A DNA stretch of 64,000 nucleotides from Sulfuricaulis limicola. Lineage in GTDB: Bacteria; Pseudomonadota; Gammaproteobacteria; Acidiferrobacterales; Sulfurifustaceae. Position 1 is the stretch's first letter, and each line of letters starts with the position of its first letter. The translations under genes and the position numbers were made by a program. The stretch covers positions 1,054,001 to 1,118,000 of the forward strand of contig NZ_AP014879.1 in the NCBI RefSeq assembly GCF_002355735.1, written 5' to 3'. Shown here piece after piece: positions 1 through 64,000 of the stretch. The notes under the pieces were generated by a model, which was not told the DNA's origin, did not search any database, and was given only the letters and a program-made list of their open reading frames with translations.

Positions 1-27
1 ACCACCGGGGCGGAGGGGAGGACAATA

Positions 28-240
28 ATGAAAAAGTGGTTGCGCAACATCAAGTCTCGGGTGGCGTGGCTGACGCACACCGGGACGAATGAAGCCGGGT
101 GGCAGGAGACGGCCGCGATGGTTTACGACGGGGATATCTATGCGGTGCTCTTGCACGACCGCGCCGCGCGCCGGCTGACGCCATCCATCCCTCAACGACA
201 GGATTATCGTCGCGACGCCTGCTGGCCCTTCATTCGATAG
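28..240 (+). CDS. Small hypothetical protein (70 aa)
   Basis: A short open frame with a strong purine-rich ribosome binding site (GGAGGGGAGG) five bases before the ATG. The product begins MKKWLRNIKSR and has a basic N-terminus; there is no signal peptide, membrane segment or recognised domain. It ends 11 bases inside the 3' end of the converging sulfurtransferase gene. Support is the ribosome binding site and the position near the window edge; its upstream context is cut off. It could be a genuine small protein or a chance frame. Confidence 0.4.
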   Translation: MKKWLRNIKSRVAWLTHTGTNEAGWQETAAMVYDGDIYAVLLHDRAARRLTPSIPQRQDYRRDACWPFIR

Positions 241-1045
241 GCGTCTCGGGACTGTTACCCCACTCCGACCACGAGCCCGGATAGCCGCGTACCCGCGGGT
301 ATCCCAGGCGCTTCAGTACCATATAAGTATGCGCCGAGCGGTGATGTGTCTGGCAATAGGTGATGATCTCCTTGTCCGGCGTCACGCCCAAGCCGGTTAA
401 AACCCGTATCAATTCATCCGCCGGTTTCAGTCGCAGGCTGTGCGCCTGGTCGATGGCATTCATCCAGTCGAAATTGACCGCGCCGGGAATATGGCCGGTG
501 CGTTCGGCGCGCCGGGTTTCGCCGCGATACTCCGCCGGGGTGCGTGTATCCACGATGACCACATCGGGATCATGCAGCCGGTTCATGACGTAATTCTTGT
601 CCGCCACCGCTTCATTGCCGAGTCTGACCGGGTAATCGCTGCGCGCGGGTTTGACGGGTTCGGCGCTGACCCGGCGCCTTTCATTGAGCCAGGCATGCAG
701 ACCGCCATTCAGCAGTGAATAACGGGCGTGACCGATGACATCCAGCGTCCAGAGCAGGCGCGCGGCGCGCCCGCCACCCTCGTCGTCGTAGGCTACCACG
801 TGACTTTCCGGTCGCATGCCGATGGAACCGAGCGTGTCGCTCAGGCGCGCGGCGTTCGGCAGCAGGCCCAGGGAGGGTGGTTGCGCGGCGACGATTTGCG
901 CGTAATCGAGATGCACCGCACCGGGGAGGTGGGCCTGGGCGTAAATTTCCGGGCGGCACAGATCCGCGATCAGGAGATTTTCCATGCCAAGATGCGTTTC
1001 CAGCTCCGCCGGTTCCACGATCAGCGGGAGCGGGGTATGGGCCAT
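230..1045 (-). CDS. Two-domain sulfurtransferase (rhodanese family)
   Basis: A 271-residue protein with two tandem rhodanese domains, roughly residues 8-125 (structural) and 150-268 (catalytic). The active-site cysteine lies in TYCQTHHRSAH near residue 230, followed by the usual hydrophobic stretch and a W-containing C-terminus. Members of the family move sulfane sulfur from thiosulfate or 3-mercaptopyruvate to cyanide or other acceptors. The loop is not the CG(S/T)GVT type of mercaptopyruvate enzymes, so thiosulfate sulfurtransferase is the better guess, but the natural acceptor cannot be told. Length is normal and there is no signal peptide, so it is cytoplasmic. It is transcribed away from queD. 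Confidence 0.88.
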   Translation of the reverse strand: MAHTPLPLIVEPAELETHLGMENLLIADLCRPEIYAQAHLPGAVHLDYAQIVAAQPPSLGLLPNAARLSDTLGSIGMRPESHVVAYDDEGGGRAARLLWTLDVIGHARYSLLNGGLHAWLNERRRVSAEPVKPARSDYPVRLGNEAVADKNYVMNRLHDPDVVIVDTRTPAEYRGETRRAERTGHIPGAVNFDWMNAIDQAHSLRLKPADELIRVLTGLGVTPDKEIITYCQTHHRSAHTYMVLKRLGYPRVRGYPGSWSEWGNSPETPIE

Positions 1046-1276
1046 GGTTCCTCCGGGAAGGATTTTGCGGCTTGAGATGCCGGGTCATTTTAGCGCCCCG
1101 GCTTCAGCCCCGCGAGCGCGGCGCCGGGTTTGCGTCCCTCGGCACCGCAGACGGCCGATTGTGTCCTTGGCTCCGTAAGCGGCGCCTCTCTGCACTATTT
1201 CTCATTGGGTCGTGGTTTCCGGCGCGCGCGAAAGCCGTTAAACTCTTTCATTCCTATTTTCTGTCCGGTTATTCCC

Positions 1277-1636
1277 GTGGAAATATTCAAGATCTTTACC
1301 ATCGAGGCGGCGCACCTCCTGCCGAACGTGCCGGAAGCTCACAAGTGCCGGCGTCTGCACGGCCATTCGTTCCGGATCGAGATTCGCGTCGCCGGTCCGG
1401 TGGAGGAAAAGTCCGGCTGGATCATGGACTTCGCCGATCTGTCGCGCGCTTTCCAGCCGATCTATGAACAGCTCGACCATCATTATCTGAACGAGATCGA
1501 AGGCCTGCAGAATCCCACCAGCGAACACCTGGCCCGCTGGATCTGGCGTCGGCTCAAGCCCGCGTTGCCGGCGCTTTCGGAGGTTATCGTGCGGGAAACC
1601 TGCACGGCCGGTTGTGCCTATCGCGGGGAAGACTGA
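1277..1636 (+). CDS. queD: 6-carboxytetrahydropterin synthase QueD
   Basis: QueD turns 7,8-dihydroneopterin triphosphate into 6-carboxy-5,6,7,8-tetrahydropterin, the second step of queuosine/preQ0 synthesis. The 119-residue product is the usual size. Zinc-ligand histidines are in [10 protein letters not shown] (near residue 13) and in RRLHGHSF (HGH, near 30), and the C-terminal half has the conserved LDHHYLNEI and [11 protein letters not shown] segments and an ETCTAGCAY ending. I chose the GTG at 1277 because homology starts there ([13 protein letters not shown]); an ATG 147 bases upstream would add unrelated sequence. The next gene begins two bases after the stop, so the two are probably co-transcribed. 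Confidence 0.9.
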
Positions 1637-1638
1637 AG

Positions 1639-2328
1639 GTGGATATCCAGCCGCGCGAGGAGCCTGCTGTTGAAGTTGAAACCGGTGCGAATCCGGCGGC
1701 CAGCATCATCTGGTTGCACGGGTTGGGCGCGGACGGCCACGATTTCGAACCGATCATTCCGGAGTTGCGATTGCCGGCGACGCCTGCGTTGCGTTTCGTA
1801 TTTCCGCATGCGCCGTACCGGCCGGTGACCATCAATAATGGCTATGTCATGCGCGCCTGGTACGACATTGCCATGTCCGAGCGCGGACTTGAACAGAATG
1901 CCGACCACATCCGCGAATCCGGAAAAATCCTGGAAACCCTGATCGACAGGGAAACCCGGCGCGGCATCGCCTGTAAGCGCATCGTGTTGGCGGGATTTTC
2001 CCAGGGCGGGGCCATTGTCTTGCACGCCGGCCTGCGTTACCCCGGAACACTCGCGGGAATCATGGTGTTGTCCGCGCCGATCCCTTATGCCGAGAACCTG
2101 ATGGCCGAAATCCATCCGGCCAATGCCACGGTGCCGGTTTTCATCGCGCATGGCACGGATGATCGGGTGGTTCCGCTTGATCTGGTGCAGCAGACGCATC
2201 GACGCATGGAGGCGCGCGGTCTCAGGCTGGAGCGACATACTTATAAGATGGGGCACACCCTGGCGCCGGACGAAATCCGGGATATTGTCGCCTGGCTGGC
2301 CCGTGTTCTCGCAGGGCAGGGCGGATAA
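1639..2328 (+). CDS. Alpha/beta-hydrolase, carboxylesterase/phospholipase family
   Basis: A 229-residue esterase of the bacterial carboxylesterase / acyl-protein-thioesterase-like family, predicted cytoplasmic. Visible motifs are WLHGLGADGHD (oxyanion-hole region), the nucleophile elbow AGFSQGGA, the catalytic aspartate in HGTDDRVVP and the catalytic histidine in KMGHTLAPDE, all in the family order. These enzymes hydrolyse short-chain esters; the physiological substrate is unknown. The GTG at 1639 follows the queD stop closely and gives a normal N-terminus; a start at 1612 would overlap queD. Confidence 0.85.
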   Translation: MDIQPREEPAVEVETGANPAASIIWLHGLGADGHDFEPIIPELRLPATPALRFVFPHAPYRPVTINNGYVMRAWYDIAMSERGLEQNADHIRESGKILETLIDRETRRGIACKRIVLAGFSQGGAIVLHAGLRYPGTLAGIMVLSAPIPYAENLMAEIHPANATVPVFIAHGTDDRVVPLDLVQQTHRRMEARGLRLERHTYKMGHTLAPDEIRDIVAWLARVLAGQGG

Positions 2329-2508
2329 ACCGGTTCACCCGCCGCTTTTGCCGGAAATGCACGGAGTTTTGCGTCTATTTCGCATCCGGCTGACGGTGGC
2401 CGGCCAGGCTTCACAGGCCGGAAAATGCATCTAGACTTAAAGCTTAAGTGCCGCGACAGGGGACGCTGGTGGCGGTAACTGCCTGACAGGAAACAGAGGA
2501 GAGGTATT

Positions 2509-3180
2509 GTGGTCATATTAAAAGAATCGCCGCGGGATTGGGGTCTCGTCGCCATCGTCGTGTTGCTGAGTATCGGTGCCAACCTTCCCGAGGAGTGGAC
2601 CGCCTGGATCAATTTCGACCGTCGTTATCTGCTCGGCGGCCTGATCGCCGTCGTTGCCGTTGCTCTGGTCCGCTATCTGAAGTTCACTCTGATTCTGGTT
2701 ATCGTGGCTCTCGCCGCCGGCGCCAACGTGCCGGAGAACATCGCCCAGGAGTTCGGCATCGACCCGCAGATCAGCCTGCTGGGATTGGTGGCCATGATCG
2801 TGATCTCGCTCAGCAACCGCCTGCTCAAGCTGCCGACCGGGCTCGAGAAAAGCGGCCGATCCAAGACCGCACACGGCGCCGCGGCGCTGTTCACCGCCAT
2901 CCTCAAGGGGCGCATCGCTGTGGTGCAGTCGCTGCTGAACCAGGGTGTGAACGTGAACGTGCGCACCGTCAGCGGCAAGACCCCGTTGATGGCGGCGGCC
3001 TACAAAGGCTACAGCGATATCGTGCAGATGCTGCTCGACAACGGCGCGGACGTGACCTCCAAGGACGGGCGCGGCGACACCGCGGAAAAAATCGCCGAGC
3101 GCGGAGGCTACACGCGTATCGTGGAGCTGCTGAAAAAGGGGAGTATGGGCGGCGCGACGGTGACAGCGAAGGCGCAATAA
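2509..3180 (+). CDS. Membrane protein with C-terminal ankyrin repeats
   Basis: A 223-residue protein with GTG start preceded by AGGAGAGG. The N-terminal half has about four hydrophobic stretches (roughly residues 10-28, 43-58, 60-75 and 88-105), and the C-terminal half contains ankyrin repeats, the clearest being SGKTPLMAAAYKGYSDIVQM followed by LLDNGADVTSKDGRGDTAEK. Ankyrin repeats bind protein partners, so this is likely an inner-membrane anchor presenting them to the cytoplasm. No partner can be inferred from the neighbours. A hairpin terminator follows directly. Confidence 0.75.
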   Translation: MVILKESPRDWGLVAIVVLLSIGANLPEEWTAWINFDRRYLLGGLIAVVAVALVRYLKFTLILVIVALAAGANVPENIAQEFGIDPQISLLGLVAMIVISLSNRLLKLPTGLEKSGRSKTAHGAAALFTAILKGRIAVVQSLLNQGVNVNVRTVSGKTPLMAAAYKGYSDIVQMLLDNGADVTSKDGRGDTAEKIAERGGYTRIVELLKKGSMGGATVTAKAQ

Positions 3181-3197
3181 AACCTGAACATCGAATG

Positions 3198-3224
3198 AAA
3201 AGGGCCCCCATTGGGGCCTTTTGT
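3198..3224 (+). terminator. Rho-independent terminator after the ankyrin gene
   Basis: An A-rich 5' arm, a GC-rich stem (AAAAGG-G-CCCC / GGGGCCTTTT, one bulged G) and a T-rich 3' end, 18 bases after the ankyrin stop codon. Confidence 0.75.
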
Positions 3225-3500
3225 TATTTGGCGTTCCCAAGGGGGCGAGCCGGAGTAGTCACGAAAACACTTAACGTGTTTTCGTGCCGGTGAGCGCCTG
3301 CGCAGGGATGCGCAGGCTGGGGTCGAACGAAGTCGCGGAGTAACGCCAAGGACGGCATGAATGGCGCTCCCAAGGGGATTACTCGGTACGTCCCTGTACC
3401 TCGCCCCTTCGGGGCCGCCGCCGCTTCGCGGCGGCGTTCCGCGCGCGCTCCCGGCGCGCGCTGGTCGAACCCTCCGGGTTCGAATCGACATTCGAAGCTC
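3225..3500. repeat. Noncoding stretch with tRNA-Glu 3'-end fragments and hairpins
   Basis: There is no convincing gene here. The stretch holds two partial copies of the 3' end of the neighbouring tRNA-Glu gene: positions 3226-3244 (one base different) and 3362-3380 (TGGCGCTCCCAAGGGGATT, identical to 3547-3565). Between them are GC-rich hairpins such as CGCCCCTTCGGGGCC and GCCGCCGCTTCGCGGCGGC, and a T-arm-like GGGTTCGAATC near 3476. This is repetitive tRNA-associated debris rather than coding DNA. Confidence 0.6.
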
Positions 3501-3547
3501 AAATCACAAAGGGGCCATGAATACAGCTCATGGCCCCTTTGTGATTT
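3501..3547 (-). terminator. Perfect inverted repeat abutting the tRNA-Glu 3' end
   Basis: Arms AAATCACAAAGGGGCCATGA (3501-3520) and its exact complement (3528-3547) enclose a 7-base loop. Read on the minus strand it lies immediately after the tRNA-Glu gene and ends in a T-containing tail, so it probably terminates the tRNA transcript. Confidence 0.6.
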
Positions 3548-3622
3548 GGCGCTCCCAAGGGGATTCGAACCCCTGTTACCGGCGTGAGAGGCCAGCGTCC
3601 TAGGCCACTAGACGATGGGAGC
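3547..3622 (-). tRNA. tRNA-Glu (anticodon CTC)
   Basis: On the minus strand the gene folds as a full cloverleaf: a GCTCCCA/TGGGAGC acceptor stem, a D arm with GTCTAGTGGCCTAGGAC, an anticodon stem CTGGC/GCCGG with loop CTCTCAC (anticodon CTC), a T arm CAGGGGTTCGAATCCCCT and an encoded 3' CCA. It decodes GAG. Confidence 0.95.
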
Positions 3623-3741
3623 GTTGGGAACCGGCGCGCGGGGCGCCGAAAGCGGTGTTATTATACGTGCCGGCCGATAAAGCACCAACAGAAAATGCGG
3701 CATTCCGGCCATTGGCTTTCAAACGACCCAGGTAAATAAAG

Positions 3742-5091
3742 ATTAACGAACCGGTCATCATTCCGCGCGCGCAACACATCATCACGCGCGCCCAAATCAG
3801 CGAAAACGCACTCAAGGTCCTGCACCGCCTGAAAGAAGCCGGCTACGCCAGCCTGCTGGTGGGAGGATGCGTGCGTGATCTCATGCTGGGTCGTGAGCCC
3901 AAGGATTTCGACGTCGTCACCGACGCGCGGCCCGAGCAGATCCGCAAGCTGTTCCACAACGCACGCGTGATTGGCCGGCGGTTTCGCCTGGTGCACGTGC
4001 GTTTCGGCTGGGACATCATCGAGGTCGCCACCTTCCGCGCCATTCCCCGCGATATTTCCGAGGAACCCGTTTCGACGGAAGAAGAAGCGGAGGGGGAGGA
4101 TGTCGAAAACGATTCTCCGGCAGAGGCGCCGGATCACAATGTTTTCGGCTCCCAGGAAGAAGACGCCGTCCGGCGCGATTTCACCGTCAATGCCCTGTAT
4201 TACGACGTTCATGACTTCAGTGTCATCGATTATGTCGGGGGTGTCGCCGATCTCAAGGCTGGCATCCTGCGCGTGATCGGCGATCCCGAGACACGCTACC
4301 GGGAAGATCCGGTACGCATGCTGCGCGCGGTGCGTTTCGCCGCCAAGCTGGGCTTCAATCTCGAGGACAGGACCGCCGCGCCCATCCGCGATCTCGCGCC
4401 CTTGCTGGCGTCCGTGCCGGCGGCGCGGATGTTCGAGGAAGTCCTGAAACTGTTTCATGGCGGCTACGCGCTCGAAACCTACGAATTGCTGCGTCACTAC
4501 GGCCTGTTCCAGTATTTGTTCCCGCTGACGGAGAAAAGCCTCGAACACGAAGAGGACGGATTTCCCGTGACGCTGGTGCCACGCGCACTGGCGAATACGG
4601 ATGCGCGCGTGAACGAGGACAAGCCGGTAACGCCGGCGTTTCTGTTCGCCGCCATGCTGTGGGAGCCGGTGCGGGAACAGATGGGAGAATATATCGTGCG
4701 CGGCATGAACAGCCATGACGCCATGTTCCGCGCCGCGGAGGACGTGCTGCACGAGCAGCTGCGGCACATCACCATTCCGAAGCGTTTCAGCGTGCCGATG
4801 CGTGAAATCTGGAGCATGCAGGGTCGCCTCGATCGCCGTGCCGGCCAGCAGGCATTCCGTCTGCTGGAGAGCAAGCGCTTTCGCGCGGCCTATGATTTTC
4901 TGCTGTTGCGCGCCGAAACCGGCGAGGCCGATCAGGGCCTGGCCGACTGGTGGACGCGTTTCCAGAGCGTGGGCGAGGAGGAACGCCGTATCATGGTGGC
5001 GGAATTCGCCGCGCCCGGCAGTGGCGGAGGCAAGCGTCGCCGGCGTCGCCGGCGCCGGCCATCGTCCGGGCAGTCGCCGAGGCATGAGTAA
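3742..5091 (+). CDS. pcnB: Poly(A) polymerase I
   Basis: PcnB adds poly(A) tails to RNA 3' ends, marking transcripts for decay. The nucleotidyltransferase motif LLVGGCVRDLM (near residue 40) and the DFDVVTD metal-binding pair are present, followed by the QEEDAVRRDFTVNALYYD segment, the RFAAKLGFNL RNA-binding domain and a basic arginine-rich C-terminus (KRRRRRRRRP). Family homology begins upstream of any ATG/GTG start (IIPRAQHIITRAQISENALKV), and the only in-frame candidates after the upstream stop are ATT or ATA codons; ATT at 3742, eight bases after AGGT, fits best and gives 449 aa. An AUU start is established for E. coli pcnB. The first GTG (3859) would remove part of the active-site domain. 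It overlaps folK by 8 bases. Confidence 0.85.
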   Translation: MNEPVIIPRAQHIITRAQISENALKVLHRLKEAGYASLLVGGCVRDLMLGREPKDFDVVTDARPEQIRKLFHNARVIGRRFRLVHVRFGWDIIEVATFRAIPRDISEEPVSTEEEAEGEDVENDSPAEAPDHNVFGSQEEDAVRRDFTVNALYYDVHDFSVIDYVGGVADLKAGILRVIGDPETRYREDPVRMLRAVRFAAKLGFNLEDRTAAPIRDLAPLLASVPAARMFEEVLKLFHGGYALETYELLRHYGLFQYLFPLTEKSLEHEEDGFPVTLVPRALANTDARVNEDKPVTPAFLFAAMLWEPVREQMGEYIVRGMNSHDAMFRAAEDVLHEQLRHITIPKRFSVPMREIWSMQGRLDRRAGQQAFRLLESKRFRAAYDFLLLRAETGEADQGLADWWTRFQSVGEEERRIMVAEFAAPGSGGGKRRRRRRRRPSSGQSPRHE

Positions 5092-5587
5092 GCCGGAAAC
5101 CACGGTGTGTGCCTATATCGGTCTGGGGAGCAATCTGGCCGATCCGGTCGCGCAGTTGCGGGCCGGGGTGTCATCGCTGGCCCGGCTGGAGCAAACCCAT
5201 GTCGAGGTGTGCTCGTCATTTTACCGCACGGCCCCGGTGGGCCGCCTCGAGCAACCGGACTTCATCAACGCCGTGTGTCGCGTGCGCACCGGACAAGCCC
5301 CGTCCACGCTCATGCGGAACCTGCTTGAAATCGAACACGTGCACGGGCGCGTGCGGAAGGGAGACAAGGGCGGTCCGCGCACGCTGGATCTCGATCTGTT
5401 GCTGTACGGCGATCGGGCGATTCATACCGCGGAATTGACCGTGCCGCACCCGAGACTCCACGAACGCGCCTTCGTCCTGTATCCTTTGCAGGAAATCGAG
5501 CCGGACCTGGTTATTCCGGGGCGCGGCGCATTGCGTGAACTGCTGCCCGCCTGCGCCGGGCAGCGGGTAGAGCGTTTGAGAGATTGA
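5084..5587 (+). CDS. folK: HPPK, folate biosynthesis pyrophosphokinase
   Basis: 2-amino-4-hydroxy-6-hydroxymethyldihydropteridine pyrophosphokinase transfers pyrophosphate from ATP to the pterin, just before dihydropteroate synthase in folate synthesis. The 167-residue protein has YIGLGSNL at the start, the FYRTAPVG segment, QPDFINAVCRV, and the signature GPRTLDLDLLLYGD with the metal-binding aspartates, then VPHPRLHERAFVLYPL. The ATG overlaps the pcnB end by 8 bases, so translation is probably coupled. Confidence 0.93.
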   Translation: MSKPETTVCAYIGLGSNLADPVAQLRAGVSSLARLEQTHVEVCSSFYRTAPVGRLEQPDFINAVCRVRTGQAPSTLMRNLLEIEHVHGRVRKGDKGGPRTLDLDLLLYGDRAIHTAELTVPHPRLHERAFVLYPLQEIEPDLVIPGRGALRELLPACAGQRVERLRD

Positions 5588-5609
5588 AGAAACGATTTAG
5601 AAACCGCAA

Positions 5610-6275
5610 ATGAACGCCGCAACCATGAATGCAAGCAATCCCGGTTATGTCGTCGTCGAAGGACCGATCGGCGTGGGCAAGACCAGTCTCGCCGTGCGGC
5701 TGGCGGAGGTCTTCGGCGCCAGGCCCATACTCGAGCATCCGGAAGAGAACCCTTTCCTCGAGCGGTTTTACCAGTCGCGCAAGTCGTTTGCCCTGCCGAC
5801 CCAGCTGTTTTTCCTGTTCCAGCGCGCGCGCCAGCTGGAACAGATCAAGCAGAGCGACATGTTCAGCAGCGGCTATGTTTCGGATTTCCTGCTCGACAAG
5901 GACAAGCTGTTTGCGCGCGCCAACCTCGACGATGACGAGTTGCGGCTGTACGAACAGGTATATGCCCAGATGAGCCTGAGCCTGCCGGTGCCGGATCTGG
6001 TGATCTATCTGCAGGCGCCGGTGGATGTCCTGCACGAGCGCGTGCGCCGGCGCGGTGTGGAGTACGAACGTCTCATCGACCGCGATTACCTGCAAACCCT
6101 GGTGGACGCCTATACCCAGTTCTTTCACCACTATACGGCTGCGCCCCTGCTGGTGGTCAACGCGGAGCGGATCAACATCGTCGACCGCGAAGCGGATTTC
6201 CAGACGCTGCTCTCGCACATCCGCAAGATCCGCAGCGGCCGCCACTTCTTCAATCCCCTCGTGGCCAACCTGTGA
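5610..6275 (+). CDS. Deoxynucleoside kinase
   Basis: A 221-residue P-loop kinase of the deoxyadenosine/deoxyguanosine kinase family, which phosphorylates salvaged deoxynucleosides. The Walker A loop is VVVEGPIGVGKTSLA (near residue 15-28), followed by the LEHPEENPFLERFY substrate segment, a DFLLDKDKLFA region and the arginine-rich lid around RVRRRGVEYER. A second in-frame ATG 15 bases downstream is an alternative start. The gene between folK and panB is a common gammaproteobacterial arrangement. Its stop overlaps the panB start. Confidence 0.85.
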   Translation: MNAATMNASNPGYVVVEGPIGVGKTSLAVRLAEVFGARPILEHPEENPFLERFYQSRKSFALPTQLFFLFQRARQLEQIKQSDMFSSGYVSDFLLDKDKLFARANLDDDELRLYEQVYAQMSLSLPVPDLVIYLQAPVDVLHERVRRRGVEYERLIDRDYLQTLVDAYTQFFHHYTAAPLLVVNAERINIVDREADFQTLLSHIRKIRSGRHFFNPLVANL

Positions 6276-7078
6276 AGCCGGTCACGCTCGCCACGACCAG
6301 GGAGATGAAGCGCCGCGGCGAGAAGATCACCTGCCTGACCGCCTACGACTACAGTTTCGCCAGTCTGCTCGATACCGCAGGCATCGACATGATCATGGTC
6401 GGGGATTCCCTCGGCATGGTCATGCAGGGCCATGACTCCACGCTCCCGGTCAGCGTCGCCGACATGGTATATCACGCCCGCTGCGTGGCGCGCGGAACGA
6501 AGCGCGCGCTGATCATCGTCGACTTGCCGTTCATGAGCTATCAGCAAAGCCCGGCGCACGCGTTTGCCTCGGCGGGGCGCCTGATGCAGAAGGGCGGGGC
6601 GCAGGTGGTGAAGCTGGAAGGCGGCGAACCGATGGCCGAAACTGTGCGGTTTCTGGTCGAGCGCGGCATCCCCGTGTGCGCGCACCTGGGGCTGACGCCG
6701 CAATCGGTGCACCAGCTCGGCGGTTACCGCGTGCAGGGTCGTGAGGCCACGGCCGCGGAAAGGATACGCCACGATGCCAGGGTTCTGCAGGAAGCCGGTG
6801 CCTCGCTGCTGGTGCTTGAAGCGGTGCCGTCGGAACTGGCGAAGACGATTACCTCCGATCTGGAAATTCCCACCATCGGCATCGGCGCCGGCCCCGATTG
6901 TGACGGCCAGGTGCTGGTGCTGCAGGACATGCTCGGCATTTACCCGCGTCCGAGCCCCAAGTTCTCGAAAAATTTCATGCAGGGCGCCGCCAGCGTCGAG
7001 GCGGCGGTCAAATCCTACATCGAGGCCGTCAAGTCCGGCACATTCCCCGGGCCGGAGCACAGCTTTCATTCCGCATGA
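6272..7078 (+). CDS. panB: Ketopantoate hydroxymethyltransferase
   Basis: PanB adds a hydroxymethyl group from 5,10-methylene-THF to alpha-ketoisovalerate, the first committed step of pantothenate/CoA synthesis. The 268-residue protein shows the Mg-binding MVGDSLGMV segment, VKLEGG, VCAHLGLTPQSVHQLGGY and the TIGIGAGPDCDGQVLVLQD motif. The start is a GTG in a GTGA overlap with the kinase stop. It sits in an operon with panC, which starts four bases before its end. Confidence 0.95.
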   Translation: MKPVTLATTREMKRRGEKITCLTAYDYSFASLLDTAGIDMIMVGDSLGMVMQGHDSTLPVSVADMVYHARCVARGTKRALIIVDLPFMSYQQSPAHAFASAGRLMQKGGAQVVKLEGGEPMAETVRFLVERGIPVCAHLGLTPQSVHQLGGYRVQGREATAAERIRHDARVLQEAGASLLVLEAVPSELAKTITSDLEIPTIGIGAGPDCDGQVLVLQDMLGIYPRPSPKFSKNFMQGAASVEAAVKSYIEAVKSGTFPGPEHSFHSA

Positions 7079-7929
7079 TCACGGTTGAAACCGTCGCCGG
7101 GTTGAGGGAGCAGATCGCGCGGCTGCGGGAGGCGCGCAAGCGCATCGCCTTTGTCCCTACCATGGGCAATCTTCACACCGGTCACGTGCGCCTGATGCAG
7201 GAGGCGCGGCAACGTGCGCAAGCGGTGGTGGCGAGCGTCTACGTCAATCCATTGCAATTCGGTCAGGGAGAGGACTTTGATTCCTATCCGCGCACACCGT
7301 CGCATGACAAGGTGGTCCTGCTGTCCGCTGGCGTTGACCTGCTGTTCAAGCCGGCGGAGTCGGAGATGACCCCGCGCGGAAAAACCACCCGGACCTTCGT
7401 GGAAGTGCTGGGCCTGAGCGACGACCTTTGTGGTGCTTTTCGTCCCGGGCATTTTCGCGGGGTTACCACCGTGGTCAACCGCCTGTTCAACCTGGTGACG
7501 CCCGACGTCGCCGTATTCGGCAAAAAAGATTACCAGCAATTACTGCTGATCCGGCTCATGACCGACGATCTCGGCCTGCCGGTCGAGATCATCGGCGTGG
7601 ACACGGTGCGCGAGCCGGACGGACTGGCCCTGAGTTCGCGCAACAGCTATCTCAGCCCCGATGAGCGCAAGACGGCGCCGCGCCTGTACGAAACGTTATG
7701 TCGTCTGCGTGACCGCGTGTTGCGGGAAGGCATGCATCTCGCGGCGGCGGAGGAAAATGCCGTCATCGATTTGCAGGCGGACGGCTTCCGGCCCGATTAC
7801 GTGAAGATACGCCGGCAATCCGACTTGCAGCTTCCCGGTTCGGAAGATCGCCGGCTGGTGGCGCTGGCGGCGGCGTGGCTCGGACGTACACGCCTGATAG
7901 ACAACGTCGAATTCGACCTGAAATCGTGA
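7075..7929 (+). CDS. panC: Pantothenate synthetase
   Basis: PanC condenses pantoate and beta-alanine with ATP to pantothenate through a pantoyl-adenylate. The 284-residue product has the nucleotide-binding [14 protein letters not shown] (HIGH-like), the substrate loop [31 protein letters not shown], and SSRNSYLS, the KMSKS equivalent. The ATG overlaps the panB stop (ATGA), giving coupled translation. Confidence 0.95.
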
Positions 7930-7987
7930 TTTGAAAACCGGCGATTCAGGCCCGATAATATACAAACATCCTTCAGAGGCATTTTCG

Positions 7988-8368
7988 ATGCGCCGCATCA
8001 TGCTCAGAGCCAAGCTGCACCGCGTGACGGTCACGCATTCCGAGCCGGATTACGAAGGCTCGGTGGCGATCGACGGCCGCCTGCTGGATGCCGCCGATAT
8101 CCGCGAATACGAGCGCATCGAGGTCTACAACCTCAGGAACGGTGAGCGTTTTTCGACCTACGCCATCCGTGCCGAGGAAGGTTCCGGCATCATCTCGGTC
8201 AACGGCGCCGCCTCGCACAAGGCCAGCCCCGGCGATATCGTCATCATCTGCGCCTATGCCGAGTTCGAGGAAAAAGAGCTGGCAGCCTTCAAGCCGCGTC
8301 TGGTGTACGTGGACGCGAGCAACCGCATCACCCATACGCGCAATTCCATCCCGGTCCAGGTCGCGTAG
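7988..8368 (+). CDS. panD: Aspartate 1-decarboxylase
   Basis: PanD makes beta-alanine from aspartate, supplying PanC. It is made as a proenzyme that cleaves itself; the cleavage site is visible as YEGS, where Ser becomes the pyruvoyl group. I chose the ATG at 7988 ([17 protein letters not shown]) because it matches the usual N-terminus; a start 57 bases upstream would add unrelated sequence. Length (126 aa) is typical. It lies 58 bases after panC, completing the operon. Confidence 0.93.
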
Positions 8369-8597
8369 ACTGCTTTTCGTTCCGGAGTTTGTTCCGGACT
8401 TGTCCTGCGCCTCTGCCGGCGATACTGTCGTCGCATTCCGGAGATGTGGCACATCGCGCACCGGTTTCCGGCCGGCACCGGCTGTGCGAAGTGCGCCAAC
8501 GCCGTTTATCGCTTGATCCACTGAAGTTTTTATACTTGAGAAAATGGCTCGCGGTCGTAATTTGATGGGATCGATAAAAAGTGTTTAATTGTCGCGG

Positions 8598-10940
8598 ATG
8601 AATGACGGATTGCCGGGATTTTTTCCACCACCCGCCCTTCGAAGCGCCGGGATGGTGATCATCCTGCTCTTGGCGGCCAGCTGCAGCTTGTCCAAATGCC
8701 AGAATGATAATGCCCCACAGGTGTTCTGTGATTCGGGCGATTTGCCGCCTTCCGGACCCGCCCCCTTTGTGCCCGCACCACCCACGCTTGAAGTTCCCAC
8801 GACTCCGTACGCGGAGCTTTTCGTTTCGCCGACGGGTGGCGGCAGTGCGTGTACATTCGCCCAGCCTTGTTCGCTGACTCAGGCACGCGACCGCGCGCGT
8901 GTATTGAGCAGTGGCATGCCGGGGCACATTGTCATCTCGCTCATGGGCGGCCTCTACACCCTGGAAACCACGTTTGCACTTACCCCGCTTGACTCCGGAA
9001 AAAACGGCTATCGGATTTTTTATCAAGCCTATCCCGGGGAAACTCCTGTTCTTGGGGGTGGAATCAATATAACAGGCTGGGTGCTTTTTGACGGCAACAA
9101 GAATATTTATCGTGCCCCGGCCCCCGCTGGCTTGCGTACGCGCCAGCTTTACGTAAACGGAAAACGGGCCACGCGCGCAAGAAGCGATTTGCATCCATCG
9201 GGCTTTATAAAAACAGCGAGCGGTTATCTGGCCCCGGATGGAAGCATGGCGAGCTGGAGAAATCCGGCGGATATCGAGATTGTCGAGCTGGTTCGCTGGA
9301 AAAACCAGCGATGCGGCGTTGCCTCGATCAGCGGCACATCAATTACCATGAAGCAACCATGCTGGTCACTCTCCCAGGCCGCGCCACAAGCCATTCCGAT
9401 GGGATTGCCCACCTGGATCGAAAACGCGTACGAGTTGCTGAATCAAAGCGGACATTGGTACCACGATCGCTCGGAGAACTATCTCTACTACATTCCGCGT
9501 TCCGGGGAAGACATGGCGATCGCAGAGGTCATCGCACCGGCGCTGGAGACGCTGTTGCGGATACAGGGAACCCCTGACGATCCGGTGCAAAATATAACGT
9601 TCAGCGGTCTGACATTCACGCACTCGACCTGGAATGGACCGAGTGACGCATCAGGATATCCAAGCGTGCAGGCAGGCTTTGTCTTGACCGAGTCTGGCGC
9701 CAAGATCAAGACCCCGGGTGATGTCTGGATTGACTATGCCCAGGGTATCGTCTTTTGGCGAAATACATTCAGGCAACTCGGTGCCACGGCACTGGTTTTC
9801 GGAAATGGCAGCAAACAGAATCAGGTCACGGGAAATATCTTTGAAGACATTTCCTCGGGCGCGATCACGATGGGCGATGTAGATCAACCGAATACTGCAG
9901 ACCTCCGTAACGTCACCAGCGGGAACTGGATCACGAACAATTACATTGCCTCAACAGGACAAGACTACTTTGACAGCACTGGCATTTTTGTAGGTTATAC
10001 GGACACCACGATCGTCGCTCACAACGAGGTTACCGGACTGCCTTATACGGGAATCTCGGTCGGGTGGGGCTGGGGTGAGTCGGATCCTAGCGTGGCCATG
10101 AACAACCAGATTATCAATAACCGGGTGCATCAGGCCATGCAGCGTCAGCAAGATGGCGGAATGATTTACACGCTTTCTGCACAACCGAATTCCGTCATAT
10201 GGGGAAACCATCTGCTGGCACAGACATTTGACTACGCCGCCATTTATCTGGATGAGGGCACACGCCATTTTATTATTGGCGACAATGTGATCAGTTCCGC
10301 TCCCTACTGGCTCATGGATCATACGCTGTTGTCACCAGGCGATTACACCGTGAAGACCAACTATGTTGATGCCAGTGCCGCGTGCACATTCATGGTCAGA
10401 CAACCGGCCATCGTGGTGCCCCTGGGAGGATGGACAACAGCGGCTCTGAATATCATGGATAACGCCGGCCTCGAGGCCGAATATCAGGATATCCGTCCGG
10501 GAGTATTGCGCCTGGAAGCGGAAACCTATGGCACGGCTGGATTGGATGTCGGCTACCACGATTCCGACATGATCAACGCGGGCGGTATTTTTCGCAACGA
10601 CGGAGTAGATATCTATTCCTGCCTGACGTGTTCAAACGATCACATTGTAGGACAAATTCAGACTGGTGAATGGTTGACCTACTCCATCTATATTCCGAAA
10701 TCGGGCTTGTATGACTTTGACTTCATTGTTGCAGCGGATAACACAAACAGTCGAATTCAGCTGATGATCGATGGAGTGCCGGCCGCCACGATGGCTGATG
10801 TTCCGGATACCGGTAATGCGGATATTTACCAATCCGCCAGACTCATGGGCGTGAACCTCCCGCAGGGTCCGCATATCATCCGCACGGCATTTACCGGATC
10901 TTTCAATTTCGATTATTTCACCATTACTCTGCGTCAATAG
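8598..10940 (+). CDS. Lipoprotein with parallel beta-helix and C-terminal CBM6 domain
   Basis: A 780-residue exported protein. The N-terminus has a hydrophobic segment ending in LLLAASC, a good lipobox, so it is probably anchored to a membrane facing the periplasm or surface. A proline-rich linker follows (residues 45-70), then a long right-handed beta-helix region (about 80-620) rich in N, G, T and V with short repeats such as NNYIASTGQDYFDSTG and NEVTGLPYTGI. Residues about 635-780 look like a CBM6 domain, with LEAETYGTAG and GEWLTYSIYI. Such proteins usually bind or cut polysaccharides; no catalytic residues can be assigned. The ATG at 8598 is preferred over a TTG nine bases earlier, while 8652 is also possible. 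It is the last chromosomal gene before the island. Confidence 0.75.
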   Translation: MNDGLPGFFPPPALRSAGMVIILLLAASCSLSKCQNDNAPQVFCDSGDLPPSGPAPFVPAPPTLEVPTTPYAELFVSPTGGGSACTFAQPCSLTQARDRARVLSSGMPGHIVISLMGGLYTLETTFALTPLDSGKNGYRIFYQAYPGETPVLGGGINITGWVLFDGNKNIYRAPAPAGLRTRQLYVNGKRATRARSDLHPSGFIKTASGYLAPDGSMASWRNPADIEIVELVRWKNQRCGVASISGTSITMKQPCWSLSQAAPQAIPMGLPTWIENAYELLNQSGHWYHDRSENYLYYIPRSGEDMAIAEVIAPALETLLRIQGTPDDPVQNITFSGLTFTHSTWNGPSDASGYPSVQAGFVLTESGAKIKTPGDVWIDYAQGIVFWRNTFRQLGATALVFGNGSKQNQVTGNIFEDISSGAITMGDVDQPNTADLRNVTSGNWITNNYIASTGQDYFDSTGIFVGYTDTTIVAHNEVTGLPYTGISVGWGWGESDPSVAMNNQIINNRVHQAMQRQQDGGMIYTLSAQPNSVIWGNHLLAQTFDYAAIYLDEGTRHFIIGDNVISSAPYWLMDHTLLSPGDYTVKTNYVDASAACTFMVRQPAIVVPLGGWTTAALNIMDNAGLEAEYQDIRPGVLRLEAETYGTAGLDVGYHDSDMINAGGIFRNDGVDIYSCLTCSNDHIVGQIQTGEWLTYSIYIPKSGLYDFDFIVAADNTNSRIQLMIDGVPAATMADVPDTGNADIYQSARLMGVNLPQGPHIIRTAFTGSFNFDYFTITLRQ

Positions 10941-11070
10941 AATCGAATAAACCCGATATCCGGACATTAAGCGCCCACCCGCGTGGCGTGTGACGGCCAC
11001 GCCGGTGCGCGGCGAGCCGCCGTGACTATTCCCTCTGCTGAAACAGGATCAGGGGGGGGGGCTGGCAAGG

Positions 11071-11105
11071 AAAAGGGCTGCGACATGGCAGCCCTTTTGT
11101 TTTTT
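11071..11105 (+). terminator. Strong hairpin terminator at the island edge
   Basis: Perfect 11-bp arms AAAAGGGCTGC / GCAGCCCTTTT with loop GACATG, followed by a T-run (GTTTTTTGG). It can end the lipoprotein transcript on the plus strand and, before the island arrived, the tRNA-Leu transcript from the other side. Confidence 0.8.
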
Positions 11106-11160
11106 GGTACCGAGGGTCGGAATCGAACCGACACGGTGTTGCCACCACCAGATTTTGAGT
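11105..11160 (-). repeat. attL: displaced 3' half of tRNA-Leu
   Basis: These 56 bases are identical to 49696-49751, the 3' half of the intact tRNA-Leu(CAA) up to the anticodon. Outside them the two sites diverge at once. This is the direct repeat left when a tyrosine recombinase integrates into the 3' part of a tRNA gene, so it marks the left boundary of the island. Confidence 0.9.
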
Positions 11161-11903
11161 GGCCCTTAGGAAGTAGGGCGCGTTTACGATCAACCACTTG
11201 CATCGCTTGCCCGCGCCCGAACCCTATTTGAATCTCCGCATCTTCCAATCGCGCCCGGTTCCGCGCTGGCACAAATCTGGCACAGGCGTCTTGTCGCACT
11301 TAGTTCATCATAGGAGCGTGCAGCAAATTCGATTCATCCGACCGCCTTGCCCTTCCTCCTGAGTCACTGGTAACCCAGAGCCCCAGCCACCGCCACCGCG
11401 CTCACGGCCTCGCCGAGCGAAGGGGCTTGGGACCGAGTACTACTAGTGACTAAGGACGCCGTACCACCTTGCCTGAGGTTCCGCGGCACTGTGCCCGTGG
11501 GCATGAAGGGCTGGGCGCGGCCGGGGCCGGGGCCTTGAATTTCGATCCCCACTACCTTGCCAGATGGCTGCGGCCCCAAAACTGCCAGGAATCATACCAG
11601 AGGCCAAGGGTGCTGCCCTGCCCCCGCTTAGTGTAGGATTTCAGGAAAAGCTGTGTAGAGGAGGGGGGACCTGATCGCCTACCCGGATTCAAAACCAGCG
11701 ACACTTTCTGCCGAAGCCTATCCCATCCGGCGACACCTTGTGGTCGGAGGCGCAAATGGCGCCGTATCCTATAAGAGGAAGTAACCGGATGCTAGGGTGA
11801 AAACGTTGTTAACGTCTCCCGCAGCGAGCAACTTAAAAAACGAAGACGATACAAACAAGAATTAGAAAAACCACTTCACTAAAACAGAAGTCATAGAGCC
11901 TAA
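11161..11903. other. Left end of element 1; no gene
   Basis: The first 124 bases (to 11284) closely match 21098-21221, the left end of element 2, and end with the motif TGGCACAAATCTGGCACA at 11267-11284. From 11285 to 11903 I see no supported gene: the short frames there have no ribosome binding sites and unconvincing composition. The final 60 bases are AT-rich and probably hold the promoter for the downstream operon. Confidence 0.6.
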
Positions 11904-12230
11904 ATGGACCAATCTAAACTCAACTGGATTGCCAATTTCATCTGGGGCATCGCTGATGATGTTCTGCGCGACTTATATGACACTGAACAAGTACCGCTGC
12001 TGGAGGATGGCGGCATGGAGGCCTTCCTAAAGCGCGAGGTGTTGCCCCATGCTGCGGATGCCTGGTACGACCCTGAGAGCATCGAGACTGGTTATGAGGT
12101 CAGCTTCACCCGCTACTTCTACAAGCCACAGCCACTACGCACGCTCGAAGAGATCCGCGCCGGCATACTCGCGCTGGAGAAGGAAACCGAAGGACTGCTG
12201 GGAGAGATCATCGGGGGAACTATGCGGTGA
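11904..12230 (+). pseudogene. hsdM: Internally deleted hsdM (type I methylase remnant)
   Basis: The first 25 residues (MDQSKLNWIANFIWGIADDV and on) match the N-terminus of type I modification subunits. The remaining roughly 80 residues (MEAFLKREVLPHAADAWYD, then GYEVSFTRYFYKP and LRTLEEIRAGILALE) match the extreme C-terminus of the same family. About 400 central residues, including the SAM-binding and NPPF catalytic motifs, are missing, so it cannot methylate DNA. The join is in frame and the start and stop are intact. The stop overlaps the GTG of the helicase, so the small frame may still deliver ribosomes to the operon. Identification rests on recalled family termini. Confidence 0.75.
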
Positions 12231-15200
12231 ACGATCTTATCCGCATCGCAACAGTCGAGCTCGCTCGCTTCCTATCCACCAAGCTGCCCACTTTGTCTCC
12301 AGACTGGTGGCAAAAGTCTGTGGTGGGCCGACTTAGCTTCCAGCAACAGCGGATGGTGCAGGAGCGAGGCTATGCGACGCTGCAACAGCTCGACTTTGCC
12401 GCACTGCTGCGGGTTCTGGATCAGAACTGGTACGAGCTTTCCAACGTCATCCGCGTCCCCCGTGAAGGCCGGACATGGGTGAAAGAACTGCAGACGGTGC
12501 GCAACAAATGGGCGCATTTATCGGCGGAGGCGATGCCCGCCAGCGAAGCATACCGGGATGCCGATACCCTTGGCCGTTTGCTGGCAATGATTGGTAGTGA
12601 TCCTGCCTCGATCAATGCCGTCGAGTCGGCCAAGACCGCTGCCGTTACTGCGATGGCGGGGAGGGGAGGCCCCTCTTCCCAGGGGATGTCGTTGGACTCC
12701 AACGCAGCAGTCCTCGGCACGGCAGAGACGAAACCCAACGAGCCCGAGGCTCGCGTCACGGCGGCTCCAGCATCGTTATTCAAGATGGGCGACTTGGTTG
12801 CCCTTCGCTCAAATCCGGCTACGGTTATGCCCGTGATCGAAGTGCTTCCCGGTGGGGCCGAATGTCGCTACCGCGTGTTTCATAACAACGCTAAAGCCAC
12901 CTACTATGAGAGGCAGTTACAGGCGCCTGCAGTTGCGGTGGATGAGCGCAGAATACTCACGGCCCATGAGCTGCACGCGCGATTGACGAGCCTGCAGATA
13001 CTTTCGCCGTCGAGCGCCAATCTGTTCTCGCTGCGTTCCGGGCGGGTTCAGTTCGTGCCTTACCAGTATCGTCCGGTACTAAAGCTCATCCGTGCCGATC
13101 GCCCCCGTTTGCTGATCGCTGACGAGGTCGGCGTGGGCAAAACCATTGAGGCCGGATTGATCATCAAGGAACTGCGAGCACGGACGGACATTTCCTCAGT
13201 ACTCATTATCTGTCCTAAGGCGCTGGTTGCGGAGCGCAAGTGGCTTGTCGAGATGAAGCGTTTCGACGAACACTTCACGGCACTCGATGGCCCGCTGCTT
13301 CGGCATTGTCTGCACGAAACGAATCTTGAGGGCGAATGGCCTGAACAGTACGCCAAGGCTATCCTGCCGTTCTCGCTCTTCGATTCCGATCTCCTGTTTG
13401 GACGCAGCGGACGAGGCGGAAGGAAGGATGAAGGTCTATTGAGTCTCGACCCGCCACCGAAATTCGATCTTGTGATCGTGGATGAGGCACACCACATCCG
13501 AAATGCCGAAACTTTCCTGCATCAGGGTGTGCGCTACTTCTGTGATAACGCGCAGGCTGTGTTGCTGCTCACTGCGACGCCGGTGCAGTTGGGGAGTGAT
13601 GATCTTTACACGCTGCTTAATGTGCTTCGCCCCGATCTGATTATCGACCACGCCAGCTTCGAACAGATGGCTGAACCGAATCGCTCTATCAATATGGCGA
13701 TTCAGCATTGCCGCGCGGCACAAAAGGGTTGGCAACGAGAGGCGCGCACCTGTCTGGATGAGGTGGCCCAGACCGAATGGGGTCGTTTGTTCATTCGTGA
13801 ATCGCCAGCCTTCCAGAGCATCCACGACCGGCTGCAGGAGGATGGCCTCGGCGACACGGATCGGGTGGGGCTCACGCGCGCCATCGAAGAACTCTATACC
13901 TTCAGTCCACTGATCAACCGGACGCGCCGTCGGGACATTGGCGAGTTCACTACCCGCAAGCCCGAAACGGTAACTGTGGAATTCACGGGCGAGCAAAAGC
14001 GATTGCACGACGGTTTGCTCGACGTGGTTGCGCGGATTCTGGCCTTTTGCCACGGCCAACAGAACGTGAAGTTCATGATGACGACGATTCGTCGGCAAGC
14101 GGCAAGTTGTCTCTATGGCTTGGCGCCACTCCTGCAAGACATGCTCACTGGTAAGCTCGACCGTTTGGAGCTGATGGAAGCCAGCGATGGTGATGAGGAC
14201 ATTGATCTGGGCTTCATTGATCAGGTTCGGGCGGACATCAATGCCCTGCTCGAACAGGCGCGCAATCTCGATCCATATGACCCCAAGGTAGCGGCATTTA
14301 CCAAAGTCCTCCTCGACAAGAACAAGCTGACCAACAACAAGGTGCTGGTGTTTAGCACGTTTCGTCATACATTGGCTTACCTGGCTGCGCACACGCAGCG
14401 CACGGGCTTGCGTTATGGTCTGATCCACGGCGATGTACCTGACGAAGAGCGAACCAATCTGCGTCGCCGCTTCGCGCTGCCCAGGGAAGATGCGGACGGG
14501 CTGGACGTGCTGCTTTCCTCCGAAGTCGGCTGCGAGGGCCTGGATTTCCAGTTTTGCGACCTGCTCATCAATTATGACCTGCCCTGGAACCCAATGCGGA
14601 TCGAACAACGCATCGGCCGTATTGACCGCTATGGCCAGAAAAGCGAGACGGTTGCCATTGTCAACTTCGTGACTCCGGGAACCGTGGACGCCGACATTTA
14701 CGAACGCTGTCTCTGGCGCATTGGCGTGTTTCAGCACGCGGTGGGTGGCAGTGAAGAGATTCTTGGAGAGATTACCCAAGAACTCCATGACATTGCCGAG
14801 AGCTTCAACCTGACGCCAGATGAGCGGGAGAGGCGACTGACACAACTCGCGGATAATGGCATCCGCCAGATCCGTGAGGAACAAGAACTGGAGTCGAAGC
14901 AAGCCGAACTGTTTGGCCTGAACATCCCGGGTCAGTACTGGCGGCAAGAGATTGAGGCAGCGGAAACCTACTGGCTGTCCTCCGCGGCCATGCACCGCTG
15001 TGTGTCGACCTATCTTTCGTTACGCTTGGGGAGTGACATCGAGCAACTCTTGGGAGAAAAGCCACTAAAGACCCTGCGGCTGAGTCAGGATGCGAGAAAT
15101 AAATTGCTGGATGACTACAGGCGCCTGCCACGTTCCATAGAGCTAATTGCACGCGACTGGGAAAAGTGGCTGAAGGGAGCACAGCCTACAATGGCTGTCA

Positions 15201-15829
15201 CCTTCGATCAGACGACCGCCGCCGAAAACCCAAAAGCTGCACATCTATCCGTTGTGCATCCGCTGGTACGTCAGGCGGCCCATTACCTTGAGCTGGATGA
15301 GCCAACTTACGTCAGTTTGTCGGTAGAAGACGCCGACCTGCCGCCTGGCGAGCATCGCTTCGCCCTGTACCGCTGGACAAAGCATGGGGTCAAACCTGAT
15401 GAGGCACTGGTTGCGGTGGCGGCCGATCCTGCCGTTGAAGCCGCGCTGCTGAAGATTCTGCAATCAGCCACAGAAACCGGAAATGCCGCTTTGCCAGAGG
15501 CTGTCGAGTGTGATGCACTCGATGTTCGGCATCATGGTAAGTGGACTGAGGCGCAAGCGAATCACATTGCCGAGAACCAACAATTGGTGGAGCAACGCAT
15601 TCAGAGCCTAACGGTGAGTCACGGGGCGCGCTGTAAAGCCATCGAGGACCAGATTGCCCGCGCCACAAACGACAAGATTCGGTTAATGAAGGAAAGCGAG
15701 CTAGTCCGCGCCAACGCAGACTTCGCCAGGCGCCTGGAGCAGATTCACAAGGCGGCGAACAGTGCCGATATTTTGGCCGCGCCGGTAGTATTTGGGACGA
15801 TTGCAATAATGTCGGGGGAGGCCAAGTGA
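12227..15829 (+). CDS. HEPN-SNF2 helicase, candidate defence protein
   Basis: A 1,200-residue protein. Residues about 1-125 resemble the Swt1-type HEPN domain and contain RNKWAH (near 91-96), the Rx4H motif of HEPN ribonucleases. A linker follows, then a SNF2/RapA-type superfamily 2 helicase: Walker A DEVGVGKTIEAGL (near 300), DEAH box VIVDEAHHIR (near 415), LLLTATPVQ (motif III) and a C-terminal helicase lobe with SSEVGCEGLDFQ, LPWNPMRIEQ and RIGRIDRYGQ (motif VI, near 800). The last 300 residues have no recognised domain. The GTG start is in a GTGA overlap with the mini-hsdM, and the stop overlaps the next gene the same way. The layout suggests an ATP-driven sensor of foreign nucleic acid with an RNase head; function is inferred, not shown. 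Confidence 0.75.
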   Translation: MNDLIRIATVELARFLSTKLPTLSPDWWQKSVVGRLSFQQQRMVQERGYATLQQLDFAALLRVLDQNWYELSNVIRVPREGRTWVKELQTVRNKWAHLSAEAMPASEAYRDADTLGRLLAMIGSDPASINAVESAKTAAVTAMAGRGGPSSQGMSLDSNAAVLGTAETKPNEPEARVTAAPASLFKMGDLVALRSNPATVMPVIEVLPGGAECRYRVFHNNAKATYYERQLQAPAVAVDERRILTAHELHARLTSLQILSPSSANLFSLRSGRVQFVPYQYRPVLKLIRADRPRLLIADEVGVGKTIEAGLIIKELRARTDISSVLIICPKALVAERKWLVEMKRFDEHFTALDGPLLRHCLHETNLEGEWPEQYAKAILPFSLFDSDLLFGRSGRGGRKDEGLLSLDPPPKFDLVIVDEAHHIRNAETFLHQGVRYFCDNAQAVLLLTATPVQLGSDDLYTLLNVLRPDLIIDHASFEQMAEPNRSINMAIQHCRAAQKGWQREARTCLDEVAQTEWGRLFIRESPAFQSIHDRLQEDGLGDTDRVGLTRAIEELYTFSPLINRTRRRDIGEFTTRKPETVTVEFTGEQKRLHDGLLDVVARILAFCHGQQNVKFMMTTIRRQAASCLYGLAPLLQDMLTGKLDRLELMEASDGDEDIDLGFIDQVRADINALLEQARNLDPYDPKVAAFTKVLLDKNKLTNNKVLVFSTFRHTLAYLAAHTQRTGLRYGLIHGDVPDEERTNLRRRFALPREDADGLDVLLSSEVGCEGLDFQFCDLLINYDLPWNPMRIEQRIGRIDRYGQKSETVAIVNFVTPGTVDADIYERCLWRIGVFQHAVGGSEEILGEITQELHDIAESFNLTPDERERRLTQLADNGIRQIREEQELESKQAELFGLNIPGQYWRQEIEAAETYWLSSAAMHRCVSTYLSLRLGSDIEQLLGEKPLKTLRLSQDARNKLLDDYRRLPRSIELIARDWEKWLKGAQPTMAVTFDQTTAAENPKAAHLSVVHPLVRQAAHYLELDEPTYVSLSVEDADLPPGEHRFALYRWTKHGVKPDEALVAVAADPAVEAALLKILQSATETGNAALPEAVECDALDVRHHGKWTEAQANHIAENQQLVEQRIQSLTVSHGARCKAIEDQIARATNDKIRLMKESELVRANADFARRLEQIHKAANSADILAAPVVFGTIAIMSGEAK

Positions 15830-18800
15830 GCTTTCTCGACGAGGTTAGGAAGGACAGAGAGCCTCTGGCCCACGTTCTGAAAAAGCACCGCGGAATTCGT
15901 AAGATCGTTGAGGACCTGTATCCCGACCGGGCACACTTCATCTACGAACTTCTCCAGAACGCCGAAGATGCAGGCGCCACGCAGGCGAGATTCGTGCTTT
16001 GCCAAGATTCTGTCAGCTTTGAGCACAATGGCCGTCCTTTCACCGAGAAAGACGTATGGGGCATAACGGACATCGGCGAAGGAACAAAGGCCGGCGACGA
16101 AGACAAAATTGGCCGTTTCGGCGTCGGCTTCAAAGCTGTCTTTGCTTACTGTGAAACCCCCCATATTTATTCGCCAACATTCTCCTTCAAGATCTCGGAA
16201 CTGGTCTTGCCGACGGAACTTACACCTAACTCAGGGCTTGGCAAGAACACCTGCTTTCAGTTTCCCTTCAACAACCCCAAGAAGCCCGCGCCAGCGGCCT
16301 ACGAAGAAATCAAAGTGGGACTTGAGGGCCTGGTCGAAACGACACTACTTTTCCTCTCACATCTGGAGTCAATCCGATGGAAGATTGGGCAGCAGCCAGC
16401 TGGCGAGGTTCTGCGGATCAAACATTCCGAGCATCACATCGAAGTGTTGAAGCAGTCCGGCGGAAAGCCGACCACAAGCTCCCATTTCCTCCAGTTTACT
16501 AATCCAGTCACAGGGCTGCAGAAGCAGTACGTTGCTGTCGCGTATGAACTCGATTTCTTGCCTAACATTGCTGCGTTTGATGCCAACAAGCCGTTGGACA
16601 AGCAACTGAAGATCAACCCTGCCAACCCGGGACGAGTTGCGGTGTTCTTCCCAGCGGAAAAAGAAACCTCTGGCCTGCGTTTTCATCTGCACGCGCCATT
16701 TGTGCCAGAGTTGAGCCGGGCCAGCATCAAGGAAACCCCGGCCAACGGTCCGCTGTTCAAGCAACTTGAACGACTGGCCGCGTCCTCATTGCACACCGTG
16801 CGCGATCTGAAGCTCCTGACCAGTGATTTCCTGGCTGTCCTGCCCAATCAGCAGGATGATATTCGGGAACGGTATCTGCCCATCCGCGATGCCATCATTG
16901 TGGAAATGAACGACAAACCCTTGACGCCCACGCACTCGAAGTCGTACGCACCTGCCAAGACCTTGTTGCAAGCCAAAGCGTCGCTCAAAGAGTTGCTGTC
17001 GGAAAAGGACATCGAGTTTCTGGTTGATTACAATGAAGATCCGCCTCAGTGGGCAATTGGAGCCTCACAGAAGAATAGCAACATGGATCGTTTTCTGTCC
17101 GGACTGGCCATCACTGAGTGGGATACTCAGCAGTTTGTGGAGCTGCTATGCAACAAAACAGGCACTAACCCATACAGCTTTTTGCCGCCGAAAAACGTAA
17201 GCCCCGACGAGGTCATGGCGTGGCTCTCTTCCAAGCCAGAAGAGTGGCACCAGCGGATGTATAGTCTTATTCGTGAAGATTTCTTGGTGGGTCCCGACTA
17301 CAAGAGAAGGCGATCCATTGAACGACTTAAGCCGCTTCGCATTGTCCGGCTCAATGATGGTACCTACAGCGTCGGGCGCAAGTGTTACTTTCCCGGTGAC
17401 GAAGTAGAGTCCGATGAAATTCTGCCTCGCGTCGCCAAGGGCGTGTACTCATCCGGCAAGAGCAAGGCAGAGCAGGATGAAGCCAGAAAGTTTCTGGAAG
17501 AGCTTGGAGTGCGGATAGTTGGTGAGGTTGAGCAGATCGAAGTGATTCTAACGACGCGATACACCTATGAGGCCGAGGTGCCGGATGAAGACGTATATCG
17601 TAGGGACTTAGAGCGCTTCATCACATTGGTTGAGAAAGAGCCGGTTCATGCGGAGTTATTCGCTGATGCGTATATCTTCCATCGGGCCTGTGACGACTGG
17701 AGTAAACCCGGTGATGTGTTTCTCGACTCGCCTTACCTCGATACCGGACTGAGCGCCTATTATTATGTCCTTGGAGAAAATGCGAAGAAGGCGGCTTTGG
17801 CTCAGAGCTATCAGAACTGTGGGATCCCAGTTGAAAAAATAGCGAAGTTCGCACAAGCGGTCGGTGCGCAAGCCAAGCTTGAGATCCAATTGACTTCATG
17901 TTATTCGAATCCAGACGTCGATCGATTGGTGTGGGCCGCGCCGGGAGGATGGTCGGCGCGTTACGGTATCAATGAAGATTGGACGATTGAGGGCGCAGAA
18001 GAGTTGCTGGCGAGGAACGACGAAGCACTGTCACGCTTAGTCTGGAAAACGGCCTGCGATAAAAAGGATGACGACTGGCTTACGGCAAAATTCCGCAATA
18101 ATTCTCAAAACCAAGTCAGAGAGGCTGCATCACAACTGGTCTGCATATTGAGAGACGCCGCATGGATACCCCAAACGGACGGGCGGTTTGTCCGTCCACC
18201 AGAAGCTTCAAGAGAGCTACTTCCAAGGGGGTTCGCCTTCGATAAGGGCTATGAATGGCTGAAGGCAATCCGCTTTGGCGAAGAAGTGGAAAATCGCTCA
18301 GAGGAGTACAGGGAAAAGCAGGTCACGGCAGAGAGATTGGGGTTTACCGACGCGGATACCTTTGAACGGGCCAAACAGTTCGCTGCGCTTCCTAAAGGTG
18401 AGCAAGAACGCATTCTGGCAGATGCGCAACGCAGGCAGCCCGCTGAACTTCCTGATCACGAGCCCCGGAACCCTGAACGGCGGGAAGCGCATGTGGGTGG
18501 ACAAGCCACCGAGGCGCCCGAACGGCTCACCGAGGTGCGCACGCGCACCGTCTCCGTGGGGGTTGCGGAAACGAAACAACAAGCCGAGCAATATCTCCGT
18601 CAGCAATATACGAATCCCAACGGTGAGATGTTCTGCCAAATGTGCAGGACACCGATGCCCTTCACGCTCGACGACGGCAACTATTACTTCGAGAAGGTCG
18701 AGTTCCTTCCAGAACTGAAGAAGCGCCACTACCAGAACTATCTGGCGCTGTGCCCGAATCACGCGGCCATGTTCCTGTACGCCAACGGATCACGTGATCG

Positions 18801-18975
18801 GATGAAGGACATTTTTGTCGAACTCACGGGCAACGAGCTTCAAATCGTTCTGGCGCAGAAGCACTTCATGATTTACTTCACCAAGACCCACATTGCCGAC
18901 TTGAAAAGGGTTATCGAGATTGACCAGCGGGAGGCAGAATTGGCCCCGAGCGACACTATCGACGGAGATGCGTGA
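15826..18975 (+). CDS. Sacsin-like HATPase protein with C-terminal zinc/HNH-like region
   Basis: A 1,049-residue protein with an N-terminal GHKL (HSP90/sacsin-type) ATPase: ELLQNAEDAGAT (N box, near residue 42) and DKIGRFGVGFKAVF (glycine box, near 95-106). The large middle part (150-900) has no motif I recognise. The C-terminus has CQMCRTPMPF (near 935) and LALCPNHAAMF (near 975), a paired-cysteine and C-P-N-H pattern like degenerate HNH/zinc-ribbon nucleases, although the first histidine pair is not clear. It is translationally coupled to the helicase (GTGA) and 3 bases from the DUF262 gene. Sacsin-type ATPases occur in several defence loci; the role here is inferred. Confidence 0.7.
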   Translation: MSFLDEVRKDREPLAHVLKKHRGIRKIVEDLYPDRAHFIYELLQNAEDAGATQARFVLCQDSVSFEHNGRPFTEKDVWGITDIGEGTKAGDEDKIGRFGVGFKAVFAYCETPHIYSPTFSFKISELVLPTELTPNSGLGKNTCFQFPFNNPKKPAPAAYEEIKVGLEGLVETTLLFLSHLESIRWKIGQQPAGEVLRIKHSEHHIEVLKQSGGKPTTSSHFLQFTNPVTGLQKQYVAVAYELDFLPNIAAFDANKPLDKQLKINPANPGRVAVFFPAEKETSGLRFHLHAPFVPELSRASIKETPANGPLFKQLERLAASSLHTVRDLKLLTSDFLAVLPNQQDDIRERYLPIRDAIIVEMNDKPLTPTHSKSYAPAKTLLQAKASLKELLSEKDIEFLVDYNEDPPQWAIGASQKNSNMDRFLSGLAITEWDTQQFVELLCNKTGTNPYSFLPPKNVSPDEVMAWLSSKPEEWHQRMYSLIREDFLVGPDYKRRRSIERLKPLRIVRLNDGTYSVGRKCYFPGDEVESDEILPRVAKGVYSSGKSKAEQDEARKFLEELGVRIVGEVEQIEVILTTRYTYEAEVPDEDVYRRDLERFITLVEKEPVHAELFADAYIFHRACDDWSKPGDVFLDSPYLDTGLSAYYYVLGENAKKAALAQSYQNCGIPVEKIAKFAQAVGAQAKLEIQLTSCYSNPDVDRLVWAAPGGWSARYGINEDWTIEGAEELLARNDEALSRLVWKTACDKKDDDWLTAKFRNNSQNQVREAASQLVCILRDAAWIPQTDGRFVRPPEASRELLPRGFAFDKGYEWLKAIRFGEEVENRSEEYREKQVTAERLGFTDADTFERAKQFAALPKGEQERILADAQRRQPAELPDHEPRNPERREAHVGGQATEAPERLTEVRTRTVSVGVAETKQQAEQYLRQQYTNPNGEMFCQMCRTPMPFTLDDGNYYFEKVEFLPELKKRHYQNYLALCPNHAAMFLYANGSRDRMKDIFVELTGNELQIVLAQKHFMIYFTKTHIADLKRVIEIDQREAELAPSDTIDGDA

Positions 18976-18978
18976 TCC

Positions 18979-20775
18979 ATGTCTACCCAGCGTTATTCTG
19001 TTACCCCACATCCGATCGAGACCATCCTCACTTGGGTCAAGTCCGGCGAGATCGCCATCCCGGAGATCCAGCGTCCCTTCGTGTGGGAGGCGACGAAGGT
19101 GCGCAACCTGCTGGACTCGCTCTACCAGGGCTACCCCGTCGGCTACCTTATCGCCTGGCGAAACCCGACGGTCAAGCTCAAGGACGGCACGCCCTCGGCA
19201 GGCAAGCGTATTCTGATTGACGGCCAGCAGCGAGTCACCGCATTTATGGCAGCGCTACTCGGGCGGGAAGTGCTGACCAAGGACTACGAGACGGTCCGCA
19301 TCCGGATCGCTTTTCATCCGCAAGAGGAGAAGTTCGAGGTTTGGAACCCGGCTATCCGCAAGGACGTGGCCTGGATCGAGGACGTGGCCGAGGTCTTTGC
19401 GCCCGACACCAGCCTCACCGAGTTGACCGACACTTACACCGAAAAGAACCCTGGAGCTGATCGCAGGCGCGTGTCGCGCGTGCTGGAGAAGCTGCGCAAG
19501 ATCATCAACAACCACGTCGGTTTAATCGAGCTGGCCGAAGATCTCGACATCGAGACCGTCACCGAGATATTCATCCGCGTGAACTCCGCCGGGACGGAGC
19601 TCTCCCAGGCCGATTTCGTTATGTCCAAGATCGCCGTCAATGAGACCTATGGCGGCAATCTTTTGCGCAAAGCCATCGACTACTTCTGCCACCTTTCCGT
19701 GGCGCCGGAGTTCCTTGCGCGTATCGAGAAGGGTGACAAGGCGTTCGCCGTCTCCGAATTCCTGCCCCAGATGCGCTGGCTCAAGGACATCAACGACGAC
19801 ATCTACGATCCGACCTACACCGACATGCTGCGTGTGGCATTCACATCGGAGTTTGGGCGCGGCAAGCTCCAGGACCTGGTGGCGCTGCTTTCCGGCCGCA
19901 ACTTTGAGACCAAACAGTTCGAGGAGGTGATCGCTGAGGACTCGTTCGGGCGCCTCAAGAAGGGCATCCTCGCTTTCATCAGCAAAACGCACTTCGACCG
20001 CATCACGATGATTCTGCGCTCGGCGGGTTTTGTGACCAGCGACCTGATTGGCGGGCGTAACGCGGTCAACTTCGCCTATATCCTCTACCTGCGCGGTCGA
20101 GCCGAGAACATGCCAGCGGCAGACCTCGAAAGGCTGGTGCGTCGCTGGTACGCCATGTCGATTCTGCGCGGACGCTACACGGGCAGCCCCGAGACCGCAT
20201 TTGACCTCGACATCCGCCAGGTCGCGGCACGCGGGCTCGCGAGCTACGCCGAGTCGGTGATCGAGAACGAGCTGCCCGAGAGCTTCTGGACTGGGATGCT
20301 CCCGCAACTCATGGATACGTCATCAGGCCAGAGCCCCTATTTTCTCGCCTACGAAGCGGCGCAGGTGAAGCTTGGTGACAAGGGCTTTCTATCGCGGGAT
20401 ATCACTGTGCTCGACCTGCTGATGAACCGCAGCGACGTACACCACGTATACCCGAGAGAACACTTGAAGGCGCAGGGCCTTTCAAAGGGTCGTTACAATC
20501 AGATCGCCAATTTTGTATTGGCCCAGAGCGAGATCAACATCGCCATCGGCAAGAAGGCGCCGGAGAAGTATTTCGCGGAGTTGGCAGAACAGTGCGCGGG
20601 CGGCAAGAAGAAGTACGGCGGCATCACGAAGGCAGCTGAGATGCGCACTAACCTGCGCATGCATTGCTTGCCTGAGTCATTGTTGGATGGCGATATACCG
20701 GCCTATGACGACTTCCTCGAAGCGCGTCGAAAGCTCATGGCACAGAAGATCAAAATATGGTTTGAGGCACTGTGA
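18979..20775 (+). CDS. DUF262-DUF1524 (GmrSD-like) nuclease
   Basis: A 598-residue protein with an N-terminal DUF262 domain ([29 protein letters not shown] and the signature IDGQQRVT near residue 80) and a C-terminal DUF1524 HNH-type region with [11 protein letters not shown] (near 486) and [12 protein letters not shown]. This is the architecture of fused type IV modification-dependent enzymes such as GmrSD, where DUF262 binds and hydrolyses a nucleotide and the HNH part cuts modified DNA. The catalytic HH pair is kept. It is the third gene of the coupled operon, so it may be the DNA-cutting effector; alone it could be an independent type IV enzyme. Confidence 0.82.
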
Positions 20776-21035
20776 TGATCGTGGATTTCAAACCCTATCC
20801 AGCGATGAAGGACTCTGGCCTGCCGTGGTTGGGGGAGGTGCCGGAGCACTGGGATATCAAGCGCGCCAAAAACCTGTTCCGTTGCGTCGATGTTCGGTCA
20901 GAAATAGGCGAGCACCTTGTCGAGTACGCCGAGAAGTTGGCGAAACCGCGTGTCGTGGAAACCAGTGGCACAAATCTGGCACAAGAGGAAAACGGTACTG
21001 AAAATCAAAAGGGCCACATCGCTGTAGCCCCTTGA
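20775..21035 (+). pseudogene. hsdS 5' fragment fused to integrase 3' tail
   Basis: The first 40-odd residues (YPAMKDSGLPWLGEVPEHWD, then IKRAKNLF) are the classic start of type I specificity subunits. From EHL near position 20912 the frame continues as EYAEKLAKPRVVETSGTNLA, nearly the same as the C-terminus of the integrase ending at 49655. The junction is in frame. One base difference relative to the intact integrase 3' end removes its stop, so the frame reads through to 21035. It records a deletion that removed the rest of hsdS and most of an integrase gene. No function is expected. Confidence 0.8.
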
Positions 21036-21041
21036 TTGGAT

Positions 21042-21097
21042 TGGTACCGAGGGTCGAAATCGAACCGACACGGGATCGCTCCCACCAAATTTTGAGC
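21042..21097 (-). repeat. Middle att copy: diverged tRNA-Leu 3' half
   Basis: This aligns over its length to 11105-11160 and 49696-49751 but differs in the variable arm and one anticodon-stem base. It still folds as the 3' half of a tRNA-Leu with a CAA loop and TGGGAGCGATCCC variable arm, as if it came from a different host's tRNA. It is preceded by integrase-tail sequence and followed by the same left-end sequence seen after 11160, so it is the junction between two tandem elements. Confidence 0.85.
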
Positions 21098-21844
21098 GGT
21101 CTTCAGGAAGTAGGGCGCGTTTACGATCAACCACTTGTATCGCTTGCTCGCGCCAGAACCCTATTTGAATTACCGCATTTTCCAATCATGCCCGGCGCCA
21201 CGCTGGCACAAATCTGGCACACGCCGGTTTGTTCTTGGCCGAAACGTTTCTCTTCGAAGAACATTTACAATTTCGACACATTATGCCAACCTGTCGACGG
21301 CATCGACAAGTGCCGGAAACGGGTCGATAACTGAGAAAAAGTCATATCGATGAAAGTTTCGACCCAGCCAAGCCTTATGACGCGCTGCCGCCACTGCTTC
21401 CCAACTCGCATATTCTGAACCACGGTCACGATAATCAACCCGTTACGCGCCTAGGCTCCGCGCGTCCGTGACTCAGATGGCCAGGAATGGACGGGGTGGA
21501 CGGGGGCGCGTCACGTTTTGGTCGCGGTGATCGCGACCGGCCGAACGCCTCACCATGTCGCACGCATCGGAATGCCGCTCATGTTCCGTTCGCGGCCTTT
21601 GGCAGTCAGCTCCGCGGTTGGCTTATTCGAATTCATGATTACGCCCATTATCATGAATATTTAAGGGTGCTGAGTATTCAACGTCGCCGAGTGCCACTAG
21701 TGGCCGGTTAGCGCCCGGAATCGTTCGGGAATCTGCTAGTCGTTCGACGATATGGTTCTGAATCAGATCAGTTCCAGCAACCACGAAGGGTGGTGTAAAA
21801 GTGCAAATTGTTAAGAAGCCTACACGTACTCAATAGGCAAACAT
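21098..21844. other. Left end of element 2; no gene
   Basis: Positions 21098-21221 repeat the left end of element 1, including TGGCACAAATCTGGCACA at 21204-21221. Beyond lie the palindromes GAAACGTTTC (21241-21250) and TGTCGA-N5-TCGACA (21292-21308), then the 28-bp palindrome listed separately. I see no supported gene; the short frames lack ribosome binding sites. Confidence 0.6.
21631..21658. promoter_or_regulatory. 28-bp palindromic operator candidate, copy 1
   Basis: ATTCATGATT-ACGCCC-ATTATCATGAAT, with 9-bp perfect outer arms. The same sequence, differing at only 3 of 6 spacer bases, occurs at 30581-30608. It lies about 190 bases before the AlbA_2-like gene, so it may be the binding site of a dimeric repressor shared by both promoters. 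Confidence 0.6.
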
Positions 21845-23221
21845 ATGAGTGGAATATCGCGCAAATACGGTTTGAGCTTTCTCGGGGCCGCTGAGCTCTT
21901 GGCTGATTCGCTCACGATAAATTCTTTTTACCAAGGATTGGCTCGAGTTCGGTACGTGTTAGTCGAGAGAGATAGAGATAAGTGGGATGTGGCTATTATC
22001 GTAGCGCATGCCTTTACGAAAGATGAGAAGACGCCGGAACCGACCAAGGAATTGGACTACTCGTCAGTTCGGCTATGCGAGGATTGGGTGCCTCTCAATT
22101 CTTTTGTGCAGTGCTTCAAAAACGCCAGGCTCGAATTACCAAGCATATGTTTTCCGTTCGTAAAAAATCGAAGCCGAGATCGAACGTTCCTCAGTGGTAA
22201 CAATAGATTTCATCGGAGACCCGGACATCTATACACCGTCGATTGGCAAGATACCACGCATGCCAATCACGACATCTTGCTTTCCTATAATTTGCCGTAC
22301 TGCCCTGATGTGCTAGCAGCAGTAAGGCACTGGACAGGGCTCGTTGAGCTTACGGACAGTCATGTCTATCGAGGAAAGTTTCTGTTGTTTGTTCCCGAAT
22401 GTCGCGCTTACATAGGAAAATTGGCGCGTGTCGGGAATGAGCTTCAGATCAAGGTCGAAAGGATCCAATCTTGCGAATCGAATCTTTGTATAAAGGGCGC
22501 CTACTGGACGGATTCGCAAGAAATGAATTATGAGCCGCTGGAAGCGACGGTCAATATCGACGGATCGGCTACGTTGTCGCTGCCCGAGGAGGTACGCAGA
22601 CTCGAGCTATTTCTATTAGGGCCAAGCGAAACGCTCTACGACTATCATCGTGAAGGGCGTTGGCCTCTAGAAGGAACCACAAGCGTTCTTACTGTTGAAA
22701 AACCAATTACGTCAGATGAGAAAATTATTCAGCAAGCAATCAAATCGGGCGAAGGCGTTACTTTCGAATTTAAGCCGTATATTGCTCCGTCAAACCCTAA
22801 ATTTAAGGAAGTAATTCGCACCGCTATAGCGTTCGCCAATAAGTCCGGTGGTTATATCTTCTTGGGCATCGCCGATGACTGTCAGGTACTCGGCGTCGAA
22901 CACGAGTTAGTGAATCAGAATCGGAATACTGTTATCGACTTTGAGCAACAGGTCAGTCGGTATATTGGTGCAGTGCTTCAAGCGCTTCGAGGACGAATTG
23001 TCCCGTCCGTTAACGTTGAAGTTACCTCCATCTCGTTTGCTGGTCACCGCGTGATAATTGTAAAGGTCCCACCGGGAAACGAGATGCCATATCGAGACGC
23101 CCAAGGCGATCACCTGTACATTCGTCGTGGTGCAAACAATGTCCTACCAAACAATGAAGAACTTAAAGAGCTATTGTCGCCTCCCAAGCAGCCGGATGAC
23201 CTTTTGTGGAGGAATGCATAG
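21845..23221 (+). CDS. AlbA_2/Schlafen-like putative DNA-binding protein
   Basis: A 458-residue protein. Residues about 290-440 form an AlbA_2 (divergent AAA-4/Schlafen core) domain: IKSGEGVTFEFKPYI, then AIAFANKSGGYIFLGIADDC, and near the end VPPGNEMPYR and HLYIRRGANNVLPNNEEL. The E-F-K and GGYIFLGI motifs are typical. The first 280 residues have no domain I know. Proteins with this core bind or cut nucleic acid or act as regulators, and several are found in phage-defence loci. Codon use is more AT-rich than the chromosome. It is followed by a small gene in the same direction and faces the giant minus-strand gene. Confidence 0.7.
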   Translation: MSGISRKYGLSFLGAAELLADSLTINSFYQGLARVRYVLVERDRDKWDVAIIVAHAFTKDEKTPEPTKELDYSSVRLCEDWVPLNSFVQCFKNARLELPSICFPFVKNRSRDRTFLSGNNRFHRRPGHLYTVDWQDTTHANHDILLSYNLPYCPDVLAAVRHWTGLVELTDSHVYRGKFLLFVPECRAYIGKLARVGNELQIKVERIQSCESNLCIKGAYWTDSQEMNYEPLEATVNIDGSATLSLPEEVRRLELFLLGPSETLYDYHREGRWPLEGTTSVLTVEKPITSDEKIIQQAIKSGEGVTFEFKPYIAPSNPKFKEVIRTAIAFANKSGGYIFLGIADDCQVLGVEHELVNQNRNTVIDFEQQVSRYIGAVLQALRGRIVPSVNVEVTSISFAGHRVIIVKVPPGNEMPYRDAQGDHLYIRRGANNVLPNNEELKELLSPPKQPDDLLWRNA

Positions 23222-23410
23222 TTCGGCCAAGGGAAAACACCTTAACGCAAAATAGGGATCGGGACATTAGTAGACGTCTTCACAAACTTCTTAAGACGTC
23301 CTGTTCTTTTCTTGGTTTATGCCAAAGCCCGTTGGTCCGTTACAATCCGGCAACGAATCAACAGGTGATACTTCATTTTGGCACAGTAACGTACAAGCTA
23401 GAATCGTCCC

Positions 23411-24040
23411 ATGCAAACAGCCCAAGACTACATCAATCAGACAGCGAGCGCCGTGAAGCATCTCTTTGCTGGCATTGATCACTACATTCAGATTCTCCGC
23501 AGTGCACCAACACCTGTATTGATAACGGACAACAAACAGAGCGATGCAATACTTAAGTCATGGATCACGGCTAATCAGGCAGACATCGAACGAAGTCGAG
23601 ACGCGCAGCGCAAATTCTTCGCGGAGAAACATGCTCTTGCCACATTGTGTGGGTCGATTTTGCAAATAGCGTCGATGGCAATACGGCGCTATTCCAAAAA
23701 TGAATCGGTGCCGCCCGAGTTTTTGGCGTGTATAGGAACCAACAAGAATGCCATGCGCCATTGTATTGGTCGGCGTCTGCGGGAAGTGCCTATTGGGCTA
23801 TTAATCTACGCTGGTCGTAATCATTACAATCACCTCGAAGAAGGCAAGTTACATGAACCGAATTTAACGATTTTCGAGATGATGGCGACCAACCACACAT
23901 ATGGTTTTGGAATACGCGATCCGGCATTCGATCTGCACGGAAACGTGGGCTGGAATCTTCCCAGCAATGTGACAAGCATTTTGGAGTGGCGCGCGTACGA
24001 ACGCTACGAGGCCGACATGTCGCAGTTGCTCACCATTTGA
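23411..24040 (+). CDS. Uncharacterised protein with a HEPN-type motif
   Basis: A 209-residue, largely helical protein with no close family known to me. LLIYAGRNHYNHLEEG (near residues 130-145) contains RNHYNH, the Rx4H pattern of HEPN ribonucleases and related folds, in a suitable position after long helices (residues 70-110). That suggests, but does not prove, a HEPN-like fold. It lies 190 bases after the AlbA_2-like gene and ends 187 bases from the converging end of the giant gene. As a small helical protein it could be an effector or antitoxin. Confidence 0.5.
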   Translation: MQTAQDYINQTASAVKHLFAGIDHYIQILRSAPTPVLITDNKQSDAILKSWITANQADIERSRDAQRKFFAEKHALATLCGSILQIASMAIRRYSKNESVPPEFLACIGTNKNAMRHCIGRRLREVPIGLLIYAGRNHYNHLEEGKLHEPNLTIFEMMATNHTYGFGIRDPAFDLHGNVGWNLPSNVTSILEWRAYERYEADMSQLLTI

Positions 24041-24226
24041 CGCATTAAACGCAAAAACGATTGGCGTCAGTCATTTTGGCTCGGGGTCGGACTTGAATGT
24101 TTGAAGTAGGAGTTAGTTCTGTTCGCATCGGTGGTGCGTCATCATCGGATATCGTCGTGTTTGCTGGTGCAGCGGAAATCCATGTCTACCGTCAACGTTG
24201 TGATTTGTGTCTTGCGCAGCACGCGG

Positions 24227-27200
24227 TTAGATAGTGCGGACAGAAAGAAGCGAGCGCCATACTTCCGCGCCCAGGAGCACCGGTTCCTGGTCTATAACGT
24301 TCGTAAGGACGTTCCGTGTCAATGGAGCGGCCGCTGGCCATGCTTGGGCGTAGCGCAGGAGAATGTCGCCAAGCTGACGTACAGCCGTGAGTGGATCCGA
24401 CGCGCGGGCTACTAAAGCTGCCGTTTCCAATAAATGGCTAAGGTGTCGTTGTGCTAGGTTTGTCGATTCCGGCATCAAGCTATCTGGCATGGGTCCCGGG
24501 TAGCGAATCGCCAAGTCTGCCGCCAATGCAGTGAGGGCACGCGTTATATTTGCCTTAGCGTCATCTCCTATGAATGGCATAAGGGCAGCGGTGATTACCA
24601 AACACAGGTGGCTATCGTTTGAGTTTTTCCGACTGATATCGGCAAGATCTATCCGGCGTGCAAGTTGGTCAATTCGCGGGCGTTGATCGGCGTTTATTGC
24701 CGGGCGGCACAAGGCTGCAAAATATTCCCACGCGCCCCGAGACGCAATATCGGCTTCGAGCGTGCCGATTAACCCTTCCATTTCTGAAACCGCATCATCA
24801 TCAGATGCCGCGATACCGGGCAGTCCTATCGGTCGTAGCGTCAGGAACGAACCAAGATCGTTGTTGGCAGCACGCCGATTGCGCAAAAGGCTCCAGCTTT
24901 GCATTGTTGCACCGCCGACCGTCACGTGCAGTAAAGGCGACACTGTTTGAATAACCTCTGGCGTAAATATCTCGTCACAACGTTCGTCGCCGGCCACGTA
25001 AGCGATCACATGGAACAACAGATCCTCCGACGTGATAGCTTCGGGGTGTGCGGCAGCTGCTTCGTATTCGCCATTTCGAAGAAGCATGTTAGCGATAGAT
25101 CGCGGTACTCTGATGCGGCGGAAATCTGCATCAACACTGTCGGCATCATAGCCCGCGCTCAACACAACAGAGGCAATACGATCGGCATGAGTCCAGACAA
25201 GAACTAGGCGATCAGTAGCAGAACATCTAAGCCAGTCTTCATCCTGTTCAAAATGGACGTCTGTCCACTTCAGCAATGTCGAGAACAATCTTGCGTGCGC
25301 CTGCCATACAACGAAAGCCTGCGACGCCAGCTCGACGAACATCGGGTTTCGGTGGTGATCTTCTGCTACCGTGCGAAGCAGTGCCAAGACGTGAGTGCGC
25401 TCAAGGGGTGTCGTAGCCGACTCGAGAAGCTCCTGAAGTGTTCGAGAGCGCGTATCCGGGGTTAGCGCGCGAAATGCGCGTAGGATAGGTTCTGGCAACT
25501 TTACTGGGAGCCCCCACAGTCGCGTCACTGCACCACTAGGGCCATATTCAGTGATAAGGGTATCCGCAGCTGCGTTCAATCTTTGAGCGAACGTCTGGTC
25601 ATTTCCGGCCACCAGGCGAAGATGCTCTAATAATGCAGTGGCAGATGGTGGATCGAACGCTCTGTACTTTATTCTCGCGCCAGCAGCAATTTGCGCGTGC
25701 AGATCCGAGTACCTTGCGACGACGCTGCGTTTGCGAAATTGATTCAAGGCATCAATGCGCTCCATGGGCGTCGGCAAATGCACGAGCTGGTCAATCGCAA
25801 CAGCGCGCGCGGCCGAATTAATATCAAACCAGTCGATGTTGCTCGTCAGGACTTCTCGTCGGCGCGCGATCGACCGATCTAGCAGCGCAAAAGCCGGATC
25901 ACGTAGTACTTGGCGGTAACGGCGCGGACCAATGGTGATGGTGTGCATGTGTCCAGGCACACGTCGCACAATGAGCCGTTTCTCGCCATGGATGTTTCGC
26001 AGGTGCGTGCTGCCATAGGATAAAGCATCGCTTACGGCATTCCACCAACGGACCGGATCAAAGGAATCGCCAGCGATGTGCAATACCTTGCGGATCGTTA
26101 TTCCAATCGATTTGATAAAACGCGGGTCGGCATACAACGCTGTACGAATGGTGTGCGGAAGTCGTTGCACGAGTCTCATGATCTGGCGGCGAATCCCAGC
26201 TCGATAGTACCGCGGCTGATTTGCCGACGAGTGCTCTATGAATTCAACTAACAAACCGGTGGTAATTTCGGTCACCTTTTTTAGAAGGGCCTGATCTTTC
26301 GTTATGCGCGGGCCAATAACAATTTCCCAGATCCATCTTGTATAAGTGCTCCAACGTTGGTCATTACTGCCCGATTGATTAGTGATAGCTTCAATTAGGA
26401 ACCTCGAGAATTGCAGAGCAAGGAGAGAGACGGTCCTTGTGTCGCGGTCCGCAGCAAGGTCGGTACGATGATGCAACAAATAATCGAGCCGCAGACTCTC
26501 CCAGACCCAGTTTGACATCGCCCATAGCGATGCCTCGGGGAACCCGTCTAACTTCCAGAGCGCGACAATCACCTCCTGTGTGACTTTACGCAATGACAAA
26601 AGAAATGGAAGTTCATTGGGACGACCGGTCATGTCTGGTGGCAAATTCCGAACCTTTATGTGATTGTCCAAAAGGGCAGCGCGCGCCATATAGCGACGGA
26701 TGGTTGCGAGCGCGGGCGTTTCGGAAAGTGCTCCGTTAACGACAGGGGCTACGGAAAGATGGTGAAGCACTTCTTCAGGTTCCACCGGTATAAACATCGC
26801 TCCAGCTGCGCGCAGGCGGATAAACGCATCGAAATACTCCTCTTTCGAAATGTGTGCAGTTTCATGGAGGGCAAGCAGGACGTCAGTAGTCCCGATTATC
26901 GGGATGCCGTTGCCATTTCGCGGGTAACTTGAGACATGTCGATCATCAATACACGCAATAGCACTTGGCTGAGTGGGTGCTGTGATAATGTCGATGAGAC
27001 ACTGTTCGATCGAAGAACGTGGGCGCTCGGATTCCAGTACATCGGCATCTCCATCAGCATCGATCGCAACGGTTGTCGCTATAAATTGATAGCGGCCGCG
27101 GGCGATTCCGTCGGCAATCCGCTGCCGAAGCGCCCCGAGCATACTAGACATGTTTGTATCGCGATCTGCTTGCTCCACTTCGGCCCTGGCCGATTCAATC

Positions 27201-30200
27201 TCGGCAGGATCGAGAATGATTTGAAAGTAGCGCGTAAGTACATCGGTCAAATCGTTGTCCGCGAGAACTGAGAACGTGTTTTCAAGAAACAGGACCTTCG
27301 CGCCTACTGAAATCTCAATCGCACTTTGCTGCCCGGCAGTTTGGCCGAGTTGCTCAAGAAGGCGTGCATGGCGGTCCGCCGCAATACCGCCGGCCTTATG
27401 TAAGGCATCGATGACGTCGCGCATGCTACGAAAGTGATCTCGATGCTGCGGGATCTCTTGGCTAACCTGGTCGAAGGCGATCACAATGACATCGGGCGAC
27501 GTTTCGATTGCGCGCTCGAGCACCTTCAGCGCACGTTCGGAGCGAATCGGCGGTCCGTCGTTCTTCACGACAACCTCAATGACCGTAAGCATCTTCCGAT
27601 GGATCGCTGTCAGTACTTTCCGCAGGGACTCTATCCTGTGCGGTTGGCCAGGGGTTATAGCGCTTTGCAGTTCGAACAAGGCCTGTGGCGCAGCGCGGGA
27701 GATGTAGATAGGGGAGGGGAGTGCTTCCAGCCGCGAAAGCAGATTGAGCTGATTTGCAAGCAACAACGCTGTGATATCGAGATGGATCCTCCATGTCGTC
27801 AGCTCTGGCAATAGTCCGAGATTCGCCAAGCGGGCGCCGTGACGTACGAAAACTGGTCCGCTCTCCTCAAACGGATTGTTTTGAGGAGGCAGGGTGTAAA
27901 GCCGTGCAAACGTATTTGCTGCCAAGGCTGGAAGGACGTGCACCGGTGCAACACCATCCGAATATTGGCGTTCCACTTGGCCTGCATGCGCACGAAACTC
28001 GCGCATACGCTCGATCATTTGTTCGAGCGTCATCATTTGTACGACACCCGAACCATCCTGCGCGAGCGCGTGGATGTCCTCCATCAGGTGTGACGCCTCA
28101 TGATCAAGCCCCAGACGAAAAGCTTGGTTCAGCGCAGCTGGTGCGAGTTCTCGTGGAATCCCGTCAGTAACTGCTTTTCGCCAAAGTTGGCGAGCGAGAT
28201 CTGCATCCTCGACTCCGACGATGCTCGCAAGCTGCAGAGCCTGAGTGGTATCCAAGGAGTTTTCCTCAAGTGCACGTCGTACCGCTGGAATCGCGGCACG
28301 TATGTCACCCGTACGGAAGCGCAGATTCGCCAGCATCATCTCGTCGCTGATATCTCGCGTCTCGACCGCTATTGAGGCAGCCTGCTGCAAGGCGGTGACC
28401 GTGTTTCCCACCGCATGATGGGCTTGCACCTCAATCGCCCGAAGATCGCGCGGCAAAGCACGGCCCGGAAAAGCACTGCGATGTGTTTCTAAAAGTTCAA
28501 GTGCACGACGCGGTTCGTTGGCATTAAACGTAGCGTGAACCGCAAGTCGCACAGCTTCGGACGTGGCGAACTGAAGCAGTCCTGGAACGTGGTTCGCGAC
28601 GGCGTTCCAGCGTTTTGCCTGGGCCAAGACACGCGCTGCCGCCATGGCAACGGGAGGCGGAGGAGTCTCGTTCATTAGTTCGGAAAAAAAAGTCTCAACA
28701 GCCCCCCAATCGTTCGTCAACTTGGCCTGCTGGGTGAGCTGCATTAAGCGTCGCCCCTTAACGGATGGCGTGTTCGCATTCGCTCCGGGATCGTCTTTCT
28801 GAGCTCCAAGCTCGGCTAGATGTTCTTTCAAAATCTCTTCGGCACGTGGATTATCGAACAAGTGTGTGGTCTGTCGTAGCAGCAATTCGGCATCAGCCGG
28901 TTTTCCGTTTTCGCCGAGTATGAGCGCACCCACGAGTGCTTGTTGCGCGTCTGCGGCTTTCCGATCGATTGCTTCCCGGATCGCGCCAAGGCTCCGTTCA
29001 CGATCAAACTCATATCCGCGTGCAAGCGCCCAAAGTATCGCCAGTGAGTTGGCGGGAGCCTTGCTAAGTACATCCTGACAGCGTTTTTCGGCGGAGGTGA
29101 GCCGGTTTCGCAAATTGCTTTCACATGCCAGGGCCCACATGCGATCTTGTTCTTGGGTTGCTTTATCGAGCCCATCGTTCGCGAGGGTATCGAAACGTCT
29201 CATGGCTTCAATCAAATACCCCCGCGCTTCGTCGTCGTCACGAACAAGATCCAAATCAACCGGGTTCAACATCATCGCCCAGTCAATCGGCGAGAGCGGC
29301 GAGAGCGCGACGTTGTAGCGGATGATTGCGCCCGAACGGCGGATGGCAGGCCAACTCGGCGCAAGCTGCTCAGCACGCAGCATAGCGTTCATCGCTTCCC
29401 GGCGCCTGCCGGCGAGAAGCTCGGCGAACGCGCGCAGTCGTTCAGTTTCCGGGTCAGGGGTCGTTAGACGGCTGTCCTGATTAAGGAGCGCTAGGGCGTC
29501 ATCGTAATGCCCGAGCTCCAAGAGCATCGCAATTTTGAGGTGAAGCCCGTCACGGGTAGTCGGTTCTCCGAGAACTGTCAGCCCCTTGTCTGATCCCTCA
29601 GTTCGGCAAGCAAGCAGAGCGCGCAACCGCGGTTCATCTGGAAGAGCAATGCCATCCGCACGATCGAGCAGTTCCTGGGCCCTATGGATTTCACCATGCT
29701 GAAGTCGTAGCGAAGCCTGAAGCCTAATGACTCGGGCTCTTGTTTTGGCGTTAAGTCTTTCCCACGACTTGCCCTGTTCCAGCGCGCACAGCTGTTCTTC
29801 GACCGCTTTGACTTCGCCACGACGGATCCCATCGGTCGCCACGTCTAGCTGCTTATCTACTTGTACGGCTAGTTCTTCTTGGAGCGTCGTAATCTCCGAT
29901 ACCAGCACTCTGTTAAAGGTTGCGGTGTCTTTCGCGGATGCGCTGTCCGCACCCATAGCCGGCGGTGCCACGGTGCTTGTCCCGCAAATTCTTTGCACCA
30001 ATTCGGGGTTAAGATACTGGGAGACGATCCCAGGGTGGGGACGCAGCTTGTTTTCCAGTTGACTGGGTGCCCAGACTTCGTACTCCAACCCTAACTCGCG
30101 AAATCGTGCCTTTTCTATTTTGATATCAGCTTCGCGTTCCTTGGAATTAACGGGTGCTGCAACCATCAACACAAAACGCCTAATGCCCTCATTTTTCCAG

Positions 30201-30529
30201 TGCGTTTCCCAATGGCGCAGGAAGTCGTCAGACCAAGCAGGTATATAACCTTTTTCGATTTTTTTGTAGCACTTGCAAGAGGCGACATCCAATCCGCCTG
30301 ATTTAAGCTCGCCATAGAGATCGATGCCGAACTGCTTATCGCGTGCAGCTCCGTAAAGATCGGCACGTTTAACCCCCGGTTCGTGCTCCATGATTGCGAC
30401 TCCAAGTCGCTCGAAGGTTTCCGCATCGAGTTCATGGAACGCTAGTGGTGTGGAGCGATTCGGGCTTGGTGTGATGGGCATCGTCACTACGAAAATTGCG
30501 GCGAATCGTTCCTTTTTATTTGACGTCAT
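24227..30529 (-). CDS. Giant Mrr-TPR-PIN protein, candidate defence effector
   Basis: A protein of about 2,100 residues (numbering here from the furthest upstream start at 30577). Residues 45-175 look like an Mrr-type restriction endonuclease domain: YGAARDKQFGID and VASCKCYKK, with the usual Q/E before CK replaced by S. Residues about 200-900 are helical repeats of TPR type (for example YDDALALLNQD and RRALELLETH). Residues about 930-1260 resemble a PIN ribonuclease core with an insertion: LDITALLLANQLNLL (first acidic residue), CIDDRHVSS and GTTDVLLAL. The last 850 residues are unassigned. The start is uncertain (30529, 30481 or a TTG at 30577); no good ribosome binding site is seen. It stands alone on the minus strand facing two plus-strand genes, and its promoter region holds the same 28-bp palindrome as theirs. 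Role in defence is inferred. Confidence 0.65.
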   Translation of the reverse strand: MTSNKKERFAAIFVVTMPITPSPNRSTPLAFHELDAETFERLGVAIMEHEPGVKRADLYGAARDKQFGIDLYGELKSGGLDVASCKCYKKIEKGYIPAWSDDFLRHWETHWKNEGIRRFVLMVAAPVNSKEREADIKIEKARFRELGLEYEVWAPSQLENKLRPHPGIVSQYLNPELVQRICGTSTVAPPAMGADSASAKDTATFNRVLVSEITTLQEELAVQVDKQLDVATDGIRRGEVKAVEEQLCALEQGKSWERLNAKTRARVIRLQASLRLQHGEIHRAQELLDRADGIALPDEPRLRALLACRTEGSDKGLTVLGEPTTRDGLHLKIAMLLELGHYDDALALLNQDSRLTTPDPETERLRAFAELLAGRRREAMNAMLRAEQLAPSWPAIRRSGAIIRYNVALSPLSPIDWAMMLNPVDLDLVRDDDEARGYLIEAMRRFDTLANDGLDKATQEQDRMWALACESNLRNRLTSAEKRCQDVLSKAPANSLAILWALARGYEFDRERSLGAIREAIDRKAADAQQALVGALILGENGKPADAELLLRQTTHLFDNPRAEEILKEHLAELGAQKDDPGANANTPSVKGRRLMQLTQQAKLTNDWGAVETFFSELMNETPPPPVAMAAARVLAQAKRWNAVANHVPGLLQFATSEAVRLAVHATFNANEPRRALELLETHRSAFPGRALPRDLRAIEVQAHHAVGNTVTALQQAASIAVETRDISDEMMLANLRFRTGDIRAAIPAVRRALEENSLDTTQALQLASIVGVEDADLARQLWRKAVTDGIPRELAPAALNQAFRLGLDHEASHLMEDIHALAQDGSGVVQMMTLEQMIERMREFRAHAGQVERQYSDGVAPVHVLPALAANTFARLYTLPPQNNPFEESGPVFVRHGARLANLGLLPELTTWRIHLDITALLLANQLNLLSRLEALPSPIYISRAAPQALFELQSAITPGQPHRIESLRKVLTAIHRKMLTVIEVVVKNDGPPIRSERALKVLERAIETSPDVIVIAFDQVSQEIPQHRDHFRSMRDVIDALHKAGGIAADRHARLLEQLGQTAGQQSAIEISVGAKVLFLENTFSVLADNDLTDVLTRYFQIILDPAEIESARAEVEQADRDTNMSSMLGALRQRIADGIARGRYQFIATTVAIDADGDADVLESERPRSSIEQCLIDIITAPTQPSAIACIDDRHVSSYPRNGNGIPIIGTTDVLLALHETAHISKEEYFDAFIRLRAAGAMFIPVEPEEVLHHLSVAPVVNGALSETPALATIRRYMARAALLDNHIKVRNLPPDMTGRPNELPFLLSLRKVTQEVIVALWKLDGFPEASLWAMSNWVWESLRLDYLLHHRTDLAADRDTRTVSLLALQFSRFLIEAITNQSGSNDQRWSTYTRWIWEIVIGPRITKDQALLKKVTEITTGLLVEFIEHSSANQPRYYRAGIRRQIMRLVQRLPHTIRTALYADPRFIKSIGITIRKVLHIAGDSFDPVRWWNAVSDALSYGSTHLRNIHGEKRLIVRRVPGHMHTITIGPRRYRQVLRDPAFALLDRSIARRREVLTSNIDWFDINSAARAVAIDQLVHLPTPMERIDALNQFRKRSVVARYSDLHAQIAAGARIKYRAFDPPSATALLEHLRLVAGNDQTFAQRLNAAADTLITEYGPSGAVTRLWGLPVKLPEPILRAFRALTPDTRSRTLQELLESATTPLERTHVLALLRTVAEDHHRNPMFVELASQAFVVWQAHARLFSTLLKWTDVHFEQDEDWLRCSATDRLVLVWTHADRIASVVLSAGYDADSVDADFRRIRVPRSIANMLLRNGEYEAAAAHPEAITSEDLLFHVIAYVAGDERCDEIFTPEVIQTVSPLLHVTVGGATMQSWSLLRNRRAANNDLGSFLTLRPIGLPGIAASDDDAVSEMEGLIGTLEADIASRGAWEYFAALCRPAINADQRPRIDQLARRIDLADISRKNSNDSHLCLVITAALMPFIGDDAKANITRALTALAADLAIRYPGPMPDSLMPESTNLAQRHLSHLLETAALVARASDPLTAVRQLGDILLRYAQAWPAAAPLTRNVLTNVIDQEPVLLGAEVWRSLLSVRTI

Positions 30530-30580
30530 ACCGACCGTCGTGGCCGAATGAACCCGGGTTCGATTATTATAATTCAATTA

Positions 30581-30608
30581 ATTCATGATTATGGCTATTA
30601 TCATGAAT
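30581..30608. promoter_or_regulatory. 28-bp palindromic operator candidate, copy 2
   Basis: ATTCATGATT-ATGGCT-ATTATCATGAAT, 25 of 28 bases identical to 21631-21658. It lies about 50-80 bases upstream of the likely start of the giant gene, where a repressor would block its promoter. Confidence 0.6.
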
Positions 30609-31102
30609 GGGTCGTAGAACAGCGAAGAAGAAGTTTGTCGAACAGACTGAATATCACACCTGTTTCTTTATCAATGACTGCTCCTAGTCGCAAGGAGACC
30701 GGCCTTCTTATCGGCCATTGTGCTGCAGGCGTGCTCAGTCTTTGCAGGGATCTGGGTTCTCACCGGTCACGGGCGAAGCGTACTCGTGAGTCCGGTCTGT
30801 AACGAGGCGAAGCTTTCCCTGCCCGCGGGGCACAAGGCGGGTTTTGAGGTCATGCACTGAGACCTCGGCGCCGGGCGTGAACAAGGCTTCGAGCAGCTCT
30901 CGTTCGAGATCTGCGCGTCCACCCTGGATGATGTTCCGGTGTCTCATGGGTTAACGATCCAAGCCTACCTCAACTCGCCGCGAACGCAACGGCAACTCGG
31001 GTACTGTTTGTCGTATCTGGACGACCACGCGACTCTGAAGCTTGATGGCATCAGTTGTTTCAGGTTTGGGGCAGCGATCAGGCTGGTAGAAGGGACTTTT
31101 GC

Positions 31103-31166
31103 GCGCCACTTAAAGTGGCGCAATACGCATATCGCGCCAATAAGACCAAATCTTTTGGCGCGATAT
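31103..31166. promoter_or_regulatory. Two palindromes sharing a GCGCCA core
   Basis: GCGCCACTT-A-AAGTGGCGC (31103-31121) and ATATCGCGCCAA-N14-TTGGCGCGATAT (31129-31140 and 31155-31166), both perfect, with another TCGCGCCAA at about 31208. Such clustered sites usually bind a dimeric regulator or replication/recombination protein. No gene is directly attached. Confidence 0.5.
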
Positions 31167-31367
31167 TGATGATCTATCTATAAAATCAGGATAAAACACA
31201 AAATAAATCGCGCCAAAAACTGCCCGAAAGCCTGTCGCGCAACAACGAGGAGGCTGCCGAACTCGACCGTCCTACAGGCTGTTGCCCGATTTCCGGCGGG
31301 GGATCTCGGTCGACTGGTCGCAGCGCCATGGGTCGTGTTGTATTGCGGAAAAAGGCCTGTCTCAATT

Positions 31368-31395
31368 CCTAGGTAGTTATGCATAAGTACCTAGG
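31368..31395. promoter_or_regulatory. 28-bp near-perfect palindrome with CCTAGG ends
   Basis: CCTAGGTA, then GTTATGCATAAG, then TACCTAGG: 26 of 28 positions are symmetric, centred on ATGCAT. There is no coding frame around it. It may be an operator or a resolution site. Confidence 0.45.
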
Positions 31396-31651
31396 TATTG
31401 TGACATATGTGTTGGCCCTGGCCAGAGGCTAGGGGTCTACATCGGCCCCGTCGCTGGTAATCGTTCGTTCGCTGGACAAAACAGTTCACCCATGCGAATA
31501 AGTGGTGGTCTTGTTATCCGCCATGAATCACATCAAGGCCAGGCGGGGAGCCAAAGCAGTATTTCAACATCCCTTGTTATTGGAAAAAACTTAACATTTA
31601 TCGCCGGTTATTCGAATATTCTTAACAATTCCCGGACCTAGCCGCCCTTTA

Positions 31652-31870
31652 ATGCGAAAAATCCAACAACCGCCTGCGCCGGAGATTGTCTATGGCGGCG
31701 CCAAGTCGAAGGAGTCGGTCACCATCTCGCGCGAGGTGCGGGCCGCGCGGCTGCGCGGATTTGACTGTGAAGCCATTAACAGGATCATGAACGGATTATT
31801 TGACACTATTCACAACATGCCACTGAACGAAGCGGATAATCGCCGCCTATCCACGTGCGGCCACGCATAG
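31652..31870 (+). CDS. Possible small hypothetical protein (72 aa)
   Basis: An ATG-initiated frame encoding MRKIQQPPAPEIVYGGAKSK and ending in a short tail. The middle (ESVTISREVRAARLRGFDCE) looks protein-like, but there is no good ribosome binding site and I recognise no family. It may be the remnant of a lost gene. Confidence 0.25.
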   Translation: MRKIQQPPAPEIVYGGAKSKESVTISREVRAARLRGFDCEAINRIMNGLFDTIHNMPLNEADNRRLSTCGHA

Positions 31871-32696
31871 GCAGGCCGGTACGTGCTGCCCAAGCTTCAG
31901 GCTGCGTAAACCTGGGGTGCGTCCTCGATTACGCGCCTCCTGACCGTGAACGAGCGCCGCGGCTTTGAATCGTGAGTAGTTTTTGTAGAAATCTCTTGAC
32001 CGTCGAGGGGCGGACATTGCCCAAGCAGAGTCGGCGTAGCGCCCCGGCCAGCGCTGTATAAGTTTCAGCAAAACGACATTCTTTTCCTGAAAAAACTTGC
32101 GCGTAAATATAATGCAACCTATTGAGAAAAGATTGCTTTCCAGGATATACGGGCGCGGGAGGGGGTGGCCGTTCACCAAGATCGATTTTGCCGCCGAGTT
32201 TGTAGTTTTAAGAGCCCCTGACCATCTGCCGTTATTCAGCGTTACCCGGGAGTTGTCCTAACTCTTATGCGCCGTCGAATTACCTGGACGAAGCAAGCTG
32301 GACCTTTCTAGTTTGTCGAAAAAGATGTGGTATTTCGACATATTCATTCGACGTGTCGATAGTGACGACAGATCCCCGTTATCGGCATGCTGACAGGCGT
32401 CCCCTGTCGCGAGCCCCGGCTTTGTCGAAGAAGCAATCGCTGGCGCGTTTATCCGGACCCTGAACAACTATTTCCGAGTTATTCAAATTTTGTACGGCAT
32501 AGCGTATAAAACAGGAAATACGCCTGTGGAATCTGTAAAAACAGAAAGATAACAATGCCAGAAAGGGCCCAATCCCATCCAAGGATCTGTTGGCCCTCCT
32601 AAATCCCTAAGCCCTATGGCACATGAAAGCGTCCCGCAAAGTTCATGATGGGCGGGCAGCCGCAAAAACCACCATAAAATATGATTGTCCCATAAA

Positions 32697-32759
32697 TGTT
32701 ATATTTTGCACGCCATAAACAGTCAGAAACTGACCATGAACGGCGTACAAAATATAACA
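32697..32759. promoter_or_regulatory. Inverted repeat overlapping the abiEi start
   Basis: Arms of 18 bases (32697-32714 and 32742-32759, TGTTATATTTTG-C-ACGCC and complement with one mismatch) flank a smaller GTCAG-AAA-CTGAC hairpin. The ATG of the first AbiEi gene (32736) lies inside. AbiEi proteins are known to repress their own promoter by binding inverted repeats, so this is a good autoregulatory operator. Confidence 0.6.
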
Positions 32760-33575
32760 AGGGGTCCCTTGGGAAAGGCCGAAACGCGTTTCCTGGCCAA
32801 AATCGCCGGACGCGCCACCTTTACGATCGAGGCCGCCAGGGATGCCTTGGCGTACGCGCGCGCGGGCTCGGCCCAAAAATTCCTGGAACGGCTTCAAGAG
32901 AAGGGGTGGATTAAACGGGTACGCCGCGGACGCTTCGCTGTCATCCCGCTTTCCTCCGGCGAAGGCCGCACTCCGCAGTTACATGAATTCATCGTGGCCA
33001 TGGAACTGGTCACGCCAGCGGCAATCGCCTACTGGTCGGCGCTCAACCATCACGGCCTGACCGAGCAATTGCCCCGCGCGGTATTCATCGCCACCGATCA
33101 CCCCGTGCGCCGGCCCCCGAAGCAGGTGCTGGGGGTCAATTACAAGCTCATCTCACTCAAGCCCGCCAAGTTTTTCGGCGTGGTGAAGGACTGGATCGAT
33201 GAGCAGCCGTTTCAGGTGACGGACAAGGAAAAAACCATCGTTGATGGTCTGGACCTTCCGCAGTACGTGGGCGGGGTGGATGAAATCGCCAAGGCGCTCG
33301 CCGGCAACTGGTCGGAGCTCGATGAAACGAAGTTACGCCACTACGCCGGCAAGATCGGCAACAGCGCCGTCGCCAAGCGCCTGGGCTTCTTGCTGGAGAC
33401 GCTCAAGCTCGGCGACCCCGAGGCGCTGCGCAAGGCCGTGTCCATCGCGCCCGGATTCTCGCCCCTGGACCCCACGCTGCCCAAGCGCGGCAAGTACAAC
33501 CGCCGCTGGGGGCTGCTCGTGAACATTGAGACAAGGGCAGCCTTTAGCATTTGGCCTCCGTATGGGTGTGTATAA
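32736..33575 (+). CDS. AbiEi-type antitoxin 1, toxin missing
   Basis: A type IV antitoxin and transcriptional repressor of the AbiE family, 279 aa from the ATG chosen inside the operator (an upstream ATG at 32685 is possible). The N-terminus is a winged helix (FTIEAARDALAYARAGSAQK, then KGWIKRVRRGRFAVIP), followed by the AbiEi core ALNHHGLTEQLPRAVFIATD and the C-terminal LPQYVGGVDEIAKAL and LGFLLETLKLGDP. The usual end (KYNRRWGLLVN) runs into an unrelated tail, IETRAAFSIWPPYGCV, exactly where an AbiEii toxin gene normally begins. No toxin follows, so this is an orphan. Confidence 0.8.
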   Translation: MNGVQNITRGPLGKAETRFLAKIAGRATFTIEAARDALAYARAGSAQKFLERLQEKGWIKRVRRGRFAVIPLSSGEGRTPQLHEFIVAMELVTPAAIAYWSALNHHGLTEQLPRAVFIATDHPVRRPPKQVLGVNYKLISLKPAKFFGVVKDWIDEQPFQVTDKEKTIVDGLDLPQYVGGVDEIAKALAGNWSELDETKLRHYAGKIGNSAVAKRLGFLLETLKLGDPEALRKAVSIAPGFSPLDPTLPKRGKYNRRWGLLVNIETRAAFSIWPPYGCV

Positions 33576-33595
33576 AGGTTGACACATAATAATAA

Positions 33596-34225
33596 ATGCA
33601 GATACTTGTGCACGTGACCGCGGCCTCGACAACGACAAAACAGGTCCTCAAGCTCGCTGAACAAATGGGGGTCCTCCGGGTCCGCGACCTGACTTCACGG
33701 GGGATTCACCCGGAGTACCTGCGTCGGCTGTATCGCCAGGGACTACTCATGCGTACCGGGCGCGGCCTCTACGTCGCGGCCGACGCTGAGATTTCGGCGC
33801 ACCACGGTCTGGCGCAGGCCTGCAAGCGGGTGCCGCATGGGGTAATCTGCCTGCTGTCCGCGCTCCAGTTTCATGAGCTGGGTACCCAGATCCCGCACGC
33901 GATATGGATGGCGGTAGACCGCCGGGCCGCGCGCCCACGCATGGATTACCCGCCGCTGCGCATCGTGCGGTTTTCCGGCCAGGCGCTGACCGCCGGTATC
34001 GAAGAACATAAGATCGAGGGCGTCCGGGTACGGGTCTACAGCCCGGCGAAAACCGTGGCCGACTGCTTCAAGTACCGCAACAAGATCGGGCTCGACGTCG
34101 CGCTCGAAGCGCTACGCGAATGCTGGCGCGCGCGCCGCTGTACGATGGATGAGCTTTGGCGCTGCGCGAAGATCTGCCGCGTGCAGAATGTGATGCAGCC
34201 GTACCTGGAGGCGATGGTCGCGTGA
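33596..34225 (+). CDS. AbiEi-type antitoxin 2, toxin truncated
   Basis: A second, shorter AbiEi family antitoxin (209 aa): MGVLRVRDLTSRGIHPEYLR, then RLYRQGLLMRTGRGLYVA (winged helix), then HGVICLLSALQFHELGTQIP and the C-terminal YSPAKTVADCFKYRNKIGLD. Its stop overlaps a GTG that opens a frame of only 16 residues (MSNKVHHAALSPRSVP, ending at 34272), in the place where an AbiEii toxin would start. The toxin therefore seems to have been deleted or cut short. A TTGACA box lies just upstream of the start. Confidence 0.78.
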   Translation: MQILVHVTAASTTTKQVLKLAEQMGVLRVRDLTSRGIHPEYLRRLYRQGLLMRTGRGLYVAADAEISAHHGLAQACKRVPHGVICLLSALQFHELGTQIPHAIWMAVDRRAARPRMDYPPLRIVRFSGQALTAGIEEHKIEGVRVRVYSPAKTVADCFKYRNKIGLDVALEALRECWRARRCTMDELWRCAKICRVQNVMQPYLEAMVA

Positions 34226-34335
34226 GTAACAAAGTGCACCACGCCGCTTTATCACCGCGATCGGTCCCATAAGCTCTATCCACGGAGGCCTTATGTTAGG
34301 ATTCCAGCACAAATAGAAGGGTTTGGAGGAGGGCA

Positions 34336-34542
34336 TTGGTCCCGGAGCCGGAAAAACAAGCCAGGGAGACGATAGATAAGCTGCTTTCCCAAGCCGGCTG
34401 GGTGGTTTGCGACGCCTCTCAAGTTAACAGCCCCATTCACTTAAAATGTGGTGGCAATGCCATTGCCGCCGATCGTCTGCGAAGTCGAAACAAAATCGGA
34501 GCAAACTTTAAGCGCGCGATTATCGCCGCCAGTCATTTTTAG
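34336..34542 (+). pseudogene. hsdR: hsdR 5' fragment (type I restriction subunit remnant)
   Basis: A TTG start after GGAGGA opens a frame whose first 30 residues (EKQARETIDKLLSQAGWVVC, then DASQVN) match the start of type I restriction subunits. After that the sequence (SPIHLKCGGNAIAAD...) is unrelated and stops at 34542. A related stretch at about 36282-36330 (AGRVVCDPGKANIHVRE) looks like another copy of the same region. The gene is dead. Identification is from recalled family N-termini. Confidence 0.6.
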
Positions 34543-34587
34543 TCTGGGCGTTCTCAGTGAAAGTGACTCACTTGGCCACCAGAACTA

Positions 34588-36195
34588 TTGAAGGCGTCTA
34601 TGGGTGAAGTTACCGGTAAAAGAGAAGTCGTAACGCTCGATGGTACACCAGACAAGAGAATGTTCTGGTCGATCATTAGCGATTATGACGTTCAAACTGC
34701 GCTTTGTGAATTGATCGATAACGCAATCGATCAATGGATGGGAACAAAACTCCGGGCGCCTTTAGCTGTTGAGCTGGTCCTTGATGCAGATCGACAACTT
34801 ATTTCAGTTGAAGACAATGCAGGTGGCATAGGTAAGTCAGACTTACGGATGCTAATCGCTCCTGGAAGCAGCAGAAACGATCCATCCGCAGCAACCATCG
34901 GTATATTTGGTGTTGGGAGCAAGCGTGCTGTTGTTGCTCTTGCAGAGAACGTAGTAATCAAGACACATCGAAAAGGAGACAGTACCTTTCAGATTGATGT
35001 AACAAGCGACTGGCTTGAATCCCCGAACTGGGATATACCAGCTTACGAAATACCAAGCATACCTGCCGGTGTTACGTCTATTGATTTATTAGCTCTCCGT
35101 AAAACGTTTTCTGATTCTGATGTTCAAAGTTTGAAACGCCATCTTGGTGAGACATACGCATGGTTTCTTAAACAAAAAGATTGTTCAATTTCTGTTAATG
35201 GCGATGTAATTAAGGCAATAGGTTTTGAGACTTGGGCGTATCCGCCTAGTTTTGAGCCCCAGCGCGCAATCTTTGATGTTGACCTTTCTGGATCTGGAAA
35301 AATCAAAGTCGATATGACCGTAGGTCTAATTAGGGACCGTGACCCCGAAGCAGACAACTACGGGGTATATTTCTACTGCAATCATCGCCTTATTGTTAAA
35401 GAACTCAAAGTTCGGGAAGTGGGATACTTTGTTACGTCGGAGGCAGGTGTTCCACATCCCGACGCGTCACTTTGCCGAGCAATAATCAGATTGGATGGAG
35501 AAGCTAGGCTGATGCCATGGAACAGTAGCAAGACAGGTATCAACTATAGTCATCCGCTCTTTCATGCCATTCGACCTGGGTTGCTCCAGCTCGTTACCCA
35601 GTTTAGTTCGCTCTCTCGTCGTCTTAAGGATGACTGGGAAGAGAAGGTTTTTAAGTTCACCAAAGGCGCAGTCCAACAAGCTGATGAGACCGCGGTTGCT
35701 CAGGGAAAGAAGCTTGTTTTACCTCCTCTGCCAAAAGTAAATAAACCTCATGTTGAATCTCTCAAAGCGAGAAATGAGGGAAAGATTGCAGATCAGCCTT
35801 GGACCCTTGGTTTAGTAGAGGCGGTTGCTGCCGTCACGATCTTGAATCGTCAGAAACTCGAAACCAAAAACCGAATTTCATTGATATTGCTTGATAGCAG
35901 TTTCGAGATTGCGTTAAAAGAATTTGTTGTACATCGCACAGATCTGTTTCCGCCAAAACAGTTCTCGGATACGAAGATTAAACAATTATTCGAACGAAGA
36001 AATGACGTGATTACTGCGGTGACAAGCAAGGTGAACATTCCAAAGAAACTTCTCGACAAGGCCAAGCATTATTATGGGTTGCGCAATAAGTTAATTCATG
36101 AGCGAGCGACGGTTGATGTTACGGACTCAGATGTCGAAAACTACGACAGCACAATTCGCGAAATGTTACATATCCTTTTTGGCCTAGATCTTTGA
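34588..36195 (+). CDS. GHKL ATPase (HATPase) protein
   Basis: A 535-residue protein with an N-terminal GHKL ATPase domain: ALCELIDNAIDQW (N box, near residue 38-50), ISVEDNAGGIGKSDL (G1, near 72-86) and ATIGIFGVGSKRAV (G2, near 100-114). The rest (residues 200-535) has no recognised domain; LKDDWEEKVFKFTKGAVQQA suggests a helical C-terminal half. ATG 34600 is an alternative start. The gene is markedly AT-rich compared with its neighbours. It sits between two hsdR scraps and 187 bases before the methylase operon, so it may belong to that defence system or be a separate insertion. Confidence 0.65.
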   Translation: MKASMGEVTGKREVVTLDGTPDKRMFWSIISDYDVQTALCELIDNAIDQWMGTKLRAPLAVELVLDADRQLISVEDNAGGIGKSDLRMLIAPGSSRNDPSAATIGIFGVGSKRAVVALAENVVIKTHRKGDSTFQIDVTSDWLESPNWDIPAYEIPSIPAGVTSIDLLALRKTFSDSDVQSLKRHLGETYAWFLKQKDCSISVNGDVIKAIGFETWAYPPSFEPQRAIFDVDLSGSGKIKVDMTVGLIRDRDPEADNYGVYFYCNHRLIVKELKVREVGYFVTSEAGVPHPDASLCRAIIRLDGEARLMPWNSSKTGINYSHPLFHAIRPGLLQLVTQFSSLSRRLKDDWEEKVFKFTKGAVQQADETAVAQGKKLVLPPLPKVNKPHVESLKARNEGKIADQPWTLGLVEAVAAVTILNRQKLETKNRISLILLDSSFEIALKEFVVHRTDLFPPKQFSDTKIKQLFERRNDVITAVTSKVNIPKKLLDKAKHYYGLRNKLIHERATVDVTDSDVENYDSTIREMLHILFGLDL

Positions 36196-36274
36196 TAGGA
36201 AAAATGCCGAGCTCTGGCTATAAGCTTCTTCGAATTAAAGAATTAAAGGGTCCAGGCTCAATAAATTGGACATA

Positions 36275-36330
36275 CAACCGCTAGCTGGTCGGGTGGTTTG
36301 CGACCCGGGCAAAGCCAATATCCATGTTCG
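36275..36330 (+). pseudogene. Second hsdR 5' scrap
   Basis: Translating from about 36276 gives LAGRVVCDPGKANIHVRE, matching the same segment of type I HsdR N-termini as the fragment at 34390-34425 (AGWVVCD). The DNA is also similar (GGGTGGTTTGCGAC in both). No start codon or open frame is kept. Confidence 0.45.
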
Positions 36331-36382
36331 CGAGACGTCGTGGACGGCCGCTAAAGAACTAACTTAAAAGACCCATGAATTT

Positions 36383-37057
36383 ATGGACGTGGAGTTGATG
36401 GAAAAGCAGGTCAAATCAAAACAGCGGGTCGCCGACCACGGGGAGGTATTTACTCCCGCGTGGATGGTCGAGGCGATGCTCGACCTCGTCAAGGGCGAGA
36501 CCGAGCGCATTGACTCTCGCTTCCTGGAGCCGGCGTGCGGGAGCGGGAACTTCCTTAAGCGGATCCTGCAGCGTAAGCTCGCCGCCGTCGAACTCAAGTT
36601 CGGAAAGTCCGACTTCGAAAAGCAGCACTACGCCCTTCTCGCGCTGATGTGCTCATACGGGATTGAGCTCTTGCCGGACAACATTGCCGAGTGCCGCGCG
36701 AACATGCTGGAGATTCTCGCCGACTACCTGAAGATCGAGGAGGCGAATGACCTGTATCGAGCCGCTTCCTACGTGCTGTCGCAGAACCTCGTACACGGTG
36801 ACGCTCTGAAGATGCGCGCCAGCGATGGCCAGCCGATCACCTTTGCTGAATGGGGCTACCTCGGGAAGGGGAAGTTCCAGCGTCGCGACTTCCGTTTGGA
36901 CGTGCTGACGGGGGCGTCAGCATATAGCCGGGAGGGCGACCTCTTTACCAACTTGGGCAAGCACGAGATCTTCACGCCGACCAAGACCTACCCGCCGATG
37001 ACGGTACGCCAGCTTGCCTGCGCGGCGATCGGCGATGCCCCGAAGGAAACCGTATGA
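36383..37057 (+). CDS. Adenine-specific DNA methylase, small subunit
   Basis: A 224-residue methyltransferase-like protein with DHGEVFTPAWMVEAMLDLV (FTP motif, near residue 21) and the SAM-binding motif I FLEPACGSGNF (near 46-56), then a GIELLPDNIAECRANML segment. The catalytic NPPY (motif IV) is absent, so it may need the next protein to act. Its stop overlaps the start of that gene (ATGA). ATG 36398 is an alternative start. Confidence 0.75.
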   Translation: MDVELMEKQVKSKQRVADHGEVFTPAWMVEAMLDLVKGETERIDSRFLEPACGSGNFLKRILQRKLAAVELKFGKSDFEKQHYALLALMCSYGIELLPDNIAECRANMLEILADYLKIEEANDLYRAASYVLSQNLVHGDALKMRASDGQPITFAEWGYLGKGKFQRRDFRLDVLTGASAYSREGDLFTNLGKHEIFTPTKTYPPMTVRQLACAAIGDAPKETV

Positions 37058-38671
37058 ACGGCCAGGCAAGCTTTTCACTCCGCGGACGCAACCCGGATGT
37101 ATTGACCTGCATTGCAAACCTTTCGAACGATGAAGTGTTCACGCCCCCCGAGTTCGCCAACAGGATGCTGGATACCCTCGCCGAGGCGTGGGCGGCCGAC
37201 AACAACGGCGCGGATATATGGGCAGACAGTTCGGTGACGTTCCTTGACCCGTGCACGAAGTCGGGCGTGTTCCTCCGTGAGATCACCAGCCGCCTCACCA
37301 AAGGCCTGGCAGCCAAAATTCCGAACCTTGAAGATCGCGTCAATCACATCCTGACCAAGCAGGTGTTCGGTATCGGCATCACGTATCTCACCAGCCTGCT
37401 GGCGCGCCGGAGCGTGTATTGCTCGAAGCATGCCAATGGCCCGCACTCCATTGCCAAGTCCTTCGCCAGCGATGACGGCAACATCTGGTTCGAGCGCACC
37501 GAGCACACGTGGGTCGATGGCAGGTGCGAGTACTGTGGCGCAAGCCAAAAGACCCTCGACCGGGGGGAAGGCCTCGAAACCCACGCGTATGCGTTCATCC
37601 ACACCGACGACATAAAGTCTCGGGTGACCGAGTTGTTAGGAGGCAATATGCAGTTTGACGTAATCATAGGGAACCCACCGTATCAACTAAGCGATGAAGG
37701 CTTTGGAACGAGCGCAGCGCCCATTTATCAGCATTTCGTAGAGCAAGCAAAGGCGTTGGAGCCTCGCTACCTATCGATGATTATTCCTGCCCGTTGGTTC
37801 GCAGGTGGCAAGGGGCTGGATGAGTTTAGGGAGTCCATGCTTAACGACAATCGCCTGCGTTCAATTGACGACTTTCTGAGCGCCTCGGACGTCTTCCCGG
37901 GAGTTGGCCTTAAGGGCGGCGTTTGTTACTTCCTCTGGGAACGGGACAATCCTGGACAGTGCCGCGTTGCCACTCATTTCAAGGACTGGCCTCTCTCTAC
38001 GGCCAGTCGTCCGCTTCTTGAAGAGGGCGCGGACGTGTTCATCCGCTTCAATGAAAGCCTGTCGATTCTCAAGAAAGTAACGGCTGCTGAGAACGACAAT
38101 ACTACCTCACTGTCGCTGCCTGAAAATAAGCGTTTCGATCAACTTGTTAGTTCCAGAAAGCCGTTCGGGCTTGAGACGACGTTCAAGGGCAAGGTCGCCA
38201 AGCGTACTGGTGACGTACTGGTCTATCAGAACGGCGGTACGGGATATGTCGCCAGAAAATCGGTGTCGACTGGCACTGAACTCATCGACAAGTGGAAGAT
38301 TTACGTTGGCCGGGCTGCTCCGGGAACTGGCAACAGAGACACCTATCCGCACAAAATCATCAGCACACCATTCGTCGGGGAGCCGGGTAGCATTTCCTCA
38401 GAGACCTATCTCTGCATCGGCCCGTTCGACTCGAAGAGTGAGGCAGAAAGTGCCTTGTCCTATCTCTGCTGTCGGTTGACGCGTCTCTTGATTCTCCTGC
38501 ATAAGCCATCCCAAGACACCACGCGCAAGGTCTACACTTTCGTACCAACCCAAGAGTGGACGAGGAGATGGACGGATGAGGATCTCTACGCGAAATATGG
38601 CATCACCGTCAGTGAAATCGCGTTCATCGAGAAGGTTATCCGCCCGATGGATCTGAGCGGACCCACTGAGG

Positions 38672-38679
<8 letters not shown>
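37054..38679 (+). CDS. Eco57I-type adenine-specific DNA methyltransferase
   Basis: A 541-residue N6-adenine methyltransferase. NDEVFTPPEFANRMLD begins the core, FLDPCTKSGVFLREI is motif I (near residue 62; the unusual TK replaces GS), and FDVIIGNPPYQL (near 200-212) is the catalytic motif IV. A probable target-recognition part follows (RWFAGGKGLDEFRESML, then LKGGVCYFLWERD). There are two paired cysteines (CEYCG). It is coupled to the small subunit upstream and overlaps the helicase downstream by 8 bases, so methylase and nuclease are made together. Confidence 0.82.
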
Positions 38680-41209
<2,530 letters not shown>

Positions 41210-41246
41210 AAGGTGGGTGCAAATTATCTAGGAGTGACTACCTGCG

Positions 41247-42005
41247 ATGCGTCGACATACTAAGACAACTAGTTTTCCGTTTGATACTTCGATCAATGCT
41301 GCGAGTACTGCGCAATCAGAAACCAAACCTATTATCACAACGGTATTAATTCCGCTGGGTTCATTCTTAGTGGCAGGTCTCGCACTATTAGTACAGGCAG
41401 TGCCCTGGTGGGTTACAGGCATTGTTGTTTTCTATGTTGTCGTCGTCGCACTGGTCGGATTAATACCGGCATCTATACGCACCTATCGCTTATTGCGGAG
41501 TTGGATGCGACAGCGTGCGGTTGCGCACCGATACACACCGTTGATACGCCGTTTTTTAACCACGTTGGTGCCAAATCTTGAGGAGTCACGCGCTGACACC
41601 GTATTTAACGTATGGAAGAGCGCTATCCCGTTGGACCAAGGACGCAACCAAGTGAGACCTGATTACGCACATTTGAGAACGCTGCAGTCGTGGCTTCGTT
41701 CAATTGATTCGCGCCTGGAAGTTGATGGTAGGAGCAATTTTGACCAACTTTGTAGCGAGCTGGCTGAGGTGGTTCTTCAGTACAACAGGTTATGCGAACA
41801 GGCTCATCGTGAGATTGAAGCTATCGTCATTGGTGGTAAAGCTGAAGATCACCAGATTCGATATCTTAAGCAGGAATGGAACAATGCGAGGGATAAACAT
41901 AATCAGACAATCAAAGCATGGGAGGATCTCGCAAAAAATATAAACCATGACGCTGGCGAAAGAATATGCTTCGATCATGGCAGTTTTTTGAAGACGGTTG
42001 GATAA
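41247..42005 (+). CDS. Membrane protein of unknown function
   Basis: A 252-residue protein with two membrane segments (LIPLGSFLVAGLALLVQAV at residues 36-54 and VTGIVVFYVVVVALVGLI at about 58-75), then a basic loop and a 170-residue cytoplasmic part rich in helices. An AGGAG sits about 10 bases before the ATG. It lies 37 bases after the restriction gene but is more AT-rich. Small membrane proteins in defence islands are often effectors, but nothing here proves that. Confidence 0.6.
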   Translation: MRRHTKTTSFPFDTSINAASTAQSETKPIITTVLIPLGSFLVAGLALLVQAVPWWVTGIVVFYVVVVALVGLIPASIRTYRLLRSWMRQRAVAHRYTPLIRRFLTTLVPNLEESRADTVFNVWKSAIPLDQGRNQVRPDYAHLRTLQSWLRSIDSRLEVDGRSNFDQLCSELAEVVLQYNRLCEQAHREIEAIVIGGKAEDHQIRYLKQEWNNARDKHNQTIKAWEDLAKNINHDAGERICFDHGSFLKTVG

Positions 42006-42180
42006 AAAAGCGACAGCGCAATAAATCCAGGCAGCCATCGCTCAGAAATCACTGGAACCGGAGAGGTATTGGCCGAGCTCGATCATCGCAGCTGTGTTTG
42101 CTGTGACCAGAGGACTTGAATAAGTATATCCTATGTGCAATTATTCACACATTAAGTGAAAATATGTACATGGAATATAC

Positions 42181-42996
42181 ATGGAACCCATAGCAGGACT
42201 CGGCAAGGAATCCCGCAAACGCTTGGCAGAGATTATCCGGGGAACACAGGGGACAGTTTCAGTACCCCAGGCCGCGAAAATCCTGAAGCTGCCTTCCAGC
42301 AAGGCGGCCAAGATGCTCGCACGCTGGGCGAAGCAGGGCTGGCTGTCGCGTGTACGGCAGGGTTTGTACGTGCCGGTCCCGCTTGAAGCGCGCACAACCG
42401 ATGTCGCACTTGAAGATCCGTGGCTCATCGCAGAACGGCTTTATTCACCCTGTTACATCGGCGGTTGGACGGCCGCGGAGTATTGGGGGCTGACCGAGCA
42501 GATCTTCCGCACCATCATCGTCCTGACGACACTTAAACCGCGGAACCGCAGACCGAGGATCAGGGGTGTTGAATTCCTGTTGCGTACTATCCCCGCAAAA
42601 TCCCTGTTCGGCACAAAACCTGTGTGGCGCGGGCAAGTAAAGGTCAATGTCGCTGATCCCACGCGGACCATCTTGGACATGCTGGCCGATCCGGCATTGG
42701 GTGGTGGATCGCGCCCGACAGTGGATGTGTTTCGTAACTATATCGGCTCGGATAAGAAGGACACCAGGCTACTGATTGAATATGCGGACCGTCTCGGCAA
42801 TGGCGCCGTGTTCAAGCGGCTTGGGTTTATCGCCGAACGTGTCGCGTCCGGGGAGAAAACACTGATCGAAGCCTGCCGCGCACGCCTGACGCAAGGTAAT
42901 GCCAAGCTCGACCCTTCCTTGCCGGCCGGCAGGCTCGTGAGTGCATGGCGGTTGTGGATACCCGAGAACTGGGCGAAGGCGAAGGGGAGAGCTTAG
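42181..42996 (+). CDS. AbiEi-type antitoxin 3
   Basis: A 271-residue AbiEi antitoxin with an N-terminal winged helix (TVSVPQAAKILKLPSSKAAK, then QGWLSRVRQGLYVPVP) and the AbiEi core WTAAEYWGLTEQIFRTIIVL. Its C-terminal half (YADRLGNGAVFKRLGFIAER) matches the family. It overlaps the toxin start by one base (TAGTG), the usual AbiE layout. The protein neutralises the toxin and represses the operon. Confidence 0.82.
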   Translation: MEPIAGLGKESRKRLAEIIRGTQGTVSVPQAAKILKLPSSKAAKMLARWAKQGWLSRVRQGLYVPVPLEARTTDVALEDPWLIAERLYSPCYIGGWTAAEYWGLTEQIFRTIIVLTTLKPRNRRPRIRGVEFLLRTIPAKSLFGTKPVWRGQVKVNVADPTRTILDMLADPALGGGSRPTVDVFRNYIGSDKKDTRLLIEYADRLGNGAVFKRLGFIAERVASGEKTLIEACRARLTQGNAKLDPSLPAGRLVSAWRLWIPENWAKAKGRA

Positions 42997-44420
42997 TGAT
43001 TACTCGACAGGAGATTGTGGACTTGGCCAGAGAGTTTGGCCTTAATCCCAATGTCGTTGAGAAGGATTACGTCCTCGGTTGGCTGCTCGCCGGTATTTTC
43101 AATCATGCCGCGCTGCAACCGGATTGGGTCTTTAAGGGCGGGACATGTCTGAAGAAGTGTTATTTCGAGACATATCGTTTCTCGGAAGACCTGGATTTCA
43201 CGCTTACCGATGCGGCGCACATCGATCAGCCATTCCTGGTGGCGACGTTTACTCAAGTCGTGCAGTGGATATACGACCACTCCGGCATAGAGTTTCCTGC
43301 GGATGCAATGCGTTTCGAAATTTATGAGAATCCCCGTGGTCGCCGCGCCGTTGAGGGTCGGATAAGTTATCGTGGCCCGATGGGCCGTGGCGGTGATCCG
43401 GCAAGAGTGAAGCTGGATTTAACGGATGACGAGGTGCTGGTCCTGGAACCGGTGATGCGGGAAGTGCACCACCCATACTCGGACAAGCCACCCGAGGGCA
43501 TACATGCCCAATGCTACAGCTACGACGAGGTTTTTGCTGAAAAGATACGCGCATTGGCGGAACGCGAGCGGCCTCGCGATTTATATGATGTGATTCATCT
43601 GTACCGCCACGCCGAATCAAGGCCGGACCGCGTACAGCTACTGCAAACACTCGAACGAAAATGTGAGTTCAAAGGAATTCCCATACCAACGATCGCCAGC
43701 CTGGATAACAAACCTGAACGCGCGGAATTGGAGGCAGAGTGGGCAAATATGCTCGGTCACCAGCTTCCGCAGTTGCCACCGTTCGATCAATTTTGGCGGG
43801 AATTGCCGGAGGTGTTCGACTGGTTACACGGCGCGCCAGAAAAGGCCACGCCTGCGCCAATGCCGGTGGCGGCCGATGTCGATACCACATGGGCGCCGCC
43901 GCCGATGGTGCACGCCTGGCACGCGGCCGTGCCATTGGAAGTGATACGCTTCGCGGCGGCGAACAGGCTGTGCGTTGAGCTTGGCTACGATGGCAGTCGC
44001 CGGCTAATTGAACCTTATTCGCTGCGAAGAACACGAGAGGGAAATCTATTATTGCATGCAGCAAGGCACGAAAGCGGAGAACCGCGGTCTTATCGCGTTG
44101 ATCGGATAGAGAGCGCGACCGCTACGCGGATTTCCTTCGTTCCCAGATATGCGATTGAGCTGACGCCAACAGGGCCGCTCGTCGCACCTCCGAGCGCGCC
44201 GCGGTCATCCAGCTTGAGCGTGTCTAGTTTTGGGCGAAGAGGATTCGGAGGTAGGTCGAAATCCGCCCGCTCCGGATTCGGGCCAACCTACGTTATCGAG
44301 TGCCCATACTGTGAAAAGAAGTTCTCACGTAAGGAGCGCAACACACGCCTAAAGCCGCACAAGGACAAGCACGGTTACCCGTGCCCTGGGCGTACTGGTT
44401 ATCTGGTGGACACGCGGTAA
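42996..44420 (+). CDS. AbiEii-type toxin fused to WYL and zinc-finger domains
   Basis: A 474-residue protein from the GTG that overlaps the antitoxin stop. Residues 1-220 are an AbiEii nucleotidyltransferase toxin: VFKGGTCLKKCYFETYRFSE, then DLDF (near 47-68) and EKIRALAERERPRDLYDVIH (near 175-195). Residues about 305-390 look like a WYL domain (VIRFAAANRLCVELGYDGSR, then RLIEPYSLRRTREG and SYRVDRIESATATRI), and the C-terminus carries a C2H2-like zinc finger (CPYCEKKFSRKERN, then KPHKDKHGYPC). Ordinary AbiEii toxins end after the first part. WYL domains bind ligands in defence regulators, so the fusion could make the toxin respond to a signal. A GAAGGGGAG ribosome site precedes the GTG. An ATG at 42945 would give 491 aa. 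Confidence 0.78.
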   Translation: MITRQEIVDLAREFGLNPNVVEKDYVLGWLLAGIFNHAALQPDWVFKGGTCLKKCYFETYRFSEDLDFTLTDAAHIDQPFLVATFTQVVQWIYDHSGIEFPADAMRFEIYENPRGRRAVEGRISYRGPMGRGGDPARVKLDLTDDEVLVLEPVMREVHHPYSDKPPEGIHAQCYSYDEVFAEKIRALAERERPRDLYDVIHLYRHAESRPDRVQLLQTLERKCEFKGIPIPTIASLDNKPERAELEAEWANMLGHQLPQLPPFDQFWRELPEVFDWLHGAPEKATPAPMPVAADVDTTWAPPPMVHAWHAAVPLEVIRFAAANRLCVELGYDGSRRLIEPYSLRRTREGNLLLHAARHESGEPRSYRVDRIESATATRISFVPRYAIELTPTGPLVAPPSAPRSSSLSVSSFGRRGFGGRSKSARSGFGPTYVIECPYCEKKFSRKERNTRLKPHKDKHGYPCPGRTGYLVDTR

Positions 44421-44769
44421 ACTTCTCCCAGGATCCTGCACGGCCCCTGCAGTATCCCTCGCCTCGAACATGACATGTATTGTGCCGTGCAGAGACCGTA
44501 GATAGGCTCGAGGAGAGATGACCGTCCCGATACGCTAAAGCTGATGGCGCCGCGAGATGGTGAGATAGAAATCCACCGCGGATATCCGAAAGCAGCGCCG
44601 ACGGAGCTCGCGATGGCCAGCCAGGACCACATGTAGGATCGTTACTGTGTTTGAATCAGACGAGAGGACCGGCACGGTAATCCGATTATTCTGTCCGATC
44701 AACCGGTTCGATTCAGCAATGCCGCCGAGTCAGACCGTATAGGCGAAAGAAAAAAATTTGAAAAGCGCG

Positions 44770-44804
44770 GGAGATAAATGATCAAAATGTGCATCTATCT
44801 CCCT
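44770..44804. promoter_or_regulatory. Inverted repeat next to a promoter
   Basis: Arms GGGAGATA (44770-44777) and TATCTCCC (44797-44804) end directly at the -35 box of the predicted promoter, a position where an activator or repressor would act. Confidence 0.45.
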
Positions 44805-44832
44805 TGACGAAAAAATGCATTCATGCAAAATA
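44805..44832 (+). promoter_or_regulatory. Predicted sigma-70 promoter
   Basis: TTGACG (44805-44810), a 16-base spacer and CAAAAT (44827-44832). It would drive transcription across the hairpin-rich noncoding region towards the integrase/ParM genes. Confidence 0.5.
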
Positions 44833-44839
44833 CGCGCGT

Positions 44840-45345
44840 TCAAGTCGCCCTCGCGGGACTTGATCGGAAACAGGACAAGAGACTTCATAGCGTGCGACGC
44901 GTCGTCGCGAAGTAGCTGGGCTGCCTGCCACCTTCGAGCGCAGGAAAACCAGCGTAGTTGGGATGGTAAGAACTTCACTCCATGCGGAGCCGATCTCGCC
45001 ATATCCCGGTAGCGAAGCGCAGTAGAGTGATTGTCAGAGAGAGTGTAAAGCGATTGTCCGGCAGACCGTGCAAGTCCTGTTCGGACCAGGTGCTCAGGCA
45101 CTCGTAGTTTGATGTCGGCACAGGACCGCCACGGTCCAATGCCCAACGCTCCGACAAGGTGGTGATTGCCGGAGTGTAGCGATGTAGGTCGGAACCCGAC
45201 GCGAACGGCCTTTCCCAAAAGCCTTCCGGCGGGTTAACGGTAGACGAGGCGCAGCCTCGTCTCCGAAGCGATGGGGAAGGAAGCAGCGGTCACGCTTGCC
45301 TTCGTTCCCCCATCTCGTCGCCGAGTTTTATCGGCGCGACGAGAA
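44840..45345 (+). ncRNA. Candidate large structured RNA
   Basis: A stretch with no coding frame but many hairpins in series: TCAAGTC...GACTTGA (44841-44864), GTGC-TCAG-GCAC (45091-45102), GGACC-GCCAC-GGTCC (45124-45138), CTCCG...CGGAG (45150-45175), GTCGG-AAC-CCGAC (45189-45201), the 9-bp perfect AGACGAGGC-GCA-GCCTCGTCT (45243-45263), a long imperfect hairpin at 45271-45315, and CTCGTCG...CGACGAG (45315-45344). This density suggests a folded RNA transcribed from the promoter at 44805. I do not recognise a known class. Function is unknown; it could act in element maintenance or regulate the genes after 45888. Confidence 0.5.
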
Positions 45346-45887
45346 GCTCACTGGCGTTCCATGACTTGTTTGCCATGGATTCCTTGCGGTGCCTGCGCAG
45401 GTTTATCGCGCGCCATCCACCGCCGCAAGCCCGCCGGTGCGGTGTTCACAGCACGTTGCGTGCGCTGTGCGCCGTTGTAACGACGTCCGCAATTTCCTGC
45501 CCCGCGGACGTCATTCCAGAAAGATACGAACCGACACGGCGCCCTAAGTCCGCCCTCGGGTGATCTCGATTGCTCGCTTTCCCCTGCGAAAGACCGCGAT
45601 CGTGAGGCGCCAAACCGTGATGCCCGCCGCCGGCCAGGCGGGAGCTCACATCCGGGTCGGTTTCCTGAACACCCCCAGCGATGACGCATTTAATTCACTG
45701 GTGGCGTTAACCACGGACTGCACATCGTGCACCGGGCACCGCCCGGAGTGGCGCGCGGCAGAAATGTCCGCACGCGACTGTCGCTTAACACTCAAGGAAC
45801 GGCCAAGCATTTTGAGCAACCCCAGGGGCGGGATAAACCGAATTGCAATACGGACCTACGCGTACTCATCAGACACGGGAGAACGTC
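45346..45887. other. Noncoding leader before the integrase-like gene
   Basis: About 540 bases without a supported gene. Small frames exist on both strands but lack ribosome binding sites. It probably belongs to the same long leader as the hairpin-rich stretch. The stretch from 44421 to 44769, after the toxin gene, likewise shows no gene. Confidence 0.45.
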
Positions 45888-47015
45888 ATGGAAAAGTTCT
45901 GGATCGAGTTCAACGAGATCTTCAAGCAACACGGCGATGCCGCGGCCCGCAGTGGCAAGCGCATCAGCTTCGGCACGCACCACATCCGGCGCGGGTATTT
46001 GAGGCGCGATTTCCACCTGCTGCGCGGCGGCGGGCTGCTCAGGTTTGAGCACGGCCAGGTGGTGCGCGAACGGCGCTTCAAGCTGGGCTCGCCCTACAAC
46101 CTCAAGGCCAAGCACATCCGGGCCTTGATCGATGACTGGCTGGCGCGCCGCCACTCGCGGTCCTACCTGGAAAACAAGCTGTCCGTGTGGCGCCAGTTCT
46201 GCGCCTGGATCAACAAGCCCAACTTGGTTCCCGGCACCGCGGAGGTGATGTCCTATCCCAACTACCGGCACCGCTCCCAGGTGGCGGTGATCGACAAGAC
46301 CTGGAGCGGGCGCGGGATCGACGTACCCGGGAAGCTCCGCGAGATTGCATCAAGCGATGCGCGCGTGGCCCTGGTCCTGGAGCTCATGCTGACGTTCTCG
46401 CTGCGGCTGAAGGAGGCCTCGCTGCTGCGTCCGCACGCGGCCGACCAGGGCGCGTATCTCGACGTCTGCCGCGGCACCAAGGGCCGTCGCCGGCGCGTGC
46501 ACCCGATCGCCACCGCCGAGGAGCGCGAGGTGCTCGAGCGCGCCAAGGCGCTGGTTGCCGACCGCACCGCATGCCTGGTGCCGAGGGACAAGACCTACAA
46601 GCAGTGGCAGAACCACGTTTACTACGTACTAACCCGACACGGCATCAGTCACAAACAAATCGGTGCTTCCACCCATGGCTTGCGCCACCAGGGGCTCAAC
46701 CGGCTGTACGAACAGATCACCGGCGTCCGGAGCCCGGTTCGCGGCGGGCGGCCGGGCGAGGTGGACCGCGCCACCGACCGTTTCGCGCGCCAACAAGTGG
46801 CCGAAACCGCCGGCCACGGCAAGCGCAGCGTGTCCTCGGCGTACCTGGGCGGGGTGCTGCACGGCAGGCAGCCGTCCGCCGCGATCCCGAATCCACCGTC
46901 CGCATCCGACGACGGCGAGGAGGACGATGGTGCGGATGATGACGATGACGATGAGGCACGACAGCTCGTCGCGGCGCTGCGTGATCGAATCAGTTCGGAT
47001 GAAGCGATTTCCTGA
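45888..47015 (+). CDS. Tyrosine recombinase-like protein (integrase domain)
   Basis: A 375-residue protein of the integrase family found in integrative elements. The catalytic set is visible: R in TFSLRLKEASLL, K in RGTKGRRRR, H-x-x-R in HGLRHQGLNRL, and the H and Tyr of AGHGKRSVSSAYLG. A SAM-like DNA-binding N-terminus precedes. The C-terminal end is acidic (DDGADDDDDDEARQ). I chose the ATG at 45888 after a GGGAGAA ribosome site; an upstream ATG would add 15 residues. It lies directly before a ParM-like gene, which suggests a role in element maintenance rather than the integration into tRNA-Leu. Confidence 0.8.
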   Translation: MEKFWIEFNEIFKQHGDAAARSGKRISFGTHHIRRGYLRRDFHLLRGGGLLRFEHGQVVRERRFKLGSPYNLKAKHIRALIDDWLARRHSRSYLENKLSVWRQFCAWINKPNLVPGTAEVMSYPNYRHRSQVAVIDKTWSGRGIDVPGKLREIASSDARVALVLELMLTFSLRLKEASLLRPHAADQGAYLDVCRGTKGRRRRVHPIATAEEREVLERAKALVADRTACLVPRDKTYKQWQNHVYYVLTRHGISHKQIGASTHGLRHQGLNRLYEQITGVRSPVRGGRPGEVDRATDRFARQQVAETAGHGKRSVSSAYLGGVLHGRQPSAAIPNPPSASDDGEEDDGADDDDDDEARQLVAALRDRISSDEAIS

Positions 47016-47042
47016 GCAAGGACTTAACAAGAGGAGACCCAC

Positions 47043-48032
47043 ATGAAAACCGTCAGAGCCATCGATGTCGGTTACGGCAACACCAAATACGTCGCGTCCC
47101 GTTCCGAACGGGAAATCCAATGCGCGATGTTTCCCTCGCTGGCGCCGGTGGCGTCGCAGCTCGAGCTGTCCACCGGCATGGCCACGACGCGCGACACGGT
47201 CGCGGTGGAGGTCGAGGGCGTCAAGTACGAGGTCGGACCCGGCGCGCGCCTCGGTCTCAAGGCGCACCACGCACGTATCCTGCACGGCGACTACGTCACG
47301 ACGCCCGAGTACCTGGCGCTCGTGCGCGGGGCGCTGTCCTGCATGCAGCTGAGCCACGTCGACCTGCTGGTGGTGGGCCTGCCGGTCGGCCTCATGAACA
47401 GCAAGGCCCGGGCGCTGGCGGCGCGGCTAAAGGGGCGGCACCCCGTCGGCAACGGACGCGAGGTCGAGGTGCGGCACGTCTGGACCCTGGCTCAGCCGCT
47501 CGGCGGATTTCTCGATTACGCGACGCGCCTGGGGACCTACGAGATGCTGGCGGAGCAGGTGAATCTGATCATCGATCCCGGCTATTACACCGTCGACTGG
47601 CTGACCGGCCTGGGGCTCAAGGCCATGCCCGAGCGCACGGGCAGTTTCGCCGGCGGGACCCACGCCGTCCTGCAGACCATCGCGCGCGGCGTGAGCGAGC
47701 AGCTCGGCGTCGCGTACACGGATCTCGACGCCATCGACCGCGCTCTGCCCCGGAACCGGCTCACGATCGGCGAGCGCGTGATCGACCTCGCGCCCCATGG
47801 CTGGCCCGCCCAGGCGCGCGTCAACGAAGCGGTAAACGCCATCGCCAACTCTGTCGGTGATGCGCTCGACGTCCACAACATCATCCTCGTGGGCGGCGGC
47901 GCGCGCTTCTACGAGGCCGCCATCCGCCGGCGCTTCCCGGCGCCGCGTTTGATCGTGGCCCCGGATCCGATCTTCGCCAACGTGCGCGGATTCCAGATCG
48001 CGGGCGAACACCACGCCTCGATGGCGGCTTAG
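47043..48032 (+). CDS. ParM/StbA-like actin-family protein
   Basis: A 329-residue actin-like ATPase as used for plasmid partition. Phosphate loop 1 is AIDVGYGNTKYV, phosphate loop 2 is LIIDPGYYTVDWL (near residue 176), and the adenosine motif is IILVGGGARFYEAAI (near 280). ParM proteins polymerise to push plasmid copies apart with a DNA-binding partner; the small gene following by 10 bases is a candidate. Its presence suggests the element had, or has, an extrachromosomal phase. Confidence 0.82.
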   Translation: MKTVRAIDVGYGNTKYVASRSEREIQCAMFPSLAPVASQLELSTGMATTRDTVAVEVEGVKYEVGPGARLGLKAHHARILHGDYVTTPEYLALVRGALSCMQLSHVDLLVVGLPVGLMNSKARALAARLKGRHPVGNGREVEVRHVWTLAQPLGGFLDYATRLGTYEMLAEQVNLIIDPGYYTVDWLTGLGLKAMPERTGSFAGGTHAVLQTIARGVSEQLGVAYTDLDAIDRALPRNRLTIGERVIDLAPHGWPAQARVNEAVNAIANSVGDALDVHNIILVGGGARFYEAAIRRRFPAPRLIVAPDPIFANVRGFQIAGEHHASMAA

Positions 48033-48042
48033 AAAACGCGCC

Positions 48043-48336
48043 ATGGGAAAACTCGTGATCAAGGTCACCGTCTATCAGGACACCGACCCCGATCTGTACG
48101 ACTCGGTCAGCCATCTTCCCTTGCGCCGGCGCAGCGCGGTGATCCGGCGGCTGTGGCGCCGGGGACTGCAAGCCGGGAGTCCGGAGACGGTGATGACGCG
48201 GCGGGCCGATCCATCGCGCGTTGAATCCGCGGGTGCGGAGGAGACAGCCATGACGACCGATCCGGCGAGTGGTGACGGCGGCGAGTTGCTTCGGCGGCAT
48301 CTGGACGGGCTGTCGGGGCTGACCGCCTTCGTGTGA
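48043..48336 (+). CDS. Small protein after ParM, possible partition partner
   Basis: A 97-residue basic protein (KVTVYQDTDPDLYDSVSHLP, then RRRSAVIRRLWRRGLQAG). The N-terminal part with its beta strand and two helices is compatible with a ribbon-helix-helix DNA-binding partner like ParR, but similarity is not strong. It begins 10 bases after the parM-like stop in the same operon. Confidence 0.55.
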   Translation: MGKLVIKVTVYQDTDPDLYDSVSHLPLRRRSAVIRRLWRRGLQAGSPETVMTRRADPSRVESAGAEETAMTTDPASGDGGELLRRHLDGLSGLTAFV

Positions 48337-48402
48337 GGCGATCCCATGCATCGAGACCGACAGGAGGAAAAACATAATGAATCGCACCGAGGAGCGCACG
48401 CC

Positions 48403-48702
48403 ATGAAAACCCTGACCCTGCCCGAGGCCGCCGCCTTCCTGCAAATGAACCCCGAGTCCTTGCGGCAGCGGGTCAAGGCCGGCGCGATTCCCGGCGCCAA
48501 GCCGGGCAAGTGCTGGGTGTTCGTGGAGGAGGACCTTGTTGCCTATCTGCGCTCGCTGTACGCTGCCCATCGGCAAGCGGTGCGAGTGACCGAGAAGGAG
48601 GTGAAATCATGTCACTCTACCGCCGAAGTAAGAACGGCGTCTGGTGGGTGCGCTTCACGGCTCCCGATGGACGCCGAATACGCCAAACTACTGGGACTGT
48701 AG
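48403..48702 (+). CDS. Excisionase-like helix-turn-helix protein
   Basis: A 99-residue protein whose first 55 residues form a MerR/excisionase-type winged helix: MKTLTLPEAAAFLQMNPESL, then RQRVKAGAIPGAKPGKCWVF and EEDLVAYLRSLY. Such proteins direct the integrase to excise the element. The ATG at 48403 follows GAGGAG. The 3' end overlaps the integrase start by 94 bases in another frame, so the two are tightly linked. Confidence 0.8.
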   Translation: MKTLTLPEAAAFLQMNPESLRQRVKAGAIPGAKPGKCWVFVEEDLVAYLRSLYAAHRQAVRVTEKEVKSCHSTAEVRTASGGCASRLPMDAEYAKLLGL

Positions 48703-49655
48703 ATCGCACCAAGGCCCAGGAGTACCACGACCGGCTCAGGGTCGAGCTATGGCGGGTCAGCAAGCTCGGCGACAAGCCGCGCCGCACCTGGCAACAGGCC
48801 GTGGCGCGGTATCTCAGAGAGGTCGCGCACAAGGCGGGCTACGAGGAGGACAACCGTCAAACCAAGTGGCTCGATAAGTATTGGCGCGACAATTATCTCG
48901 ATGAGATCACGCGGGAGGCGGTCGAGCAGGTCAAGGCGGCCAAGCTCAGTACCGGCGTGGCCAATGCGACCTGCAACCGGATGTTGGCGGTCGTGCGCGC
49001 CATTCTGCGCAAGGCCGCCTACGACTGGGAGTGGATAGACCGGATACCCAAGGTCCGCCTGCTTCCGGAGCCGAAACGGCGCATCCGGTTCATCACGCGC
49101 GAGGAGGCGGCGCAGCTCCTAGCTGTACTGCCGAAGCACCTGGCGGAAGTGGTGCGATTCAGCCTGGCCACCGGGCTGCGCAAGCGCAACGTCACCGACC
49201 TGCAGTGGTCGCAGGTGGACCTGGAACGGCGCTGCGCCTGGGTACATCCGGACCAGGCCAAGGCCAGAAAGGCCATTGCCGTGCCGCTGAACGCCGAAGC
49301 GATGTTGGTTTTACGGCGACAGCAGGGCAAGCATCCGGTCTATGTATTCTGTTACCGGAAGCATGCGCCGCTAAGCTGTGTCAATGGAGGGACATGGCGC
49401 GAGGCGGTGAAGCGGGTCGGGCTGGCGGACTTCCGCTGGCACGACCTGCGGCACACCTGGGCCTCGTGGCATGTGCAACAGGGAACGCCGCTGCACGCGT
49501 TGCAGGAGTTGGGCGGCTGGGAGACGGCGGAGATGGTTCGGCGTTACGCTCATCTCGCGCCGGAGCATCTCGCGGAGTATGCCGAGAAGCTCGCCAAGCC
49601 GCGTGTGGTGGACGGCAGTGGCACAAATCTGGCACAAGCGGAAAAACGGACCTGA
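48609..49655 (+). CDS. int: Tyrosine integrase of the island
   Basis: A 348-residue tyrosine recombinase that would integrate and excise element 2 at tRNA-Leu. The core-binding domain precedes residue 150; the catalytic residues are R in TGLRKRNVTDLQW, H-x-x-R in HDLRHTWASWH, and the W and Tyr of GGWETAEMVRRYAHL. The start ATG follows an excellent AGGAGGTG site, 33 codons inside a longer open frame. Its 3' end contains TGGCACAAATCTGGCACA, also found at the left ends of the elements, and lies only 41 bases from the att core. The remnant at 20912-21000 is the tail of a sister integrase. Confidence 0.9.
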   Translation: MSLYRRSKNGVWWVRFTAPDGRRIRQTTGTVDRTKAQEYHDRLRVELWRVSKLGDKPRRTWQQAVARYLREVAHKAGYEEDNRQTKWLDKYWRDNYLDEITREAVEQVKAAKLSTGVANATCNRMLAVVRAILRKAAYDWEWIDRIPKVRLLPEPKRRIRFITREEAAQLLAVLPKHLAEVVRFSLATGLRKRNVTDLQWSQVDLERRCAWVHPDQAKARKAIAVPLNAEAMLVLRRQQGKHPVYVFCYRKHAPLSCVNGGTWREAVKRVGLADFRWHDLRHTWASWHVQQGTPLHALQELGGWETAEMVRRYAHLAPEHLAEYAEKLAKPRVVDGSGTNLAQAEKRT

Positions 49656-49695
49656 AAATCAAAAGGGCCACGTCGTCGTAGCCCCTTGATTGGAT

Positions 49696-49782
49696 TGGTA
49701 CCGAGGGTCGGAATCGAACCGACACGGTGTTGCCACCACCAGATTTTGAGTCTGGCGCGTCTACCAGTTCCGCCACCCCGGC
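49696..49782 (-). tRNA. tRNA-Leu (anticodon CAA), attB/attR site
   Basis: On the minus strand it is a complete class II tRNA: acceptor GCCGGGG/CCTCGGT, D arm GGCGGAACTGGTAGACGC, anticodon stem CCAGA/TCTGG with loop CTCAAAA (anticodon CAA), a variable arm TGGTGGCAACACC, T arm GTCGGTTCGATTCCGAC and an encoded CCA. It decodes UUG. The last 56 bases are repeated at the far left of the island, so the element supplied the 3' half and the gene stays functional. Confidence 0.95.
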
Positions 49783-49861
49783 TTGGGAAGCGCGAGTATA
49801 TCAATCTTGCCATCCACGTCACAATGTGATGTCCTGTCGGCGAACACGGAGATGAATCGTT

Positions 49862-50857
49862 ATGCGCGTGCTGGCGGGTGACATCGGCGGGACCAAGACA
49901 CTGCTGCAAATCGCGGACTGCCGGGCGGGCCGCTGCCGCACCGTGCGCACGCAACGCTTCGACAGCGGTTTCCATGACAGTCTGTCGTCCATCATCCATG
50001 AATTTCTGAAGGATGAGAAAAACAAAAGCATCAAGGCCGCCTGTTTTGGCATCGCCGGGCCGGTCCGGGAATCGGCAAAAGGCCAGAGCGTCAAGGTCAC
50101 CAATCTGCCCTGGGAGATTCATGCCCGTGAACTCAAACGTCGCTTCCGGATCCCCCGGGTTGCGCTGATCAACGATTTCCAGGCCATCGGCTATGGTATC
50201 GAGGCGCTGGGCAAGAAGGATCTGGCCGTGCTGCATAAAGGCAAGGCGGTGAAGCGCGGGCCGCGCGCGGTGATCGGCGCCGGTACCGGGCTGGGGCAGG
50301 GAATACTGGTCTGGAGCCGGGATCATTATGTGCCCATTGCCACGGAAGGCGGGCACGCAAATTTCGCGCCCGCGAATGATCTGCAGATCGAGCTCACGCG
50401 CTATCTGTTGAAAACCGCCGGGCGCACTTCCTGGGAGCTGGTCCTTTCCGGTCATGGCCTGGTCCGGCTTTATACCTTTCTGAAAGAGCGTGGCGCGGCG
50501 CCGGAATCCGCGACGGTGGCGCAGGCGATGCAGGCCGGCGATCCCGCGGCGGCCATTACGCGGGCCGCGCTGGAGCAGGACGATTCGCTCGCGAACCAGG
50601 CGCTGGATTTGTTCGTCGACATCTACGGCGCGCAGGCGGGCAATCTGGCCCTGACCGCCGGCGCCACCGGCGGTGTTTATATTGCCGGCGGCATCGCGCC
50701 GAAGATCATTTCAAGACTGAACGACGGCCGCTTCATGCGGACCTTCCGCAGCAAGGGAAAGATGTCGCCTTACGTGGAGACGATCCCGGTGCAGGTGGTG
50801 ACAAGGCCGGAAGTTGGCCTGATCGGCGCTGCGCTGGCGGCCGCGCGGCTGGGTTAG
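49862..50857 (+). CDS. glk: Glucokinase
   Basis: A 331-residue ROK/Glk-type kinase that phosphorylates glucose with ATP, feeding glucose from glycogen breakdown into glycolysis. Motifs: AGDIGGTKTLLQIA (phosphate loop), CFGIAGPV, NLPWEIHA, INDFQAIGYGI, GAGTGLGQGILV and TEGGHANFAP. Cytoplasmic. It begins 80 bases after the tRNA-Leu gene and is the first chromosomal gene right of the island, next to a branching enzyme on the other strand. Confidence 0.92.
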   Translation: MRVLAGDIGGTKTLLQIADCRAGRCRTVRTQRFDSGFHDSLSSIIHEFLKDEKNKSIKAACFGIAGPVRESAKGQSVKVTNLPWEIHARELKRRFRIPRVALINDFQAIGYGIEALGKKDLAVLHKGKAVKRGPRAVIGAGTGLGQGILVWSRDHYVPIATEGGHANFAPANDLQIELTRYLLKTAGRTSWELVLSGHGLVRLYTFLKERGAAPESATVAQAMQAGDPAAAITRAALEQDDSLANQALDLFVDIYGAQAGNLALTAGATGGVYIAGGIAPKIISRLNDGRFMRTFRSKGKMSPYVETIPVQVVTRPEVGLIGAALAAARLG

Positions 50858-50880
50858 TTCCACTTCGGTGACCGGTTGAA

Positions 50881-52476
<1,596 letters not shown>

Positions 52477-52511
52477 CGTTGGGGTTCTCTAAAGAGTTTC
52501 TATGATCTATT

Positions 52512-52591
52512 GAACCGCCATGGCGCCAAGGTCGCCAAGAAAAGCATGTTTCAACAATAAAAAACTTGGCGTTCTTGGCGTCTTGGCGGTT
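52512..52591. repeat. CGCCAAG palindromic repeat, copy 1
   Basis: GAACCGCCATGGCGCCAAGG, then TCGCCAAGAAAA, a short loop and CTTGGCGTTCTTGGCGTCTT, then GGCGGTT. The two halves pair to form a long hairpin. The same element is at 57123-57203. It looks like a REP-type extragenic palindrome placed after convergent or divergent gene ends. Confidence 0.65.
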
Positions 52592-52603
52592 GCATTTGCC
52601 GTT

Positions 52604-53533
52604 TTAAATCTGACGGCTGCTGATGCCGCCCGGCCAGGCGAGACGGTCGGAAGAGGGCGCGCCGCCGGGGCTGCTGATGGACGCGGCCCAGCCCAGGCGC
52701 GATCCGTGCACGCGGCCGCCGGCGCGCCGGTACATGGCGCGGAACTGTTCCTCGCTGACCCACCACAGGCGGTCGGTGCGGTTGGAGGCATGCAGGCTCG
52801 GGATGCGCGCGATGCCGCGGCGGGTGGCGATGACAAAGCGCCCGTCCGGTTCGTAATAACCGAGCTGCAAATACACCTCGCCCATGTCGGTGGATTCATC
52901 CACGTGGAAATACCAGCGGCCGCGTTCACGCGACACCGGAATTTCGTCGATGATTTCAAAAACATCGCTGGCAATCCGTCCGAGTCGAAGCCTGAACGAT
53001 TGGGCGCGCGCGGCAGAATCTGGCGGCAAGACCCAATACCCGTGCAGCACGCCGGGCTTCTGCGGCAGCAGGCACAGCGTCGCTTCGGCGACCGGCGGGA
53101 GATTATCGATGTCTTCATTGAGGTCCATGGCCTCGGCGCGTGGCGCGGCGCTGCCGGGCGGGACGACTGCGTATTTCGCGCTCTCGATCTGTTCTTCATC
53201 CGCAGATTGGCGCTGGACATCGCCGGCCCATTCCCATTGCGGCGTCAACGCCGGCGCCGGGCGCGCCTTCGGTGGCGTGATCTTGGCCGCCGGCAGGGTT
53301 TTTTTGGCGACGCGCACGGGCGCGGATTTAACGCGAGGCGAGGCAGATTTGGCTTTGACTTTGACGACAGGTGTTGTCGTTGCCGGCTTTGCGGTTTTTT
53401 CTGCCGCCGCCGGTGTCTGCATGCCGCCCAAGGACAACAGCTTTTCGAGTTCGCGGCGTGACAGTTTGGAGTATCCCCGCAGGCCGCGGGACCGGGCCAG
53501 GGCGCGCAATTCCTTGAGGTTTTTGGTCGGCAT
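52604..53533 (-). CDS. DUF4912 domain protein
   Basis: A 309-residue protein with an N-terminal SAP/Rho-N-like helical motif (LKELRALARSRGLRGYSKLS, then RRELEKLL), a low-complexity Lys/Pro/Ala linker (residues 50-110), and a C-terminal DUF4912 domain (residues 145-300: LHGYWVLPPDSAARAQSFRL, YFHVDESTDMGEVYLQLGYY and LWWVSEEQFRAMY). The role is unknown; the gene sits beside a GH57 branching enzyme, so a link to glucan metabolism is possible. The start at 53533 was chosen over 53554 because it begins with MPTKNLKEL. Confidence 0.78.
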   Translation of the reverse strand: MPTKNLKELRALARSRGLRGYSKLSRRELEKLLSLGGMQTPAAAEKTAKPATTTPVVKVKAKSASPRVKSAPVRVAKKTLPAAKITPPKARPAPALTPQWEWAGDVQRQSADEEQIESAKYAVVPPGSAAPRAEAMDLNEDIDNLPPVAEATLCLLPQKPGVLHGYWVLPPDSAARAQSFRLRLGRIASDVFEIIDEIPVSRERGRWYFHVDESTDMGEVYLQLGYYEPDGRFVIATRRGIARIPSLHASNRTDRLWWVSEEQFRAMYRRAGGRVHGSRLGWAASISSPGGAPSSDRLAWPGGISSRQI

Positions 53534-53796
53534 GGTTCTGGCCTTCACGTGCAAAAATTCGATAAAGCGGGAACATCTGACAATGTTCGCTGAACAGCTT
53601 ACATCCTTTCACTCCGTGCCGGAAATGTAAAGTCCCGTTGACGCCAACGGATGGGAACGCCGGACCGATGACACTGTCGGAACAGGATTGAATTTATTGA
53701 TATCCGTCAATGCCGGAACGCATTTGCCGCGCCATGATTTCAACGGTGGGCAGATGTCTCTTTGAATTTTTTTGCATCTTGCAAGGAGGCGTGCGC

Positions 53797-54003
53797 ATGA
53801 AAATCCAGAAGATACGCGAACTGGCCCGTCATCAGGGACTGGATCCGGGCAAGGCCGACAAAGTCGAGCTGATCAGGGCGATTCAGCGCAAGGAAGGCAA
53901 TTTTGACTGCTTTGCCACGGCTCATGCGGGCGCATGCGATCAAGACGCTTGCCTGTGGCGCGCAGACTGTTTTGCCGCGGCCAGGAGCAGCAAGCATTCC
54001 TGA
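53797..54003 (+). CDS. Small SAP-type protein
   Basis: A 68-residue protein with the start MKIQKIRELARHQGLDPGKA, then KVELIRAIQRKEGN, a SAP/Rho-N-like helix pair that commonly binds nucleic acid. The C-terminus has four cysteines (DCFATAHAGAC, then CLWRADCF) that may bind metal. A strong AAGGAGGC site precedes the ATG. It is the first of two small genes on the plus strand. Confidence 0.72.
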   Translation: MKIQKIRELARHQGLDPGKADKVELIRAIQRKEGNFDCFATAHAGACDQDACLWRADCFAAARSSKHS

Positions 54004-54037
54004 ACCGGCGGCTTTTCTGAAGTGGTAAGGAGGTGCC

Positions 54038-54253
54038 ATGTTTCTCAGGCATGTTTCGAGCGGTGACATCGTGGAGGTGATGGATGTCGAATCCCTCTTT
54101 GATCCTTTCCGGAATGAATTCAAGGGCCGGTTCCACGCGGGCGAGGAAATGCCGGATCCTGCCGGCTTTCGCAAGTCCGACATGATATTTCTCTCCGGTG
54201 AGCGCCTGCCGCGTTGCTGGGTGGACCCGCACTACAAGGAGCGAAAAATCTGA
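54038..54253 (+). CDS. Small conserved-looking hypothetical protein
   Basis: A 71-residue protein with a strong ribosome site (AAGGAGG) before the ATG: MFLRHVSSGDIVEVMDVESL, then NEFKGRFHAGEEMPDPAGFR and FLSGERLPRCWVDPHY. No domain is recognised. It follows the SAP-type gene by 35 bases, and the two are likely co-transcribed. Confidence 0.65.
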   Translation: MFLRHVSSGDIVEVMDVESLFDPFRNEFKGRFHAGEEMPDPAGFRKSDMIFLSGERLPRCWVDPHYKERKI

Positions 54254-54341
54254 AATCAGGGTATCCTTGCGGTTCAGGACGTGATTTTCGAGAAGGGATT
54301 CACGCTTACCAGTTACCTGTGCACCAAAGGGGAGCATGATC

Positions 54342-54683
54342 ATGCCGGTTCCATTGCAGATAACCTTGAAAGACATGCCGCAGTCCGAGGCGGTGGAGTC
54401 CCGTATCCGCGAAAAGGCGGAGAAGCTTAACCGTTTTCATGAGCGCATCATCAGCTGCCGCGTGGTGGTGGAATCGCCGCAGCGGCACCAGCATCAAGGC
54501 AAACTCTACAGTGTTCACATCGACCTCTCCGTGCCCGGCGCCGAACTGGTGGCGAACCGCGCCCAGGACGAGGATGTCTACGTCGCGATTCGCGACGCTT
54601 TCGGCGCCATCACCCGGCAGCTGGAGGACTTCACGCGACGCCAGCGCGGCGACGTGAAGACTCATACCGCGCCTGACGCCTGA
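54342..54683 (+). CDS. Ribosome hibernation factor (HPF/RaiA family)
   Basis: A 113-residue HPF/RaiA protein, which binds the ribosomal small subunit in stationary phase and blocks translation. It shows the family core (VPLQITLKDMPQSEAVESRI, then KAEKLNRFHERI, CRVVVE and YSVHIDLSVPG, ending ALRDAF-like YVAIRDAFGAITRQLEDF). It is the short form without the dimerisation tail. ATG 54342 has a ribosome site at the proper distance; 54336 is also in frame. Confidence 0.85.
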   Translation: MPVPLQITLKDMPQSEAVESRIREKAEKLNRFHERIISCRVVVESPQRHQHQGKLYSVHIDLSVPGAELVANRAQDEDVYVAIRDAFGAITRQLEDFTRRQRGDVKTHTAPDA

Positions 54684-54743
54684 TATACAGCCCGGGTAAC
54701 CGGGCGTTCGCATGCGGTGGGGAATGGCCGGCCATGAGGAGTT

Positions 54744-55409
54744 ATGCGCATGGATATCAATGCCGTTCAGAGAGTCTATCGACGTTACGCCCCGGCCTAT
54801 GATTTTTATTTCGGGGCCATGTTCCAGCCCGGGCGCCGGGAAATCATCGCCCGCCTGGACTGCCGCCCCGGCGACCGCATTCTCGAGGTTGGTGTGGGCA
54901 CGGGTCTTTCCCTCTCGCTTTATCCGCGTCATGTCGAGATTACCGGCATCGACCTTTCCCGGGAGATGCTGGTGCGCGCCCGCGCCCGCCGTCGCTGCCA
55001 GCACCTGAAGCACGTGGTGGCCTTGCGCCTGATGGACGCCGAGCACATGCAGTTCGCCGACAACAGCTTCGACAAGGTGGTGGCGATGTATGTCGTTTCC
55101 GTCACCCCGCACCCGGCACGCATGACGGATGAGATGCGGCGGGTGTGCAAGCCCGGCGGCGAGCTTTTCATCGTGAATCATTTCCATCACGCCAACTCGC
55201 TGGTCGGCGGGGTGGAGCGGCTGGCGGCGCCGTTTTCGCACGTGATGGGCTTTCGCCCGGATTTCTCGCTGGAGCATTTCATCGACGAGACCGGGCTGGA
55301 CGTCGCGGCACGGATTCCGGTGAATGCGCTGGGATACTGGACACTCTTGCGGTGTCGCAACAACAAGCGTTCCAGGGCGGGCGTCGCCCCGATGCCGGCG
55401 CTCGCCTGA
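54744..55409 (+). CDS. Class I SAM-dependent methyltransferase (PmtA-like)
   Basis: A 221-residue methyltransferase. YRRYAPAYDFYFGAMFQPGR is the substrate-side N-terminus; ILEVGVGTGLSLSLYP is the SAM motif I; GIDLSREMLVRAR motif II; and FDKVVAMYVVSVTPHP and KPGGELFIVNHF complete the core. The N-terminus and size resemble phosphatidylethanolamine N-methyltransferases of the PmtA type, so membrane-lipid methylation is a plausible role, but other substrates are possible. ATG 54750 is an alternative start. Confidence 0.78.
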   Translation: MRMDINAVQRVYRRYAPAYDFYFGAMFQPGRREIIARLDCRPGDRILEVGVGTGLSLSLYPRHVEITGIDLSREMLVRARARRRCQHLKHVVALRLMDAEHMQFADNSFDKVVAMYVVSVTPHPARMTDEMRRVCKPGGELFIVNHFHHANSLVGGVERLAAPFSHVMGFRPDFSLEHFIDETGLDVAARIPVNALGYWTLLRCRNNKRSRAGVAPMPALA

Positions 55410-55574
55410 GGTCATGCCTGCGGGCCGCGGAGGCCGGATGGGCGTTGTTGTTGACCGCGGTGGCGTGCGGTGAAACGGCGTCACCGGCGATGGCCACACC
55501 GGATGATCCTGAAACCGGCATGCGCGGCTTTGTCCTCGAACCGCTTGCCCGGCGCCGGATTCTGCATGCCCGTT

Positions 55575-57098
55575 TCAGGACGCGCCCGATATTCTCCGGC
55601 GACGCACGGAAGCGGTCGCCTTTCTTTTGCGCGGAGCGCCATCCGACGCCGGCCGGCGCAGGCGTTCGTACATCTGCATGTATTTGGTAGCGCGGTGGCG
55701 CCAGGAAAAATCCTGGCGCATTCCGGTGCGCATGATTTTTTGCCAGCATCCGGCGTCGCGCCAGAGTGCCAACGCGCGGTCCATGGCAGCGAGCAGGGCG
55801 CCGCCGTTCGCCTCCTGGAACACGATGCCGGTTGCCTTCCCGGCGCCGATATTTTCCGGTGTCGCATCTACCACGGTGTCGGCCAGCCCGCCGGCACGCC
55901 GGACGATGGGAACGGTTCCGTAACGCAGGCTGTAAAGCTGGTTCAACCCGCAGGGCTCGAAGCGCGATGGCATCAGGAACATGTCGGCCCCGGCCTCGAT
56001 CCGGTGCGCCAGTCCTTCGTCATAGCCGATACGCACGGACAGGCGATCCTTGTAGCGCGCGGCCTGCCGGACCAGCGCCGTCTCATAAGCAGCCTCGCCG
56101 CTGCCGAGCAGGACGAGTTGCAGCGGCCGGTGCATGAGGCCGGGCAGGGTGTCGAGCACCAGGTCGATGCCTTTCTGCGCCACCAGCCGGCCCACCATGC
56201 CGATCAGGGGGGCATCGGGTTCCAGTGGAAGACCGAATTCCCGTTGCAGCGCCAGTTTGTTGGCAGCCTTGCCTTGCAGCCGGCCGGCGGAATAGTGATT
56301 CACCAGATAGCGGTCGCGCGCCGGGTCCCATTCCGCATCGTCGATGCCGTTGAGAATGCCGCTGAGCCGGGCGGCGCGTCGGCGCAGCAGGCCGTCCAGA
56401 CCGTCGCCGAATTCCGGCGTCTGGATTTCGCGCGCGTAAGTGGGGCTGACGGTGGTGAGCTGGTCGGCGAACACGAGGCCGCCCTTCATGAACGACAACT
56501 GGTCATGAAACTCGAGCGCCTCCGGCGACCACAGCCCGGGCGGCAGCGCCAGCGCCGTGAAAGTCCGGTGCGGAAACAGGCCCTGATACGCCAGGTTGTG
56601 AATGGTGAAGATCGTGGCGGGTCGTGTTTTTTCCCGGGCCAGCAGCACCGGCACCAGCCCCGTCTGCCAGTCGTGGCCGTGCACCACGTCCGGGCGCCAC
56701 TTGATCCGGCTGCGGCCCAGGGCAAGCGCCGTTGCCACGTGCGCCAGCAGCGCGAAACGCATGGCGTTGTCCGGCCATGGTTGACCACGGGAGTCAAGAT
56801 AAGGATTGCCGGGCCGATCGTAGGCCGGCGGGAAATCGGCCAGCCAGATGATCAGCGACGTGCCGGGGAGCCGGCCTTCCAGGATTTTTACCGGCGCTTC
56901 GAGACCGGCAATGGTCAGCGAGGCGACGTTTTTGAGTTTGTTGGCGCGTGTGACGGCATCCCGGTAGGCGGGCAGCAGCAGGCGCACATCGGCCCCCCGG
57001 GATTGCAGGGCGACCGGCAGACTGCCGGCGACGTCGCCCAGTCCGCCGGTTTTGACCAGTGGATGGGCCTCGCTCGTCACGAAGAGAATTCTCGGCAT
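55575..57098 (-). CDS. glgA: Glycogen synthase
   Basis: A 507-residue GT5 enzyme that extends glycogen with ADP-glucose from GlgC. KTGGLGDV (near residue 16) binds the sugar nucleotide, HGHDWQTGL and TIHNLAYQG follow, and the C-terminal domain has MVGRLVAQKGIDLV and PSRFEPCGLNQLYSLRYGTV. A lysine/arginine-rich tail ends the protein. It is transcribed away from glgC, with a palindromic repeat between. Confidence 0.93.
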   Translation of the reverse strand: MPRILFVTSEAHPLVKTGGLGDVAGSLPVALQSRGADVRLLLPAYRDAVTRANKLKNVASLTIAGLEAPVKILEGRLPGTSLIIWLADFPPAYDRPGNPYLDSRGQPWPDNAMRFALLAHVATALALGRSRIKWRPDVVHGHDWQTGLVPVLLAREKTRPATIFTIHNLAYQGLFPHRTFTALALPPGLWSPEALEFHDQLSFMKGGLVFADQLTTVSPTYAREIQTPEFGDGLDGLLRRRAARLSGILNGIDDAEWDPARDRYLVNHYSAGRLQGKAANKLALQREFGLPLEPDAPLIGMVGRLVAQKGIDLVLDTLPGLMHRPLQLVLLGSGEAAYETALVRQAARYKDRLSVRIGYDEGLAHRIEAGADMFLMPSRFEPCGLNQLYSLRYGTVPIVRRAGGLADTVVDATPENIGAGKATGIVFQEANGGALLAAMDRALALWRDAGCWQKIMRTGMRQDFSWRHRATKYMQMYERLRRPASDGAPRKRKATASVRRRRISGAS

Positions 57099-57122
57099 TT
57101 ATCCTTTATGAAAATATGATTT

Positions 57123-57203
57123 TGAACCGCCAAGGCGCCAAGGCCGCCAAGAAAACAACTTCCGGAGATTCTTCTCCTTGGCGTTCTTGGCGTCTTGGCG
57201 GTT
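57123..57203. repeat. CGCCAAG palindromic repeat, copy 2
   Basis: GAACCGCCAAGGCGCCAAGG, then CCGCCAAGAAAA, a loop of about 20 bases and TTGGCGTTCTTGGCGTCTTG, then GCGGTT. It matches 52512-52591 and lies in the divergent glgA-glgC promoter region. Confidence 0.65.
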
Positions 57204-57310
57204 AAATGATCTTATAGTGTATTTGAATTCATGGCGTTGTGGTAAATTCAGAAATCATCGCCGTACACGGACGAATACGCGGACAGCCGATACCCCAAGG
57301 AGGTGCGACC

Positions 57311-58579
57311 ATGAACCCGGGCCAATCCTCGCAACACATCACCCGGCTGACACGCGATACCCTGGCGCTGATTCTCGCCGGCGGTCGCGGATCGCGGCTG
57401 AAACACCTCACGCTGTGGCGCGCCAAACCCTCGGTGCCGTTTGGCGGCAAGTTCCGCATCATCGATTTCCCGCTGTCGAACTGCATGAACTCCGGCATCC
57501 GGCGCGTCGGCGTGCTGACGCAGTACAAGGCGCACTCGCTCATCAAGCACATCCAGCGCGGCTGGGGGTTCCTGCGCGGCGAACTCGGCGAATTCGTGGA
57601 GCTGTTGCCGGCGCAGCAGCGCATCGAGACCTCGTGGTACACCGGCACGGCTGACGCGGTTTACCAGAACCTCGACATTATCCGCAATCACGAGCCGCAA
57701 TACGTCCTGATCCTCGCCGGCGATCACGTATACAAGATGGACTACGGCGCGATGCTGCTGCATCACATCGAGAGCAAGGCGGACGTCACGGTTGCCTGCG
57801 TCGAGGTGCCGGTGGCGCGCGCGCGCGAATTCGGCGTGATGACCATGGATGCGCAGGGCCGCATCGTCGATTTTCAGGAGAAGCCGGAGGATCCCGAACC
57901 GATGCCGGGCCGCCCCGATACCGCCCTGGCCTCCATGGGAATTTACCTGTTCAACACCCGCTTCCTGTATGAACAGCTGATTCGCGACGCCGACACCGCC
58001 GCTTCGTCGCATGACTTCGGAAAGGATCTCATTCCTTCCATGATCGACGCCTATCGCGTCATGGCCTACCCGTTCCGCGACCCGGTCACCGACCGGCAGC
58101 CGTACTGGCGCGACGTCGGGACCATCGATGCCTTCTGGGAGGCGAATATCGAGCTGGTCGGAGTCACGCCCGAGCTCAATCTGTACGACGATAAATGGCC
58201 GATCTGGACCTATCAGGAGCAGTTGCCGCCGGCCAAGTTCGTGTTCGACGACGACGACCGCCGCGGCATGGCCGTGGACTCGATGGTATCGGGCGGCTGC
58301 GTCATTTCCGGTTCGCGCATCCGCCATTCGCTGCTGTTCTCGGACGTGAAGGTGCACTCCTACTGCGAGATCACCGACACCGTGGTGTTGCCGGACGTCG
58401 TGATCAACCGTCACTGCCGCCTGAAACGGACGGTGATCGACAAGGGTTGCCACGTTCCCGAAGGTACGGTGATCGGCGAGAATTTCGAGCAGGATGCCAA
58501 ACGCTTCCACGTGAGTTCCGGTGGCGTGGTGCTGGTGACGCCGGAAATGCTGGGCCAGGAACTGCATCATGCCCGATGA
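57311..58579 (+). CDS. glgC: Glucose-1-phosphate adenylyltransferase
   Basis: A 422-residue enzyme that makes ADP-glucose from glucose-1-phosphate and ATP, the control point of glycogen synthesis. It shows [16 protein letters not shown] (nucleotide loop), [48 protein letters not shown] and FQEKPEDP, and a C-terminal left-handed beta-helix. ATG 57311 follows AAGGAGGTG; the open frame extends 24 codons upstream. It overlaps the GH57 gene by 11 bases. Confidence 0.95.
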
Positions 58580-60275
58580 CATACGGTTGAAAGTCGTGCT
58601 GTGCTGGCATATGCACCAGCCGCAATACCGCGATCTGATGAGCGGCAGCTACCATCTGCCGTGGACCTACCTGCATGCCATCAAGGATTACACCGACATG
58701 GCGGCGCATCTCGAGGCCGTGCCGGCGGCGCGCGCCGTGGTCAATTTTGCCCCGTTGCTGCTCGAGCAGATCGAAGACTACGCGAAACAGGTGGAGGGCT
58801 TTCTTACCAACAGCCTTGCCATCCGCGATCCGTTGCTGGCGGCGCTGATCAGTCCTGCGCAGCCGCCTTCGGACGAGGAACGCATCATGCTCATCAAGGC
58901 CTGCGTGCGCGCCAATGAAGCGCGCATGATCGGCCGCTTCCCCGCCTTCCACCGCCTGGCCGAAATGGCCGCCTGGTGCATGGCGCATCCCGAGTCGCTG
59001 CGCTACCTGAGCAACCAGTATCTCGCCGATCTGCTGGTGTGGTATCACCTGGCCTGGCTCGGTGAAACCGTGCGCCGCAACGACGCGCGTATCAAACGCC
59101 TGCTCGAAAAGGAAACTGGTTACAGTCTGCACGACCGGCGCGAACTGCTCAGCGTCATCGGCGAATTGCTGTCGAACGTGATCCCGCGCTACCGGCAACT
59201 GGCCGCGCGCGGGCAGGTGGAGCTGTCCGTGACGCCGTACGCCCACCCGATCGTGCCGCTGCTGCTCGACTTTGCCTGCGCGCGCGAGGCCATGCCGCAG
59301 GCGCCGCTGCCATTGCTGCCGCAGTATCCCGGCGGCGAGGAGCGGGCGCGCTGGCATATCCGCGAAGGCATCGAGACCTTCCGCCGGCATTTCGGTTTTG
59401 CGCCGGCCGGGTGCTGGCCGTCGGAAGGGGCGGTGAGCACGCCGTCCCTGAAGTTGCTGGCGCAGGCGGGTTTCCGCTGGGCCGCCAGCGGCGAGGGCGT
59501 GTTGCACAACAGCCTGGCGCAGTCGGGCCATGCGGAGCACGGCATGAAGGAGGCCTGGCTTTACCGCCACTACAGCGTCGCCGACAGCGGCATGAGCTGT
59601 TTCTTCCGCGACGACGGCTTGTCCGACCTCATCGGTTTTACCTACGCCGGTTGGCATGCCGATGACGCAGTCAACAACCTGGTGCATCATCTGGAAAACA
59701 TCGCACACGCTTGCCGTGCGCATCCCGAGCACGTGGTGTCGATCATCATGGACGGGGAAAATGCCTGGGAGCATTATCCGGAGAACGCGTATTTTTTCCT
59801 GAGCGCGCTCTACCGTCGCCTGTCGGAACATCCCGGGATCGAGCTGACCACGTTTTCCGATTGCCTGAAAACCGTGGCGGCGAAGCATCTGCCCCAGCTC
59901 ACGGCCGGTTCTTGGGTGTACGGCACGCTGTCCACTTGGATCGGTGAGCCGGACAAGAACCGCGGTTGGGACATGCTCGGCGACGCCAAGCATGCCTTCG
60001 ATGCCGCTGCCTCCCGGCTCAGCGCCGAGCAGCTCGAGCGCGCGCGCCGCCAGCTAGCCATTTGCGAGGGCTCGGACTGGTTCTGGTGGTTCGGCGGTGA
60101 CAATCCGGCTTCCACGGTGGCTGATTTCGAGCAGCTTTACCGCCAGCACCTGACCAATCTTTACCAGCTGATCGGCACGGAGCCGCCGGAATACCTGGCG
60201 CAGGTATTCACCCGCGGCGGCGGCGCCCCCAGGCACGGCGGCGTGATGCGCCCCGGCCAGCTCTCCACCGGATGA
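58569..60275 (+). CDS. GH57 alpha-glucan hydrolase/transferase
   Basis: A 568-residue GH57 enzyme of the alpha-amylase/amylopullulanase-like type. It starts [20 protein letters not shown], the nucleophile region is [14 protein letters not shown], and the acid/base region is [20 protein letters not shown]. Its operon with glgC and malQ suggests it trims or remodels glycogen or maltodextrins. It differs clearly from the branching enzyme at 50881-52476. Substrate specificity cannot be read from the sequence. Confidence 0.85.
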
Positions 60276-61750
60276 TCCCCGCCGTCCTCGAACAGCGGCG
60301 CGCCGGGGTATTGCTGCATCCCACCTCGCTGCCGGGTGGCGTCGGCAATGGCGACCTCGGCGCGGACGCCCACCGCTTCGTGGATTTCCTGGCGCAGGCG
60401 GGCTTCAGCGTCTGGCAGATGCTGCCGCTCGGCCCCACGCATCGCGACGGTTCACCCTATCATGCGTTGTCGCTGCATGCCGGAAATCCCATGCTCATCA
60501 GTCTCGACCGGCTGGTCGAATGGGGCTGGCTGGAGCCGGACCGGCCCGGTGCCGCGGTGAACGTGGCGGCTTACCGTGTCGAGCGGCTGGCGCAGTCGTA
60601 CAAGAAATTCATGCAGCGCGCCACGGATTCCGATCAGCGGGATTTCGCGGCCTTCATCAACCGCGAAGCGCACTGGCTCGAGGACTACGCGCTGTATCGC
60701 GCCCTGCGGCGCGAATATTCCGGTCAGGCCTGGTTCCAGTGGCCGGCACCATTGCGCGATCGCGATCCGGACGCGCTGGCCACGGCGCGCGTGCGCCTCA
60801 GCGATGAGCTGGAGCAGGTGTGTTTCGAACAGTTCGTTTTTGCGCGCCAGTGGGAGGCGCTGCGTTCACATGCGGAGCAGCGCAACCTGCTGCTGTTCGG
60901 AGACATGCCTATTTTCGTGGCGCACGACAGCGTCGACGTCTGGATGCAGCGTGAATATTTCCGGCTCGATGACAGCGGCCAGCCCACGGCCGTGGCGGGT
61001 GTGCCGCCGGATTATTTTTCCGCGCAGGGCCAGCGCTGGGGCAATCCTCTGTACCGCTGGGAGCGCATGCAGGCAGACGGTTTTCGCTGGTGGATGGCGC
61101 GCATGACCACCGAATTCAGGCGCTTCGATCTGCTGCGCGTGGACCACTTCCGCGGATTCGAGGCGTGCTGGGAAATACCGGCGGCGGATGCGACCGCAGT
61201 GAACGGACGCTGGGTCCGGGTCCCGGGCGAGGCGTTGTTCGAATCCCTGCTGCGGCATTTCGGCAGCCTGCCGCTGGTGGCCGAGGACCTCGGGATGATC
61301 ACGCCGGAGGTGCTGGCGTTGCGCGACCGCTTCGACTTTCCCGGCATGGAAATATTGCAGTTCGCCTTCGACAGCGGCGCGGACAATCCCTACCTGCCGC
61401 ACAATCACCGCAAGCTGGGCGTGGTTTACACCGGCACGCATGACAACGACACCACATTGGGCTGGTTCGAGAACCTGCCGGCGGAACGGCAATTGCGCGT
61501 GGTGGAATACCTCGGTTACCCGCATGAACCGATGCCATGGCCGCTGGTGCGTGCGGCGTTGGCCTCGGTCTCGCAACTGGCGATCGTGCCGATGCAGGAT
61601 ATCCTGGCGCTCGGCCGTGGGCAGCGCATGAACACCCCGGGCACGACCGATGGCAACTGGCGCTGGCGTTTCCACTGGGAACAGATCGCGCCGGATCTCG
61701 GTGAGCGGCTGAAGCGAATGACAGCCATGTACGGCCGCACCGCGGGGTAG
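60272..61750 (+). CDS. malQ: 4-alpha-glucanotransferase
   Basis: A 492-residue GH77 enzyme that transfers maltosyl groups between alpha-glucans. It shows GVLLHPTSLPGGVGNGDLGA, SVWQMLPLGPTHRDGSPYHA, IFVAHDSVDVW, FDLLRVDHFRGF (the nucleophile aspartate), PLVAEDLGMITPEV and YTGTHDNDTTLGW. ATG overlaps the GH57 stop (ATGA). A 60-bp piece of this gene is duplicated downstream. Confidence 0.93.
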   Translation: MIPAVLEQRRAGVLLHPTSLPGGVGNGDLGADAHRFVDFLAQAGFSVWQMLPLGPTHRDGSPYHALSLHAGNPMLISLDRLVEWGWLEPDRPGAAVNVAAYRVERLAQSYKKFMQRATDSDQRDFAAFINREAHWLEDYALYRALRREYSGQAWFQWPAPLRDRDPDALATARVRLSDELEQVCFEQFVFARQWEALRSHAEQRNLLLFGDMPIFVAHDSVDVWMQREYFRLDDSGQPTAVAGVPPDYFSAQGQRWGNPLYRWERMQADGFRWWMARMTTEFRRFDLLRVDHFRGFEACWEIPAADATAVNGRWVRVPGEALFESLLRHFGSLPLVAEDLGMITPEVLALRDRFDFPGMEILQFAFDSGADNPYLPHNHRKLGVVYTGTHDNDTTLGWFENLPAERQLRVVEYLGYPHEPMPWPLVRAALASVSQLAIVPMQDILALGRGQRMNTPGTTDGNWRWRFHWEQIAPDLGERLKRMTAMYGRTAG

Positions 61751-61793
61751 CGAATAGCGATATGCCGTTATTTGGCGGGTTTTATATGAATTG

Positions 61794-61853
61794 CCCGGCA
61801 TGGAAATATTGCAGTTCGCCTTCGACAGCGGTGCGGACAATCCCTGCCTGCCG
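61794..61853 (+). repeat. Duplicated 60-bp fragment of malQ
   Basis: Identical to malQ positions 61340-61399 except for two bases; it encodes PGMEILQFAFDSGADNP. It starts 43 bases after the malQ stop. The remaining intergenic DNA (61751-62092) shows no gene; a short frame at 61791 is only this fragment plus unrelated sequence. Confidence 0.85.
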
Positions 61854-62092
61854 ATTCTTTATCGTGACCCGCTTACGTCGTGTTATGTAACTTTAGGTAC
61901 ATTCAGGAACATTGGTAAAACGGTTGCGCAGTTCCTTCTGATGGGTTTGAATGAATGGTCTGGACTTGTCGCAGTACGTACCTGCGATCATCGGGTTACT
62001 CGCCGGAACAGATAGAATAAAAATCAAGCGCCGGCATTGCCCTGAATCCGTTTTGGCCAGAGAAAATACCGTCTGGATGGGAGGAGAATGTC

Positions 62093-62779
62093 ATGAATAG
62101 CGCTGCATTATCTGCTGCCCCAAAATGGCTTTCATTTTTTCCGGGACTCGCGGAAATCCAGGATGATGCCTGGCTGGAGGCGTTGCACGCTGCCAGGGAA
62201 ATAACCATCCCTCCCAAAGCAGTGGTCATCCGTCGCGGCGATCCGTGTCAGAATTTCCTCCTGCTGGTGAGAGGCACGGTGCGCGTATACGAAAGTTCGG
62301 AAGGCGGGCGCGAGATTGCGCTCTATCGCACCCACGGCGGCGATATCTGTATCCTGACGCTGAACAACCTGCTTTCCGGCGCCGACTATGCCGCCGAAGC
62401 CGTGACCGAGGACGAGGTAAGGGCGGTCATGATTCCCATGCCGTTTTTCCAGCACGCCATGGCGCATTCCGAAGCCTTCCGCAACTTCATCATGGCCACG
62501 CTCGCGCGCCGTCTGAGCGATGTTATGCGGGTGGTGGAACAGGTCACCTTCCAGCGCCTCGATTTGCGTCTCGCCTGCCTGCTCGGCCAGCTTTTCGAGC
62601 GCAACAAGTCGGCCGCTATTTCGATGACTCACGAGGAATTGGCGCGTGAATTGGGCACGACACGCGTCGTGATAAGCCGGATGCTCAAGGAATTCGAGCG
62701 CATGGGATGCATACGTTTGCAGCGGGGCCAGATCGAGTTGTTGTCTTCGGAGGCTTTGGAGCGACTCTCGCGCGATTAA
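62093..62779 (+). CDS. Crp/Fnr family transcriptional regulator
   Basis: A 228-residue regulator with a cyclic-nucleotide-binding-like beta barrel (FLLLVRGTVRVYESSEGGRE, residues about 60-80) and a C-terminal winged helix (MTHEELARELGTTRVVISRM, then KEFERMGCIRL). The N-terminal iron-sulfur cysteines of true Fnr are absent, and no clear cAMP-contact set is seen, so the signal may be heme, nitric oxide or redox. An AGGAG sits before the ATG. It may control the neighbouring glucan genes, but that is not shown. Confidence 0.85.
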   Translation: MNSAALSAAPKWLSFFPGLAEIQDDAWLEALHAAREITIPPKAVVIRRGDPCQNFLLLVRGTVRVYESSEGGREIALYRTHGGDICILTLNNLLSGADYAAEAVTEDEVRAVMIPMPFFQHAMAHSEAFRNFIMATLARRLSDVMRVVEQVTFQRLDLRLACLLGQLFERNKSAAISMTHEELARELGTTRVVISRMLKEFERMGCIRLQRGQIELLSSEALERLSRD

Positions 62780-62879
62780 ATTGTGTAACGTTTGTAACAG
62801 ACACCGTTGTCACGGCTCATGTAGATTGTGAGTTGTGGAGCCTGAAGCAATAGACACCCGTTTGGGAAGCATCTCAGGT

Positions 62880-62942
62880 TCCTGCCCGGTTCCGGGCATG
62901 GTGGCAGGCCTCTCTCCCTCGTCACTGATTCCTGACCGGCCG
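62880..62942 (+). other. Hairpin-rich segment after the regulator gene
   Basis: CCTGCC...GGCAGG enclosing GCCCGG-TT-CCGGGC (62884-62897), in the noncoding stretch 62780-63104. It could be a small RNA or structured 3' UTR ending at the terminator that follows. No gene is seen in this 325-base stretch. Confidence 0.35.
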
Positions 62943-62944
62943 TG

Positions 62945-62976
62945 AGGCGCCGGGTTTTTCCCGGCGCCTTTTTTTG
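62945..62976 (+). terminator. Strong Rho-independent terminator
   Basis: A perfect 10-bp stem AGGCGCCGGG / CCCGGCGCCT with a TTTTT loop, followed by a run of at least six T residues. It lies 166 bases after the Crp/Fnr stop. Confidence 0.85.
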
Positions 62977-63104
62977 TTTGTGACAGATTTTGCGCAGTTA
63001 CTGCATGCATCTCCACACCCCCCGCGTTTTTTCCGATCCATAAGCGTGCCACGGAAAACGACGACCAGGAAAACGAGGAGCTATCCTGGTTCAGGCGTGA
63101 AGTA

Positions 63105-63350
63105 GTGAAGGCACCGGGTGCGTTAAGCGCGGCTGGGGTCTTGGCCGCGTTATTGCCGTTAAAGACGTTCGGCGCGGGCAAGGGCAGCTCGGGGCAGCGT
63201 CCTTTGCCCGGCAACTCGGGATTCCGCCGGTATCGACCCACCGGCGCCACGTCAGCTGCTGACGATTACGACATGCAGATCACGCAGACGCCGGTGTCCA
63301 GCATTCCCGGCAACTTCGCTCCTGGCAGTGGAGCAATAACTGTTTGTTAA
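63105..63350 (+). CDS. Weak open frame with a twin-arginine-like start
   Basis: A GTG-started 81-residue frame, MKAPGALSAAGVLAALLPLK and onward. The codons just upstream read WFRREVV in the same frame, so RREVVKAPGALSAAGVLAAL resembles a Tat signal, but no start codon precedes it and the remainder matches no family I know. It may be a remnant of an exported protein or chance. An overlapping frame on the other strand is no better. Confidence 0.25.
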   Translation: MKAPGALSAAGVLAALLPLKTFGAGKGSSGQRPLPGNSGFRRYRPTGATSAADDYDMQITQTPVSSIPGNFAPGSGAITVC

Positions 63351-63357
63351 TGATTTC

Positions 63358-64000
63358 TCACAACCAGATCATGTACCCCGACTCGAAGCGGTGCGACAGG
63401 GCGGGGTGGAACGGGAACAGGCGGATTTTGTAATACTGCAATCCCGGCAGCCGCGGGTAGAGGTCCAGCTTGAACCGGGTTTCGCCCGACTCGTCCGTTC
63501 CTTCGGCCGCAAAAATATGGCTGTCCAGCCTTATGAACTCGTTGTTATCCGATTCGTAACCCACCAGGCATTCGACCAGCACGTCATCCGGGTGCAGGCC
63601 ATTCAGGCGCGCCTTTACGCGCAGCGCCAGGGCTTCACCGGAGCGGATTTCAGCCAGGCCGTCATCCACGCGCCAGGCGCTGACTTTCGGCCAGCTCTGG
63701 TCGAGCCGCTTGCGCCAGGCCGCGATCTCCTTGGCGCGCGCGAAGTTGTTGCCCAGCATCATCAGGCGCTGGCGCTTGGCCGGCGCGTAATAGTTGCGCA
63801 CGTAATCCATCACCATGCGCTGGGAGTTGAAGCGCGGAATCAGCGACTTCATCGAATTCTTGGATTTTTTCACCCACTGTTCCGAATAGCCGTGGCCATT
63901 GCGGTGGTAATAAAGCGGAATGACCTGCTTTTCCATGATGTCCAGCAACTCCTGGGCCTCCTCGCGGTCGCGATAGGCGCTGTCGTACTGCGCGCCGTGC
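63358..64000 (-). CDS. glgP: Alpha-glucan phosphorylase, C-terminal part (runs off the window)
   Basis: The minus-strand frame is open to the window edge and begins before it. The visible 213 residues (REEAQELLDIMEKQVIPLYY, then HRNGHGYSEQWVKKSKNSMK and RFNSQRMVMDYVRNYYAPAK) match the C-terminus of the long glycogen phosphorylases with an N-terminal DUF3417 domain. The enzyme releases glucose-1-phosphate from glycogen. The catalytic part and the pyridoxal-phosphate lysine lie outside the window. It completes the glycogen gene set. Confidence 0.85.
   Translation of the reverse strand, partial: HGAQYDSAYRDREEAQELLDIMEKQVIPLYYHRNGHGYSEQWVKKSKNSMKSLIPRFNSQRMVMDYVRNYYAPAKRQRLMMLGNNFARAKEIAAWRKRLDQSWPKVSAWRVDDGLAEIRSGEALALRVKARLNGLHPDDVLVECLVGYESDNNEFIRLDSHIFAAEGTDESGETRFKLDLYPRLPGLQYYKIRLFPFHPALSHRFESGYMIWL

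What the first reader, a model, noticed from the sequence alone, without database searches (positions are those of the whole stretch)
44770..45345. Hairpin-dense noncoding region with its own promoter
Eight or more stable hairpins in about 500 bases, a promoter with an adjacent inverted repeat and no coding frame suggest a large structured RNA, placed before the recombinase/ParM genes of a mobile element. I do not recognise its class.
Basis: partly seen in the sequence, partly recalled or inferred. Interest (0 to 1): 0.65.

Follow-up and report, generated by a model that had tools for sequence, protein, structure and literature searches.

The report
Structured noncoding region beside plasmid-type recombinase
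A one-kilobase stretch with no gene in front of a DNA-cutting enzyme gene occupies a place that related mobile elements also fill with folded, gene-free sequence, which may be made into a large RNA not yet described, although that is not shown for this copy.

Summary
The gap is real. Window 44421-45887 is noncoding, lies before a tyrosine recombinase (45888-47015, catalytic residues intact) and a PRTRC_D actin-like ParM gene (47043-48032), and folds better than shuffles (z -4.2). But its hairpin count (8-9) is at chance level, the excess stability sits mainly in two patches (44769-44803 and about 45225-45520), and the promoter match is also at chance level.

No Rfam family matches. The stronger evidence comes from relatives of the recombinase. 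In 19 of 19 chosen Burkholderiaceae plasmids, PRTRC_D and the recombinase diverge around a 1.06-1.99 kb gap. In two groups that do not align with each other the region holds 9 and 13 strongly covarying stems, against 0.4 and 1.1 in tree-based nulls and 0 in the recombinase genes as controls. A 27-nt inverted repeat at 44773-44799 recurs at the same distance before all three recombinase copies of a same-family genome.

So a structured noncoding partner of this recombinase family is well supported as a class. That it is RNA is favoured in one group, undecided in another and untested in the window, whose own sequence has no alignable homologue here. Best reading: a large structured leader or noncoding RNA of the recombinase (0.45). 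Main rival: a folded DNA site (0.33).

The parts
44421..45887 (+). whole noncoding region between the AbiEii-WYL gene and the recombinase; the unit to which the finding belongs
   Evidence: ORF and Pfam results; same position is a gap without annotated gene in most relatives looked at
44769..44803 (.). inverted repeat GGGAGATAAATG..CATCTATCTCCC; its 27-nt core 44773-44799 (GATARAY-N11-GCATCTATC) is shared with three recombinase loci of a same-family genome; probable operator or first hairpin
   Evidence: fold -14.3 kcal/mol, z -4.7
44804..44831 (+). promoter-like TTGACG-16-CAAAAT (weak; chance level)
45238..45263 (+). hairpin GACGAGGC-GCA-GCCTCGTC
   Evidence: -14.9 kcal/mol
45271..45310 (+). 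hairpin GGGGAAGGAAG..CTTCGTTCCCC
   Evidence: -22.7 kcal/mol
45310..45346 (+). hairpin TCTCGTCGCCGA..TCGGCGCGACGAGA
   Evidence: -18.7 kcal/mol
   Evidence: -16.9 kcal/mol
45888..47015 (+). tyrosine recombinase (relatives are annotated 'integrase domain-containing protein'); R173, K198, H263, R266, H310, Y319 invariant (catalytic roles recalled)
47043..48032 (+). PRTRC system protein D, actin-like ParM relative
   Evidence: TIGR03739 306.7 bits against cut-off 214.8; ALP_N, MreB-like_C

Best explanation
The region is the noncoding half of a recombinase module: a 1.1-1.5 kb structured noncoding region followed by a plasmid-type tyrosine recombinase, here with PRTRC_D behind it, on a genomic island at tRNA-Leu. 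Most likely it is transcribed towards the recombinase from a promoter beside the GATAGATG-type inverted repeat, and the transcript folds into a large RNA that serves the recombinase in cis, as a control leader or as an RNA partner. Shown: the gap, its place in relatives, covarying stems in two relative groups with weaker signs in a third, and the shared inverted repeat. Inferred: transcription, strand, operator role and function.
For: Position is conserved: 19 of 19 chosen Burkholderiaceae plasmid loci have PRTRC_D and the recombinase diverging around 1.06-1.99 kb, also pMOL28 and Methylophaga. Of 46 other loci searched with the window's PRTRC_D, 13 match and all 13 matches lie upstream on the opposite strand (some loci are cut short). 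Indels are mostly not multiples of three (remainder 1:2:0 is 474:149:85 in A, 205:69:57 in B; recombinase controls 63 of 63 and 2 of 2 are multiples of three). Strand-neutral stems with >=3 covarying pairs: group A 9 against null mean 0.4 (max 1 in 16 nulls), group B 13 against 1.1 (max 4), recombinase controls 0 and 0. Group C, from the window's family: 38 two-sided pairs on + against a null of 17.8. An 86-position group A domain has 90.6% of cells paired and a covariation score of 0.267; 0 of 500 shuffles reach either. In group A stems G-T exceeds A-C by cells, 80:49, and 118:28 at stem ends. The inverted repeat gave 5 matches in 369 genomes: the window, the three same-family recombinase loci, and one place with no recombinase or PRTRC_D within the 16 kb fetched. 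Window z -4.16.
Against: No homologue of the window's own stretch aligns and the group A domain model does not match it (best 5.0 bits with filters off). An all-pairs covariation test on group A gave 0 of 378,015 column pairs with E<1 (count). Group C's consensus fold is no better than its null in energy (-401.8 against -423.0). In the group A domain, pairs with two-sided change are only modestly raised (8 against 5.2, 14 of 500 shuffles reach it) and further pair types are not (304 of 500). Group A's G-T excess is not significant by pairs (38:25, p 0.13), group B shows none (76:70 cells) and a second strand test is not significant in A, B or C. Hairpin count and promoter are at chance level; no promoter match in the L054 gap or most of the L034 gap. 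No expression data.
Confidence: 0.45

Rival explanations
1. A DNA-level site: palindromes bound by the recombinase or a regulator, or a folded single-stranded site (a recombination or resolution site, or a single-strand promoter of the Frpo/ssi kind used when a plasmid enters a recipient). The stems covary because the DNA arms must stay complementary.
For: Group B stems show no G-T over A-C bias. Inverted repeats of conserved letters and variable loop, CGTCACTA..TAGTGACG, recur in this gap in several groups that do not align. The partner is a recombinase with all catalytic residues. On the plasmids a Lar restriction-alleviation gene lies nearby in 14 of 19 loci, and SSB and a primase- or toprim-like gene in 2 of the 3 loci fetched with wider flanks, which recalls leading regions (passages of PMC11541004).
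Against: Group A stems prefer G-T over A-C by cells. The group A core folds as a branched structure over hundreds of bases. The gap is 1.1-2 kb, whereas that paper searched regulatory regions of 50-350 bp. The GTCACTA..TAGTGAC pattern is absent from the window genome and from its same-family relative.
Confidence: 0.33
2. Long regulatory or decaying DNA: in this island the module is rearranged (ParM downstream instead of divergent) and the gap folds well mainly because it holds an operator palindrome and three or four good hairpins.
For: Hairpin number at chance level, stability mostly in two patches; no aligned homologue; different gene order from relatives.
Against: Overall z -4.16; four hairpins each at z -3.4 to -4.6, though these were picked for being good; shared inverted repeat at the same distance; recombinase intact.
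Confidence: 0.15
3. A centromere-like site (parC) for PRTRC_D, beside which no ParR was recognised.
For: PRTRC_D is the neighbour in the window and in 13 of 46 other loci.
Against: No iterated direct repeats in the gap: only two families of two 13-nt copies. A gap persists in relatives that have a repM gene or a second recombinase in that place.
Confidence: 0.05

Closest known systems
PRTRC_D / recombinase modules of Burkholderiaceae plasmids (e.g. pMOL28, pBcn842-1)
   Same: same two proteins and a large gap without annotated gene before the recombinase
   Different: PRTRC_D is divergent there and downstream here; gap sequences do not align and the group A domain model does not match the window
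Large structured bacterial RNAs (GOLLD, ROOL, OLE, HEARO; names and traits recalled)
   Same: several hundred bases, multi-stem, often on mobile elements
   Different: no Rfam match at gathering or relaxed thresholds; tied to a tyrosine recombinase
Frpo/ssi single-strand promoters
   Same: structured plasmid DNA near SSB and anti-restriction genes
   Different: longer; the -35/-10 match in the window follows the hairpin instead of lying in it; island not shown to be conjugative
attC and other folded recombination sites; cer with its Rcd RNA (recalled)
   Same: structured site linked to a tyrosine recombinase
   Different: no core site was identified in the window (not systematically searched); far longer
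IS110 bridge RNA (recalled)
   Same: noncoding RNA beside a DNA recombinase
   Different: IS110 enzymes are not tyrosine recombinases of the phage-integrase fold

Membership tests
PRTRC_D (TIGR03739) | score above curated cut-off | tested here: met
   306.7 bits against 214.8
Tyrosine recombinase | R-K-HxxR-H-Y catalytic set | tested here: met
   invariant in the 10 aligned sequences, window included; the Pfam phage-integrase score itself, 23.2, is below its cut-off of 27.1
Any Rfam 15 family | match at gathering score | tested here: not met
   window: two tRNAs only; gap at relaxed threshold: one match at E 2.1
Group A structured domain (model R1) | covariance-model match | tested here: not met
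   none at default, best 5.0 bits with filters off
Structured RNA | compensatory changes in homologues of this sequence | not testable with these tools
   no alignable homologue found
Structured RNA | transcription | not testable with these tools
   no expression data held
ParM centromere (parC) | iterated direct repeats | tested here: not met
Frpo/ssi promoter | -35 and -10 inside the folded single strand | tested here: inconclusive
   the promoter match lies after the hairpin; similarity to known Frpo not searched
IS110 bridge RNA system | IS110 transposase | tested here: not met
   protein matches phage integrase and XerC models

The most novel reading that the evidence does not exclude
A family of tyrosine recombinases works with a large RNA encoded directly in front of it: the folded transcript binds the recombinase and directs or licenses its recombination, an RNA-partnered tyrosine recombinase spread over plasmids and islands of Pseudomonadota.
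Probability: 0.08. Interest if true: 0.9.

Novelty: new variant of a known kind. Interest (0 to 1): 0.5.

Why it matters
A covarying, Rfam-unknown structured region sits at a fixed place beside one recombinase family on plasmids and islands in many genera. If it is RNA it is a new large RNA class with an obvious partner protein; if it is DNA it is a new kind of large folded site for a tyrosine recombinase. Either way the aligned groups give concrete stems to mutate in laboratory strains.

Tried and rejected
DNA searches with the gap in plasmids, phages and 185 genomes of the class: only the window itself. Sequence profiles of the groups against the window: the group A core found nothing in the gap; the group C profile's best place in the gap was the inverted repeat, at E 5, and the group A profile's one good match was in the ParM gene. 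All-pairs covariation test: no significant pair. Group A domain model in the window and 15 genomes: nothing. Viral contigs: no relative with the recombinase or ParM alone, two with an alignment (L129 has divergent PRTRC_D, L128 is cut off upstream). The inverted-repeat pattern in viral contigs gave 50 loci, none with a recombinase or ParM match in the DNA fetched. The G-T/A-C test on pairs common to both strands was not significant in any group. I rejected a known Rfam RNA, a hidden protein gene, and parC. Literature: seven searches, some with capped lists and without most subscription journals, listed no paper that I could recognise as describing this region; only passages of PMC11541004 were read, the rest were listings.

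Dropped or limited before counts: L065 from the group A alignments (longer gap with a hypothetical gene), L052 from group B (near copy of L051), L037 from the Rfam scan, alignment columns with over 50% gaps. In L072 I cut the gap at 2408 although the annotated recombinase starts at 2520. The 19 Burkholderiaceae loci were picked by me from the best 40 of 154 plasmid records; PLSDB gene tables are incomplete, and in the DNA search with one gap 3 of 39 matching records list a hypothetical protein under the match, 1 has no annotation and 35 list nothing. The structure tested was drawn by me after looking at the alignment.

Full report
WHAT IS THERE. The stretch 44770-45345 is part of a longer noncoding region, 44421-45887, between an AbiEii-WYL gene (42945-44420) and a tyrosine recombinase (45888-47015) followed by a ParM-like gene (47043-48032), a small ORF, an HTH_17 gene and a second, typical phage integrase next to tRNA-Leu. 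The ParM-like protein is PRTRC system protein D, 306.7 bits against a cut-off of 214.8. Four ORFs inside the region match no Pfam family, and the longest of them, 162 aa on the minus strand, has no plasmid match.

HOW UNUSUAL IS THE FOLD. The 576 nt fold at z -4.16 on the plus and -3.66 on the minus strand. The number of stable hairpins is not unusual: 8 at or below -10 kcal/mol against a shuffle mean of 7.4, reached by 23 of 60 shuffles. In 150-nt windows the excess lies at 44700-44849 (z -4.9), which holds the inverted repeat, and at 45225-45524, with a weaker plus-strand value of -2.5 at 45525-45674; the stretch between is near chance. Four separate hairpins and the inverted repeat, picked as the best, fold at z -3.4 to -4.7 each. 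The promoter match next to the inverted repeat is one where 0.7 are expected, and there is no terminator-like site (1.8 expected). GC content is 58% in the gap and in the window as a whole.

NOT A KNOWN RNA. Rfam 15 finds only two tRNAs in the window, one match at E 2.1 in the region at a relaxed threshold, and nothing in the gaps of two relatives. In 15 relative loci the only matches were an ALIL element, three tRNAs and an antisense RNA match overlapping a tRNA.

RELATIVES OF THE RECOMBINASE. The recombinase has relatives of about 24-42% identity: matches in 35 of 369 genomes of the class and 21 of 398 of the phylum sample, the window's own genome counted in both and some genomes shared, in 154 plasmid records and two viral contigs. 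I looked at 19 Burkholderiaceae plasmids: in 19 of 19 PRTRC_D and the recombinase diverge around a gap of 1061-1987 nt, with no annotated gene in 18 and one hypothetical gene in the last, L065. pMOL28 and a Methylophaga plasmid are alike. In an Acinetobacter plasmid the opposite gene is repM, with a gap of 1.2 kb. Of 46 other loci examined by tblastn, 13 show a PRTRC_D match, all 13 upstream and on the opposite strand; the window alone has it downstream on the same strand. In two of three copies of a same-family genome the opposite gene looks like another tyrosine recombinase (E 1e-10 to 1e-12, below the models' cut-offs). So the gap travels with the recombinase more than with ParM.

COVARIATION. 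The gaps fall into groups that do not align with each other or with the window. Group A is 18 plasmid loci (20 with one genome locus and pMOL28), group B 10 genome loci, group C three copies in a genome of the window's family. Indels in A and B are mostly not multiples of three, while those of the recombinase genes are. In sliding alifold windows on group A, two-sided pairs exceed 60 tree-based nulls at z 4.7 or more in 8 of 8 plus-strand windows and at z 5.1 or more in 5 of 8 minus-strand windows. On a strand-neutral definition, stems with at least three covarying pairs number 9 in A against a null mean of 0.4, and 13 in B against 1.1; the recombinase genes give 0 in both (16 nulls each). Group C has 38 two-sided pairs on the plus strand against 17.8 and 32 on the minus against 18.1, but its fold energy is no better than the null. 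One branched 86-position domain of A has 19 pairs, 90.6% of cells paired and a covariation score no shuffle reached, while the number of pairs with two-sided change (8 against 5.2) was reached by 14 of 500 shuffles and the number of pair types by 304; its model finds two plasmid loci left out of its training, at 73.5 and 64.6 bits, and a weak third at 21.5. Against this, an all-pairs test found no single significant pair, and the A recombinase control in the energy-based test is itself raised on the plus strand (z 3.7 for two-sided pairs).

RNA OR DNA. If the kept structure is RNA, G-T should outnumber A-C in kept stems. In A it does by cells (80:49 in stems, 118:28 at stem ends; by pairs 38:25, p 0.13), in B it does not (76:70 and 56:57; by pairs 56:41, p 0.15), and C is too small. 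On pairs predicted from both strands the difference is not significant in any group. RNA is therefore favoured in A and undecided in B. For the window it rests on analogy.

THE LINK TO THE WINDOW. The 27-nt inverted repeat GATARAY-N11-GCATCTATC at 44773-44799 starts 1115 nt before the recombinase start codon. In the three recombinase copies of the same-family genome the same pattern starts 1285-1313 nt before the aligned core of the recombinase, which begins at about residue 58-64; the same measure in the window is about 1286-1304. In 369 genomes the pattern occurs five times: these four places and one at the end of a gene I read as pilU from its translation, with no recombinase or PRTRC_D match in 16 kb around it. 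The pattern was made from these four places, so only its rarity elsewhere is a test. It suggests a shared operator or first hairpin and supports homology of the region.

MECHANISM. I think most likely that a transcript starts beside the inverted repeat, runs towards the recombinase with no terminator-like site on the way, folds, and serves the recombinase in cis. Transcription, strand and function are inferred. A folded DNA site for the recombinase is the main rival. The neighbours on the plasmids (Lar in 14 of 19 loci; SSB and a primase- or toprim-like gene in 2 of 3 with wider flanks) recall leading regions with single-strand promoters (passages of PMC11541004), but the length and the place of the promoter match fit poorly.

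SETTING. Repeats of the tRNA-Leu end at about 11.1, 21.0 and 49.7 kb suggest two tandem islands; the finding lies in the second, with Schlafen-type, AbiE and Eco57I-type restriction genes.

VERDICT. A real, conserved, structured noncoding class beside this recombinase family is well supported.

Noticed in passing
window 11052-11287, 20910-21224, 49563-49782: Three repeats of the tRNA-Leu end, two of them with the integrase 3' end: probably two genomic islands in tandem at tRNA-Leu.
   Followed up: partly
L046, L048, L051, L002, L103, L104, L108, L118 and others, 0.3-1.5 kb before the recombinase match: Inverted repeat CGTCACTA..TAGTGACG or variants with conserved arms and loops of 3 to about 50 nt in groups that do not align, nine copies in one genome; possible recombinase or operator site.
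   Followed up: partly
L051 3400-6000 (minus strand): Palindrome TTACANTGTAA occurs three times around a gene pair that looks ParD/ParE-like by eye and a second copy of the CGTCACTA block, like a cassette between repeated sites.
   Followed up: no
group B alignment: Conserved AAAGGAGGTG, close to the complement of the 16S rRNA 3' end (recalled), in the gap; in four loci followed by a four-codon ORF (MKPH or MKPP).
   Followed up: no
L054 4705-4819 and the same place in group A: By eye, hairpins with compensating changes and a terminator-like hairpin with a T run upstream of the large domain, like a separate small RNA (the terminator scan is at chance level in L054).
   Followed up: partly
window 34588-44420: Island cargo: HATPase gene, Eco57I-type methylase and helicase with a T5orf172 domain, AbiEi/AbiEii with a WYL domain.
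   Followed up: partly
L034 5995-7125, L035 6183-7298: Two same-family copies have a divergent gene resembling a second tyrosine recombinase in the place of PRTRC_D.
   Followed up: partly
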